DNA of 64,000 nt from a candidate division SR1 bacterium Aalborg_AAW-1 (GTDB taxonomy: Bacteria; Patescibacteriota; Gracilibacteria; Absconditabacterales; Absconditicoccaceae). Under the pieces are notes generated by a model. The model saw only the letters and a list, made by a program, of their open reading frames with translations. It ran no database searches and was not told where the DNA came from. Below are positions 1 through 64,000 of this stretch, piece by piece. The stretch lies in assembly GCA_001007975.1 (NCBI GenBank), contig CP011268.1, forward strand, positions 248,001 through 312,000. The letters run 5' to 3'. The translations under genes and the position numbers were made by a program. Within the stretch, counting starts at the first letter, position 1; the number at the start of each line of letters is the position of its first letter.

Positions 1-191
1 TATGATCACTTTTCATCTATAATATAAGCAACATCTGCCTTACTCATTGTTTGATCATCTACAGATGGAAACACATCCGTAAGACTTGCTGTCTGTGTAT
101 TCAATCGTGTGATCACAAGTCATATAACAAGAATAAGACCTAATCACAATATACGAATATTATTTTTAAGACGATTAACTACAGATACCAT
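1..191 (-). CDS. Membrane-anchored protein, N-terminal part only
   Basis: The first 63 residues of a gene that runs off the left edge. The start is an ATG 27 bases beyond the mltG stop, so it is probably the next gene of that operon. Residues 10-28 form one hydrophobic segment (LGLGLILVIGLVI), followed by a polar region outside the membrane with a short SLH-like or linker-like stretch (TDVFPSVDDQTMSKADV). Two glycines in the membrane segment are encoded by TGA. No family is recognisable from what is visible; a single-pass envelope protein is as far as the sequence goes. Confidence 0.55.
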
Positions 192-218
192 AACAATAGA
201 AAAATCAATAAAATTATA

Positions 219-1301
219 TTACAGATATTGTTTATTTGCATTATGTTCAGAAATACTTTTTCCATAATATATCTTTCCATCAGATCCATGAAGATAATAA
301 TAATTATCTGTTGTATTAAATTCTAACAATGCCTTAAATGTAGATGCTGAAGGATTAGCAATTGGCGTAGGTGTCAATCCACTATGTACTCTTGTATTAT
401 AAAGATTGCTTGCATCACTAATAGACTTCACAATCAATGATGGAGTACAAATTTCATATCCTGTTTTAAGACCATAACAAAGGGTAATATCAGCATCGAT
501 TCTCATACCTGCTTGTATTCTATTTAAGAATATACCTGCAATTGTTGGTTTGTTAGCATTATTTCTTTCCTCTTTCTCGATAATACTAGCCAAAGTCACG
601 ATATTATATCGTCACAACGTAAAGGTATATCCTCATTGTTGAAGCGAGGACGTAAAATTATCAATCTGACTCTGATAGGGTCAGAATACCTTTGTTTGAA
701 ATGCCTTCAGTTGGAGTGAAACGAGTTGATCAATCACTGGTTGGTTAGGATTAATATGATACGTATCAGGGTATAATAATCATTCAAGTGAAATTTGTGA
801 AGGAGCATTTGAAGGTTTACTACTCAAGAATTGTTCTATAAAGGGGTATTTAGAAGCAATAATTGTTATATTCTCTTGATTACTAACATAAGAAATATAT
901 TCTCCAGCATTGATATATCACTGTTTACTGAGGTAAGCATCGATATCATAGATAGATCGTCCCTCTAAAAGAGTAATTTTTTCATACGTACGAGTGGGTC
1001 AATTGTTGATAGTCTCTATCAACGATGCTGGAGTATAATTTCCTGAAAAAACATAATTTCCTAATTGAATAGTCTCAAGTTCACCTTTATTTCTAAACAA
1101 ATACCAACGTACAGTACGTTTCTGTGATGAAGACATTTTTTCATAAACGACATTCATGGTATCACCAGATTCGAATGTAATTGTTTCATCAAAAGAAAAA
1201 GAAGAAGGTAACAAAAACTTCTTAGCAATAAAGTAACACAATACAAGAAATAAAAGTATCCATCATGGTCTTAACAATCTCTTCTTTTTCTGAGATGACA
1301 T
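219..1301 (-). CDS. mltG: Endolytic murein transglycosylase MltG
   Basis: A 360-residue MltG/YceG protein, which cuts nascent peptidoglycan strands at the cytoplasmic membrane and sets glycan length. A basic N-terminus (MSSQKKKRLLRP) precedes one membrane helix at about residues 13-27. The C-terminal YceG domain shows the catalytic-glutamate segment LASIIEKEE near residue 242, then IAGIFLNRI, GMRIDAD, and GLTPTPIANPSA, all in family order. TGA glycines occur in frame at several points, so a standard-code reading sees only pieces. It ends in TAA. It lies downstream of the giant surface-protein gene but is separated from it by a hairpin terminator, and is probably co-transcribed with the partial gene at the left edge. 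Function is confident; the start is the only ATG placed just before the membrane helix. Confidence 0.9.
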
Positions 1302-1367
1302 TATATTTATAACAAAAACAATAAATAGCAATAAAAATATAGGAATAAGTTTCCATAAATCAAACAA

Positions 1368-1398
1368 AAATACTATTCTCTCCATAAGAATAGTATTC
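1368..1398 (-). terminator. Hairpin terminator after the surface-protein gene
   Basis: An 11-base perfect inverted repeat (AATACTATTCT at 1369-1379 and AGAATAGTATT at 1387-1397) with a 7-base loop lies just after the TAA of the surface-protein gene. On the minus strand the stem is followed by a short T-rich run. It is well placed to end that transcript before mltG. Confidence 0.65.
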
Positions 1399-1408
1399 TA
1401 TCTTTGTA

Positions 1409-4400
1409 TTATTGAATGACATATCATACGTCTTGTAATATATAGGTATTATTTCTATATAAATCGTACATCACTTCAGCAATATTACCTCTTCCTCTAT
1501 CATTCAATTGTGTAAGTCTTGCATATTTATTTAGCTGTATTCTATAATGTTGAGACCAATCAGTCTCTGGCTCTTCTAGAATGGTGTTTGTAACAAGTCT
1601 CACCATAATTGCTGCTAATTCATTTTTACTTATACGATCTTGAGGTCTAAAAGTAGTAGAATACTGATCATCGACACCTTTATCTCCATTAAATATTTCA
1701 TATTCATATGATTCTCTAATAAATCTTGTAAGTGTTGGATTAGATCATCATAAGTCAGAAAAATTATTATTATATGTTCTTGTTTTTTTTCTACACAATA
1801 CATTTTCAGCAAACTCTACCATAAATCTTGCTGCTTCTTCTCTGGTAAGGTAATCAAACGGTCTATAATCTCTTGTACCTTGCCATTTTGTCAACTCATA
1901 ACTATACAACATCTGATGCGCTATTTTAAATGATTCGGTAACGTTATTTCACTGATCGATAGTTCTTTTATCTCATGGAGTAAAACAAGTGGTACCTATG
2001 GTATCATTAAATACTTCTTCATATGGTATGGTATATCATCAGCCACCTCATCATCATGATGATTGTTCGGTCCATTTTGCATACACAGTAGTATCTCACG
2101 TAATTACTGTAGAGAAATTATAGAGTGTCGTAAAAGCTGGTGATGTATACCATCATCCGAATGTATATCCTGTTCTTATAGGATTCGTTGGTTGATTACC
2201 TGTACCATTTAGCGTAATTCCTGTCTGATCTGTAACTAGTGTTCATCCATTTTCCTCAAAGAATAACGTATAGGTTAGTGCTACTGAAATAAGATTCCAC
2301 TGTGCATACAGTGTAGTATCTCAACTCAAAGGCGTAGAGAAATCAAATGGGTTAGATGCTCCACTCAGATACCATCCACTAAAGGTATATCATACTCTCG
2401 TAGGAGATCATGGATCAGTTCATGGCGTATTGTAGACTATTCCTGTCTGATCTAGAATAGGAGTTCATCAGTTTTCTTCAAATGAAAGCGTATAAGTAAT
2501 AACTGGTATAGTATTCCAATATGCATAAACAATTGTATCACCCGTAATAAGTGTACTAAAATCAAATGGAATAGACGATCAACTCAGATACCATCCACTA
2601 AAATAATATCAGGTTTTAATAGGATTAACTGGAACAACTCCTGTTGTATTATAAGCTATACCTGTCTGATCTAGCACATTACTTCCTCCATTTTCTTCAA
2701 ATGAAAGCGTATAATAATTGATGGTATACTCTCCTGTAAATATCCTATCTCCTGTGATATTACTCAAATCACTCGGATTCCATCAGCTAAATGTATATCC
2801 TGTCCTCGTTGGGTTTGCTGGGGCTACCGCTGAGCTTCCATATTGTACTGTTCACGTCTGCAGTACCGTTCCATCGTAGTCGACAAAGGTCACTAGTGCA
2901 TTACAATTTTTAGTGAAAGTAATACTCTTTGTAAGAGTAGATTGTGAGGTTATTTTTGAAACTGTATTATTTGAAGGATTTGCAACAAATAAATTTCAAT
3001 AATTATCGAATGCCATTCCAAATGGTCATGATAGTCATGATCCGACAAAAGTAGTTACAACACCTAATGGTGTGATTTTTGAAATTGTATTACTAGTACT
3101 ATTTGCAACATATATATTATTAAATATATCAATTGCTATTCCACGAGATCCTCAAAATCATGAAGAAAAATTTGATATAACTCATAATCAAGTAATTCTT
3201 GATATAATATTATTACCAAAATTTGCTACATATATATTATTATTAGTATCAAAAACCATAAACTCTGGTTTATTTAATCCATTTATAAAAGTCGACCATA
3301 TTCATCATGTAGTAAGTTGTGAAATTGTATTTCAATTCCGATTTGTAACATACATTCTTCATAAAGAATCATATAACAATCAATGAGGTCATGTAAATCA
3401 TCATGCAAAAGTTGATACTGTTCATCATATATTTACTTTTGAAATAGTATGACTAAGGTCATTACTTACATAAAGATTTCACCTTATATCAAAAACAATA
3501 TCAACTGTATGATTAAATCAATTAGCATATGGTATCAGCATTCATCATGACATAGTCACAACAGTATCATTACCATAATTACCAATATATATATTATTAT
3601 AAGCATTAAATGTGATTCATATAGGCAATGATAATCAAGTCGCAAAAATACTATTAACTGTACTAAACGTACCAGTCGTATAACTATCCAAAGCCGATCC
3701 GGTCACAATTACTGTCGTATCTACAGTATAATTTCCATCTGCAAAATTTCATGATAGTGGTATGGCATAGTTTCCACTCCCATCTGCAGTTCACGTAAAA
3801 CTATATCATGATAAAGTTGCAACTACTGTAGATCATGGTGTCGCTGTTCCTGTGAGAGTTGGTAGCATACACGATACTGCTCCACTGACATTTGAGATAG
3901 TCAGATTTACATCTTTTGTATCTGGAGTATATCTTTGTACTCTAAATGTCTCTATTGTTGCTGGAGAAGTTCATCATGCATTTGTTTCTGTTACTGAGAT
4001 CGTATAGGATCTATTATCTGGAAGTTTCACATCACTTGGTGTAATGCTCCATGTGAGATCTGACTGCACCATACCTGTATACTGTACTCCATAGATAGTC
4101 AATGTAATAATATCTCATGATGTACTCCCTGTTCCACTAAAAGTCGGTGTAATGTCCGTAATCGTACTTCATGATCATGGATAGAAGATAGTTGGTGCTG
4201 GTGGAGGCAATAATCATACGATAGAAAAAGTAGTAGAGATAGTCAGAAGTGATTGTGATGCATATACTCTATCAATTCTATTATTAGGACGACGTGACAC
4301 ATAAAGATTTCAATCATCTCCAAAAGCCAAAGATGTAGCATTTCAAAGTCATGTTGCAAAAATAGATTTATTTCATGATGGAGTAATCTTATAAATAGTA

Positions 4401-6730
4401 GATCACAACCAATCAGATACATACATATTATCATTTAAATCAAATACAGCATCAGAGGTAGAAACAAATCATGTTGCAAAAGTAGATTTATTTCATGATG
4501 GAGTAATTTTTTTTATTGTTCATCAATACTCTGCAACATATATATTCTCATTATTATCAATAGTGATTCAAAATGAATTAACAAATCCTGTTGCAAAAGT
4601 AGATACTACTCATGCAGAAGAGATTTTTTGAATAACATTATTTCATCGTGCTGTCACATACATATTTCACATAGTATCAAACACCATATCTCATAAACCA
4701 AAAGATCAAGCATTGGTTGGTGTCGCAAAAAGCGTTGCTGTTCATCAAGTAACAACCTTTGAGATTGATTGTGGTGATGCTGTAGATGAAGACACAAATA
4801 GGTTTCACTGACTATCAAATACTAATCCACATCTCGTATGAGCAACCGTCTCAGATAAAGTAGATACAACTCATAATGGAGTAACTTGAGTTATAGTTGA
4901 ACCAGCACAATCATTACCATTTGTTGTAAATAAGTTTCCTTGAAAATCAAAAGCAAGAAAGTTAGGGAACGATGTCGATGCAAACTGTTGTACTAATCTT
5001 GTTACTATTCCAGTATTATATTCATCAAGAGAATCTCATGTAATCATAGCAGTCACCGTAGCTGTATAGACACCAGTTGATAATGTAGCAGGCACTATAG
5101 ACCAGTTTCCACTTCCATCAGCATATCAGGTATACTGTGTTCATGAAAGAGTTACTGTTACAAAAGCATTTGCCGCTGTGGTACCGCTTAATATAGGAGT
5201 TGATGTATAAGTAGTTCAACTTAGATTACTGATAGCAAGACTATGGTCTTTAAGTCATGGAATAGGATAGTTGATAGGTCATGGATAATATCCTGTAGGT
5301 GGAGTAGATACCAAACTCACATACAATATACTACTTGTCGGAGTATATGAAACTCTATCACCACTAAGTGGTATAATAGTATCTCACATATCAAATACTT
5401 CATCAGTACTTACTATGAGCGAAAGTCATGATGTGGTAATTCATGTAAATATCATTTCTATAAGTGGAGTATCAGTTCATGTTTTTTCAAACTTCCATAC
5501 TCTTCATAGACGACTATTTATATTTCCATTAAATGATTCTGACAAATTCAGTGTTCAATTATTATCTCATCCAATAATAAAATTTCTATCTGATAATGTA
5601 GAAGTATTATCTTGATTGGTAGACGCTAATTGATCAAGGGCTATCGTCAAAACACCTGTATTCACTGACTGTGATTGTTTTTGATACAAACTCGTACTAT
5701 CATCACGTCATATACCAAATATATTATTCTTGTATCAGCTATTATTACTCGCATTCCATACTACATTTCCACTACCATCTAGATAGTGTTGTCATGTTCA
5801 GATTTGTTCTAACGTAAGACCATATTTAAGTGCTAAATATGATTCTACACTACGAATAGAATTACTCTGTGCAGTTTGATTTGACGCTCATTTATAGACA
5901 ATCAACTCTGCTATTTCTCATTGGAAGGGTTTCAAATTAGCTTCTTGTCCAACAAGATAATCATATCATACCTGATATCCAAAATTAGCAGATTTGGATC
6001 ACGCTCATATATTATATTCTCTTGGAATACCACTATCATCTCGTTGGCTATTATTCAAAAACTCATATACTCCTATATCAAGACCATTCTTCTTGATAAA
6101 TGCTCTCGAATTTAACCCATCTCACCATGACAAAGGATGATCATAAACCCAATACGACCAAGCTGGATTTGTTTGATTACTTTGCACAGACATAAGAGTT
6201 GGTTTTCCAATGATACTCGTTGTAGTATTCATAGGATGATTAATACCATACCTTGGAATGCTACCATCTACACCCACAGCTCCAGCAAAATATTCAGGAT
6301 ATCCTCAAGCTGTTATATAAAAATCAGGACGAGGACAACTCTGATCATTTGGACATTGTCCATTAATAATCGTATTAATTGGACCACTTGTTCAAGAAGG
6401 CTTAATCACAGCAAAGATCTTATGTTCTCATTGAAGAGCAATGTTATCTGGATGGTAATTATTTAATTTTGTTGCATCGAAGAACAACGTAGGATTAAAA
6501 TTCATACCATTTGTGGTATAGACAAATGAATTTCCTGTACCTTTTTGGAGATCAAATCTACCGTCTTGCCAATAACTATCAGACCATAAACTTCACGTTG
6601 ATGAAGAGGATAAAGAATCAGCTTTATACCATGCTTGAAAGTCAGTTCATAAAAGCGGGAAGTAAGCACAAACTGATGTACCAAAGGATAGAACAAAACC
6701 ATACAAGATACCAAAAAATATTTTTTTCAT
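1409..6730 (-). CDS. Giant multidomain surface protein: LamG-like, Ig-like, NHL, InlB-type repeats, SLH
   Basis: A 1773-residue exported protein. A signal peptide covers about residues 1-22 (ending VCAYF). A LamG/laminin-type region follows to about residue 290, containing FKIAELIVYKG-type strands and YLALKYGLTLEQ. Then come an Ig-like module (about 480-580), a first NHL-type propeller (about 580-835), further Ig-like modules (about 835-1028) and a second propeller (about 1028-1268) with repeats of the form PFGMAFDNYGNLFVAN. Four InlB/Listeria-Bacteroides-type repeats follow (about 1270-1558; YTLSFEENGG, GYTFSGWYLSG, YAQWN). A six-glycine linker (TGA TGA TGA GGT GGC TGA) leads to SLH-like repeats (RPFDYLTREEAARFMVEF; TTFRPQDRISKNELAAIM). 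The SLH end suggests attachment to the envelope with an adhesive display outward. The final codons run through a TGA to TAA. The domain types are sequence-supported; the ligand is unknown. Confidence 0.85.
2040..2920 (-). repeat. InlB-type repeat units within the surface-protein gene
   Basis: Consecutive repeat units of about 220 bases. The DNA of CTCAGATACCATCCACTAAA recurs at about 2364 and 2584, and TTCTTCAAATGAAAGCGTAT recurs at about 2473 and 2693. In protein terms each unit has a sheet (YTLSFEENGG), DQTG, GYTFSGWY and YAxW. Near-identity at the DNA level implies recent duplication or recombination between units. Confidence 0.8.
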
Positions 6731-6743
6731 AGAAATAAGAAAA

Positions 6744-6762
6744 TACTGATATAAATTATCAG
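6744..6762. promoter_or_regulatory. Inverted repeat just upstream of the surface-protein start
   Basis: CTGATA and TATCAG, separated by TAAAT, lie about 15-30 bases upstream of the ATG at 6730. The symmetry would suit an operator or a small 5' hairpin in the leader. No regulator is indicated by the sequence. Confidence 0.3.
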
Positions 6763-6892
6763 CATAAGTAAAATCATATGGAAGATAAATTCAAGTCTTT
6801 TTAAGTTTTTTAGATTGTATTTATCACAAAATATGATTGTATATAAACAGCAAATTATTATACTAATTTTTTTAGTAAATTTTACCACAACT

Positions 6893-8077
6893 ATGATTCT
6901 CTGACTAGCTCCTATGGATGGAGTAACTGACTATAGCTATAGACGTATTGTTCAAGAAATATTTAACCGTTATGGGGAGAAAGAAAAGCATAATCTCTGG
7001 AAGCGAACAGAATTTATGTCTGCTGATTGATATATGATCAACCCTTCACGTCTTGTAAAACACCTTATCACTTGCGAAGATGAAAGCAATCTTATCGCTC
7101 AGATTTATGGTGGAAATATTGATACCTTACTAAAAACCGCACAAGACATTGAGCAGAAATATCCATTTTTTCAATGAATCGAACTCAATATCTGATGCCC
7201 ATCTCCTAAGATATTGGCTTGTGGAGCTTGAGCAGGAATGATGAGAAATAAACACAAAACACTCGAATATATCAGAACCCTCAGCGAATGACTTTCACTC
7301 CCCTTCTCTATCAAGACCAGAGCTGGACTAAATAATGATGACAAAGACGAACAATTCAAATTCATCCTCGAAGCTGCAAAATATTGTCCTACGATTACTA
7401 TCCATGGAAGAACCTACAGTCAAGCACACAACGGAGAGGTAGATCGAGATTTTATCTATAGGATCAAACAAGAGCTCGGAGATGCTATCACTATAATCGG
7501 GAATGGTGGAATAAACGCTTATGAAGATTATCAGATTCATGAAGGGAAAGTCGATGGTATCATGATCGGTCAGTCTGCTATGCAGAATCCTCGAATTTTC
7601 ACGCCATACACACCTACAGAACAAGAAAGAATTGATCTCTCACTTCGCCATCTTCTTCTTATGGGAGCATATGAGATCTATATGAACCATACTCGTGCAC
7701 AGTATCCAGAAGAAAGCGATCAGCTTATGCTCAACAGACAGAATCTTCATCTCAACAAAAAGTATGATCCTGACAGCGATGAGATTAAGGAATTACCACC
7801 AATCGATTTTCATGATTATATATTTCCTTTTCCATCCTATGATCAGATAGAGAAGCTTGCTCATATCATCCAAAACACTATAGAACAAGAAAGCAATAGC
7901 CTCACTTGGAATTATACTATCTTTCACCTCAATGAATTGCGTTGTGGAATAGAATTTCGTAAATATCTCTTTGGATACATTAAATGATTATCGTATACGA
8001 AAGAACTTAAACAAAAAATTATTGCCACTAGTAAATTCTCAGAATTATATAAGCATATAACACATTACAAGAATTAA
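6893..8077 (+). CDS. dus: tRNA-dihydrouridine synthase
   Basis: A 394-residue flavin enzyme that reduces uridines in tRNA D-loops. Visible family motifs: LAPMDGVTD at the N-terminus (FMN site), AQIYGG, ELNIGCPSPK with the catalytic cysteine (about residue 103), KTRAG, TIHGRTYSQ, and GNGGINAYED, followed by DGIMIGQSAMQNPRIF. The G of IGCP is encoded by TGA, as is the G of ILGLAPM, which is direct evidence for UGA = Gly. The protein is longer than most Dus enzymes (about 310-350), with the additional length in the helical C-terminal part. It converges on tsaD with a 4-base overlap of the two 3' ends. DusA/B/C subgroup cannot be assigned. Confidence 0.92.
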
Positions 8078-9177
8078 GAAGACATAGACAACAATCACAC
8101 TGCTCCTATCATAGCAGCATTATCAGTACAGTAATCAAAAATAAGTGGAGTATAAAACTCTACTTTTTTTCATGTTGTTTGTTCATATTCATGAAGATGT
8201 GACTGGATAGTTTCTCTAATCGTGGTATTTGCAGATACTCATCATACAAGCGCTACGGTTCAAATATTTTCTTCTTGCACCAACTGCAATATCCTTCTGG
8301 TTAATATTTCTGCTGCTGCTTGCTGAAATTCATAAGCCAGATAAGATATAATTTCTGGAGGTAAAAGGTCTTCTTCACTGAGTCACAATTCTCTTCTATA
8401 AGTAGTAATAAAATTATATGCCTGTGATTTCATACCAGAGAAGCTAAAATCATAGGTTCAGTCTAAGAGAATTCTTTTGAATTTTTCTTGCACAAAAGGA
8501 TAATTTTCTGACAAAAGATCTGCGTCATAGTGTTCTGCTTGACGAGAGATCCAAACACCCCCAGGATAAGGACCTCATAACAATCTTGAAACTTTATCAA
8601 ACACTTCACCAATTGCATCATCTCTAGTAGAAGCAATTTTTTGTATCTTATATAATCACACAAAACTGTCTATATTGACAGAACTAGTAGTATTTTTTTT
8701 GTCTACTTTTGACAATATAGACAAATCACTATGTCATCAACTTACGCTTAAAATAAGGGATTTTTTACTGTCTATATTACGTCTATCTAAAAATCGAGAG
8801 AAAATATGTCCATGTAAATGATTGATATATTGATACGGTTTTTTATACCAACAAGACAAAAATAAAGCAGTAGATCTTCCCATAATAAGTGATCCTGGAA
8901 GTCCAGGTGTGTGTGTAACAACAATACTATCAACACCATCCATCAAAACATCCATATCATATCATCACGTTACACGATAACATAAATCATATAATACAGG
9001 AATAATCTGAACAAGATGTTCTCTACTCGCTAATTCTGGCACCACTCCTCCATATGACTCATGAAGTTCAATCTGATGAAACGCAACCATTGCTTCACAA
9101 AAAATACCATCTGCAGTAGATTTCACAATTGCTAAAGAAGTATCATCACAACTTGTTTCTATAGCTAATACTTTCAT
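8074..9177 (-). CDS. tsaD: tRNA threonylcarbamoyltransferase subunit TsaD
   Basis: A 367-residue TsaD (Kae1/Qri7 family), the subunit that transfers threonylcarbamoyl to A37 of ANN-decoding tRNAs. It opens MKVLAIETSCDDTS, followed by SYGGVVPELASREH, HTPGLPGSL, the metal-binding pair in NHLHGH, ILSVSGGHSDL (both glycines of SGGH are TGA), DDAIGEVFDKVSR, PYPGG, LVGGVSAN and YCTDNAAMIG. The start places MKVLAIETS at the N-terminus; an ATG further upstream in frame is less likely. A low-conservation stretch carries three copies of TGTCTATATT. The 3' end overlaps dus by 4 bases. Confidence 0.93.
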
Positions 9178-9210
9178 ACAATAAGTCAAGCTCAACAATA
9201 AAGGATCTAT

Positions 9211-9238
9211 TTGACTAGATAAGTGGGTTGAGTATAAT
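9211..9238 (+). promoter_or_regulatory. Strong sigma-70-type promoter with almost no 5' leader
   Basis: TTGACT at 9211-9216 and TATAAT at 9233-9238 with a 16-base spacer. The ATG of the next gene is at 9246, only 7 bases after the -10 box. Transcription would start at or next to the ATG, implying a leaderless mRNA. It lies in the divergent gap between tsaD and the secreted-protein operon. Confidence 0.7.
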
Positions 9239-9245
9239 TATTTCG

Positions 9246-10709
9246 ATGATCAGTACAAGATGGAAAAAAATATTTTTTACACTACTTATTATATGATTCT
9301 CTTCATATAGTTGACCTTTTTCTTATGCACAAGAAACTCCTTCCTGTCTAACCTGTGGAAGCATGGCTCCAGAATTACAAGACTATATTATTTTTGCTAA
9401 TCAGATAGTTGATGCGTTAGATACAAAAACAGATATTATATCAAATGGATTATCTTATAATATATTTGGTCCGTGGCAATGAGGAACATATAATGGGATA
9501 CTCGTAGATAAAAACCCATCTGGACTCATTCAAAGTATAGTTCTATGAACATTAAAAAATATAGATAGAAGACAATCACAAGTAAGATGAACTATTGAGG
9601 TACTCAGTATCTATACTACTGACATTATCAAAGATGGGTCATTATGATTTTTAGTAGCCTCACAACCCTGGCCTATCATGAGAGATTTCCAATATCTTCT
9701 TGATATTGATACGATGATTAGTGATAAAATTTATGATCTCGGAACGATGGGGATGCAAGGTAAAACATTGACTGAACAAGAACGTACCACTATCTTAGAG
9801 ATTCTTAAAAACAATACTGGAGAAGGAAAAATATTTTCTTCAGAACCCAATCTTAGTCCTTCAATCACTTCTACTGACATACTACGTCTCCTGCTGCGTA
9901 TCAACAATAGAAACAAAAAAACACTGACTCTCTCTACTACAAAAATAGACAACACTGTAACTGCAAATAACTCAACACTCACTCTGTCAAAAAAACACTT
10001 TGAAAATATGGTACAAAAATATAAGTGTGTTAGAATAGGATCAAAAGCAAAATCTTGTTGATGAAGTCGAGAAGATTTCAAAAAAAGCATCGACAACATC
10101 ACTAAATCATTTATAGAAACAGGACCAAAACAATCATGGAACAAAATCAATACAGCCTATAAAAGACTCATAACAAGGGGTAAAATTATTATGGGGTCAG
10201 AAAATATCAACAAAAAAGAATTAGAAGAATATATGGTAAAAGAACATGAGCTGATAACCTCTCGGTGAGATGGTCAGACACTTACAAAAAGAACATGACG
10301 ATGAATAATAACATGAGCGCTATCATCAAACATACCAAGAATGGTATGAAATATATGGTCAGAAGTAATGAAAGAAGGTAAAGAACTATCTACATTACGA
10401 AAAAGCTCTCAGGAAAACATTACATCAGAATCAAACAATAACTTTTCCAACAAAGAAAAAAAAATAATTGAAACAGCAACATCAACTCCTCAATTGATAA
10501 TAACCAATAGTATGGTTTGAGTCATTGAATCACATCACACCATGAAAACACAGCAACTAAATGTATCAACACAAGACAGCCAAGAAACACTAGCCAAAAT
10601 AACCTATCGTATTCGTGTCATCAACAACATTCTCTCTACAACGATTAAAGAAGATCTTACTCGTACCTGTAATCTTCAATGTAGTAATTTATGATGAATC
10701 TGCTGATAA
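9246..10709 (+). CDS. Secreted protein of unknown function (first of three)
   Basis: 487 residues. A signal peptide (about 1-28, ending FSYAQE) is followed by a short cysteine motif (SCLTCGSM). The rest is mostly helical and polar, with stretches such as RDFQYLLDIDTM, LTEQERTTILEIL and YKRLITRGK, and ends GGICW. No known domain is recognised. It is first in a same-strand run of three exported proteins (22- and 20-base gaps) behind the promoter at 9211-9238. The start follows that promoter directly. Many TGA glycines. Exported or periplasmic location is the only safe functional statement. Confidence 0.7.
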
Positions 10710-10730
10710 TACTTTATATTCTATGATATC

Positions 10731-11972
10731 ATGAAATCTAATTTTATAATATACAGTATCAAATTTTATAGCGTTTTATTTTTTATAAGTATTTTTTTTA
10801 CACAGTCACACGCACAATATACCTATCCTCTGAACCAGACAGATCAATACATTAAACTTATGACGGATGATATCGATAAAACATTTATATGATATAAAGA
10901 AAGTGATAAAAATCCTTATACTATTATGCAAAGATTATGTACCAATCTTATGGATGAAAAATTAGGTACTGTAACATTCTGAACAACGGAAACAGAACAA
11001 TCGACCTATAAAGCAAAAGAATCTCTCTTTGTAACCATTATATGTAATTCACTCCTTGCTAAGGATGATAATAAAAATGCCAAACAAAATGACAAAGACT
11101 TACCACTCAACACCATACTCAAACACCATAATATTTGGTCATTGTGAATAGCGTGTCTTAACAATTCAAACAATACAACAAACTTATCAAATCCTAATTG
11201 TGAAAATCGAACAAAAGCTTCACATGCAACAGACTATCCTTTCATCTTTTATAATGTTTCAAGTATCATATATAATGACATTATAAATCTCATGATGGCA
11301 CGTATCTATTGAGCTATTGATGTCAATGAAGAAGTCAATAATCTTGCTAATGCTTATACCATCAATTATTTCAATACTATAGGATATCTACCAGAAGCAA
11401 AATCATACCCTCAAATGTATAAAAAACTTACCGAATACATAAAATTATGAAAAAATATGCAACAATCACTTCGTTTGATTGATATAAAAAAAATAGATGA
11501 ACAAACAGCTACAAATCTAAACCAATGGTCTGTATTTTTACAATACAATCCATATAACACTGCATGAGCTCAAAGTACAATTGATACCTTACCTACTTAC
11601 CAATGAGTAAGTATAGATATTATGTATAATGAATTATTCTTTTATACCTTATTTATCAAAATATATGATAGCTATCTAGAAAGATGGTGGCAAAACAAAG
11701 AGAATATACCTAAATCACTACAAAGCCAAGACAATATCGCTACTATTATATTACATCAAAGAACAAAAATAGCACAACAGCAACAGAATTTACAAAAAGC
11801 AGTAGAACAAAGTATAAGACAAGTTAACAATACAATATCAACATTTCCTATACATATAGGGTTGCTGATGTATCAAGAAGATCTTTTAAAAATGAGAAAT
11901 AATCTTACAAAGATTTATCTTCCTATTCATCAACTCCATTATAAACTAGAAAATGTACAAAGCAAAGATTAA
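10731..11972 (+). CDS. Secreted protein of unknown function (second of three)
   Basis: 413 residues with a signal peptide (about 1-31, ending FFTQSHAQ). The mature part is helical, with cysteines at LCTNLM, ICNSLL, ACLNN and NCENR that could form two disulfides, and a C-terminal coiled-coil-like stretch (RTKIAQQQQNLQKAVEQ). No family recognised. It sits 21 bases after the first protein and 20 before the third, so one operon is very likely; the three were probably exported to act together. Confidence 0.7.
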
Positions 11973-11992
11973 TATTTTATTTTAGAATATAT

Positions 11993-13993
11993 ATGAATTA
12001 CCTACGTAATAGTATTCTCATAACCATATTCAGCTTGCTATCTTTATCATATAGTAAAGGATTTTTAAGTATAGATACTGTTGTTCAAAGACTTTCACAA
12101 ATCAGCACCTCTCAATCAATAGAATCATCAGGAATTCAACAATCAGGAAAAGATATATTTCTGACTACGTTATGAAATTTTAGTTCAGCAGACAGTAGCG
12201 CTATGCTACAAAGCATATCTAGTATCACGAAAGGATTACAGATATCAAATCCTAGCGCTTGTACAGAACTCAAAAATAATCATATTGTCACTATTTTATT
12301 AAGATCTCCTGCCTTTATACAAGACCTTTACAATTATAGTAATATTGCTCTTAATCAGGAGATACCGCAAGATTGAGATATCAAACAAGCATGTGAACAC
12401 GTTCTACACTGTATTTGAACATTAGAAAAAAATCAAACCATTACTGACACAACAAGAGAAACAAGGAGATGCGAAACAATCGTACTAAACGCATATATAT
12501 CTCATAAAACATTAGAATCAAATTTTTCTTCCCTTCCCTTAGCAAACAATAATGACAACATCTATATGGACAATGTAAAAGATAATGGTCTATTTGACAT
12601 CATGATAGATATAAAAAACATAGAAAGCCTTCTCTTTGATCCATGAAACAAATGACCTGAACTTCCTCAAATGATTTACTATTCATTACCCAAAACCATA
12701 CAACCGAGCAATTCTAACAATAGCAATTCTAATATCCCATGAACAATAGGATGAGGAAATCCATTCTATTCAACAGTAAACAACAGCTGAACAAATACAC
12801 AAGGTAATACTGCAGGAACAGCAACAAATAACCCTGCCATAATATCATGATCTTCACTAGGATCTGTAATAGATACGTTTGTAAGTTCAAACACATCAGC
12901 CAATATATCCAGTCAAGCTCTCGGAAATTCATCTACAATAATTTCTCAAGCAGTATGTCTCGTAGATTCAAATAACAATGATTATCTTAGCTGAATATGA
13001 GGAAATAATAATTGATGGTTATGAACAGGATTGTGAAATACAACCACTATCATTGATGAATTTACAAACCTGCAAAATGATTTAATCAATGCGATGAGTT
13101 GATATATCTATACACCTTGATATAATTGAAATTGAAATAACCCTTATATCTGAGGGAATTTCATACAAACAACCTGAGCAGTTCCTTCCACAACTCCTGC
13201 TTGTGCTGCAAGTTGTTCTACTACAGAATGAACAGAAAAATTAATTTGTGAAGGAAAGTGTTGTATGAATAGCTGTAATCAAATAAGTAATCTTTCTGAC
13301 AGAGCTATATGTTTATCCCAATGTTTATGCTGAGAAGCGAGTGTCGCGAATGATATGTTAAGAATAAAAATATGTAGAGTTCCTGCGCAACCATCACGTG
13401 TTATTGCTTGAAAAAAAATTACATCTATTGAACAAGCAATAGATGAAATTAATCAAATCTTTCTAAAATTAAAACAAAATGGAGCTCTCACGAAAAGAAC
13501 AAAAACACAAGAATTTTTAGATTCTAGTTTTAGTAGTATTAAATTTCACAAGATTCTCGCATTTGATATATTTGTAGCTATAAAACCTATCTATGATAGA
13601 CTTCAATCACGTGAAGTAGAAAAACAAGCAAAAGATAATGCAACAACATTAGCAATACTTAATAATACAAATTGAAAATTATCTCAGTGAGCAGATAAAA
13701 ATAAATACTCCATCTCTGGAATATATTGATCCAATGATGAAGAGATAATAAAAAATTGTGAACTTATACAATGAGGAAAATATAATGCTATTAACAAAAA
13801 ATGTGAATGATGAGTAAGTAACACAACAGCACTCTTACTACTAGCTAATACTAATGCCAACAATTCAAGAAATGATGCACTATGATTATTTCTTAGCGAA
13901 CAATATACTTTTTGGGAAGAAATCTATAATCAATTCAGTGAAATACAAGTCACAGTGAAGAATCTAAGAGAAAAAGCAGAACAAGCACAATAA
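11993..13993 (+). CDS. Secreted cysteine-rich protein of unknown function (third of three)
   Basis: 666 residues. A signal peptide (about 1-21) leads to a helical domain, then a low-complexity N/S/G-rich middle (about residues 240-390), then a cysteine cluster (about 400-450; PACAASC, CEGKCCMNSC, CLSQCLCGEAS) and a helical C-terminal domain ending NLREKAEQAQ. The cluster suggests several disulfides or a compact fold outside the membrane. No known family. It is the last gene of the three and its stop lies 3 bases from the tgt stop on the other strand. Confidence 0.7.
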
Positions 13994-13996
13994 TGA

Positions 13997-15148
13997 TTAT
14001 ACTCTTCCATGGATAATATCTTCTCTCAAATCAGAGACTTTTTCATGCAAGAAAAAAATATTATGAAGAGAGAGAATAGAACCTCACAAGGCTTCCTTTT
14101 CTCTAAGGAGATGATGAATATATGCTTTTGTATATGTTCTAGAAAGATTATTTTTTGCTTCTGCCCATAAAGGAGTATGATCATTACGGAAACGAGTGTT
14201 GCTCAAATGAACATATCCATCATTGGTATATGCCATACCGTGTCTTCCCAATCTCGTTGGCATAACACAATCAAACATATCAAATCAAGAAAGAATTGCA
14301 TAACGAATAGTTTCCCAATCACCTATCCCCATAAGATATCTAGGCACATGAGTTGGCAATCTTTCTCCACAGAATTTTGTAATACTCTGCACTTGCTCAC
14401 GAGATTCACCTACACTTACTCATCCAACAGCAATACCATCCATAGCAAAAGGCATTAAAAAATCGAGAGATTCCTGACGAAGATCAAAATTTGTTCATCA
14501 TTGTACGATAGGGAAAAGTACTCAACGTATATCTTGAGATTTCTGGTTATAATACTCAAACTGTCTTTTTGCCCAACGGTGTGTCATATCCATATGTTTT
14601 TTATAGGTACGATCATCTGATCATCCTGGTGAACACACATCCAGCATCATCATAATATCAGATCATAGTTTTGATTGAATGTCTACGCAAGATTCCGGAG
14701 ACATAAAATGAGTAGAACCATCAATAGGTGATTTAAACTTTATTCCATCCTCTTTTATGGAGACCATAGGTCATTTTTTATTCATCGCTCCAGTTCAAGA
14801 TTTATTGAGTCATAACGAAAATACTTGGAAACCTCCACTGTCAGTCAGTACTAATCCGGGCCAGTTCATCATTTTTTGTACTCATCATGCTTGATATACA
14901 AGATCTTCTCAAGGACGAAGATAAAGATGAAATGTATTTGCTAACATCAAATTCATAGTTTCTAATTCTCAAAGATAATCAGGATTACGAATCATATCCA
15001 AAAATAGACCTTTAATAGTTGCTTTTGTTCAAACTGGCATGAAAACAGGCGTTTTTACCTCTACACCATTTAGAGAGATTACTCCTGCCCTTGCTTGTCA
15101 AGATTGAGCCTGAATAGTATACTGTAATTTGGAAGATGTCATGATCAT
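13997..15148 (-). CDS. tgt: Queuine tRNA-guanine transglycosylase, zinc cysteines missing
   Basis: A 383-residue Tgt, which swaps G34 of GUN-anticodon tRNAs for a queuosine precursor. It begins MIMTSSKLQYTIQAQSGQARAG and shows TPVFMPVGT, NTFHLYLRPG, LTDSGGFQVFSL (catalytic aspartate region) and, late, FDCVMPTRLGRHG. Where the family has a CxCxxC zinc site the sequence reads LWAEAKNNLSRTYTKAY, so all three cysteines are absent, although the partner-histidine segment (ILSLHN) is kept. Start is 15148 or the second ATG at 15142. Convergent with the secreted operon. The family is certain; catalytic activity without the metal site is open. Confidence 0.9.
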
Positions 15149-15241
15149 TATAGTAATTTAAATATCTTACAATTTGCATTTTTTTTAATTTTTATTAGAA
15201 TAGTAATTATAAAGAAATACTTTACTAAAACAAGCAGTGTT

Positions 15242-15691
15242 ATGATATTAGAAACGATAAAAGAAAAAATTGCAGAACAATACTCACTTGATGGACAACA
15301 ATGAATTTTTTTGAGTTGCTTCGATAGTCACAATACTTTACTCTCTTCACATGGCGTCCTCGTCACGAATAAATCCCTATGAACAGTTATTGATATGATT
15401 TATCATGGAATACTCCAAACACATAGCAATGAAATAAAGCGCATTATTGTAGATATTGTCACTGAGATTAATGAACTCAATACTATGGATCAAATCAATA
15501 ATATTGATATTACTACTACATGACTATGTATTAGTACCATTGATTATTCTAAAAGTTGAGTAATAGCGCCATGAACTCAAGGCATATCATCATTAGCTCA
15601 AATGCTTCAAATTATAAAAGAAAAAAACCATATCGAAGGTAATGTGATTATCCATTCATTTCATACAGAAAAAATTGAGATAGTACTATAA
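15242..15691 (+). CDS. Small conserved-looking protein, unknown
   Basis: 149 residues, no signal peptide or membrane segment. It is an alternating alpha/beta protein by eye: FLSCFDSHNTLLSSHGVLV, then IIVDIVTEINEL, CISTIDYSKSGVIAPGT and a closing strand-rich stretch. TGA glycines are present throughout. I do not recognise the family. It diverges from tgt across 93 bases and is followed 27 bases later by another small protein on the same strand. Confidence 0.65.
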
Positions 15692-15718
15692 AATCTTTTT
15701 ATCGTATATATTATATGC

Positions 15719-15955
15719 ATGTCAGCAGAACTCTCACAAGTATTGATAAAACCAGAATCCAGTAAACAAGTGAAATACAATCTTATCACCACTATTAGTG
15801 ATGATATGAATACATGATATACTTCATTAAAAAATACTATAGCTGGAGGAGGAAATAAAAATGAAAGCAAGTGACATAAAGATATACTTGTCAACAAACA
15901 AATAACGACTGAGTGAGAAAAACGACAACAAGAACGAATGAATAAAAGAAAATAA
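15719..15955 (+). CDS. Small charged protein, unknown
   Basis: 78 residues (MSAELSQVLIKPESSK start). It has a short glycine patch (IAGGGNKN) and a strongly basic tail (EKRQQERMNKRK), which would suit nucleic-acid binding or a partner protein, but nothing more specific can be said. An overlapping ATG in another frame at 15717 hits TAA after 16 codons and was not used. Its stop is 18 bases from the stop of the convergent pilus-like gene. Confidence 0.5.
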
Positions 15956-15972
15956 TGAAAGAAACAATACAA

Positions 15973-17154
15973 TTAAAATACTACCGTAAATGAGCTCAAC
16001 GAATTTTCTTGGTCTAATGATTTTTTAGCATTCATTTGAACAGTATAATTTCATACTCTAGAAGTTCAATCAATATAAAAGAAAGGTTGAGTTAATGCAC
16101 TATCAGACTCTAACTTATATTCAAGATAAGGGTAAAAATTATTATTTCTACTAATAAGTTTTTTTCAAAGAGAAATTTGAAAATAAGGGGAACTTATAAC
16201 AGAAAAAAGCTCAGAAAAAAGATACTGATGAAGTCAAACCTCATCAAACAAAAGAGAACTTCAAATCATAAGATGTCATGTCAATTCAGATCAACGAAAC
16301 TGCAATAAAGGATTAATATTACTAGAAAAATCTATCGATTCTGAAGATCATTCTGTTATCATATTAATATCACTTTCTCTAATCGATTCATCTTCACCAA
16401 AAACAACCAACTCCGCATCTCATGTCAATCTACCAATTAAATTTCTAGGCAAAATAGAAACATTATATACTTCTCATAGATAATCAAATCAACCATTCAA
16501 TCACCAAGATACAAGAACATCATTCGCTATTCCATCTCCATCCACATCACACTCTCCTCAATTATCACAAAGCAATACATCAGTTGAGCTTACTCATCAT
16601 TGATCCATAAATGTTTGTACAATAGCACTAGGAAGTTTAAGATGTAGTCTAATATTATTCATAGATAAATTTACTCTACTCTCTATACTGTCTTTTTGAT
16701 AGGCATTTTTTTGTGGAGTTCCATCATACCATAATGGTATAGTTTGGGTTCTCCCATAGGATAAAACATTATAATCATTCGATCAAGTTGTAAGATTATA
16801 CACTTTTGAATTTCATTTTCATCATATTGGCAAAACACCATCCTGACTTCTTGATTGTATTCTCCACATCAAGTCAGTTTTATTGTCAAAATATCCAAAA
16901 TCTTGATTGTAAGATACATCAGATTGTACATCTGCACTCATTGATCTAATCCATCAACCCGTTCATTCAAATCATGCCTCTTGTTGTCTTAAGACTAATA
17001 AAGATCTTTCTATTGCTGTATTAGCTCCATAATAAGCCATATTATAATCTTTAATATCTCTCAATAAAGAAAAATAAGGCAAAAAACTAGAATACAAAGC
17101 TAATGCAATAGACAGTCCTATGATTCATAATATGAGAACAAAAATAATAATCAT
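15973..17154 (-). CDS. Exported protein with pilin-like N-terminal helix
   Basis: 393 residues. The N-terminus is a single long hydrophobic helix (MIIIFVLILGIIGLSIALALY) running straight into an amphipathic stretch, as in PilX/PilV-type minor pilins, though the usual basic leader and Glu5 are absent. The remaining part is polar and beta-rich, with a calcium-loop-like segment DVDGDGIANDV at about residue 195. It lies 9 bases after mraY and is probably co-transcribed with it. I propose an envelope- or pilus-associated protein; family assignment is not certain. Confidence 0.6.
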
Positions 17155-17163
17155 ACAATAATC

Positions 17164-18237
17164 TTACATTAAATTAAAAGACTCTATATACAAAATAATA
17201 ACAATACATAAGAGAGATAGCACTCACTGAACCATCCAGAACTTCATCACGACAGTATATTCTTTCATACCATAGTATTCACATAAATGATGAAATGGAG
17301 CTATAGGAAAGATTTTCTTTTTACAATACTTTTTCCATATAATCTGGAGAAAACTAGAGAGCAACTCAAGAATAAAAATACCAAATAAAATTATAAAAGG
17401 AATAAATATTCATTCTCTCATATTTAACAATAAAATCAATGATGAAAGCAATCATCATAAGGCAAATGCTCAACTATCTCACATAAATATCTTTGCAGGA
17501 TTAATATTATATCGCAAAAACGCAACTAAAACTGCTACAACAATTACGATCAAAGAAGTAGCGATATATGTTTGATTTAAAAACGTAACTAACGCAAGTG
17601 ATGATAAAACCATCGACATCATACCTCATGCAAGCCCATCTAATCCATCAGTGATATTAATAGCATGCGTTACAAAAAGAACAAAGGTAAAACTAAAAGG
17701 AATAAACCATATTCAAAGATCAATCTTCATCCCTGGTCGCAATAACAACCAATCTACATGTAATTGTCCATAAAACCAATACGTAATAAATGCTGCAAAA
17801 AACACCATACCAAACATTTTAGATCGAGCACTCAATCCCTTCACTTTACCGTGTCCTTTAATATTAAGTATATCATCAACAAGACCAATACATCACATTG
17901 AAAAAAACCCAAAAAGAAGAATATATGTCTCTTGTCTATTGAGCAATGTATTATTAATCCACTCAAAATGATATGGTATATATGACAACGCTACCATAAA
18001 TGCGACCACAATCAAAAAGAATCATCATCACATAGTTGGTGTACCTTGTTTATGCTGATGCATAGTATGAAAAATTGTTGCTTCTGACCCCGTCACATCA
18101 GCATCACGAATTGTTTTTCCTGCTTTGTAATATTGTAAAACACGAATATAAAAAGGATAAATCACAACAGACAATACAAACGTTAATAAACCATAAATAA
18201 TAATCGTATTTACTTTAAGCAACAATTCTTCAGCCAT
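17164..18237 (-). CDS. mraY: Phospho-N-acetylmuramoyl-pentapeptide-transferase MraY
   Basis: 357 residues, about ten membrane helices. MraY moves phospho-MurNAc-pentapeptide onto undecaprenyl phosphate to make lipid I. Motifs: HKQGTPTMGG near residue 64, GLVDDILNIKGHGK (catalytic aspartates), NITDGLDGLAGG, GDSGALAFGG, and the histidine-rich loop FHHLCEYYGM. Several glycines in these motifs are TGA. The start ATG follows directly on the divergent gap to the next gene. Its presence indicates the cell keeps the membrane steps of wall synthesis. Confidence 0.94.
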
Positions 18238-18366
18238 TAAATGAATAATATATATTAAAATAAGAAAGAGTATAGATATATCATATAAAGAATAACATTT
18301 TTTTTCAAAAAAAATACGATTTAATTATAATATAACTATAAGTTTTTACAAGTTAAAATACTATAA

Positions 18367-18843
18367 ATGAATCTATACAAACTCATAATTTTATGAATTT
18401 ATAGTGTTATTCTTCTCTTCAATGGGTATATGAATGCCCAAAACACATCAACAAAGTGGACGAATAACCCAATATATATAGTTGATCAATTTGGACAGGA
18501 TGTAAATGAAGATACAAGAATTCAAGATACAGCATTCAATGATATTAATCCCAATCAAGGACAATATCCATCAGAGTATAGAATTGCAAACGCTTTTGAT
18601 TCTATCAGAATTCAAATTGCTCCATATTTACAACGGATTATGTATATTGGTCTATCGTTAGCAGTTATAGGAATTATCTATAATGGTTTCCTCATGGTCA
18701 CAAAACCAGTATGATCTGATTGAGATACATGAAAAGTAAAAGAAAGACTCATAAAAATAATAACATGAGTATTCTTACTCACATGATTTTATGTAATAAT
18801 TCAAGTCATTCTGGCAATAATTGACTATATTATTACTTCATAA
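18367..18843 (+). CDS. VirB2/TrbC-like two-helix membrane protein
   Basis: 158 residues. A signal peptide (about 1-21, ending GYMNAQ) is followed by a polar stretch and then two membrane helices (about 95-112 and 128-150) joined by a short charged loop (KPVGSDGDTGKVKERL). That layout matches the small pilin-like VirB2/TrbC proteins found with type IV secretion genes in many CPR bacteria; sequence identity to a known member was not testable. It precedes a related larger protein by 65 bases on the same strand. Confidence 0.55.
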
Positions 18844-18908
18844 AAAATGATCAATAAGTTTTATAAATCCTATTTACAAGAACCTTTTATTTTAGATTGA
18901 AAGTGATC

Positions 18909-19853
18909 ATGAAATTTCTGAAAAAGACACTCATAGTAATGATAGCATTCATTATCAGTCAGGCAGTATATTTTTGAATATGATGATGAGAAGTGTATGC
19001 CAATCCACCAAGTTTTGAAGTAGATTATAAATCATATCTCATGGGCGAAAAAGGCAGCAACAAAAGTGAAACACTACGAGACATGTCCAAAATAGGTATT
19101 GATAAAAACAAAAGCTTAAAAGATAATATTAAAAATATTTTCTATCCTGATGTGGATGGCCAAGGTGGTAGATTATGGGATATTATTAAAGTACTATGAC
19201 TTATTGTCTTCATAGTTATGATTGTCGTACAATGATTTAAATATGTTATGAGTGCTGATGTAGAAAACAAAGCAAAAGATTTGCATAGAAATTTTATGTA
19301 TATTTTCTTGGGATGACTTATTTTCTTTTCATCTACATGGATTTTATGAATCGGTTTACACATCTGATGAGATGGTTGATCTGCAGAATTAATGAATAAA
19401 ATTGATCAATCGCTTATGTTTCAAATCTTTTCTTGACTAAGAGCATTAGCATTTTTTATTGCGATTATATTATTGATTTTCACATGATGGAAAATTATGG
19501 TTGCAATGGATCAAGAAGATAAATTTAAAGCTTGAACACAAGGAATATTCAATATTATTATTCCACTTATTATTATTAAAATAATAGATTATATTTATTA
19601 TATAGCTCAATCACCAGATCTTAAATCGAAAGCAACTATACTGATAATAGAAGTCAGTAAAGCATTAGGGTATATTCTGTGATGATTTTTCACACTCATG
19701 ATTATTTACTATGGATTCAGATTAATGTTTGGTGGAAGTGATGATCATCTAAAAAAAGTCAAAAACATCATAGTGTGAGTATTTTTAGGATCTTTAGTAA
19801 TCTTTATTTTCTTCTTAATTATCTATCAAATTGCACAAGAATTTGTAGGATAA
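18909..19853 (+). CDS. Multi-repeat VirB2-like membrane protein
   Basis: 314 residues with a signal peptide-like N-terminus (ending VYAN). It contains three successive helix-charged loop-helix units: loops at SADVENKAKDLHRN, AMDQEDKFKAGTQG and FGGSDDHLKKVKN, each flanked by hydrophobic helices. These echo the two-helix unit of the neighbouring gene, so it looks like three VirB2-like units joined in one chain. An ATG at 18847 on the same strand meets TAG after about 20 codons and was rejected as the start. Probable role: membrane or pilus component of a type IV secretion-like apparatus. Confidence 0.55.
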
Positions 19854-19930
19854 AAAAGAACTGTGCTTGCAATTTAATCCCCTTTCGCCTAGAATGAAAA
19901 GATATATTTTTGATTCATTTCTAGATAGTG

Positions 19931-22900
19931 ATGACAGTAAAAAAACAACAAATACAGAAACCTTCATGAGAAAATCTTTCAGACGTGATTGTTCTTAAAT
20001 GAGTAAATACTCACAATCTTAACAATATTGATGTAACAATACCAAAAAACAATATCATCACGATCACGTGAGTATCTGGATCAGGAAAATCCTCGCTTGC
20101 TTTTCACACCATCTATAAGGAAGGTCAATTTCGTTATATTGAATCTCTTTCGTCCTATTTAAGACAATTTTTCCAATTAGGATCAAGACCAGATATTGAA
20201 TATAGCTCTGGACTATCTCCTGCTATTGCTATCGAACAGAACAAACAATCAGGGAATAGTAGATCTTCTGTTGGTACATTAACAGAAATCGATGATTATC
20301 TTAGACTTCTTTTTTCAAAAGTTGGATCGCTCTACTCATATGGTTCATGAAAGCCTATCAAAACACAAAATGTAGAAACTATTGTCAACAATATTAAAAA
20401 CAATTATTCTGACAAAAAAGTGTTTTTGTTACATGAGTTGGTTGTTTGTGATGAGAAAAAAGAGCTTGAAACATTTACAAGAAAAAATAGAAATAGAGTT
20501 GAAAAAGAAAAAGGATTTGTAAGATACCTGATTGTACCAAAAGGTGAAAAATGAGAACCAGTAGAATATTTTTATCTTGAAGAGCCTAATCTTCCAACAG
20601 ATTTTTTTCCAGTTGCTGTGTATGGTATCTATGATCGTGTAACGGTAGAAGAAGCAAAAATTGGGAGACTAAAAGAAGATATTATCAAAATTTTGGCAGA
20701 ACAAAAAAAATTTGGAATCTGGGTAGAAGATGAACATAAACTTGAATGGTTTACAGATAAAAATTATGATCCTGAATATAATATATCCTACCCAGAATTT
20801 ACTTCTAGACATTTTTCTCCAAATCGTATTGAATGAGCATGTCCTCATTGTAGCGGATTAGGTGAAATTCTCCAAGTTGATATAGAAAAGATTATTGATC
20901 CACAAAGTACCTATATGAGAGCCATACTCCCATGGAGAGACAGTAACTATGGACAAAATATATTAGAAAGATTAGCTCAAAAGTACTCTATAGATCAAGC
21001 AGCGATATGGCACGAACTTCCAGAACGATTTCGTCATGTAGTACTTCATGGTGATCAGGAACTTTTAAGGGTAAAAAATGGTGAAAAAAACGCCAATATT
21101 AGTTATGAAGGTATTGACCCAATCATTAAAGATCAATTTCAAAAAGGTATGCTAACAGTAGACTTCCAAGCGATGCTTGGTATGGAACATTGTCCTGAAT
21201 GCCAAGGCGCTAAACTTCGTAAAGAATCTCTTCATGTATTTATAACACTCCCAACATGAAGCTTGTCAGAAGATTTACTTTTTCATCTTAATACTCATAA
21301 ATTTTATGAACAAAAAGTTGATGATTATCCTGATAATAGAATAAAAATTAATATTGCTCAACTGCAACATCTTTCACTTAATGAAATCATTACTGTCCTT
21401 GAAGTCTTTGAAGAACACTCTCTTGAAGATGAACAACTGATTGATAGAATTCTTCATCCACTGATGGATAGGGCAAGAACTATTGGTGAACTTGGATTAG
21501 GGTATCTTTCTCTTCACAGACAGGTAGGAACATTATCATGATGAGAAATACAAAGACTCAGACTAACTAAACAACTGGGAAACAAACTCACTGGCATTAT
21601 TTATGTGTTGGATGAACCAACTATAGGACTCAATACTAAAGAAATTGTCAAAGTGATTGATGCCATAAAAGGTCTCAAAACTATGGGAAATACTATCATC
21701 GTTGTAGAACACAATGAAGAATTCATCAAAAATTCAGATTGGGTTGTGGAAATTTGACCTGGAGCAGGAGATTTTGGTGGTAATGTTGTATTCAACTGAT
21801 CATATGAAGATTTTATTCAACAGCAATCTCTAACTTCCGATTATATAACAGGTAAAAGAAAGGTTCATATTGATTTTGAACACAAAGTAAGTTCACAACA
21901 CATTACGATCAAAAAAGCTCACAAATACAATCTTCAAAATATTGATGTACAACTTCCTCTTTGATGATTTTCAATTATTACATGATGATCGTGAGCAGGT
22001 AAAACAACTCTTATGTACACTACTCTTTTTAGGTTTTTAGAAGAAAAACAAAAATTTATCCAATCATATATTAGACTTCATCTTCTCAAAAAAGGACTTT
22101 CTTGGCAAGAAATCATATCTGCACCAGTAATGAAAAAAGACGAATATGCACATTATGAGAAACTTGCTCTTCAGGAATTTTATAATGACATAGGTGTAGA
22201 TATTATTCAAGGATATGAACATATTGATAATACACTCTATATCGATCAATCCAGCATTGGAAAAACACCAAGAAGTTGTCCAGCCACTTTTGTAGGTATT
22301 TTTGATGATATGAGAACACTCTTTGCAGGGACTAATGAAGCGAAATACCTTGGATTTAATTCAGGACATTTTTCATTCAATAGTAGTAAAGGGGCTTGTC
22401 CAGAATGTAAGGGATATGGATATAAAAAAATAGAATTACAATTTCTTCCTGACACCTATATTCACTGTGAATTATGTAATGGAACCAGATATAAACCAGA
22501 GATTAATCAAATCACACGAAGAGGAAAATCTATATCTCAAGTACTTGATCTGTATATAAAAGATGCTTATGAATTTTTCTCAGATATTTGACATATTCAC
22601 GAACCTCTCAAGATGATGATGGAAATAGGTTTAGGTTATCTTAAACTATGACAACCAGCTCAAATGTTATCAGGATGAGAATCTCAAAGACTAAAGCTTA
22701 TTAAACATTTTCTCAAATCATATAAAGGACATACTGTATATTTCTTAGATGAGCCTACCGTAGGTCTTCATCCACACGACATTGAGAAACTTCTCCTTGT
22801 CTTAAAAAAATTCCTCGATAAGGGTGATACTATTCTTATGATCGAACATGATGAAGATTTATTGCAATTTGCTGACAAAGTTATCACTCTCGACAATGGA

Positions 22901-22936
22901 GCTCTTATAAATTCAAGTAATAAGAAAAATAAATAA
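19931..22936 (+). CDS. uvrA: Excinuclease ABC subunit A
   Basis: 1001 residues, slightly longer than typical UvrA (about 940). Two ABC halves: the first has [12 protein letters not shown] (about residues 47-58), SSYLRQFF, and LSGGEIQRL (about 536), followed by [10 protein letters not shown]; the second has TGGSGAGKTT (about 684), LSGGESQRLKL (about 913) and [12 protein letters not shown]. Zinc-finger cysteine pairs are at CPHC, CPEC and CPECKGYG with CELC. TGA codes conserved glycines in both Walker A regions and in LSGGE. UvrA recognises bulky DNA lesions and loads UvrB. An upstream ATG in another frame at 19894 ends at TAA. The genome may hold another UvrA; UvrB/C are not here. Confidence 0.92.
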
Positions 22937-22960
22937 ATATTCAGTATAAACAGCATAACA

Positions 22961-22993
22961 ACTTTATAAATCTTATAACTTTATAAATCTTAT
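22961..22993 (+). repeat. Tandem 16-base repeat over the Wzy-like gene start
   Basis: ACTTTATAAATCTTAT occurs twice (22961-22976 and 22978-22993), the second copy running into the ATG at 22992. TATAAA inside each copy could act as a -10-like element or simply be slippage in an AT-rich leader. Confidence 0.6.
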
Positions 22994-25856
22994 GAATATT
23001 ACACATTCTCTTCAATCTAAAATCACATTAGCACTCAAGATCTTCTTGATAGGAATGGTTCGACAGTTTTTAGCTCACACCATACTCACCTACGGTCTGA
23101 AAATTCCTTCTTTTTTCTCTTTTATCTGGGTATGGAAAGAACTCATTATTGCTGCGGTTGGGATAATTATCGCACTATTTTTTGTAAAAAATGGTGAATA
23201 TAGAAAAAAAGTATTATCACATAAACGATCAATAGCTATTGTGACAACTATTATAATATCTCTTATCATCAGTCTCAGTAATTCCATTGTTATACATGGA
23301 CAAAGTATAATCGATTTCGCCGTATCAGCAAAATTCAACTATATTCCACTTATTATTTTCATTGTATGATTATGAGCAAGCTATATTATTAGCGAAGAAC
23401 ACAATAAATCTCTTATCAGTACGGCTCTCACTACAATAAAATGGGTACTTATTTTTTCACTCTTGCGATATGGAATACTTCATACTATACCCAATGTTCT
23501 TGATCGAATAGGATTTTCTCAACCAGGTATGAGCATAGAACGAACAGTAGGAACTCCACCGCCATCACTTTGGCTCACAGAATTTTATAGTGGGTATGTT
23601 CGTAATCAGTGACCCTTTGGCTGACCTCTTAGCTTAGGATTTTATTTAGCAGCTATGCGACCACTCTTTTATGGATTAGTATTATACAAAAAGAATTTTT
23701 CTGACATACGAGGTTGGTGGTTGCTGTATATTGGAATTGTGATATCTACCTATTCAAGAGCAGCTCGAGGTATATTTCTTATCTCTTCAGTACTTATTGC
23801 TCTGATTGTTTATAGAAAATATACTAAATATATTATTGCTTTAGGAGTTACCGTATTTATTGCAGTATGAATATATATTGCCTGATGAGGACAAAGTGAA
23901 TTATTTCTCAGAACACGATCTGACAAAGGACATATAGAATACTTTTTTCAATGACTTGATCTTGTTAAACAACATCGATTACGATGACTATGAGCCGCAT
24001 CTGTTGGACCAGCATCAAACCATATTGAATGAGTAGAAAAAGTTTTCAATCCAGAAAATCAATATATGCAAATTTGGCTAGAATATGGATTGTTTTGAGT
24101 TCTTAGTCGAGTACTCTCATATTTGAGCATCCTTTTCAATCCATTCAAAAAATGGCTTTCATTACGAACAAGTAGAAGGGCACAATCAGTATCAGGTGAA
24201 ACTATCACCTATATTGGAATAAGCATATCTATTATTGCTCTCTCTGTTGCTGGGATGGTTTTACATCCATTTGTTGATTCTAGTAGTATATATCCATTTA
24301 TGCTTATAGCAGGAATAGTGTATGGATATTATCACCAATATGGAAAACATAAAACAATAGCAGATAAAAAACTTACAAAAAAAGAAATTAAACAGACACA
24401 AAAACAGCAAGACGCAACCACAACATCACAACATACAAGATATGAAATAAAGACAAACAACAACTGAAAAAAATCGATATCAAGATATATTCCTTATGTC
24501 TGGACTATAGTATTGAGCATATTCTTTGTATTGCAAACATATGTCACATTTTGAGTTCATCTTATTGATAATACAATTATATTAAGTACGACAAGAGATC
24601 TATTTTTTTCTTTATATATTATAATAAGTATCATAGTATGATGGAAATATCTCCTGAAATTCATAACAACGTATTGGAAAATTATTATACCTATTATAAT
24701 ACTTATTAGTATTAATATATGATATCTCGTCATAGGTAATATCAATACACTATCAGTCATTGCTTGAATAAAATATGATATATTTCAATTTATCATTATA
24801 GGATGATGATTGTGGCTATGATATTTAGCCTACATTTTTAAAAAATGAAAAAACATATACACATATATAAATCGATTTCTTAAACGATCATTAGTAATAC
24901 TTTGTATTGGTGTGCTATGGCAAATAGGGAAAAATATATCTCCTGACATATTTTTATCATATTTATGATATAGCAGTCCTAGTGATTTTGTACCATATAG
25001 CAAACCTCCCATTTATTATATAACAGGAGCAGGTTGAATTGAAAGACTCAGTTGATTATTTGTATGACCAAATACATTAGGTTTTTTTCTTATTCTTATG
25101 ACAAGTGTATTATATTTTTACAGCAAAAATAAGGTTTGAAAAAAATATATAATATCATGAACTATATTATATTTTCTTTTATCACTCTCAACACTCTCAA
25201 GATGAGCTATCATAGGAATTTCACTACAAATTCTTCTTCTTATCATATATGAAGGATATCTATTATGAAACAAAACATTACAATCAACAACATCATTATA
25301 TAAGAAAAAACTCTCTCTCATTATCACAACACTCATCTTGTCAGGAATAGCCCTTTTTATTATTAATATGCGAAAAACTGATTCAAATACAGAGCGTAAT
25401 AAATCATGAGAAACAATCTATACGATAGTATATGAAAATGGCATACCGTTCTTATGATATGGTCCATGATATGTATGACCAGCAAGACACTATAGCAAAG
25501 ACTATCAGGACAATAAAAAAAATGATTATGCAATGTTAGAAAATATTTATCTACAAACACTTATTAATCAATGACGAATTGGAATAAGTATATTTGCAAT
25601 AATATTTATTCAACTGCTTATGATACATAATACTATTAGGAAAAAGATAGATACTCTCTCCAAACCAAATGATTATATACTAGCACAGATTGCACAATAT
25701 ATGGGAATAGGTATATTATGACTATTAAGCATATGATTATTTTTGCATATTTTTATAGATAGCATGGTCAACTACTTATTTTTTCTACCATATAGTATAA
25801 TAATAGGATACCTCTATTGAATTTTTTCTACAAAAATACATCCATCTATGAATTAA
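22992..25856 (+). CDS. Fused double O-antigen ligase/Wzy-like membrane protein
   Basis: 954 residues in one uninterrupted frame under UGA = Gly, with some 20 membrane helices. Two homologous-looking halves: residues 1 to about 440 and about 500-954, joined by a basic hydrophilic linker (KKLTKKEIKQTQKQQ). Each half has the same order of motifs: PP near a loop with GPFGGPLSLGF or GPNTLGF, then YSRAARG or TLSRGAI, then GxGxxSVGPA or GYGPGYVGPA with NQYMQIWLEYG or NIYLQTLINQG. This order matches the Wzy_C/RfaL polymerase-ligase family, which acts on lipid-linked glycans on the outer membrane face. So the gene is likely a polymerase or ligase pair, or a duplicated enzyme. It lies 55 bases after uvrA. 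Confidence 0.75.
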
Positions 25857-25964
25857 AATTTGTCAATTTAAAAAACACACTGTAGCTTGAATGTTGATGT
25901 ATAAAGTATATCATAAGGTGTTATTGATATAACTCTTTTATTATCTTAAAGAATAATTATTATT

Positions 25965-26393
25965 ATGTCTACAGCACAAAATCCTAATTGTAGTAAAACT
26001 GATAAATGCATGCACATCAGTATTATTGTATTGTTACTAGTAGCAATTGCTTCTTCTATTTGGTCTGGTTTACAAGTCACAAAAATGGAAACACTTAAAG
26101 TAGGAGGAAAAGAAAATTTTGAAAAATTACAAACTATTATGAAAAGTGAAGAGTACAAAGCACAATATGCTCAAAGTCTAGATCTTATGCTTCAACAACT
26201 TAATGGTAGTATGCCAGAAGATACATATACACCAGATGAAATGGAAGTTACTGATGAAACAATTACAGATGAAGTAATGACTGGTACTACAGGCGGTAAT
26301 GAAACTCTTGACATTGTTGTTAACCCATCTACAGGTAGCTCTACACAAACAACTCCATCCCTTGTAGATTCTAACGAAACTGTAGGTGAATAA
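25965..26393 (+). CDS. Membrane-anchored paralog of the DsbA-like protein without its catalytic domain
   Basis: 142 residues. A short cysteine-bearing N-terminus (NCSKTDKC), one membrane helix (about 20-38), then an acidic, threonine-rich outer tail. The region after the helix (KVGGKENFEKLQTIM, then about 20 residues to a QxxD-L-NG pattern) lines up with the corresponding part of the next gene (KVGGQANREKLKKLY), but there is no thioredoxin domain. It may be a partner or regulator of that enzyme, or a remnant of duplication. The two genes are 62 bases apart on the same strand. Confidence 0.6.
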   Translation: MSTAQNPNCSKTDKCMHISIIVLLLVAIASSIWSGLQVTKMETLKVGGKENFEKLQTIMKSEEYKAQYAQSLDLMLQQLNGSMPEDTYTPDEMEVTDETITDEVMTGTTGGNETLDIVVNPSTGSSTQTTPSLVDSNETVGE

Positions 26394-26455
26394 TTTATAA
26401 AAACAATAATTCCTATTAGTCATACTACTTTTTTATCATTCTCTCTATCCACATC

Positions 26456-27331
26456 ATGTTCAAAAAAAATGATTATAATCATGAAAAACTCACAATTGCT
26501 GTAATTTTTTCAGTAATAGCAGCTGCTTTTTCAGTAGCAGGATTCTTCTTTAACAATACTGAAGAGCAAGTATTGAAAGCACTCAATACTATGGAAGCAT
26601 ATAAAGTAGGATGACAAGCTAATCGAGAAAAGTTAAAAAAACTTTATTCTGATCCAAATTTTGCCACTACACAAGGACAAGGTATTGACCAAGCTCTTGA
26701 ATCAATGGGAGGAGCAGCAGCTAATAATAATGCGGCAGATAATAATAATGGTGCTGACACTACCGCTACAACATCAAAAACTCTCTCTCCTGAACAAATT
26801 GCTAGTGTTCTTGATAACAAACCGCTACAAGGAAATAAAGATTCTGATATCGTTCTTGTAGAGTATACAGATTTTGAATGTCCATTCTGTCAAACACATT
26901 TTACTAATGGAACGGTTGCAAGTATCATTTCTTCTGAAAAAATTGCTACTACTACTAAGCAATTTCCACTTAGCTTCCATCCATTAGCACAAAAATCAGC
27001 AGAAGGAAGTTTATGTGTACTAGAACTTGGATGAGAAGAAGCATTCTTTGAATATATTGATAAAGTATTTACATCAAAAGATCCATCAGTAGCTAATATT
27101 ACTGCAATTGCTAAAGAAATTGGTGTAAAAGATACTGAATTTACAGAATGTCTCAATTCTAACAAAACTGCTGCACAAGTCGCTGCTGACATGAAGGAAG
27201 GACAATCATTGTTTGGAGTGAATGGTACTCCTGGTAATGTACTTATCAATAAAAAAACAGGTAAATATGTTGTTGTTTCTGGTGCTCAACCACTTACAGC
27301 ATTTCAATCTGCTATTGCCCAGATCAAGTAA
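26456..27331 (+). CDS. Membrane-anchored DsbA-like thiol-disulfide oxidoreductase
   Basis: 291 residues. One N-terminal membrane helix (about 14-32), an A/N-rich linker (about 80-105), then a DsbA/thioredoxin-fold domain. The active site is FECPFCQTHF with cysteines at about residues 142 and 145, and the cis-proline loop is visible as GVNGTPGN, followed by a DsbA-type helical insert (SFHPLAQKSAE). It would introduce or isomerise disulfides in exported proteins, matching the cysteine-rich secreted proteins elsewhere in the window. A terminator follows. Confidence 0.82.
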
Positions 27332-27355
27332 TTATTCTCATAAATATAATTATAT

Positions 27356-27385
27356 AAAAAAATCCCTGAATTGGGATTTTTTTTA
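27356..27385 (+). terminator. Rho-independent terminator
   Basis: AAAAAATCCC and GGGATTTTTT with a 6-base loop, ending in a T run, 25 bases after the DsbA-like stop. Confidence 0.85.
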
Positions 27386-27395
27386 TTGATATTTT

Positions 27396-27423
27396 TTGCA
27401 AATAGAAAGTACTCTAGTATACT
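27396..27423 (+). promoter_or_regulatory. Promoter with leaderless geometry
   Basis: TTGCAA at 27396-27401 and TATACT at 27418-27423 with a 16-base spacer. The ATG is at 27431, 7 bases after the -10 box. It drives the thrombospondin-type protein. Confidence 0.6.
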
Positions 27424-27430
27424 AGACTCT

Positions 27431-30382
27431 ATGAAACATTTCTCTCTGTGTTATAACATTATTCGTTTTACTGCTCTCGTTCTATTATATATAGGAATAT
27501 GAAGCAGTTTTTCGACGTTTGCACAAACAGTAGTTGAAATAAGTGATTTTGAAATAAAGGCAAAGCAAGCCTGAATTAATTTAGAATATCTTAAGACACA
27601 AAGTAGTATATCTCGTTATGATATTGCAAAACTTCTTAATACAGTTGAATGTACTGATTGTATCGTTCCAGCAAGAACAATTACATCCTATTATTACTCC
27701 TGATTTTGGGAAGATTTCATAGTACAACCATGAAAAGATTTTCGTGATATTTTTTACAAAGAAGCTATCTATAATTGAGAAAGTTATTATTATTGTGTAG
27801 CGACAGTCGCTGATAATAAGTATATGTATTGATATCCTAAAATCATTTCTCCTACTTGTCCATGAAATTTTTGTTGAGCAAAAAGCATGACAAAATGAGA
27901 GTTTGCACAGATTCTAATAAATATACTAACAAAATACATAGCAAATAACTATACAACTAATCGATCTAACATAAAAAAACGACTATGAGAAAATAATAGC
28001 AATAACTATATTGCAAATACATTCAATGGAGAGGATACAACACTCATAGACAAGAAAATATCTGAATGTTCAGATCCAACAAAATGTTCTGTCTGACCAG
28101 ATTATTTTCGTACCTATCTCAAATATTGTATGTATGATCTTGAAGGATGTAATATGAAAACAAGGTGATGGATAACGGAATGATATTGGCCTATTGCAGA
28201 GTTGAATATTCTCTATCAAGAATGAATTTTAGAAGAATCTAATGGCTTTATTAATACAATTCATGATCCAATTGATGGATATACAGCGATAACAACATTA
28301 TCTAAGATATTTCCTAAGGTATCTTGTACTTTTAACGGAGATTATGATTGTGATGGAATCAATAACAATCTAGACAATTGTCCTTATGATTATAACCCAT
28401 CAAAAAAAGATACTGATAATAATAACATGGGCGATGTATGTGATGATGATATTGATGGTGATGGTATTAAAAACCCTATTGGTGCAGTAGATGAATCTGG
28501 GAATATTAATATTGCAAGCTACCAAAACAATCACTGAAGCTGAAACAACAACTTATCTCATTGGGACAATTGTATATTCATCAAAAATCAAAATCAAGAT
28601 GACAGTAATAAAAATTGAATATGAGATGTATGTGATGAAGATGATATTCAATGAGTCAGTATTACTACTCGTATAGTAGGAAGCTGAGATAATAAAAAAG
28701 TATTAGCAAGTGTGGTTATAGATTATGCACCCATAGAAAATGATTGGAAATGGTCAGTACGCTGAAAAACATTCTATGGGAAGCAACTCCTCTTTCCTAT
28801 ACCAGAATCTGGAATGTACACCTTCACAGTAGAATCAACAAAAGATTCAAGAAGAAAAGCTTTAAGTTCTGTTGTAGTGAATTTAGAAAAACCATTACCT
28901 TGATTATCATTCAATATAACAAGCACAAGATCATCCTTACCTATTATTATTACGACTACACCAATCAGTATAGGTTGAGATAGCATTGTACGAGAGTTAG
29001 AATGATGATCAACCAAACAACAACAGCAAAGCGATAATGATAAGTGAACAAACTTTCTCATACGTTTTCCTTGAACATATACTATTAACGCAGTATTGAA
29101 AAACTGATGAGAAACTGTTGCTGTTGCAAGAAAACAATTTATAATAAACTATAATGATATTGTAATACCGAATATAACGCTTGATAAGATAGTCGGTAAA
29201 CCAAATGAAATATTTATACTATCAACTCTTTCACCAATCAAAAAAATAGAAACCAATCGATGAGATAGTACAATACAATCAACTCAAATACAAAAACATA
29301 GCTATAGCAAAAAAGGAACTTACACCATTCAATCAAAAATTATATGATGAAACAATGAATCATTACAAGATATTAAAACAGTAAGTATTATGGATGCTAA
29401 CTTATGAGACAATAATGACAAAATACTAAATATTGCGCCAAGTATTTTAAAAAGCAAGGTAAATACGAACATATCATTCTCATGATTGCAACTATGATAT
29501 AACAATAATAATGTCATAAAAAAACATATATATGATTGAGTCTATACTATAAATAATAACTATTTTTTATATAATAATCCATGAATTTATTATCCTACAA
29601 TATCTGAGACAATTGGAATGTGTAGCACAACAACGTGGTGAGCAACCATTATCATATCATGAAGGGAAAAAAATTCTTGTTTAACTATGCTCATAAATAA
29701 CCTTACTCCATTATCTGATATTGATGGTGATGGTATTGATGATATATGCGATGATGATATTGATGGTGATGGTATTAAAAATATTATAGGATTTATTGAA
29801 TACAAAGAATGATATTCATGATCATCAAATAGCACGATATGATTTCAAGATACTTATATATGGAATTCAACTCTATTACAACAACATTTTTCATGAATAT
29901 GTTCATTAGATAATTGTCCTTTTAGGGAAAATACTGATCAAATGGACAGTGATTGATCTTGAGTTGGTGATATATGTAAAGAACGATATAATCAGATATG
30001 ATTTATGAGTTGATCAAATAATTTTTCAGGGAATAATACTATATGAACAACATTATCAGGAAACACCTTTATATCAAATTGATCTGGTAACAATATCGAC
30101 AGTGACTGAGACTGAATACCTGATATAAAAGATCAATGTTCTCTGATAAAAGAAACGTTTAATGGATATCTTGATGAAGATTGATGTCCTGAAATAGGTA
30201 ATGATAATATATGTGAACCACCAATAGTCTGATGACCTCTTATCAGTACTGAATGTACTATGTGTCCTTGTCAATATATTATACAATCATCCGATATCTT
30301 ACCATGAGATATTATAAGAGCAAGCTTACGATCACTAACAGGAAACTTTCTTCAATCATGGAGTAATGAATATATATTATAA
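27431..30382 (+). CDS. Secreted thrombospondin type-3/PKD-like surface protein
   Basis: 983 residues. Signal peptide about 1-33 (FSTFAQT). Residues about 40-290 hold SLH-like segments ([42 protein letters not shown]). Calcium-binding thrombospondin type-3 repeats occur at about 304-345 ([22 protein letters not shown]), 376-407, 760-790, about 830-850, and again near the end ([15 protein letters not shown]). Between them are PKD/Ig-like sheets ([30 protein letters not shown]). The order suggests a wall-anchored, calcium-stabilised rod or stalk. TGA glycines are frequent. No enzymatic motif seen. A promoter and a terminator frame it as a single-gene unit. Confidence 0.8.
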
Positions 30383-30400
30383 TACAGCAAATTATAACAT

Positions 30401-30438
30401 AAAAAAAAGATGAGCTCTAATGGTTCATCTTTTTTAGT
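30401..30438 (+). terminator. Rho-independent terminator
   Basis: AAAAAGATGA and TCATCTTTTT around an AT-rich loop with a T run, 20 bases after the thrombospondin-type gene. Confidence 0.8.
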
Positions 30439-30463
30439 ATATATAATAGTACCACAGCACTAT

Positions 30464-31099
30464 TTATTTATCTTCATCATGATATACGTTATCAAAAAGT
30501 CATCATTCTATAGATTGAGTATCTGAAGATTTTTTACCATGATACCCAACAACATGTCATTTAAATTTATAATGTTGTGAAGAAAAAATAATGAATAAAC
30601 AAAAGGCAAATAATACAATCAATACAATTTGAATAATATAATACATCATAGTCAATTTAACAACTGTAGTATAATCTCATAATAAACCTATTGTTTCTCA
30701 CAATGTCATAAAACTTCATAATGATATAGCAAGTAGAATAACTGTTATCAAATATTTATTTCCTTGGAATCACAACTTCTCAATAATAAATATCTTTGTC
30801 TTCTTATGGAGTGATCGAAGTAAAATGAGAACAAATGATCATATAATAAGAATAAATGATTTTAAAAAAGAGAGAGATAAGAGAAATCAATACGATGGAG
30901 AAATTGTACTTGTATTTGGCGAAATAAGCATCAATGGCGAAAACAAAACCATAGCTGTAAGTGATAAGACTCAAATAACAACTATTTTTTCATATTTTTC
31001 CATATGAGCTATTTTTCTAGCAAGATAACGAACGTGATCAATAAAAAAAGATCATAATTGTTGAATTGTTTGTGGAATTTGGATTGTTTTTGCTTTCAT
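30464..31099 (-). CDS. Integral membrane protein, unknown
   Basis: 211 residues with about four hydrophobic segments (VVIGVLSLTAMVLFSPLMLI; LSFLKSFILIIGSFVLILL; LITVILLAISLGSFMTL; MMYYIIQIVLIVLFAFCLFII) and a polar C-terminus (KKSSDTQSIEGG). No known family. It is the last gene of a minus-strand run with a VirB2-like membrane protein 18 bases upstream, rpsP and rpmG, so it may act with the VirB2-like protein. Confidence 0.65.
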
Positions 31100-31117
31100 A
31101 AGATAGTGAAAGAGAAA

Positions 31118-31537
31118 CTAAAGAGTATAATAAGAAGATGATGAAGTCGAAGATCAAGGTGACAATGAAAATCATCATTGATCGATAGCAAAGTTTTGGA
31201 CTAATCAACCTATAGAAAACAAATAATTCAAAATTTGACCAACCCTTGCAAAAATTGCAGGAGCAGTAAATGCCTCATAATTTAATACTCATACTCGTCT
31301 CAAAAACAAGGGGAAAATAATAAGAAAAATAATAGTCAGTATAATTCCTATCATCATAAATCTGATTCTATTCCATCCGCGCTTTTTCTTTTCTTCATCT
31401 CACTCAGAGGTAATAAAGTCCCAGATAGCCATAATAAATGATACAATTGCCATTACAAAAACAGCAATCACCACAAGAGCAATTACTGTCTGTACCATTG
31501 CTGCTATACTGGTAGCATCTGCAATAAAGGTCTGCAT
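31118..31537 (-). CDS. VirB2/TrbC-like membrane protein
   Basis: 139 residues. Two long membrane helices (about 10-42 and 58-82) separated by a highly charged loop (SEGDEEKKKRGWNRIR), with a serine-rich tail. This is the two-helix, charged-loop layout of the small pilin-like components at 18.4-19.9 kb. Possible role: subunit of a type IV secretion or pilus-like apparatus. It starts 21 bases after rpsP. Confidence 0.5.
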
Positions 31538-31558
31538 ATCGCATAGAAAAATATAAAA

Positions 31559-31861
31559 TTAGTTATATTTATCAGGATTCTTAGTTGTTTTACTAGAATT
31601 TTTAATAGTATAAAATTTTTTATACATATCATTTTTAGTTTGTGCAAACATCAATTTTGCAACTCTTTCAGAAAGTTGTACTCCTTTTGTAAGAAGTTCT
31701 TCAACACGATTTGCATTTACAACAAATTCATGTTTGATTGGATTAAATGATCCTAATACTTCTGAGTAACCAGCCTTTGCTGGTTTTGTATGCTCAGTAA
31801 GAACCACTCTAAACATTGGTAAGTTTCTTCTTCCAACTCTTGATAATCTAATAGTAAGCAT
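31559..31861 (-). CDS. rpsP: Ribosomal protein bS16
   Basis: 100 residues, with the family pattern MLTIRLSRVGRRNLPMFRVV, GYSEVLGSFNP and ELLTKGVQLSERVAKLM. bS16 stabilises the 30S body during assembly. It is followed by a short basic tail, slightly longer than in E. coli (82). It lies between rpmG and the membrane-protein pair on the same strand. It has no TGA glycine. Confidence 0.95.
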   Translation of the reverse strand: MLTIRLSRVGRRNLPMFRVVLTEHTKPAKAGYSEVLGSFNPIKHEFVVNANRVEELLTKGVQLSERVAKLMFAQTKNDMYKKFYTIKNSSKTTKNPDKYN

Positions 31862-31910
31862 AAATAAGACAATAGTAATAATAATAAAAAAAGTAGTAAT
31901 ATCCAGACTA

Positions 31911-32084
31911 TTACTTAGTCTTCTCAGAAAGTTTGTGTTCAGTTATCTTTCTGGCTGTAGGAGAATACTTTGAAACAATCTTAGGTGTTGTAGGAGTAAC
32001 TCTAATGACGTAATTAGTAGCACCTGTTTCTGTACATCTGTATACACCGATTTTTTTCTTTTTACCAGCTTTCTTGTTTGCCAT
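31911..32084 (-). CDS. rpmG: Ribosomal protein bL33
   Basis: 57 residues: MANKKAGKKKKIGVYRCTET, TNYVIRVTP, KYSPTARKITEHKLSEKTK. A longer frame continuing upstream (to 32234) encodes a non-conserved stretch through the hairpin repeats and was not used. bL33 is a large-subunit protein near the E site. Only one cysteine is left of the zinc-ribbon type seen in some bL33 forms. Confidence 0.9.
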   Translation of the reverse strand: MANKKAGKKKKIGVYRCTETGATNYVIRVTPTTPKIVSKYSPTARKITEHKLSEKTK

Positions 32085-32202
32085 GTTTAATAGAATTGTA
32101 ATAAATAAATGTATTGCATTCTTTTTGCTACAGCCGCATAACAACCAGAATATCAATAATAAATATAATGAATGATTGTTGAGAGTAAATGTAGATTTAA
32201 TA

Positions 32203-32289
32203 TCAGGGCAATTATCCCTGGTAAGATCTAACAAATAATAACATTCGGGGCCGGGGTATTTTCCCGGTAAGACCTAGTAAATGTTAAGA
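32203..32289 (-). repeat. Tandem hairpin-containing repeat between rpmG and tRNA-Met
   Basis: Two imperfect copies (about 32203-32242 and 32250-32289) share a G/C hairpin (CAGGGCAATTATCCCTG; CCGGGGTATTTTCCCGG) followed by GGTAAGAYCTARYAAATR and TTAA. In the minus-strand transcript each copy would be a stem-loop preceded by the shared arm. Function unknown; processing signal, terminator or leader element are possible. Confidence 0.6.
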
Positions 32290-32291
32290 TT

Positions 32292-32365
32292 TGGCGCCGG
32301 GTAGACTCGAACCACCGACCTCGTCCTTATGAGAGACGCGCTCTAACCTGCTGAGCTACGGAGCC
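32292..32365 (-). tRNA. tRNA-Met (CAU)
   Basis: A cloverleaf with anticodon loop CTCATAA, GGTTCGAGT T-loop and D-arm GTAGCTCAGCAGGTTAGAGC, closely resembling elongator tRNA-Met. Acceptor stem GGCTCCG pairs with CGGCGCC, with a mismatch at position 4:69 (U-C). The discriminator is A; CCA is not encoded. An isoleucine (lysidine) type with CAU cannot be excluded. Confidence 0.88.
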
Positions 32366-32382
32366 ATAAATAATGATTAATT

Positions 32383-32467
32383 CGGTGAGGGCGGGATTCG
32401 AACCCGCGGTACCTTTCAGTACGACTCGTTAGCAGTGAGCTGACTTCGACCACTCATCCACCTCACC
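32383..32467 (-). tRNA. tRNA-Ser (GCU)
   Basis: An 85-base gene with a long variable arm, anticodon GCT in the loop CTGCTAA, T-loop GGGTTCGAATCCC, and fully paired acceptor GGTGAGG/CCTCACC with discriminator G. It lies 17 bases upstream of tRNA-Met on the same strand. Confidence 0.92.
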
Positions 32468-32640
32468 GTAATTTGACTATAACTTATAATTTAAAAACAC
32501 AAAAATAGACAAGTTCATTAATACAGATTTCCGGTTGCATTGCAAGTCAAAATAGATACAAAATAGAACATAAACAGCATTAAGATACGTGAATAAGGTC
32601 AGAACAATTATTTTTAATTTTGTATACTTGTATTATAATA

Positions 32641-33237
32641 ATGTCTATCGATGAATTAGGATGATTAGACTATAATATTGATAACGCTACATGAAGCAAA
32701 GAAGGACAGGAGCAAATCACTGATGCGATGAAAGAAGCTGTAGCTGAACAAGCAAGACAAGGTAAAGTTATTGCTGGCAAAATTGCAAATAGCAAAGCTC
32801 AAAACAATGCATATGCAAAATTTCTGGTATTTTTATTATCACAAATCCAGTCAGAAGAACTTATTGCAGTATTATATAAACTTTTTTTTACAACAAAAGA
32901 CCCTTATCATAATACTATTTATATCAGAAAAAGTAGTAACTATCCAGTTTTAATTGGGCTTTTTGTGCCATTTTTCCGAGAAAAAGTTATAGAATACAAA
33001 ATGTTGTCCCTCTACTCACCCATTTACAATCCAAATGAATCACTCACTACACATACTTATTTAAGTTATTTAAAAAAACTTGCTCATGCAATGCATGATA
33101 ATATAGCACTGGATCAACAACTACTCTTACAATGTATCATACACATCTTTCATGAATTTCATATCATTGATACAAAAGCCATAAGCGAAGAGCAACTTGA
33201 AGAAATAAAATGACTCATTAAAAAAGAACTTTATTAA
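32641..33237 (+). CDS. Helical protein of unknown function
   Basis: 198 residues, cytosolic by appearance, starting MSIDELGGLDYNIDNATGSK and continuing with mainly helices (EAVAEQARQGKVIAGKIAN; QSEELIAVLYKLFF; QQLLLQCIIHIFHEF). No family recognised. A TATACT box at 32623-32628 lies 12 bases before the ATG, which would give a very short leader. It is 49 bases upstream of the ABC ATPase on the same strand, perhaps co-transcribed. Confidence 0.6.
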
Positions 33238-33286
33238 TAGTACCAATATATAAACATACTATTAAAAATCACATTTACCTATTCGC

Positions 33287-34045
33287 ATGAAAATCATGAT
33301 TCTTTCCATCAACAACATACATAAATCTTTCATGACCGGCTTTGCTCAAAACATTTCTAAGCCTATTTTACAATGAGTATCACTTCATATTAAGCAATGA
33401 GAAATTTATGGATTTTTATGACTTAACGGAGCTGGGAAAACGACAACATTAGAAACTATTATGTGATTTCTTACTCCAGATCAGTGAACTATAACATTCT
33501 TTGGAAACCACGTCTTAGATAATACTATTCGTAAAAAAATCGGTTATGCACCTGACAAAACACCCTATTTTGAATATCTGACAGGTTGGGAAAATGTGAT
33601 GATGATTGGTGAATATGCCTGAGTCGAGAAGAAAAAAAGGGAAACATTCTGACTCCATCTCTTTGATGAACTTGGTCTCACGTACGCCAAAAATAATTAT
33701 GTGCAAAATTACTCACAAGGTATGAAGCAGAGATTATGACTTATACTTTCTCTTATTAACGATCCTGATCTCCTTCTCTGGGATGAACCAATGAGTGGTC
33801 TCGATCCGCTTGGAAGAATCGTCGTCAAAAATCTCATGAAAAAACTCAAAGCACAGGGTAAAACAATTATTTTTTCTACTCATATTCTCTCAGATGTAGA
33901 AGAAATCGCTGATAGATTTGGTATTCTCTCTGAAGGAAAAATAATTTACGAAGGAGATATGAAAACTATAACTACAAATTTAGAAGATTTTTTCTGTGAA
34001 CAAGTTACACAATCAACAACACTACAACAGATAAAAATAAAATAA
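33287..34045 (+). CDS. ABC transporter ATP-binding protein
   Basis: 252 residues. Motifs: LGLNGAGKTTTLE (Walker A), QNYSQGMKQRLGL (signature), LLLWDEPMSGLDP (Walker B), and THILSDVEEIADR with the switch histidine. The signature NYSQGMKQR and the overall layout match the DRA/CcmA-type subunits of ABC-2 exporters. The membrane partner is not adjacent; a permease-like protein at 60.1 kb is one candidate. A second ATG three codons later is an alternative start. A terminator follows. Confidence 0.88.
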
Positions 34046-34077
34046 CTATATCATAAATATAAATTAAGACAATATAT

Positions 34078-34113
34078 TCTGACTTTCAAATGAGGTCAGA
34101 TTTTTCTTTTTTT
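34078..34113 (+). terminator. Rho-independent terminator
   Basis: TCTGAC (34078-34083) and GTCAGA (34095-34100) with an 11-base spacing, followed by TTTTTCTTTTTTT. It separates the ABC ATPase from the large gene block starting at 34168. Confidence 0.75.
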
Positions 34114-34167
34114 ACAAAAACAAATACAATAATAGAGTATATTTTCATATCTTTGCGATCGTATAGC

Positions 34168-36864
34168 ATGGACAACACTAATCAAGAACTTATTCTTAAC
34201 ACAACACAGGACAATCCGGTGACTATCATTAACAACATTACTATTAGAGATAATAGTGAAGATTTTTCAGCTACTGGCGGGAATAAGAACATTGACAATA
34301 ATCTCCTACAAACAGATAACCAAAAAGAACAAGCTGAAGTTAATGGTACTGAGGAATTAGGAAATCTTAATAAAGATATTGTTATCCAGAAATTTCAAGA
34401 CGAAACTACCGATTATAGAGCAAATATGACAAACATAAATCCTTTATCAGAAAGTGAGATAAACAAACAAAACAATGACTTACTGATAACAAAAACCAAC
34501 AAAGAACAAGCTATAGCAACTGCTCTCTCAGGAACAACTCATGAACTTCTCAACAGTAAACAAGAAACTATTGAGATGACAGTATCACAGATCAAACAGC
34601 AAATCCATGATCTTAAACAACAAGTAAGATTTGCTGCAAGATGAGAAGGAAAAGATGTCAGGGAAGTAAAAAGATATATTATTGACTGGCTCAATCTTGC
34701 TGAAAAAAGAATCAACAAATATCAAAGAGCAACCAAAAGATTTGGGACTGAAGTCGTGAAAGATAGTCATGAAGCTGCGATGTATGCAAAGATTGCCACA
34801 CTCTTATCAAACAGCAAAGATTATGTATCTCAAGCAATAACATGAGACATTAACGAAGCTAAGAAATTTTTTCCACCGAATGTATTTGAAGATGGTAGCC
34901 CTTATATTCCGGACAAATCACCAAGCAAAGACATCTATAACCAGCAAATCCATCCTGCATGGATCAATAATCTTTCTCCTGCAGAACAAAGAGCTTATGT
35001 ACAGTGCGTAGAAGGATCAGGGTCAAAAAATAGTGGTATCAAAAAATTAGGAAGTCTTATCGACACAAAGATGCATCCATGGCTCTTAGAAAATGGATTT
35101 AACCAACAAGGAGCTAATATCACTTCTGGAGCTATGAAACTATGATTACTTGTCGTAAATGGTGTCACTCTGTGGAATATGGGTAAAAATGTATTTCATA
35201 TGGTTTTTGGATGAGACAAAAAGAAATGAGAATATTTTAGAAACTTTCTTATCAATGCAGGTATCTTTTGAGGGTTAAACTTTATAGATCCAGAAAAAGC
35301 ATTATGAAAACTAAAAGAAACACGAGGTTGGGTTACAGGACAAGAAGGAAACACTACAGTATGATTTGATAAAAGTGGAAATCCTGATTTTTCTGCAGCA
35401 CTGATAGCACTACAAAATAATAACATAAGTAATGATGAAAAAATACAAATTCACTGACCACTTGTAGTAGGAGGTGGTCTTATCGGTCTAAATTATAGAG
35501 AAGCAGCACAAAACAATATCTTTCAAACGAATGGTAACCAAATCACAGGTGTAAATATTGATAATCTAAAAGCATTTTATAATGAAAAATATGCGAGCAA
35601 ATCTGAACTCCGCAATAAATTTATTGAATATGCAAATAATTTAGAAAAAGTACAACAATCTGATCCAAAAATGATTTCAACTATTATGAAACAACAATAT
35701 ATTACAACACAAAATCTTCAAAATCCAGAATTTGCAGATACCATAATTGGTACTCATATTTCGCAAAAACTTAATGAAGCAAAAATAGCAACAAATACTA
35801 TAACTGATCGAAATACATTAGATACAGCGGTTAAAAAATCTAGTCCTACTATTGTACAAGAGATTGGAGATACTAGCTACAATATATTGATTGAGGCAAC
35901 ATTAAAACTTCCTGACTCAATAAAAAAAGAAATCGCTGCGTGAACAATAGAGTTTAAAGTAATTAATTGAAAACTTATCATGCAAGCTCATGGAGAACAA
36001 GCATGACTTGATATTAACAAGCACACTCTTTCTCTCTTCAATAAATCAGGAAATTTATCTGAATTCCCTAATGGAACCAAGGATACTACAGAATTACTTA
36101 ATCTCGCCTATATCATGACCAGAGAGATACAAGAACACAAAGGTAAATTCATGATAGATAATCCTATGTTCTATAGTAAACCATATGGTGAATGGTGACA
36201 TAAAATCAATGCCACTCTATGAGGTCGTGAATGGTTAAAGCCAGGAACTTGGGTCAGTGGAAGATCTGTTACAGTATTAGATGGATCTTGGTTGTTTGGC
36301 GATACAGGTTTATCTAAATTTAAAGAAGATAACGTTATGGAACAATTCGCTGACTATCTCAATAAACTATGAATTTGGAAAGGAGATAATGCTGACCATT
36401 ATATCAACACTACTCTGAAGCAAAGATTAAAAGAACAATATCCTGACCTGACTGATATCGAGCGTCAACAATTACTGAATGATATGTTGTGAATAATACC
36501 AAATCGTTGATCAATAGAGCCTCTTATTCATAGTGGTACTGAATATGTATCAGGCAAAGTAGAGTGAGTATATACATACCTCAGAGATGATATATTTGGA
36601 GCATGATGGGACAAAGTTAAAGAACTCTATAAGTGAGTAGTCAAACGAAGTATCAAATGATGAGTTCTTATGGTAGAACTTGCAGATGGGACAGTTCAAA
36701 ACTTCTGGGAGGGATTACAAACTATTTATCCAACTGATGTTGTGAAAAGAATCCAAACCAAATACAATGCACGATCCAAAACACAATTACAAGAAACAAA
36801 AAATATTGCAAACAAAGTATCAGATTATGTGTTGTGAGAACTACTCTTCTGACCACAACAGTAA
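34168..36864 (+). CDS. Large protein of unknown function, first gene of the 34-43 kb block
   Basis: 898 residues. A disordered N/Q/D-rich head (about 1-120) leads into coiled-coil helices (about 130-215; VSQIKQQIHDLKQQVRFAAR, INKYQRATKRFG). A hydrophobic stretch (about 318-350; LGLLVVNGVTLWNMGKNVFH) may be one or two membrane-associated helices. The second half is mixed alpha/beta (ELLNLAYIMTREIQEHKGKF, DGSWLFGDTGL) and ends GELLFGPQQ. No signal peptide and no family I recognise. The frame runs without TAA or TAG but contains many TGA glycines. The ATG at 34168 is preferred over an upstream one at 34090 that lies inside the terminator. Confidence 0.7.
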
Positions 36865-36906
36865 AAAATACTAAAATACCATTTATTAATTATACTAATT
36901 ACTATC

Positions 36907-38853
36907 ATGGCATTAACAGGTGCATTGAAATGATTATGAGACATGCTCAAATGATGAACTAACGTTGTAAGTAATACAGCCGTTTCTTGACTCCAAGCGA
37001 CCAAATGAGCTGCTCGTATGGGAATTAAGGCTGCATTATTATGATTTTTTCCTGTTGCATCATTATGATATTATGGTCTTACAAGAGCCTTACAACATAT
37101 CCCTCGATGAGTTGGTGAAAAATATAAAGCAATTCATGAAAAAACTTTATGAAGACTTGAAAATGTTCTAAGCTTTTCTGGTGGTGCTAAGGACATAAAA
37201 AATGCTTTCGTATGAGATAGTAATGATGTTTTTGATATTGAAAGCAATGGAGGCGATGGATCAGCTAAAGTCGCTCGTATCCAAGCAAAAGCTGATATAG
37301 AAAAGGCAAAAATTCAACACATTTCTGAGATAGAAAAACTAAAAATGGAAGAAAGATCAAAAAATGCTGATAGAAAATTTGAGATGAGTAAAATAAATAA
37401 GGACGATAAAAGAGAAAATATATCTGAAAAAAGAAAATATAAATTTGAAGACAAAAAATTAAATAATGAAAGACTAAATAACAAAGAAAAAAATCAACAT
37501 GATCTTGCTATTGTCCAAGCAGCACATGAGACTACAAGACATGGTGTAGAGCAAACTACTGAACAGAGAAGAATTGATGCTGATGGGAAAATTCAAGAAA
37601 AAAGAATTGATTCAGGAGACAGACGCCATGAAGCTGACCAAAAATTACAAGAAAAAAGAATTGATTCAGCTGATAAACAGTATGAAAGCAATCAAATGAC
37701 TCAACAAAAACAAATTGAAACTGATGGAAAAATTCAAGAAAAACAATTAGACTCAGGAGACAGACGCCATGAAGCTGACCAAAAATTACAAGAAAAGAAA
37801 TTAGATACTGAAGCAACTACTGCGCAAGAGACACTGAAGCAAGAAACTGAAAGAGAAAAAAACAAAACTGAAAAAGAAATTAAAGAAATTGAAAAAGATG
37901 GCAAAATTGAAGAGAAGAAGTTGGATAGTGAAATTGAGAAATATAAGATTGAACAAGAGAAATTAACCAAAGAATTTGAAGCTAATCAAGCACTTGCTCA
38001 ACATAGATTAACAATCAATAAAGAAAAATATATTGCAAAACTAGAAAATGAAAAAAACACAAACAAAAAAGAAGATATAGATCCAACATTATGGGCTCAG
38101 TACGATGCTGATGTAAAGAAAAATATACAAGAAAGCGAAGATATGCTTAGTACTAGAGCAGCAACCACTACTCTCGAGGAACAGACTAAAATACTATCTA
38201 AACAAATAGGATTTTTAGAAGCAATACGCGACGATCAAAAAGATGCAACACTCAAAAACACGATTCAAACTTCTATAAAATCTCTACAGTCAGAAGTCAA
38301 TAAGATAGAAACAGAGATAAAATCAAGAAACAAATCACTATCGCTACCTACAACTATTAAATTATCAGATGAAGAACAAACCATCAGTGATTTAAAAAAC
38401 ACAGTAGATAATTATGATGATAAAACTAATAAAAAAATTATTGAAAATCAAATTAATGAGGCTACTAGATTGATGACAAAAATTGATACTTATAATAAAA
38501 TGACAAATGATAGTGCAGAAACTCTCAAATTAAGTAATATGAAAGATGAAATTGATAAAGTTATCAAAAAACTCAATAACCTCAATAAAAAACCTCATGA
38601 ACTAGGAAAAGACAAAATGGAAACATTAGAAGATAAAAAGAAAAATATTTTCCAAGCATTAGATGTCCACATTGGTATGGATAAAAGTGCTGTCAATAAG
38701 TGAGTTTTACAAAGAGATCTGGATGATGCATTAGAACATAAGTGAAAAATTGATTGACACAAATCACAAGCTAGCGACACAGAAAAAGTTGAACTTCAAA
38801 AATGGATAAATGAACTTACAGATAAGATAAGTAAAGCAAGAAAAAAATTATAG
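36907..38853 (+). CDS. Coiled-coil protein with hydrophobic N-terminus
   Basis: 648 residues. The N-terminus is glycine-rich and hydrophobic (about 35-58; IKAALLGFFPVASLGYYGL), then residues about 115-480 are a long, highly charged coiled coil with many K/E/D/Q residues. Within it is an exact block repeat: SGDRRHEADQKLQEK occurs twice, 46 residues apart, with a related third copy between. A predicted rod of several tens of nanometres anchored at one end would fit. It is 42 bases after the first gene of the block. Function unknown; a structural or tether protein is an inference. Confidence 0.7.
37612..37800 (+). repeat. Internal repeats in the coiled-coil gene
   Basis: A stretch encoding SGDRRHEADQKLQEK is near identical at about 37614-37660 and 37752-37798 (period 138 bases, 46 codons), so the coiled coil is a multiple of heptads (46 is not a multiple of 7, so a shift occurs). 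Copies are close enough at the DNA level for recombination to change rod length. Confidence 0.7.
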
Positions 38854-38877
38854 ATATTTTATATAAATCAATATAGA

Positions 38878-40098
38878 ATGCTTAAACCCATTATAGGAGC
38901 TATAACCAATCCCGTTGCACAAACCTCATGACATGCTATGAGAGCTCTTTGAGGATGACTAGATTCTAGTAGACAAAATATACGTGGATTAAAGCGCTCT
39001 GTAAAAGAAATACAAGCCAGTGTAAAATCTTATTTTAAAAATGCTACCAACACAAGTCATGCTGTTGCAGAATGATCTCAAGATATAGCAAAATTAGTAT
39101 GATGATTGCCATATAAAGTACGTATGTTACCTGCAAGTTCGTGAGACAAAACAATATTATCTAAAAAGTGAGACGCCATATATCTTTCTGAGCAAAGTCT
39201 TAATAGTACTGATTTTCAACAAGAGCTAAAAAAAGCAATGGACTGACAGGGAATACAGATCGCAGACATTAGTAAACTCCGTGTCAGTATGGATTATTTT
39301 TGAAGATTACAATTTTCTTATCCTGGCAAATTTAATAACCAAAAAGTATTTCTTGATCAGTTCGGAGAATGAACACCAACTCATACCGCTCTTACTAATG
39401 CTATATCCTGATTTATTCAAACTGAAAACAAAAAAATATGTGCCAAGATTGCTCTATGACACATACTCAAAGATAATATTTCAAAAAACAACTGGTTTAT
39501 CAGGTGAGTAGTTGATGGGAAAAAGGAGTCTCTTTCTCTTGATAATGCAATGCATATTATACTATGAGAAGAAAATGTAACTGAATCACAACGCAACGTA
39601 CTTGATCAACTTTTACAAGAACAAGATTCATCAATTCATGAGATTAGAGATCTTATCGATACGGAAAATATTTCACCTAAAGATATCATATCTCAGTATC
39701 CCTCATGAAGAAAAATAATGGACAAAGCTGTTTATCTTCATCATAACAATTATTACTCTTTTGATAATGTAACAAATACTAAGAGTTCAACAGCTCCAAA
39801 TCAGACAGCACCAACTACATCAGATAATAATAACATTGATACATCACCATCATCGTCTGTCACACAACAATCTAATCAAGAGAATAACATAAATAGTAGT
39901 GATGTTGTTAAAAACTTCGTTAAATTAGAAGAAATCACTACTCCAGAACAAGCACAAGAAAAACTCAAATTTGTTGATAATTTTATCAAATATGCTCCAG
40001 AACTAGCAGTAAAAGATATACAATTATACGCAGAATTAATCACTCTCAAAACACAGTTAGAAAGTATTGCTACGAAGCCACTATCTCTTTCAACATAG
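38878..40098 (+). CDS. Unknown protein of the 34-43 kb block
   Basis: 406 residues. An N-terminal glycine-rich patch (RALGGGLDSSRQNIRGLKR) is followed by a helical part, a strand-rich middle (SLNSTDFQQELKKAMDGQG, VSMDYFGRLQFSYPG), a low-complexity S/T/N linker (about 295-340) and a C-terminal helix pair (EQAQEKLKFVDNFIK). No signal peptide and no recognised domain. It follows the coiled-coil gene by 24 bases. A terminator follows, so the block may be split into two transcripts, with a promoter for the next gene. Confidence 0.65.
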
Positions 40099-40110
40099 AT
40101 GAGTTAGCAT

Positions 40111-40138
40111 AATCTCCAAAAAAGGAGATTTTTTATTT
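40111..40138 (+). terminator. Rho-independent terminator
   Basis: AATCTCC and GGAGATT around a six-A loop, then TTTTATTTT, directly after the stop at 40098. Confidence 0.8.
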
Positions 40139-40172
40139 TGTCAATAAAATAATACGCAAAATCTCAGTATTT

Positions 40173-40200
40173 TTGACTCTGTAACGATAATAAATATTAT
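40173..40200 (+). promoter_or_regulatory. Promoter of the second half of the block
   Basis: TTGACT at 40173-40178 and TATTAT at 40195-40200 (16-base spacer), between the terminator at 40111 and the ATG at 40240. Confidence 0.5.
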
Positions 40201-40239
40201 TATCATAATGAGTATTTTATAACCTATGCACTCCATATC

Positions 40240-42102
40240 ATGGATGAAAAAATCAAATCACTAACTGATGCAATCAATAATACTACTGAATCTGAAAAAT
40301 CCAAAAAAATTGACACTATCAATACTGCTCTTAAAGCACTTGTTCTTGACTGAAAATTTTCTGTACCCAAAAAAGACAATCCAACAGAGCAAGAGAGTAA
40401 AACATTCGATGGTAATATAAACAATGATGAAATTGCTAGTATTATAGAATCACTCATCAAAGACGAACCCGATCAAGCTAAAAAAAATCAGTATAAATCA
40501 GACCTAACTGCTGCATTACAATGAGCAAGAGATGCTCTGAAGACATTAGCCAGTGAATCTCAAATCAGACAAGCAATCGAAAATGAAACAACTCAAACTT
40601 CTGACAGTTTATCAGGTCTCGCTACAGAAGTGAACGACAACATGCATATCTATTCTACACAAGAACTTGCAAAATTTGTAGAAGCATGAGAAAAAAAAGG
40701 AAAATCACGAAAAGAGCTTCGAGCTACTCCATGATATATACGTACAATACAGAATCTCATTCTAGAGTTATGAGCACAAGACCCTTCCATCGACAAGAAG
40801 AAACTCGAAGATGGTATCTATGGAAACGCAACAGAAGCTTGAGTTCTCACCATACAAAAGATTCTTAATAAACCTCCATATAATAGTTACAAAAATCTTA
40901 TTGAAGATGGGAAACCAGGTCCGTTCACACTCTGAGCATTACTCTACCCTATTGACGGAAAGATCACTTGGGACAAACTTCTAGAAGACAAAAAATCTGG
41001 GAAACTCATAATCACACCAGAATTAGTACAGAAAAAAGAAATTTCGGCAACTAAAGCTAAAAAAGACAATAAATCATCAACAAAAGCAGCTGATCCAGAA
41101 TGATGACCAGTAGAAAATAAAAATCCCAATCTTACCAAAGATAAAAATGGAAAACGAATACCAAAAAAAGGATTTGCACGAGAAAATTATAAAGACAAAA
41201 ATAATTTAGAGGTAAAAGAACTATCAATAAAAAATAATATTATAGAAAAAATTACCACACTAAAACAATTACCAGAAAATTATACATGGGCTAAGGAAAA
41301 TAATGTGTCATTTCTATATACAGATATTATAACCAATATCGAATATCGTTTTTTTAGTAATGGTCGTGTAAGCATAAATGTTCCATGAAAAAAAACAATA
41401 ATGCAATATTCTAAAGAAACAATAAAACTATTAAATGATCAATCAAAAGAAAAAAATATAATAATTAAAAACTTATGATTAAAAAAATTCGAATGAGAAA
41501 GTTTTAGAAGAGAATGAAGAGAATGAATATATTTCTTTGATAAAGATAATACTCTTCATTATCTAGAAGAATGATTTAATATGGACTCTTGGCAAACTTT
41601 ATCTAAGTGATCTGATAATCGAATTAATCATATTAATCGAGATAATAATATTGATAAAATTTTATCTCATATATGAACAAATCCTGTTGCTTGTGCACAA
41701 CTAATAGACATGGCAACAGCTGGTTGATGAACATATGATAATGCTCTCAAAAAAATCTTAAATCATCTAATAAAATTAAGTAGAAATTGAAACAAAATAG
41801 CACAAGAAACAAGTAGATATTATGACTTAATCAAACACAACAATCCATTAGACAATAATGATAAAAGTCTATTAGAAATTATAAGTGAAGAGACAAAAAA
41901 AGATGAAAACAGCTTATTCAATAGTTTTTTTATCGATCTACTACAATATCCACAATACAATACATGGATCAAAAATACTCTTCTAAGAAAAAAAATTTAT
42001 TTTACTAGTAATAAAATATTTAATCATAATATTTTCAAAAAACGAAGAGAAAATAACAATATAGAATGGGATATAAATGATGATCGACATTCAACTAAAT
42101 AA
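40240..42102 (+). CDS. Large protein with peptidoglycan-binding-like motif
   Basis: 620 residues, no signal peptide. A helical N-terminal part is followed at about residues 168-236 by a motif pattern of the PG_binding_1 fold: IQNLILELG, LEDGIYGNATEAGVLTIQKI, then EDGKPGPFTLGALLYP. That is the DGxxGxxT...xxxQ...DGxxGxxTxxAL pattern. A basic low-complexity stretch (about 275-310; KKDNKSSTKAADPE) precedes a polar helical second half ending in a basic tail. The domain suggests contact with murein, but the missing export signal means the route is unclear. It is followed by the transglycosylase-like gene 41 bases later. Confidence 0.65.
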
Positions 42103-42143
42103 TCTTTAGCTCTAGACTAGTTTAGTATTTATTTATCGTTTAT

Positions 42144-43355
42144 ATGAATAAATTTCATAACACTATATATGATTTCAATGACCTCTTACATGATAAAGTA
42201 GAAAAACATGTAAATGACCAATCTAAAAGAGAGAAGCTTCATGACTATATCGATAAAGGAATTCATGGAGCCTTGTCGTTGAATAAAAAAGTATCAGATA
42301 GTAAACAATATACAAAAGAAATACTCGTCCCAAAAACGAAACAGACTATCTCAGCAATATCGCAAAAAATTATTAACAATCCAAAGAAATCACTCATAAC
42401 AACCTTACTCTTAAGTGCAGCCTTAACATCAAGAATTAGTATTCCAAACCAAAACTGATCACAGAAAGATTATAACAACGCTATTACAACATCTCAATAC
42501 ATTCCTGATACTATAGATCATTCTGAAGACAATAAAACTAAAATACTAGTATCACCCCAGAGGAAAAAAGAACTGTTTGGAGACTACATTGCGATGAATA
42601 AAAATTTACAACAATTTAGCAAAAAAACTGAATTTGGTAGACGAGTTAGAACATTAAGATATCATAAGAATATCCACAGAGCATTAGAAAAATATGCACC
42701 AGATATTAGATTTGAATCATTTTTAGGATTATATATGGTAGAAGGAGAAGGAAATACAGCATCAATCAACCATAGGGATGGATGAGCATGACTGCTTCAT
42801 ATTCAACCTGATGTAGCTAAAAAAGACTTAGATATGAAAATATTTACTGATCATCCAGATTACAAAAGATACGAATTTGATCTACTCAAAAAACAAGGAT
42901 ATTCTACAAGCAAAATTTATGCCCTTCATGGTAAAATTATTAAACAAATTGTACAAGAAAACGATGGACAAGAAAGACTAGCATGACTAGATGAAAGATT
43001 TCATCCGCAAATTTGTTTAGATAAAGTAGCGCAAAGAATGCAAAAAGACTATATCTACGCCAAAAAAAAACTTACTGACAACCAAAGCTGACCAAAAGAA
43101 CAAGCATTTAAAAAATATGTAAAAGAAACACTTCGCTCAGATGTATTTCAATATGCGGCCATTAATGGATATAACAAATGAACGAGATCGTTTCTCACTA
43201 TTGCTACTAAAAATTCATGAAATCATATGAAAAATGTTCAACATCATATAACCCACACACAAGATTATACAAATCTCCTCAACCAATGAATTGCTAATGG
43301 ATTAGAAAAAGAAGATCTATGGAATTATATTATAGAAAATAGTACAAAACAATAA
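42144..43355 (+). CDS. Lytic transglycosylase-like protein
   Basis: 403 residues. The N-terminus is charged and helical, with one hydrophobic segment at about 80-98 (SLITTLLLSAALTSRI). A C-terminal domain from about residue 184 resembles SLT-type transglycosylases: LGLYMVEGEGN (candidate catalytic glutamate), GGAGLLHIQPDVA, FHPQICLDKVAQRM and AAINGYNKG, the YNxG motif. These occur in the expected order, but residues between them are unlike typical SLT domains. If active it would cleave peptidoglycan, possibly at the cell's own wall or a neighbour's. It ends the five-gene block and is followed, on the other strand, by dprA. Confidence 0.65.
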
Positions 43356-43356
43356 T

Positions 43357-44397
43357 CTATATTATCCTCCAAACCACTCCATCATTCACGACCTTCCCCA
43401 TCACTTCAGCAACACTGAGATGTGACATCACTTCCTCTATCCCCAATCCTGTCTGACTAACCAAGGCATTCAATGCTAGTCAGTCAGGATTTTTTTGTAA
43501 GATTACAATCACCTCACTACTCTCTTCCTGAAAACTTCAAGAAATAGCCACTCTTCCAGCAATGGATGAATCCCATCAAGGGCAGAGGGGTTGGAGTGAG
43601 GTGATCTTCCCAAAATACTGACCCAGCATTTCATCAATATCTACAACGGGTTTCACTAATCACTGTTGCATATAATGTCCCAATCCTTGTGATGTCGGTG
43701 AGAATATACTTCAAGGCGCTCCATATACATCCTTATGCATACTACGAGCAAAGTCTACCGTGATTAGACTACCAGATTTCATAGTAGCTTCTGGCACAAA
43801 TACCATATCTGAGAGTCAAGCCACAATACGGTTACGTTGAGGAAACGTATATCTTTCAGGTCATTTATCAAGTTTAAACTCAGACAATACAAGTCATCCG
43901 TGATCAATAATTTTTTGGATCATTTCTCTTTTGCTACTTTTCATAGCTCGTTATAATCCTGCTCACAATACTGCAATCGTAGGTATAGTATGTTCTATCG
44001 ATAATTCATGACACAACATATCGACACCATCTGCTAATCCTGATATAGTAACCAAATTATACGTCTTAACAAACTGAAAGAGATGTTCGGTCACTTGTTT
44101 CCCATAAGATGAAACATTACGAGGTCATACGACTGCGAGTATATTCTGATGCAAAAGTTCCACATTACCTTTGCCATATATCACATAAGGTGATGATGAT
44201 ATCTGACGAAATTTGAAATGATACGCATCATCATCTGCAGTAGAAGCAAAAACAGATTGATCCTGACACCATTGGACGATGTGATTGTATTTTTTCTGTA
44301 CCGTATCAGTCATCACGACCATCTCTTGTTGCAGTGGTCTCAATTCTGATATTTTTATATCACTAGCTGAGTAATACATTGCTTTTGAAAAAGACAT
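43357..44397 (-). pseudogene. dprA: dprA interrupted by an in-frame TAA
   Basis: A 346-codon DprA/Smf frame, the loader of RecA onto incoming single-stranded DNA in transformation. Before the break: VVGPRNVSSYGKQVTEHLFQ, ISGLADGVDMLCHEL and TIAVLGAGL. Then codon 149 (43951-43953) is TAA. After it the same frame continues with RAMKSSKREMI, GGLVLSEFKL, RYTFPQRNRIVAGLSD, MKSGSLITVDFARS and GAPGSIFSPTSQG, through to TAG at the 3' end. Codon 149 lies where a TGA glycine would fit, so one G-to-A change would create the stop. A restart ATG lies two codons on (43944), leaving 195 residues. It could be a pseudogene, a two-piece protein or a sequencing error. Confidence 0.8.
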
Positions 44398-44517
44398 AAG
44401 CATAAGAATAATGTTTAAAATCACTATTTTTTTCCTTGTATCTTCGTACCAATTTAACTATATTCATATAGTACGAAAAATGCAAAACTTTTACTACTCT
44501 AAATACACATAACATAT

Positions 44518-46074
44518 ATGGATTTTACAACAATTATCGCAGCCATCGCCTGACTGGGTATCGGATGAGCAGCTGGTTTCTATGGATACAAAAAAACACT
44601 TACTGAAAAAGCTCTTGCCTTCAAAGCAAAAATGGAAAATATCAAACATATTGAAGAAGAGCGTATGGAACAACTGCGTAAAAAAGAAGAAGACCTCCTA
44701 ACACAATCACGTAAAAAAGCTGAAGAAATCATAGCAAGAGGTGAAGAAAAAGCTCTAAGAATAGAAGAAAATGCTGAAAAAGATATCATAAGAACACAAG
44801 AAAAACTTGAAAAAATTGAAGAAAGATTACTCGAAAAAGAAGATAAACTCGATGAAAAAAAAGAACAACTTGAATGAGAAAAAGAAAAACTAGCCCAACA
44901 ATTTAAACAAGCTGAACTTCTTGTTCAAGAGCAGGCGGAAAAACTCAGTCAGATTGCACAACTTTCTACTTCTGAAGCTAAACAAGAGTTACTCAATATC
45001 ATCAGAACAACAGAAGAAAAAGAAATTACAGAATTTGTCGAAAAATATCGCACTATCAAAAAAGAAGAAGCCGATAAAGAAGCAATGCAAATTATTGCAA
45101 GAGTAATGCCTCGTCTTGCAGCTGAGTCAGTAGGAGAATTTACGTCAGAATTGGTTGATATTCCAGATGAAAGTTACAAAGGAAAATTAATTGGAAGAGA
45201 AGGAAGAAATATTAATTTCTTTGAAAAAGTAACAGGTGTAGAATTGATCGTTGACGATACTCCTGGTGTAGTAAGAATTTCCTGTTATGAACATGAAAAA
45301 AGATTTATCGCTTCTACTGCCTTGAAGAGATTACTCAAAGACGGACGTATCAATCCATTCTATATCGAAAAGTTTTTTCATGATGTCACGAATGAATTTG
45401 ATGACATCGTTCTTGATAAAGGTAAGGAAGCTCTCAGTATTCTCAATATACCTATGATGAATCCTGATGTTGTACATTATATTGGAAGATTTTTCTTTAG
45501 ATATAGTTATGGTCAAAATCTTTGGAACCACAGTATAGAAGTAGCAAAAATTGCTGAAGGTATCGCGAGTGAAATGGGAGAGGATGCATTATTAGCTAAG
45601 AAGGCAGGGTTACTTCATGATATTGGTAAAGTTATTGCAGAAAATGGAGAATCTCATACTGCTGTAGGAGCTGATGCACTAAGAAAATTTGAAATGCATG
45701 ACTGGATTATCAATGCTGCAGAATCACATCACTATGATGTCCCTATGACGAATTTAATATCCTGGATTGTTACAGCTGCTGATGGTATTTCAGCTTCTCG
45801 TCCTGGAGCAAGATTCAATACCAAAGACTTCTTTATAGAGAAGATGGGGGAACTTGAAAAACTTATTATGAATATTGATGGCGTACACAAAGTACATATC
45901 ATGCAAGCAGGTAGAGAAATTATGGTATATGTAAATCCTAGTAAAGTCACAGATACAGATATACCTGCTATTATTAAAACAATATGAGCAAAAATAGAGT
46001 CTCAGCTTGACTATCCTGGTATCATCAGAATGGTGGTAATGAGAGAAAATAAAATTGTTGAATATTTAAGATAG
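44518..46074 (+). CDS. rny: Ribonuclease Y
   Basis: 518 residues, the membrane-anchored endoribonuclease starting mRNA decay. An N-terminal membrane helix (MDFTTIIAAIAGLGIGGAAG) is followed by a long coiled coil (about 30-170), a KH domain with GKLIGREGRNINFFE (about 221), and an HD domain with LLHDIGK (about 367) and ADGISASRPGAR. Length and order match the family. TGA glycines are in the anchor. The start is an ATG with AT-rich leader and no Shine-Dalgarno. Divergent from dprA. Confidence 0.95.
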
Positions 46075-46135
46075 TAAAGCATACATAGAGAAATCACATT
46101 CATCACTGTAAACTTTTAACTTTCAACTGGTATTC

Positions 46136-46933
46136 ATGTATCCTTTTATCACCGTATGGTGACAACATATAGAGATGACCTGATTAGGAGTTATTGTGGG
46201 TATTATGATCTTTAGTAGCATATGTTATATCTATGCCAAAAAGATGAATCTTATTTTTTCTCATCTTTTTTATTCATTACCCACACTTATTCTTTGTATT
46301 TATTTTTTGGGATCATATAGTGCATTCTTACTGACTACTGGTCATATTATCCCCTACTCTATTATTGAATTATGACAGATCATTATACCGCCAAACTTCT
46401 GATTTCATGCATGAGGATTGGCGATATGAGTCACTATCAGTACATTAATCTTTCTCTATCAATTACCATCCAAAACAATAAGAAAAAAACGATTAGATGT
46501 TCTTTTTTTATGATATAGCATGGCTCTTATTATCGTATGATTATTTTTTGTCTTGGGAGATCATATGATATGACTTCCAACCTCATGAACCATAAGCGTC
46601 TATGCTCTTACTCCTTTTAGTGAGGTGAGTAAGTTTACATCTGTATATCCTGTTGGTATATTCCTTAGTATTGCTGCATTTCTATCCTATCTTATCAGTA
46701 TTCTTATCTTCAAGCACCAAGTCAAAGAAGGCCGATGATTTGGTTGATTTGCATTGTTTTTTTTTCTACTTTCTCTAGTATTATTATTTCAAAGCTATTC
46801 TAAACATGGTGTCATTAGTATAGGAGAGGTTCGTATTGATATCAATCAATATATATTGTTATTTCTTAGCATATGCTATTGAATATGATACCTCTACCTG
46901 TATAAGAAAACAAAAGCAACCCATCTGACTTAA
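46136..46933 (+). CDS. lgt: Prolipoprotein diacylglyceryl transferase-like membrane protein
   Basis: 265 residues with about seven membrane helices. FGFHAGGLAIGVTIS resembles the Lgt HGGL segment, and FVLGDHMIGLPTSG occupies the place of the Lgt signature, although the typical R-x-G-x-x-x-N-x-E is not clear. Position, length and topology agree with Lgt, which adds diacylglycerol to lipoprotein cysteines; lspA is not in the window. Confidence is moderate because the signature is weak. Confidence 0.65.
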
Positions 46934-46950
46934 TTTATTGTTCTGTTACT

Positions 46951-48507
46951 ATGAAATTATTCTTTCTTAAACAAGATAGTTTATACAAAATATTCACGAC
47001 ACTCGAGAAAACACCCAAACACTCTCATGTACAAATTTTTATCGAGTCAGAAAATCAATTTTTTAATAATGTTCGACGATCCAAACAAATTGATGGTATT
47101 CTCTCCAAAAGAGACATTAAAGCAACATTTATTGCACAGAACAGTCATCAAAAGAACTTTTTTGAAGAACACCACATCAATCATGAAGTAAAAAAAGAGA
47201 ATAAAATCCGTCGTTTTTTTAATCTGCTTTACTGGTTTTTCTTTAATATAAAAAAGTTTCATCTCCATACCTATCAACACAAAAATTATAGTTTTTTTGC
47301 AATATTTTGAGCTGAAATACTATTGATTTTGGTCGCATGATATGGTATCTATTCACTCATCTTACCGCAAACAACAGTCACCTTAACTCCTTCCTATGAA
47401 ATGAATGAGGTAGTTTATAACTTCCGTTATATGTATCCGAATGACATTAGCACCTATCCACTTACTGGCAAACATATTATTATTCCGCTTTATACCTGAA
47501 CAATACCAAATATTAGTACCAATATGATTCTTGATAAAAAAATCAATACTGATGGTACTATGGTAAAAGGAACGGTAAGAATAGTAAATACCACATCTAC
47601 TGCTCTCAGCTTAAAAATCAATACACAACTTATTGATGATTTTGGAATAGAATATACCACCAATGATAAAATATCAATTCCAGCTTCAAATGGTAAAGAT
47701 CAAGCTGGAGTCGCCTATATTAGTATCACCTCCAAAGATAATCCTACTAATAATGCACTTGTACAACAACACGGTGCTAGCATTGCATTATGACATAGAT
47801 TATTAATCAAAAATCTAAGACAAAGTTTCTATACCAAACAAGTGTATGCTGAAGCAAGTGAATGATTTAATATTTCTCAATATAAACAACCATGATTTAT
47901 TCTCATGAGTGAAATTGGAGAATTACAAAAATGACTCTATAATAGCCTTTACGAAAAAAGAAAAGAATACGTTACTTCTGACGCCATTCCAGAATGATGA
48001 ATAATGCTCCCATTTGAAAGTTTTATATGACTTACAGGATGTGATTATAATGCAATAGGAGACACTACCAAATTAGAAGAGCTTAGTGTCATGTCAGGAT
48101 CGCTCACTTGTTCAATAACATTTACCTATGTCCGTAAGGAAGATGTTATTAATGGTATGAAAGAATACATTTCCAAAAGATCAACCAATGCAAGGAAAGT
48201 AGTCAACATACAAAACAATTTTATTAATTTTTTTGATATCCTCACAGGAGAGTATAATGCCTATATCATCCCTACAAGAGTCAATATTATAGAATCATAT
48301 AACCTCCAATCTGACACCAACAACATCATACCAATGATAAAAGATCAGATTATTGGTAAATCAAAAGAAGATGCTCTAAGAATCATAGAAACATTCCCAG
48401 AAATAGAAAAATGAGCTATTAGCATATCTCCATTCTGGTATTCTTCAGTTACAGGAGTAAAATCAAGAATTCGTATGATTATCAAGGAACAAAACGACTC
48501 TGTTTAA
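46951..48507 (+). CDS. Membrane-anchored baseplate J-like protein
   Basis: 518 residues. A cytosolic N-terminal domain (about 1-105) with a Rossmann-like strand-loop (VQIFIESENQF; IKATFIAQNS) is followed by one membrane helix (about 118-140) and an extracytoplasmic beta-rich part. The outer part shows KGTVRIVNTTSTALSLK and ISIPASNGKDQAGVAYISI, a pattern seen in CPR proteins annotated as baseplate J/gp47-like. TGA glycines are common. It follows the lgt-like gene by 17 bases. It may belong to an envelope assembly; no phage genes are near. Confidence 0.6.
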
Positions 48508-48528
48508 GAAAAGAGTCACATTATGTAT

Positions 48529-49536
48529 TTATAAAGAATTTGAAGACGGTTGATTTTCTCATCATGAAATTTGTTGTACTCATCATGACTGAGGATGTTC
48601 AATAGTAGACGCGATTCATCATGATAGAGGTGAAGCAGAGGTAACGTCACTTGAGGGTTGGACAGGTGTTCATTCAGGATTTGATACATTCTGACCTTCA
48701 GAAGAAGGAATTTCATTTTGTTCTTGTACAAGTTTTGTAAAAATTGTCTTTACTTCTCATCCAATAGCACCTAACTCGCTTCCAATAGCACCCAATTGTT
48801 GTCCAATCTGTTTAAATTCACTACCAATTTTAGTAAAATTCTCACTTGCACCAGCAAGTTTTTTTTCATATTTTCTGTACATAGGTAGCAATGCATACCA
48901 GATAGACCCAATTTGTGGAAGTACAACAAAAAGAAAGGTAAGCAGTCCAATGTGATTAGCAGCAGCTGGTATAAGCCAGATAATAAAGTAACTTATTCAC
49001 AATAACGAACCTACCCAAAGTACTGCTGACAATGCTGATTGAAATATATAAGGAACGGTAGGTTTTTGAATAACTCCTGCTACAATAGGAACCATACTTC
49101 TGATAGGGAGAAATTTTGAAATAAGCATAGTTTTATTGCCATATTCATTGAAATAAGACTCACACATAGTAATCCATTTTCTTTTGAAGTACCAACTATC
49201 TTGCATGGTTTGAATCTTAGGAGCAAGCATTTTTCACCACCAAAAGCCCATGAGATCTCAAGCAACTACCGCTACTGAAAATAATATCATGATCGTCCAA
49301 ATTCAGCCAGGAATATTTCCCTTTGCAGAAAAATACATTCCTCATCAGAATACTATCGCATCAGTAGGGAAGAGAATACCAATCGGCGTTGCCATCTCTA
49401 AGGCAATAATAACCATAATACCTACTAATCACCAGCTATCAATATAATGCATAGCCTCAGCTGGAACTACAGATGATGTTTGATCTTGTCATGTAGTTGT
49501 TTGAAGATGTTGTGTTTGTTCTGTATTTGGCATCAT
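48529..49536 (-). CDS. DedA-family membrane protein
   Basis: 335 residues. A DedA/SNARE-associated domain: ALEMATPIGILFPTDAIV near the N-terminus, FLPIRSMVPIVAGVI in the middle (the FxPxxRxxxPxxAG motif), and several hydrophobic helices. DedA proteins are undecaprenyl-phosphate or lipid flippases. An extra C-terminal tail (about 235-335) has heptad-like QIGQQLGAIGSELGAIG repeats and a low-complexity S/Q/G stretch, longer than normal. TGA codons encode many of these glycines. Convergent with the baseplate J-like gene, stops 22 bases apart. Confidence 0.85.
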
Positions 49537-49667
49537 ACTATCAGATAAATAAATATATCCTATTATAGCGATAGATACACAAAAATGTTATTTTTTTGAC
49601 CGAAAAAGCTCATATAGACTAGTCAAATAAGGTTTTTGGGATACAGTTATAGTTTAAACGATAAATA

Positions 49668-50603
49668 CTATAAAGGTTGTATATGTATTTCATATTTCAT
49701 TGCTTCTCTTAATGAGACTATTTTATTAGGAATATCTATTTTCTGAGTATCATTTTTAAAAGAAAGTTCGACAAACTGTCAGTTGATAACAATATCTTGT
49801 ATAGTAATATAATTTGGTCATTCTTCATGTAATTTAATAGATATGGTTCATAATGACATATCATGATATTTTTTGAGATCTTTCCAATATGATATAAGTT
49901 TATTTGAAATTTCTTTATAAACAACTCACTGATTATGAAAAATAGCTTTTTGTTCTTCTAGCCAAGATTTTTGTTTTTTAATATGGGCAAGCATTCTATC
50001 TTTATTAAAATAAGTTGATCTTACAATTTTACCAAAAATTTTTTGATTTTCTGGCAATTTTTTAAGAAGTTTTTCTCTATAAGATCATAAACCATCAAAC
50101 ATATAGTTTTTTTTACCTTTAAATTCAGGATCCTCATACCATTTATCAAAAATAGATTTAAATTCATCCATATATTGTTTTTTCTCTGGTGTTGGTTCTC
50201 CAATAATTACCGGTTTCTTTAATAAATCTATTACTTCAGACAATATACCAATAAGAGATTCGCAACTATTATCTTGAGTATCAACAACATATTTTTTATA
50301 TTCAGATGCATGAGAAACGGGCAAAGAAGAATATTCTCTAGGTAATCAATCAAAATAATTTTCATACATATAACGTTGTGCATAATCAATAGGATTATTA
50401 GATAATGCTATACAAAAATTATTAAAATCTTTTACTATAGTATTTATTTTTTCGCTTACATTCTCATTCATTATTATTTGATTTTTCAATGACATATATG
50501 TTTGTTGTAGATTAGAATGCATATTTTGTAAATCATCATTCAAATTATTTTTACTAAGAGATTCTCATTCATTATTATAATTAATATCAAATTTATTGTT
50601 CAT
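49668..50603 (-). CDS. Soluble protein of unknown function
   Basis: 311 residues, mostly helical, no signal peptide. An N-terminal disordered stretch (NNKFDINYNNEGES) leads into helices (NLQQTYMSLKNQI; CESLIGILSEVIDLL) and a C-terminal strand-rich region (TISIKLHEEGPNYITIQDI). No known family recognised. It uses TGA glycines sparingly. It lies between the DedA gene and the cold-shock gene, on the same strand as both, with long AT-rich flanks. Confidence 0.6.
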
Positions 50604-50661
50604 ATTTTTTAGTAATAAATAAAATCAATATGATAATTATAAATAATTTATAAAAAAAAGC

Positions 50662-50693
50662 AAAAAAAAAGATTCATACATACAATGAATCTC
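50662..50693 (-). terminator. Terminator of the cold-shock gene
   Basis: AGATTCAT (50670-50677) and ATGAATCT (50685-50692) form an 8-bp stem; on the minus strand a T run follows. Confidence 0.8.
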
Positions 50694-50713
50694 TTTAAAT
50701 TTTTTATAATAAA

Positions 50714-50929
50714 CTATGCTGCTTCTCCTTCAGCCTCAATCGGAGCTACATTGATAGCTGAATCACGACCGTCTCTACCTTGACCAATTTCGAAAGAAAC
50801 TGCATGATCTTGAGCAGGAAGATATCCTTCTTCACATTGTCTAATGTGAAAGAAAATATCACCACCATCATAAGTAATGAATCCAAATCCTTTGTCTTCA
50901 TTGTAAAATTTGATTGTACCTTGTTGCAT
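50714..50929 (-). CDS. csp: Cold-shock domain protein
   Basis: 71 residues, a single CSD nucleic-acid-binding barrel. It shows GTIKFYNEDKGFGFIT (RNP1 region KGFGFI), then DIFFHIRQCEEG (RNP2 region) and VSFEIGQGRDGRDSAINV. An acidic tail (IEAEGEAA) extends the family's usual C-terminus slightly. It acts as an RNA chaperone. A terminator lies close behind it. Confidence 0.95.
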   Translation of the reverse strand: MQQGTIKFYNEDKGFGFITYDGGDIFFHIRQCEEGYLPAQDHAVSFEIGQGRDGRDSAINVAPIEAEGEAA

Positions 50930-51150
50930 AATGTGTATTCATAAGAATATAAAAGAACCAGTGTAACCAATTATATAACCTACACAAGTTCTTTTATCAG
51001 TATATGATGAAGATAGTTAGTGTTGTAGATAATGGTAAGCGTAACATAATGTAACTTGTAACTGGGGATTAAAACAATAATCCAATAGCAAGTATAAGAT
51101 TTTTTTTCGATAATGCAATAGCTTTATGGTAATAATCATATTTTTTGATA

Positions 51151-51176
51151 AAAAAAATCTCAATATCTCATTGAGA
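51151..51176 (-). terminator. Terminator after tRNA-His
   Basis: TCTCAAT (51158-51164) and ATTGAGA (51170-51176) with a 5-base loop; on the minus strand a run of T follows the stem. Confidence 0.75.
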
Positions 51177-51193
51177 CCATCTTCATATAATGA

Positions 51194-51270
51194 TGGGGCG
51201 ACCGACGGGAATCGAACCCGCGACCAATGGAACCACAACCCATTGCTCTACCAACTGAGCTACAGACGCC
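51194..51270 (-). tRNA. tRNA-His (GUG)
   Basis: A 77-base cloverleaf with CCA encoded. Anticodon GTG within TTGTGGT, T-loop GGGTTCGATTCCC. An extra 5' G pairs with C73, the tRNA-His hallmark. The acceptor helix has a U-U mismatch at 4:69, the same pair that is mismatched in tRNA-Met. Confidence 0.93.
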
Positions 51271-51296
51271 ATAGATATGGTATGAATGATACGATA

Positions 51297-51812
51297 TTAT
51301 AAAGAATTAGAGACAGAATTCAAGTATAAATATAATTTTTCTTGTAAAAAACCACTCGACTTCCATACAATACTCAAATTGCGATCCATAACGTAGATGC
51401 TCTGTCAGGTAGCTCCATACTTTTTTGCACAATTGCCATCAATATCCCCAACTATATTATCAATAGTATCATAGCTATGAGCATCATAATAATTCGTTAT
51501 CACAAGCGCATCTACAGACGAAAATTGAGATTCAAGATCATGAGCAAGTACTTTTGCATCACTCGTTGTATCACCGTGATCTATTCCATCAAAATAGATG
51601 ACAAAAAATTCTTTATCTGACTGAGTGAAGGTTTGGCTCATAAGGGTATGTAAGGTAGTCTGTGGTTGATTACTCTGCACTACAAGATATTCATCAGGAG
51701 CGACTTCTCCTATTTTAGGGCCACGAAAAATATTCCATCCATCTTTCCAAGTAATAGGATATTTCTTGTTCCATGGCATCATTTGTAAAAGTGTTGGATA
51801 GAATTCGTTCAT
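51297..51812 (-). CDS. Thioredoxin-fold-like protein without CxxC
   Basis: 171 residues, cytosolic by appearance. The C-terminal half has a peroxiredoxin/thioredoxin-like pattern: DIDGNCAKKYGATGQSIYVM then DRNLSIVWKSSGFLQEKL, which resembles the ending of AhpC/TSA domains. The typical CxxC or peroxidatic cysteine motif is not visible. An earlier strand-loop (KEFFVIYFDGIDHGDT) fits the fold too. Function unknown. Confidence 0.55.
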
Positions 51813-51977
51813 AAAAAATTATATATAAATAAGAATTACACTTTATTATAAGTATACAAACAATTTTTGCAAATTTTAACCATTTTTTTATCATTACCAT
51901 AATGATGGTTTGATTTTCTCTTATCAAATCACTACAATAATTACTAATTAATAATTTCTAATTGCTAATTTTTTCTT

Positions 51978-53744
51978 ATGTCCATCAAACTCCTCCCAGA
52001 TATTGTCATCAATAGACTCAAAGCATGAGAAGTCGTCGAAAGACCTTCATCAGTGATCAAAGAACTTGTAGAAAACTCACTGGACGCACAAGCGACGAAA
52101 ATATCTATCGATATTCACGATGGAGGAAAATCTCTCATCATCATCCAAGATAATGGAACTGGTATTGATATGAGTGATAGTAAACTCGTCCTCCACAGGT
52201 ATGCAACGAGCAAAATAGACTCTGATGAAGATCTGGATACTCTAGGGAGCTATGGATTTCGTGGAGAAGCATTAGCAAGTATAGCTGAAGTATCTACTTT
52301 ATCATTAGAAAGTATCACTGCCTGACATCAACTCGGTTTTCGTATAGAGAAAAACCATAATTCTACAAGTATAGATCATATATCACTTCCTTTTGACCAT
52401 GGGACAAAAATCATCATCAAAAACCTCTTCGAAAATACACCCGTTCGTAGAAAATTCCTCAAATCCAGTCAGACAGAATACTTTTATTGTTATCAGTTAT
52501 GTTTAGATTTTGCTTTAGTGAGATATGATATTCACTGGGTGATTTCAAAAAATGGTAAAATAGTCCATGACCTCCCTCCTACTGATGATATTCAGTCGAG
52601 AATAGTACAGATTTTCAAAAAAGATCGAGCACAACAACTTCGTCCGATAAATTTTGATCAGTCCAATCTCACGATCAATGGAATTATAAGTGATAGTACC
52701 CTTACCTTCTGATCCAATGAATACTGTAAAATCTACGTCAATGGCCGTCCTATCCAAGATAGAGCTATCCAAAAAGCGATTATGGATGGATATCATAGGC
52801 AGATTCATCATGGTGAATATCCACTTGCCATCATTGCGATCGATATTGCTCCCCATCTCGTTGACGTCAATGTTCATCCTCGTAAAATTCAGGTTAAATT
52901 TGTCGATCCTGGTATCGTTTTTACTAACGTTCGTGATATCATTGTTCAATCTCTTGGAGAGAATAAAACTTTTCATGGTGAACATAAGCCTGTCATTATG
53001 CGCAGTGCAACAAGTATTCTTGGAGTAAAAAACGAAGCAAGCCATACACATATACAATCATCACTCTTTACTACAGAAACACAACAAGAACAACAGTGAG
53101 CACAAGTTTTCATCAAAGAAGATTATATCGAATCTACACCACAATTCTACAACACTACCGAATACAAAATTGTCGGTCAGATTCGAGATAGCTATATCAT
53201 CGTCCAACATGTAGATGGATTACGGTATATCGATCAGCATGCCTTAGCGGAGAGAATAGCTTTTGAAAAGCTAAAAAAGAATATTTCTGACGGTAATTAT
53301 AGTAGTACTACCCTTCTCAATCCAATCAGTATTCAACTTCCTGCCCACCAAGATAGTCAGATTATCTCTGACCAACTCAACACACTCAAATTTGAAACAA
53401 CCGTCCGATGAGATCATAGTCTGATTATTTACAAAGTCCCGCAATTCCTCGTAGATTATACGATCGATATCGAGAAGATCGTGAGACATCTTATCAGTGA
53501 AAATGGAGAACTATCTGACACTCATGATGCAAATCTTGGCATCACCAATATCCTCGACAGTATTTTCGCCACTCGTGCTTGTAAAACATCGATCAAAGCA
53601 AATCACAGACTTTCACTCCTTGAGATGCAACAACTGGTCAACGATGGATTTGAATTTATTCCTTGATGATTCGTCTGCCAACACGGACGCCCTTTTGTGA
53701 TTGATATTGATAAAAAACAGATTGATACGATGTTTGATAGATAG
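51978..53744 (+). CDS. mutL: DNA mismatch repair protein MutL
   Basis: 588 residues. The GHKL ATPase part shows [33 protein letters not shown], and [14 protein letters not shown]. The GEVVERP block is encoded with a TGA glycine. The C-terminal domain shows [12 protein letters not shown] (about residue 420), the DQHA-x2-E-x4-E endonuclease motif, ACKTSIKA, and CQHGRP (about 566) in place of CPHGRP. So it is predicted to nick DNA, like MutL of bacteria without MutH. mutS is not in the window. Confidence 0.94.
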
Positions 53745-53803
53745 AATTTGCTTTTTATAAAATTTTATATATAGTATATTAATTTATATTTTTTATATAA
53801 AAA

Positions 53804-56020
53804 ATGACGTATATAAAAATACAATGATGAATATGAAGTGAGGATATTCAAAAATTAAAACAAAAATGAAGTATAATACTAATTAATGAAGATAATCCTC
53901 TAAAATTATATGTTCAAAATCTTGTAGATGATTTTTGAGTAAATACAGATATAAATAGAAAAAGTTTTAAAATTCAGAAAAAACAAGAAAAAACTAGCAT
54001 TAATCTTATCAGTTCTGTATATACAGATTCTATAATGTATATGATATACTGGTATAACAGACTAAATAAAAAACCTCACGAACAGAAAGAAATAATAAAC
54101 TCTTTAAAAAGTTATTTATGAGTAGACGAAAAATATATTAATATAATAATTAAAGATACAGAATTTAAAAACAAATGAATTGAATTTGTTGAAAATAAAA
54201 TGGTATCAAAAAAAACTGTTGATATTGTACTATATAGAGAAAATAATTGACAAAAAGAGATATGAATAATCGAAAGAAATTGGTTTCCTGTAGGTAGTGC
54301 TTTACCTTGATGATTTATCTTAGATGAAGATGAATCAAATCCATTAGATTTACCAAGTCATATATTTGCAGCATTGAGAGTTTGATGACAAAAAATACTC
54401 TCAGAAAAGGAAGTAATCTATGGAAAAGAGAAAAACAGAAAAAATAAAGAATTCTACTTCGTGTCTAATCAATCATGAACTAAAAAATTGAAACTTTTTT
54501 TAGAAGATCTAAAATGATATTCTTACAAAGATTACTTAGAGAGAATGATTTTACCTTCAGACCCAAGACATATTGTAGATACTACTTGATTTGAAATGGA
54601 GTTTGAATGAGAAGAATTAAAAGATATAAAGCGAATATCAAAAAATGAAATCATGAATCCTGACAATAAGCAATGATGATTTGTATTTAATCATCATAGA
54701 GAAATTGTAGCTCACTTATCATCTCGTACTTCATTAGAAAAAGAAAGAGACTTTAATCATAGTCAACGAATTAGAAATATCATCAATAATCCAGAGCAGA
54801 TATATAATGAAATCAAAACAAGATTTAATAAAAACAATAATAGTCCTGAGACTTCTATGCCTGAATTATTCCCAGTAGTAGATAAAATCAAAAAATCATT
54901 ATTTAATGATAAGATCAATAATCTTTGCAAAAACAATCCCGTATTATTAGCAATGAGAGATAATGTTGATAATTCGCTTACTCATATTTCATTCAAAAAT
55001 AGAGTATTTTGTCCCTATGAATCAACTATAAGAGCAATTTATGATGGTATTAAATTTTATGATATTGTAGCTAGGTTAGAGAAACAGTTTTATGAACATT
55101 GCAATACTGAATGACCTATACAACACAACCCAAAAGATATAGATAATGCACTCTATCATACATATAGATATGAATATAGATATAATGAAATGATGTGAAT
55201 GATTCCTGATGAAATAATTATTCCTACATTTGAATATCTTTGAGCGACAGATATTATGAAAATAAGATGAGTTCCATTACGTTTTGTCTGATTATCTGAA
55301 GATTTTATTTATGTAGATGAGTTTTTACAATCTCCAAAAGAGTTTTTTATGCATGATGTAAATCATAGTTATAGAATGGCCATGGAAGATATTCAATTTT
55401 CTAAAAAACTCTGATTATCAAGAGAGCAATTATATAATCAATCTAATAAATTCTTAACATCATATCTTCAATCAATTAAAGTAAAAAGCACGGACTCAAA
55501 AGAAGAGAAAGAAATCAAAAAATTAAAAAAGATTATATTATTTGAAATCATTCACGAAGATGCTCGTCCATGTTTGCCTGAAGTAGTTTGTGAATATTTA
55601 CAACAAATCGAATGAAATTCAGTTCCTTTTGAGGTTCCAACAATTAAAGAAGACGGATATAGAGATGTTACAGATTTAATGGATACTTGAATATCAACAC
55701 TCTCTTATGTAAGGAACAAGCTACAACATGGTTTTTATGATGAAGTAGACTCACAAATTCCTCAAATTGTAGACCCTGAATATAGGTATGCAAAATGGAT
55801 AGCAAAAGCTGCTTATGATATGTTAGTTGAATTAAAAGCCAAACCAGTTCCAAACTCAGAACTAGATGAAAAATGAAATGTGTCTATAGAATGGTTGCTT
55901 TATAGAGTTTGTGCTGTTTGACCAGATAATATTCATAATGCAAAATATGAAGATCCTGATATGAAAAAGTATTGAGATTGAGCAAAATTATTAAATCCCA
56001 AAAGATATCAAGTTGATTAA
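53804..56020 (+). CDS. Large protein with degenerate Nudix-like domain
   Basis: 738 residues, cytosolic by appearance. Residues about 137-260 resemble a Nudix fold: VDIVLYRENNGQKEIGIIER, SALPGGFILDEDESN, and later LPSDPRHIVDTTGFEM, but the REUxEExGU helix of the Nudix box is missing, so hydrolase activity is doubtful. The large remainder is helical with conserved-looking blocks (RVFCPYESTIRAIYDG; FMHDVNHSYRMAMED; EIIHEDARPCLPEVV). TGA glycines occur throughout. I do not know the second domain. It follows mutL by 59 bases and precedes a GIY-YIG protein by 18. Confidence 0.6.
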
Positions 56021-56038
56021 ACTTATACAATTAAAAAC

Positions 56039-56284
56039 ATGCGACATACCTATATTCTCCTCTGTTCAGATAACACACTCTACACTGGCATATCGACAGA
56101 TATAGACAGAAGAATTTTAGAACATAATACGTCCCATCTCTGAGCAAAATATACACGCTCTCGCAGACCCGTCCAACTCGTCCGATCACAGTCATTTGCA
56201 ACCAAATCCCTTGCATCAGCAGAAGAATATCGCATAAAACAGATGAAAAGGTTACAAAAACTAGAATTTATAAATACTCAATAA
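56039..56284 (+). CDS. GIY-YIG domain protein
   Basis: 81 residues: HTYILLCSDNTLYTGISTD at the N-terminus (the YIL...YTG pair of the GIY-YIG fold), DRRILEHN, GAKYTRSRRPV and an E near the end (SAEEYRIKQMKRL). This is the small UPF0213/YhbQ type, a putative single-domain nuclease with a role in DNA processing. Its start lies 18 bases after the Nudix-like gene. Confidence 0.85.
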
Positions 56285-56289
56285 TATCA

Positions 56290-56757
56290 TTATTCTTTAA
56301 TATACTCATATACAAAACAAGCATCCCCAGCATCATCTTTTGTGGTTCTTAGATATTGCCATCAATGTGATTTCAAATATTGTTTTATAATAACATTATC
56401 TGTACAGGAAAAGATTCTTTTATTCCCTCTATTCTCAAGTACATATGATAAACGTTTAGTATATATTGCACTATATATTCATAATTCTCTATAATCTGGG
56501 TGTACAATTGCTCAACCCATCCGTAAATTACCGTTATCTTCACCATCAGGACTAGCATGAGCATGGACATATCCACAACCCACAAGATTATTATTTTTAT
56601 TGTATCACGCAACCACATATTCAGCTGTAAGTACTTCTTCTAATGCGCTCATAGGATATGATTTACCCCATGAATATTCTTGTATCATATCTGCAATAAA
56701 ATGTTTTGATTCTATATCATTATTATCTACTACTTTAATAGTAATATTTTTGTCCAT
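56290..56757 (-). CDS. GNAT-family acetyltransferase
   Basis: 155 residues. The central GNAT motif is GGAIVHPDYRELGIYSAIYTK, with the acetyl-CoA loop R-x-x-G-I-Y. Preceding strands (LVGCGYVHAHAS) and the trailing strand/helix (YLKSHGWQYLRT) fit the fold. Substrate unknown. Convergent with the GIY-YIG gene, stops 5 bases apart. Confidence 0.8.
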
Positions 56758-56795
56758 TGCATGATAAAAAAGATAAAAAATTAATAATTCATTTA

Positions 56796-58625
56796 TTAAC
56801 TCACAAACTCACTCAATTCCATCCATCTCATCTCTTTTTCTTCGAGATCAGCAGAGAGATGTTGTAATTCTTTTCATAGTTCCTTCAGTTCTCCATGAGA
56901 AAGTTGTTGCGTCTGGAAGATGGTATTGATCTCATGTTTTCTCTCTTCTCCTTTTGCAATCTGTTTCATGAGTCTTTCAAGTTCTTTCTTTTCATCTTTG
57001 GTTAGTCACTTTTTTGGTGGCAGTGTTGTCATTCCATCTTCACTCGCTTCATGCATAGGAATAACTGGCAATAATTGTTCATTATTATTTTTTCATTGTT
57101 CATTTTTTATCTTCCATTCTACATACCTACTATAACTTCCCTGAAAATCTTCAACTTTTCCTTCACCTTCAAATGAAAATATCCTATCCGCTATCTTATC
57201 CATAAAATATCTATCGTGAGAAATCACGACCAGACATCATTCATATCATAGTAAGAAATCTTCCAAAGCATTCATCGTGTCAATATCCAGATCATTGGTC
57301 GGCTCGTCGAGGATCAAGAAATTTGGTTTTCTCATCAAGGTAACTAACAGAGACAATCTCCTCTGTTCTCATCACGAGAGATCATGAATCCATTGCTGTT
57401 GCTGCGCAGGAGAAAAGAGAAATCTTTCCAATAATTTCGTCGTCGATATCTTTTCTTTTCCTATCGTCATCCAATCAGCAACTGACTTCGCATATTCCAA
57501 TACCTTCACATGAGAAGGGAAAACAATCTTCTGCGTATAATATCCAAACTCTACATGCTCTGATAATTCTCTTTTTCCTTTATCACATTCCTCTTCTCCT
57601 ACCACAATATTCAAAAAGGTTGTCTTCCCGACTCCATTCCTACCCAGGATACCGATACGTTCACCGAAACGGAACTCATGCGAGAAGTCAGACAATATTT
57701 TTTTATCTCCAAAACTTTTCACAATCCCTTTCATGATCAATATTTTATTTCCTAACATTCTTTGTTCACTTTTATCTACCGCAGTGATCTCTATTTTTTT
57801 ATTATTATCTCTATAGTCTGTTGATTTCGATTTGAAAGTATCTTGTAATTCAAAAAAGTCTTTTGTTCTTTTTACCGATTTAGTTTCTCTGGCTCTAGGA
57901 GCTTTCTTTACCCATGCCAATTCTCTACGATATAGCTGCTTGAGATTATGCATATCTTTATGTTCTTTTTGCAGTCTCTCAGATTTTTTCAACAGATAAT
58001 CAGAATAATTTCCCGAATAGGTATACAATTTTCCTCTATCCAGTTCTACAATATCCGTACAGACACGCTCGAGGAAATATCTGTCATGCGTAACCATAAG
58101 TAAAGTAAGATTTTTCTGACTCAGATAGTCTTCCAGCCAGTTGATCATATCCAGATCGAGGTGGTTGGTCGGTTCATCCAGGATCAAAACATCCGGCTCA
58201 TCGATCAAAATCTTAGCCAAAGCAACTTTCTTCTGTTCACCACCAGACAGTGTTCACCATGCTTGTGTTAGTAAAGTTCTAATATCTAATTCACGCGTAA
58301 TCTTATCCAAACGTACACCATGTTCTCGATCATGATAATGTTCATCATCTACTTCGTGCTGTTCAAACCGATCCTGTACGATCATCGTATCAGGAAGCTC
58401 TGTTTTCTGTTCGAGGAATCAGACACGACATGCTTTATTTCGTGCGACTTCTCCATGAGTACATTCCAGTTTCCCAGCGATGATATTAAGCAGGGTTGTT
58501 TTACCCATACCGTTACGAGCAATAAGCGCTATTTTCTGACCTTTCTGGATCGAAAAATCTACTCCATCGATAATCTGACGAGTATGATATCTATAAGCGA
58601 GTTCTTTAACTTGGAGGTAATACAT
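56796..58625 (-). CDS. ABC-F family ATPase (Uup-like)
   Basis: 609 residues with two ABC domains in one chain and no membrane segments. First: [40 protein letters not shown]; second: [25 protein letters not shown] with [14 protein letters not shown] linker region (about 240-310) and a C-terminal coiled coil (about 540-609; [19 protein letters not shown]) match Uup-type ABC-F proteins, which act on ribosomes or branched DNA. TGA glycines are present in the C-terminal half. Confidence 0.92.
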
Positions 58626-58663
58626 TATTTATATAATAACAAATATGGAACAAAAAACAATAA

Positions 58664-58691
58664 TAAAAAAAATCTCTATTTTTTATAGAGA
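58664..58691 (-). terminator. Terminator after tRNA-Leu
   Basis: TCTCTAT (58673-58679) and ATAGAGA (58685-58691) with a 5-base loop; on the minus strand a T-rich run follows. Confidence 0.7.
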
Positions 58692-58763
58692 AACAATCTA
58701 CGAGGGATAGTATATATCCATATCTTTAATATGGTACTCGCCACCTTGAGTTAATTTTAAATT

Positions 58764-58845
58764 TACCAGGGATGGGACTCGAACCCACACACATCGCTGC
58801 ACCCGATTTTGAGTCGAGCGTGTCTACCAATTCCACCACCCTGGC
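58764..58845 (-). tRNA. tRNA-Leu (CAA)
   Basis: An 82-base gene with a long variable arm. The anticodon loop CTCAAAA gives CAA, reading UUG. T-loop GGGTTCGAGTCCC. Acceptor GCCAGGG pairs with CCCTGGT, giving a G-U at 1:72, discriminator A, CCA not encoded. Confidence 0.9.
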
Positions 58846-58986
58846 TTAGGTCAGGAAAATCTTTTTTTGCAAAAGAAAAACACGCTAGTATATAACGATT
58901 TTGTTCACAAAATCAATTGATTTTTCGTTTTGTTTTGTATACAATTATATACAGAACAATAATCGTTGATTATTATTTTATTTTAT

Positions 58987-59409
58987 ATGGATATAAGCAT
59001 GGATTTGAACAAAGTATTACTGATCGGAAGAGCAACGGATACCTCAGAAACGAAGAGAATTGAAAGCAATGATTCAAGTGTAGTTAATTTCGTCATCGCT
59101 ACAAACAGAAAATTCAAAAACAAAGATGGAAATCTCCAAGAAGAAGCTGAATATCATAGATGTGTAGCCTATGGAAACAGTGCTGATGTCCTTGGTAAAT
59201 ATCTTCATAAGGGGAAAAGAATTTATATTGAAGGAAGACTAAGAACCAGAAAATGGACCGATAATGCTGGTCTAACAAAATATTCTACAGAAGTCATCGT
59301 AACCCACTTTATCTTCTTGGATTCAAAATCATCAGAAGATGAATGAGGGCATATTGAAGAAAACTATGATATCGATAGTAGTATTTTAGACGAAGAAGTA
59401 CCATTCTAG
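58987..59409 (+). CDS. ssb: Single-stranded DNA-binding protein
   Basis: 140 residues from the first ATG, or 136 from 58999 (MDLNKVLLIGRAT), which is closer to the family norm. It has an OB fold: NKVLLIGRATDTSE, VVNFVIATNRKF, EYHRCVAYGN, GKRIYIEGRLRTRKW, EVIVTHFIFLD. The acidic tail ends DEEVPF, the tip that recruits repair and replication proteins. A TGA glycine (DEGGH) occurs before the tail. It is followed after 28 bases by lepB. Confidence 0.95.
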
Positions 59410-59437
59410 AACCTTTAATTATTTACATGAAATTTGT

Positions 59438-60031
59438 ATGCCAACCAATAATCCTATAAAAATCCTTCTTCTCGAACTCTTTGACCTCCTTAGTTATGTG
59501 GTTTTTGTAGGGGGTATTGTCTTTTTTGTAAGATTTTTTCTCATCAACCCATTTAATGTTGTAGGATCGAGTATGTACCCGACAATTCATGATAAAGATT
59601 TCATACTTGTGGACAAGATATCACATAGATTTACTGAATATAAAAGAGGTGATATTATCGTCTTTGTTCCTCCAGGAAAAACTGACCCGTATGTAAAAAG
59701 AATTATCTGACTACCATGAGAGACAGTTACTGTTCGTGACAATGTAGTTCAAATCTGTAAAACCTGATCAGATGAATGTTTTGCGCTCGATGATAAGTTC
59801 CTACCAGCCGAAACCTACACAACAGCAAGCTGTGGGAAAGATACCTTTGAGGTAACAACAGGATATTTTGTAATGGGAGATAATAGGTCAGGTAGCACTG
59901 ATTCAAGATGTTGTTTTGGATTACAATGTTTTGAGCATACAAACTATCTTGTACCTAATGACTATATTATTGGTAAAGTAGTACTGAGACTCTATCCAGA
60001 CATGACAACATTCGCTAATCCATTTCAATAA
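59438..60031 (+). CDS. lepB: Signal peptidase I
   Basis: 197 residues. One membrane helix (about 18-36), then VVGSSMYPTI with the catalytic serine (about 45), VKRIIGLPGETV with the catalytic lysine (about 87), and GYFVMGDNRSGSTDSR. It removes signal peptides of exported proteins, such as those at 9-14, 18, 27 and 62 kb. Short for the family, as in many CPR forms. Confidence 0.94.
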
Positions 60032-60063
60032 TATCGATCTCTTTACTTATCTAGACATTCTCT

Positions 60064-60789
60064 ATGAAAGATATTTGGAAACTTATTGTTCTCTCACATC
60101 GAAGAAAGAAAAATATTTTTGGACTGATTGCAGCTCTTGTTGGAATTGCCTTATTGATTCCATTACTAAATTCTATCTCATTAGGACAAGGAGCCATTGT
60201 CAATCAATCCTTTCAACACCTCATTATTGAGATAGTAGGAATATTATTTATCCTCTATTTTTGATCAACACTACTAAAACAATTCCAAGAAAATAAAACA
60301 CTACAACTCCTACGATCTAAAAAGAAAGAACCTATACAATTTATTATAGGTGCGCGACTAGGAACATATACTGTCTATGGGTGATTTATAGTGATAGCAA
60401 TGATCACAAGTCTTCTATTCTATGGAGATATATCACTCATCATCAGTTATAGTAATTTGTTAATCTCAGGAGCCATTGCACTGAGTTTGATATTTTTCTT
60501 TTCTTCAATAACCAATTCATATGCAGCATTACTCTCTACACTGATTGTGTATCTCATAAGTTATTCTATAAATTTTATTATTTTTAGTACACCAGTAAAC
60601 TTCGAAGACAATATTTCTTTCAAAATACTCACCATTGTACAACACCTCTTCCCGAGATTTGATATTCTATATAGTTCTATGAGTATGTTTTCTACCTGGT
60701 TACGATCAGTAGGAGCAAATATACTCTACTTCATATGTATAACAAGCATCATGATATATATATTTTTATCTCGTTTTGCTAAGAGATAA
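60064..60789 (+). CDS. ABC-2-type permease-like membrane protein
   Basis: 241 residues with about six membrane helices. It starts MKDIWKLIVLSHRRKKNIFG and continues with helices such as LIAALVGIALLIPLL and ALSLIFFFSSITNSYAALL. The topology resembles ABC-2 transporter permeases. Its TAA overlaps the ATG of the next gene (TAATG), so the two are probably translationally coupled. A partner ATPase is not adjacent; the ABC protein at 33.3 kb could serve. Confidence 0.65.
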
Positions 60790-61346
60790 TGAGAATCTTT
60801 TCTTCATTTGACACAAGATATAAAAAAAAATTACTTTCTGACAAACAGTTGCAGTATTGATCAGATAAAGTACTTCTTGTAGAAAAATCTGGTCTCTTTC
60901 TCTTTGTAAAAGTCTACTTCCCTATTATTATTTCTCTTCTTGTCGGTCTTGTAACAGGGTTATCGATCGATTACTTTCTTGAGACACAGACTATACGATC
61001 GGTACTTACAGGCTCACTTATGGCACTGTTTATGCTCATACCATATAGAATTTTCAAACATTACATTGATTATCATATGGACTATTGTCTCATCACTCCT
61101 ACAGAAATCATTTTAGCTGAACAATCTGGAATTTTTAAAAGACAGATAAGAACATTAGATGCATCCAAAATCAAAAGTATTAGTGTACACAAAAAACATG
61201 TCCTTAAAAGTATATTTAACAATTGAGTTATTCTTTTCTTAAGTGATGGAGATGACAATAACTTATGAGAAATTAATATTGATTATATCTACAATCCAGA
61301 AGCACATAAAGAAAAAATCAATGCTATTATGAACGAGAGTATATAA
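60789..61346 (+). CDS. Membrane protein with bacterial PH-like domain (first)
   Basis: 185 residues. It starts MRIFSSFDTRYKKKLL, has two membrane helices (about 45-80), and a C-terminal stretch YCLITPTEIILAEQSGIFKR then QIRTLDASKIKSISVHKK, typical of bacterial PH (YdbS/bPH2) domains. The overlap TAATG couples it to the permease. Its near relative follows immediately. Confidence 0.7.
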
Positions 61347-61369
61347 GCTTTTTACTCGGATACATCGTT

Positions 61370-61936
61370 ATGAAAATTTTTTCATCATTTGATACCCAAC
61401 TCAAAAGTAAATATATTCATGATCTATCAGAAACTTATGGACAAGAAAATATTGTGACTATAACCAGAAGTAATTTCTATTTTCTCAAAAAAGTTGCTAT
61501 ACACATAGTATTTTGATTAATGAGTTATGTTATATCATTATGATGAATGATAGCAATGGTATGAATACAAGCTACTCTAAGCTATGGTATATGGATTGCA
61601 CTACCATTTAGTATCATATTTTTTCTTATAGCAGCTGAAAATTATATTGATTATAGTATGAATTATGCTATATTCACACCTCATGAAGCAATTCTCGTAG
61701 AACAAATTGGATTCTTCAAAAGAAATATAAGATCTTTAGATGTTAAACATATCAAAAGCATTACTATTCTTAAATCTAATCGAATATTTAGCTTATTTGA
61801 TGACGGATTACTTTCCATACTCAATGAATGAAGTCATGCAAGTGATAATATGGGAGAGATTGTCTTCAAGTATGTTCATCGTCCAGAAGAAAAAAAAGCA
61901 GAAATACAACGTATTATTACTAGAGATAACCATTAA
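61370..61936 (+). CDS. Membrane protein with bacterial PH-like domain (second)
   Basis: 188 residues, a paralog of the previous protein: MKIFSSFDTQLKSKYI matches the first's opening, two membrane helices follow, and then YAIFTPHEAILVEQIGFFKR and NIRSLDVKHIKSITIL. The pair probably arose by duplication and may form a complex with the permease. It is 23 bases downstream. Confidence 0.7.
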
Positions 61937-61978
61937 CATCTATCATACTACCATTACTTTATCTTCTTTCTTATTCAC

Positions 61979-62308
61979 ATGCCGACTATTCCTTATGATA
62001 TGTATGAATCAGACCATGAACTTGTGCTTGTTGTACCTTTTGGTGGTGTCATCAAAGAAAGTATTAGTATCACTATACAATATGAAACCATTACTATTCG
62101 TGGCAAAAGAGTTCAACCAAAGCTCAGAAAAGGATTTCAGACATTACAACATCAATGTTATCGATGAGATGTAGAACTCCATATAGATCTCCCTCCACAT
62201 GCAAATTACAAACAGATGAATAGTAATCTGAGCAAAGAAAATATTCTCACTTTAATTATACCAAAAAATATCATTCCTGACAGTATTCCCGTTCATATAG
62301 AAGAATAA
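61979..62308 (+). CDS. Small heat-shock protein, Hsp20 family
   Basis: 109 residues: VLVVPFGGVIKESISITIQY, TITIRGKRVQ, and later DVELHIDLPPHA and NILTLIIPKNI match the alpha-crystallin domain (strand order and the IxI/V-type tail). An ATP-independent holdase. It follows the PH-like pair on the same strand by 42 bases. Confidence 0.8.
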
Positions 62309-62312
62309 AAAT

Positions 62313-63035
62313 TTACTTATTTCATTCAGCTCCTATGACCATAACCCAATATGGTCCTACCTTAGCAACTCCAATATCAACTGCTTTAGGAGCAACAATG
62401 TTATCATAATGTGTGGGACTGTCCATCCAATCTGCCAATACTTGTGATGGTAGTACTTGATTGTATGCTATATTCTCACCAAGAAAAGAATAGTAATATC
62501 CTGCATCATACGCTCTCTGTAATACTCTTGTACCGTCAGTACCTACATGTCAGATAATTTCTCTACTTCCATCACCATCTGCATCATAAGGGAAATGTTC
62601 AGATAAGTCTAGCGCATGACGATAGGCAGCTTGTGTAAGACGACTATTATAGTTCAAGGAATTAAGATCAGAAGCATTTCTTACTGCATTGATTGCATTG
62701 ATAACAGATCGTTGCTGTACAAGATCAGAAGTAGACATAGAAATAGTCGCACTATTTCTTTCTATAACCTTAGACCATATTCATTGATAGAGTAATTTTT
62801 CTGATTCATCTCCAAACTTGATCTTCTTAAGCAAAGAAAGTTCTAAACGCTTCCATATTCTTTTTTCTTGCTTAGGTTTCATACTCTGTAATGGTATTGT
62901 AGAAATCCTCTCATGAACATATGACTCTAATGAAGTATAAATAGTATCGATACGGCTTTCTATACTTTCTGCATAAGAAAACAATGGCATAAAGAATAGA
63001 GTAAGAAAACTCAATAACATATATTTATAATTCAT
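62313..63035 (-). CDS. Secreted CAP-domain (SCP/PR1-like) protein
   Basis: 240 residues. A signal peptide (about 1-22; ending FSYAE), a helical spacer, then a CAP domain: NAVRNASDLNSLNYNSRLTQ, AAYRHALDLSE, GENIAYNQ, WMDSPTHYDNIVAP and IGVAKVGPYWVMVIGAE. The GEN(I/L) and (W)-S-x-x-H elements are the usual family markers. CAP proteins are extracellular, often in wall or host contact. Convergent with the Hsp20 gene, stops 5 bases apart. Confidence 0.85.
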
Positions 63036-63142
63036 GATATCTAAGAATTAAAAAAGTAACATTATTTTTGCTTTTTATACACAAATCAGTATACTATAAC
63101 AAGAGTTAAATAAAATATTTATCATAAAATAATTATCGCTTC

Positions 63143-64000
63143 ATGAATTCATGATGAGCAAACACAACACAGTGATCTCTTGTATTTCTTCAGATCAAAC
63201 CACTGAGAGAAAATGAACGTTGAATCGATTATCGATTAACTTTTTTAAGAAATATTTCCCCATTATCAGGAACCGTACAGTTTTTCGTAAGTGGAAATAA
63301 TACTAATATACAGCTCTTTATAGCTTGCGATCGTAAAAACCTTGCATTTATTGAAAATATGTTTTATGCGTCATATCCTGATTCTGAACTCATCATTGTA
63401 AGCCAAGCACCAACAATAGCACATGAATATCTTTCTTTTACAAAACAAACAACTTTCAGAGATACTGATAGCTATGTACAGTGAGGAACCTATAAAAGTC
63501 CATTTCATGATCTGCTTTCTCTGTTCAATACGGTAGACGTAAAAAGCAAACTTACTCTTCATTTTACTCTACAATTTAAAAAAGAAAAATCATCATTAGA
63601 TAAAGCAATCGAAATAACCAAAAAAGTATTATTTTGAGGGAAGAAAAAAGAATCTGGAGAAGAAAAAAACACTGTTGTTATAGAAAGTATTGAAAAAATC
63701 AAACCAGAACTATGGTGAAGAATAGGGATAGCAATATCGAGTTCTGACCTCGTTATGAAAAATGCTATTAGAGATCAATTTTCTCTTTCACTAAAGTCAT
63801 TTATGACGGATGGGAAAGCAATATTTAAGACAACACCTACACCATTCATCCCACTTCTTCGTAGTCAGATCACAAATTTTTTTCATATTCCTACGATGCA
63901 ACACTTTACGAAAGCACTTGATTATGCTGTGTATCGTAAACTCCCCTATCCGTACCCACTTCCCACTGAAGCAAACACATCTAAAGATGAATTTACTCTT
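63143..64000 (+). CDS. Type IV secretion ATPase-like protein, N-terminal part
   Basis: 286 codons visible, running off the right edge. The start ATG gives MNSGGANTTQGSLVFLQIKP, followed by LRENERGIDYRLTFLRNISP and a strand-rich region with RDQFSLSLKSFMTDG and QITNFFHIPTMQHF near the end, which resembles the N-terminal part of CPR proteins annotated as VirB4/TraC or type IV DNA-transfer ATPases (LQIKPPKENE- and HIPN-like). The ATPase core would lie beyond the window. ATGs in other frames at 63153 and 63156 fail at TAA. Moderate confidence. Confidence 0.5.

What the first reader, a model, noticed from the sequence alone, without database searches (positions are those of the whole stretch)
34168..43355. 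Five-gene block of large unknown proteins with wall-binding and wall-cutting candidates
Seen: five co-directional genes (898, 648, 406, 620, 403 residues), framed by a terminator at 34078 and with an internal terminator/promoter; a rod-like coiled coil with a hydrophobic end, a PG-binding-like motif, and an SLT-like domain behind a membrane segment. Inference: they form a wall-associated machine, perhaps for attachment to or attack on a neighbouring cell, which would fit code-25 bacteria known to be predatory or host-dependent.
Basis: partly seen in the sequence, partly recalled or inferred. Interest (0 to 1): 0.75.

Follow-up and report, generated by a model that had tools for sequence, protein, structure and literature searches.

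The report
Wall-cutting and wall-binding gene pair
In the genome of a tiny, probably host-dependent bacterium that reads TGA as glycine, a block of five genes holds a likely cell-wall-cutting enzyme next to a cell-wall-binding protein that lacks the usual export tag; the other three genes have no detectable relatives.

Summary
The five open frames exist exactly as described (898, 648, 406, 620 and 403 aa, code 25), in two likely transcription units (P0001-3, P0004-5). P0005 is a divergent SLT-type lytic transglycosylase. Relatives in four other genomes of the family score above Pfam's SLT cut-off, share Glu200, DGG-G and A-N-Y, and its model's best fold matches are lytic transglycosylases. P0004 belongs, at moderate strength, to an apparently undescribed modular family: a leaderless helical 'head' plus PG_binding_1 domain, fused in relatives to wall enzymes (D-Ala-D-Ala dipeptidase), LRR or MORN repeats. 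Ordinary PG_binding_1 proteins of the same genomes carry signal peptides. P0001-P0003 have no detectable relative in the 50-59 genomes searched.
The five genes are not a conserved machine. P0004 and P0005 relatives lie alone elsewhere, and in the best syntenic relative the slot between the ABC gene and DprA holds a 1386-aa and a 201-aa gene instead. So wall binding and wall cutting are supported for two of five genes. A five-part machine, and attack on a neighbour, are not shown. Most likely P0004-P0005 locally open or mark the wall around an envelope structure. The novel reading is that leaderless wall proteins are exported effectors.

The parts
34078..34100 (+). terminator-like hairpin with T run, after the ABC ATPase gene
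   Evidence: sequence
34168..36864 (+). P0001, 898 aa, no detectable relative; one hydrophobic segment (aa 318-336 = 35119-35175), no signal peptide
36907..38853 (+). P0002, 648 aa, K/E-rich coiled coil (about aa 110-400) with internal repeats behind one hydrophobic segment (aa 35-53)
38878..40098 (+). P0003, 406 aa, no detectable relative, no hydrophobic segment
40111..40130 (+). terminator-like hairpin with T run between P0003 and P0004
40173..40200 (+). promoter-like site TTGACT-16-TATTAT, 40 nt before the P0004 start
40240..42102 (+). P0004, 620 aa, leaderless head + PG_binding_1-like domain + repeat domain
40633..40944 (+). P0004 head helix and PG-binding-like domain (aa 132-235)
   Evidence: head-PGBD profile, aa 114-235, i-E 0.0046, 13.9 bits; alignment; PGBD profile score above all local shuffles
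41296..41568 (+). P0004 repeat region shared with P0007 and P0011 (aa 353-443)
42144..43355 (+). P0005, 403 aa, SLT-type lytic transglycosylase candidate
42390..42446 (+). P0005 membrane segment (aa 83-101), lysine-rich side inward
42636..43181 (+). P0005 SLT core (aa 165-346): Glu200, DGGAGLLHIQ, RFHP, AINGYNKG

Best explanation
The block is a lineage-specific envelope locus of a code-25 Gracilibacteria-type bacterium, made of two transcription units. Unit 2 is the understandable part. P0005 sits in the cytoplasmic membrane by aa 83-101 with its SLT domain outside and cuts glycan strands with Glu200. P0004 holds to peptidoglycan by its PG-binding domain and positions or marks the same site. 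Together they open or remodel the wall locally, most likely to let an envelope-spanning structure pass. Unit 1 (P0001-P0003: two proteins with one hydrophobic segment each, one of them a long coiled coil, and a soluble partner) would be part of that structure. Supported by results: the gene layout, SLT homology, PG-binding-like domain, absence of signal peptides. Inferred: topology, joint action, and the role of unit 1.
For: P0005: E 1e-9 to P0006; profile hits in G059 (9e-39) and G062 (8e-19). P0006, P0008, P0009 and P0010 all score above the SLT cut-off. Five-way invariant Glu200, DGG-G, RF-P, A-N-Y. AlphaFold pLDDT 62.6; Foldseek first MltE (prob 0.94), third phiKZ gp144. The only PDB profile hit is lytic transglycosylase C, E 0.026. 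P0004. In the 1.04 Mb genome the only PG_binding_1 trace is P0004 (E 0.7) and no PF01464 hit is reported, so the one PG-binder seen and the one SLT-like protein seen are neighbours.
Against: P0005 itself scores nothing in Pfam, and Foldseek E-values are weak (0.25). The P0004 model is poor (pLDDT 41.5), so its fold is unconfirmed. P0004 has no leader, so how it would reach the wall is unknown. P0001-P0003 have no link to a wall beyond co-location. The genes are not together in any other genome seen. Pfam missed P0005, so other divergent SLT proteins in this genome could be missed too.
Confidence: 0.45

Rival explanations
1. P0004 and related leaderless wall proteins are effectors exported without Sec, for instance through the patescibacterial type IV secretion system, and act on the wall of a host or prey cell. 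The head would be the sorting signal, the PG-binding domain the anchor, the C-terminus the warhead.
For: The head-PGBD family is modular with a shared N-terminus and variable C-termini (M15 dipeptidase in L120 and L121, LRR in L187 and L188, MORN in L186, glucosaminidase-like in L148). Head members lack leaders, while 20 of the PG_binding_1 hits listed from the same genomes have one. A second leaderless class carries SLT domains, in genus g13 beside T4SS pilin genes. Leaderless wall hydrolases are the cargo of bacteria-killing T4SSs (PMC6536674), and Patescibacteria have a T4SS of unknown cargo (PMC12102498).
Against: No export shown; T4SS pilin domains are present in 5-18 copies per genome, so nearness is weak evidence. 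No immunity gene recognised. P0005 has a membrane anchor, unlike its relatives, and fits own-wall action. PMC12102498 reports loss of conjugation parts but, in the passages read, no protein cargo.
Confidence: 0.22
2. Ordinary own-wall autolysin pair (P0004, P0005) that happens to lie beside three fast-evolving orphan genes; no machine.
For: P0005 and P0004 relatives stand alone in varied housekeeping contexts. Syntenic slots in relatives hold other large genes. The 1386-aa protein at the slot in G010 shows no significant similarity to P0001.
Against: P0001-P0003 run in the same direction with gaps of 24-42 nt; three of five proteins carry a hydrophobic segment.
Confidence: 0.25
3. Remnant of a virus or mobile element whose lysis and tail-like proteins persist.
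For: Orphan genes near tRNA genes; SLT, PG-binding and coiled coil are also phage features.
Against: No PHROG hits of substance (the best, 3e-4, is an unknown family), no viral contig or phage record relative, no structural phage gene in the flanks scanned, no composition break.
Confidence: 0.05

Closest known systems
SLT family lytic transglycosylases (Pfam PF01464, GH23; MltE, MltC, phiKZ gp144)
   Same: Catalytic Glu followed by a GxGL-HxQ motif and an AxNxY-NKG motif; all-helical model whose best fold matches are MltE and gp144
   Different: E-G instead of the usual E-S after the catalytic Glu; below Pfam detection; an 80-residue cytoplasmic N-terminus before a signal-anchor
PG_binding_1 proteins (PF01471)
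   Same: Q...DG-YGN-T...Q...DG-PG-T pattern in P0004; relatives of the head family score up to 4e-14
   Different: Leaderless, with a conserved helical head before the domain and repeats or unknown sequence after it
VirB1-type hydrolases of T4SSs (PMC12102498)
   Same: An SLT enzyme thought to open the wall for a channel; an SLT relative (P0006) lies about 1.3 kb from a VirB4/TraG-type ATPase gene in G009
   Different: Outside g13 and G020 no close T4SS neighbourhood shown; in the window only a weak T4SS_pilin gene 2.6 kb away, with short ribosomal-protein-like frames and tRNA genes between
X-Tfe effectors of bacteria-killing T4SSs (PMC6536674)
   Same: Leaderless, modular, wall-degrading C-termini in the P0004 family
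   Different: Shared part is N-terminal, not the C-terminal XVIPCD; no immunity partner seen; export untested
Surface and lytic proteins of predatory Vampirococcus (PMC8080830)
   Same: Lytic transglycosylase and very large proteins in a related host-dependent lineage
   Different: No shared gene block shown; that paper predicts function from annotation

Membership tests
SLT lytic transglycosylase (PF01464) | profile match over the curated cut-off | tested here: inconclusive
   P0005 itself no match; four homologues over the cut-off
SLT lytic transglycosylase (PF01464) | catalytic Glu and the two downstream motifs | tested here: met
   invariant E200, DGG-G, A-N-Y in five sequences
SLT lytic transglycosylase (PF01464) | lysozyme-like fold | tested here: inconclusive
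   pLDDT 62.6; MltE prob 0.94 but E 0.25
SLT lytic transglycosylase (PF01464) | 1,6-anhydro product from peptidoglycan | not testable with these tools
   needs an enzyme assay
PG_binding_1 (PF01471), P0004 | profile match over the curated cut-off | tested here: not met
   13.2 bits against 23
Leaderless head-PGBD family (this work), P0004 | match across both head and PG-binding domain | tested here: met
   model 8-116, i-E 0.0046 against the protein set, with P0004 not in the profile; alignment
Leaderless head-PGBD family (this work), P0004 | no N-terminal signal peptide | tested here: met
   no hydrophobic segment in P0004
VirB1-like T4SS hydrolase, P0005 | encoded in a T4SS cluster | tested here: not met
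   no VirB4-type gene among the window genes scanned
X-Tfe T4SS effector, P0004 | C-terminal XVIPCD and immunity gene | not tested
   no XVIPCD model was run; resemblance by principle only
Prophage | capsid, terminase or portal genes nearby | tested here: not met

The most novel reading that the evidence does not exclude
Gracilibacteria-type bacteria carry an undescribed arsenal of leaderless modular wall proteins (a shared head plus PG-binding domain with exchangeable wall-enzyme or repeat C-termini, and a parallel leaderless SLT class), exported by a Sec-independent route to breach the wall of host cells; P0004, and more loosely P0005, are this genome's members.
Probability: 0.2. Interest if true: 0.8.

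Novelty: new variant of a known kind. Interest (0 to 1): 0.5.

Why it matters
How these tiny bacteria get through the wall of the cells they live on is an open question, and the cargo of the patescibacterial T4SS is unknown. A recognisable leaderless head shared by wall-active proteins gives a concrete sorting-signal candidate to test, and the block names a wall-cutting enzyme in a genome where the standard SLT profile reports none.

Tried and rejected
P0001, P0002 and P0003 against Pfam, PHROGs, NCBIfam and PADLOC, and against 50-59 relatives; P0001 also against PDB sequences and viral contigs: nothing convincing. P0001 against the syntenic 1386-aa protein of G010 by phmmer, hhalign and shuffled Smith-Waterman: not significant, so only positional equivalence is claimed. 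Shared N-terminal extension of P0004 with L186 proteins: looked alike by eye, not supported by profile. Structure of P0004: failed. The window's T4SS_pilin gene as evidence for a T4SS role: weak, because such domains occur 5-18 times per genome. DprA frameshift: it is an in-frame TAA, not a shift. SGNH and NlpC/P60-like C-termini of L189 and L190 were seen by eye only; Pfam did not confirm them.

Full report
Observation. The window is G000:C1:248001-312000 of a single-contig 1.04 Mb genome. Under table 25 the five frames are open as stated. Three of the P0005 motif glycines (214, 216, 346) are TGA, and the first two columns are Gly in every relative, so the code and the frame are right. Terminator-like hairpins follow the ABC gene and P0003, and a 10/12 promoter-like site precedes P0004. 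The number of such hairpins is not above chance, but both + strand ones fall in the gaps, which are 3% of the region. The block therefore reads as two units: 34168-40098 and 40240-43355.

P0005. No Pfam hit on its own. Among 59 relatives one other genome gives E 1e-9. That relative, P0006, carries SLT at 3e-6, over the cut-off. A two-row profile reached G059, G062 and G061; all score as SLT. The five-way alignment keeps Glu200, DGG-G, RF-P and A-N-Y, the motif set of SLT enzymes, with E-G in place of the usual E-S. A scan of GTDB contigs with the alignment added relatives in Woesearchaeota and a Saprospiraceae bin, where the archaeal copies carry ES and a Tat- or Sec-like leader. The AlphaFold model is middling (62.6), yet Foldseek ranks MltE first and phiKZ gp144 third, and the profile's only PDB match is a lytic transglycosylase. 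P0005 differs from its Gracilibacteria relatives P0006, P0008, P0009 and P0010 in having a hydrophobic segment (aa 83-101) before the SLT domain, which would place the enzyme outside its own membrane.

P0004. PG_binding_1 is sub-threshold. Relatives P0007 (G030) and P0011 (G069) share a repeat region, and P0007 has PG_binding_1 at 4e-14. A profile of PG-binding domains from the family scores P0004 above all locally shuffled copies. A longer profile, head plus PG-binding domain, built without P0004, matches it over model positions 8-116 at i-E 0.0046, and the alignment shows the head helix and the DG-YGN-T / DG-PG-T motifs. This head-PGBD architecture occurs in several genera of the family and in other families of the class (where the profile includes P0004, so the hit in G000 itself is not independent). 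C-termini vary: M15 D-Ala-D-Ala dipeptidase, glucosaminidase-like, LRR, MORN, other repeats. With the conserved start Met, members lack a hydrophobic leader, while 20 of the other PG_binding_1 hits listed have one. SLT proteins show the same split: about 300-aa anchored forms against leaderless forms of 300-1000 aa.

P0001-P0003. No relative in the genomes searched and no family match. P0002 has a K/E-rich repetitive coil behind a hydrophobic segment; P0001 has one hydrophobic segment; P0003 none. Their function is inferred from position only.

Do the genes belong together? RNase Y neighbourhoods of about 40 family genomes were read. G010 keeps the 205-aa-like gene, the ABC ATPase, DprA and RNase Y, but between ABC and DprA it has a 1386-aa leaderless protein, a 201-aa protein and a 145-aa gene on the other strand. 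In genus g19 genomes, 1494-1726-aa leaderless proteins and large surface proteins lie upstream of RNase Y. In genus g13 a 740-1012-aa leaderless protein, with SLT in most, stands several genes upstream, beside T4SS pilin genes. The slot thus tends to hold large leaderless proteins but not this set. P0004 and P0005 relatives lie elsewhere and apart. A conserved five-gene machine is not supported. The P0004-P0005 pairing is plausible because this genome shows no other PG_binding_1 or SLT match; since Pfam missed P0005, others may be missed.

Mechanism. Most likely, P0005 cuts and P0004 holds the wall at one site, opening a gap for an envelope structure that may include P0001-P0003 (0.45). An effector reading (0.22) rests on the leaderless modular family and on analogy with T4SS effectors (PMC6536674) in a lineage with a T4SS of unknown cargo (PMC12102498). 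A plain autolysin pair beside orphans (0.25) is the sober alternative. Related Gracilibacteria and Absconditabacteria are reported as host-dependent or predatory, with transglycosylases and giant proteins noted (PMC8080830, PMC11452946). No paper found in these searches describes the head-PGBD family, but only open-licence papers were searched.

Noticed in passing
L119, L120, L121, L122, L123, L148, L186, L187, L188, L189, L190, L192, L195: Modular leaderless head + PG_binding_1 family across the class, with exchangeable C-termini (M15 dipeptidase, LRR, MORN and others); in L186 two members of 795 and 1006 aa stand in tandem.
   Followed up: partly
L186 7005-7307, L195 1225-1515: A small 96-100-aa acidic protein precedes a large leaderless wall-binding protein in two genera (PG-binding in G003, LysM in G026); looks like a chaperone-cargo pair.
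   Followed up: no
L169 9758-10663, L170 1225-2133, L173 9809-10660, L174 9734-10642: SLT transglycosylases with Tat- or Sec-like leaders in Woesearchaeota contigs (L169 also carries a diphthine-synthase-like gene), in archaea expected to lack peptidoglycan.
   Followed up: partly
window 43357-44424 (-): DprA is interrupted by one in-frame TAA; intact in G010 and G007.
   Followed up: partly
L096, L097, L103, L105, L107: Leaderless SLT proteins of 895-1012 aa, in L107 with a GDSL/SGNH esterase C-terminus, beside T4SS_pilin genes in genus g13.
   Followed up: partly
L098 9080-11529; L106 9351-13008; L094 1610-4121: Neighbouring wall-enzyme genes: SLT next to NlpC/P60-like (L098), SLT-amidase-like next to a deacetylase-like gene (L106), SLT next to an amidase-like gene (L094).
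   Followed up: no
window 38878-42102: P0003 and P0004 use TGA for 61-70% of glycines, against 13-33% in rny, mutL and the ABC gene.
   Followed up: no
L130 9696-13856: 1386-aa orphan with several hydrophobic segments at the syntenic slot in G010.
   Followed up: partly
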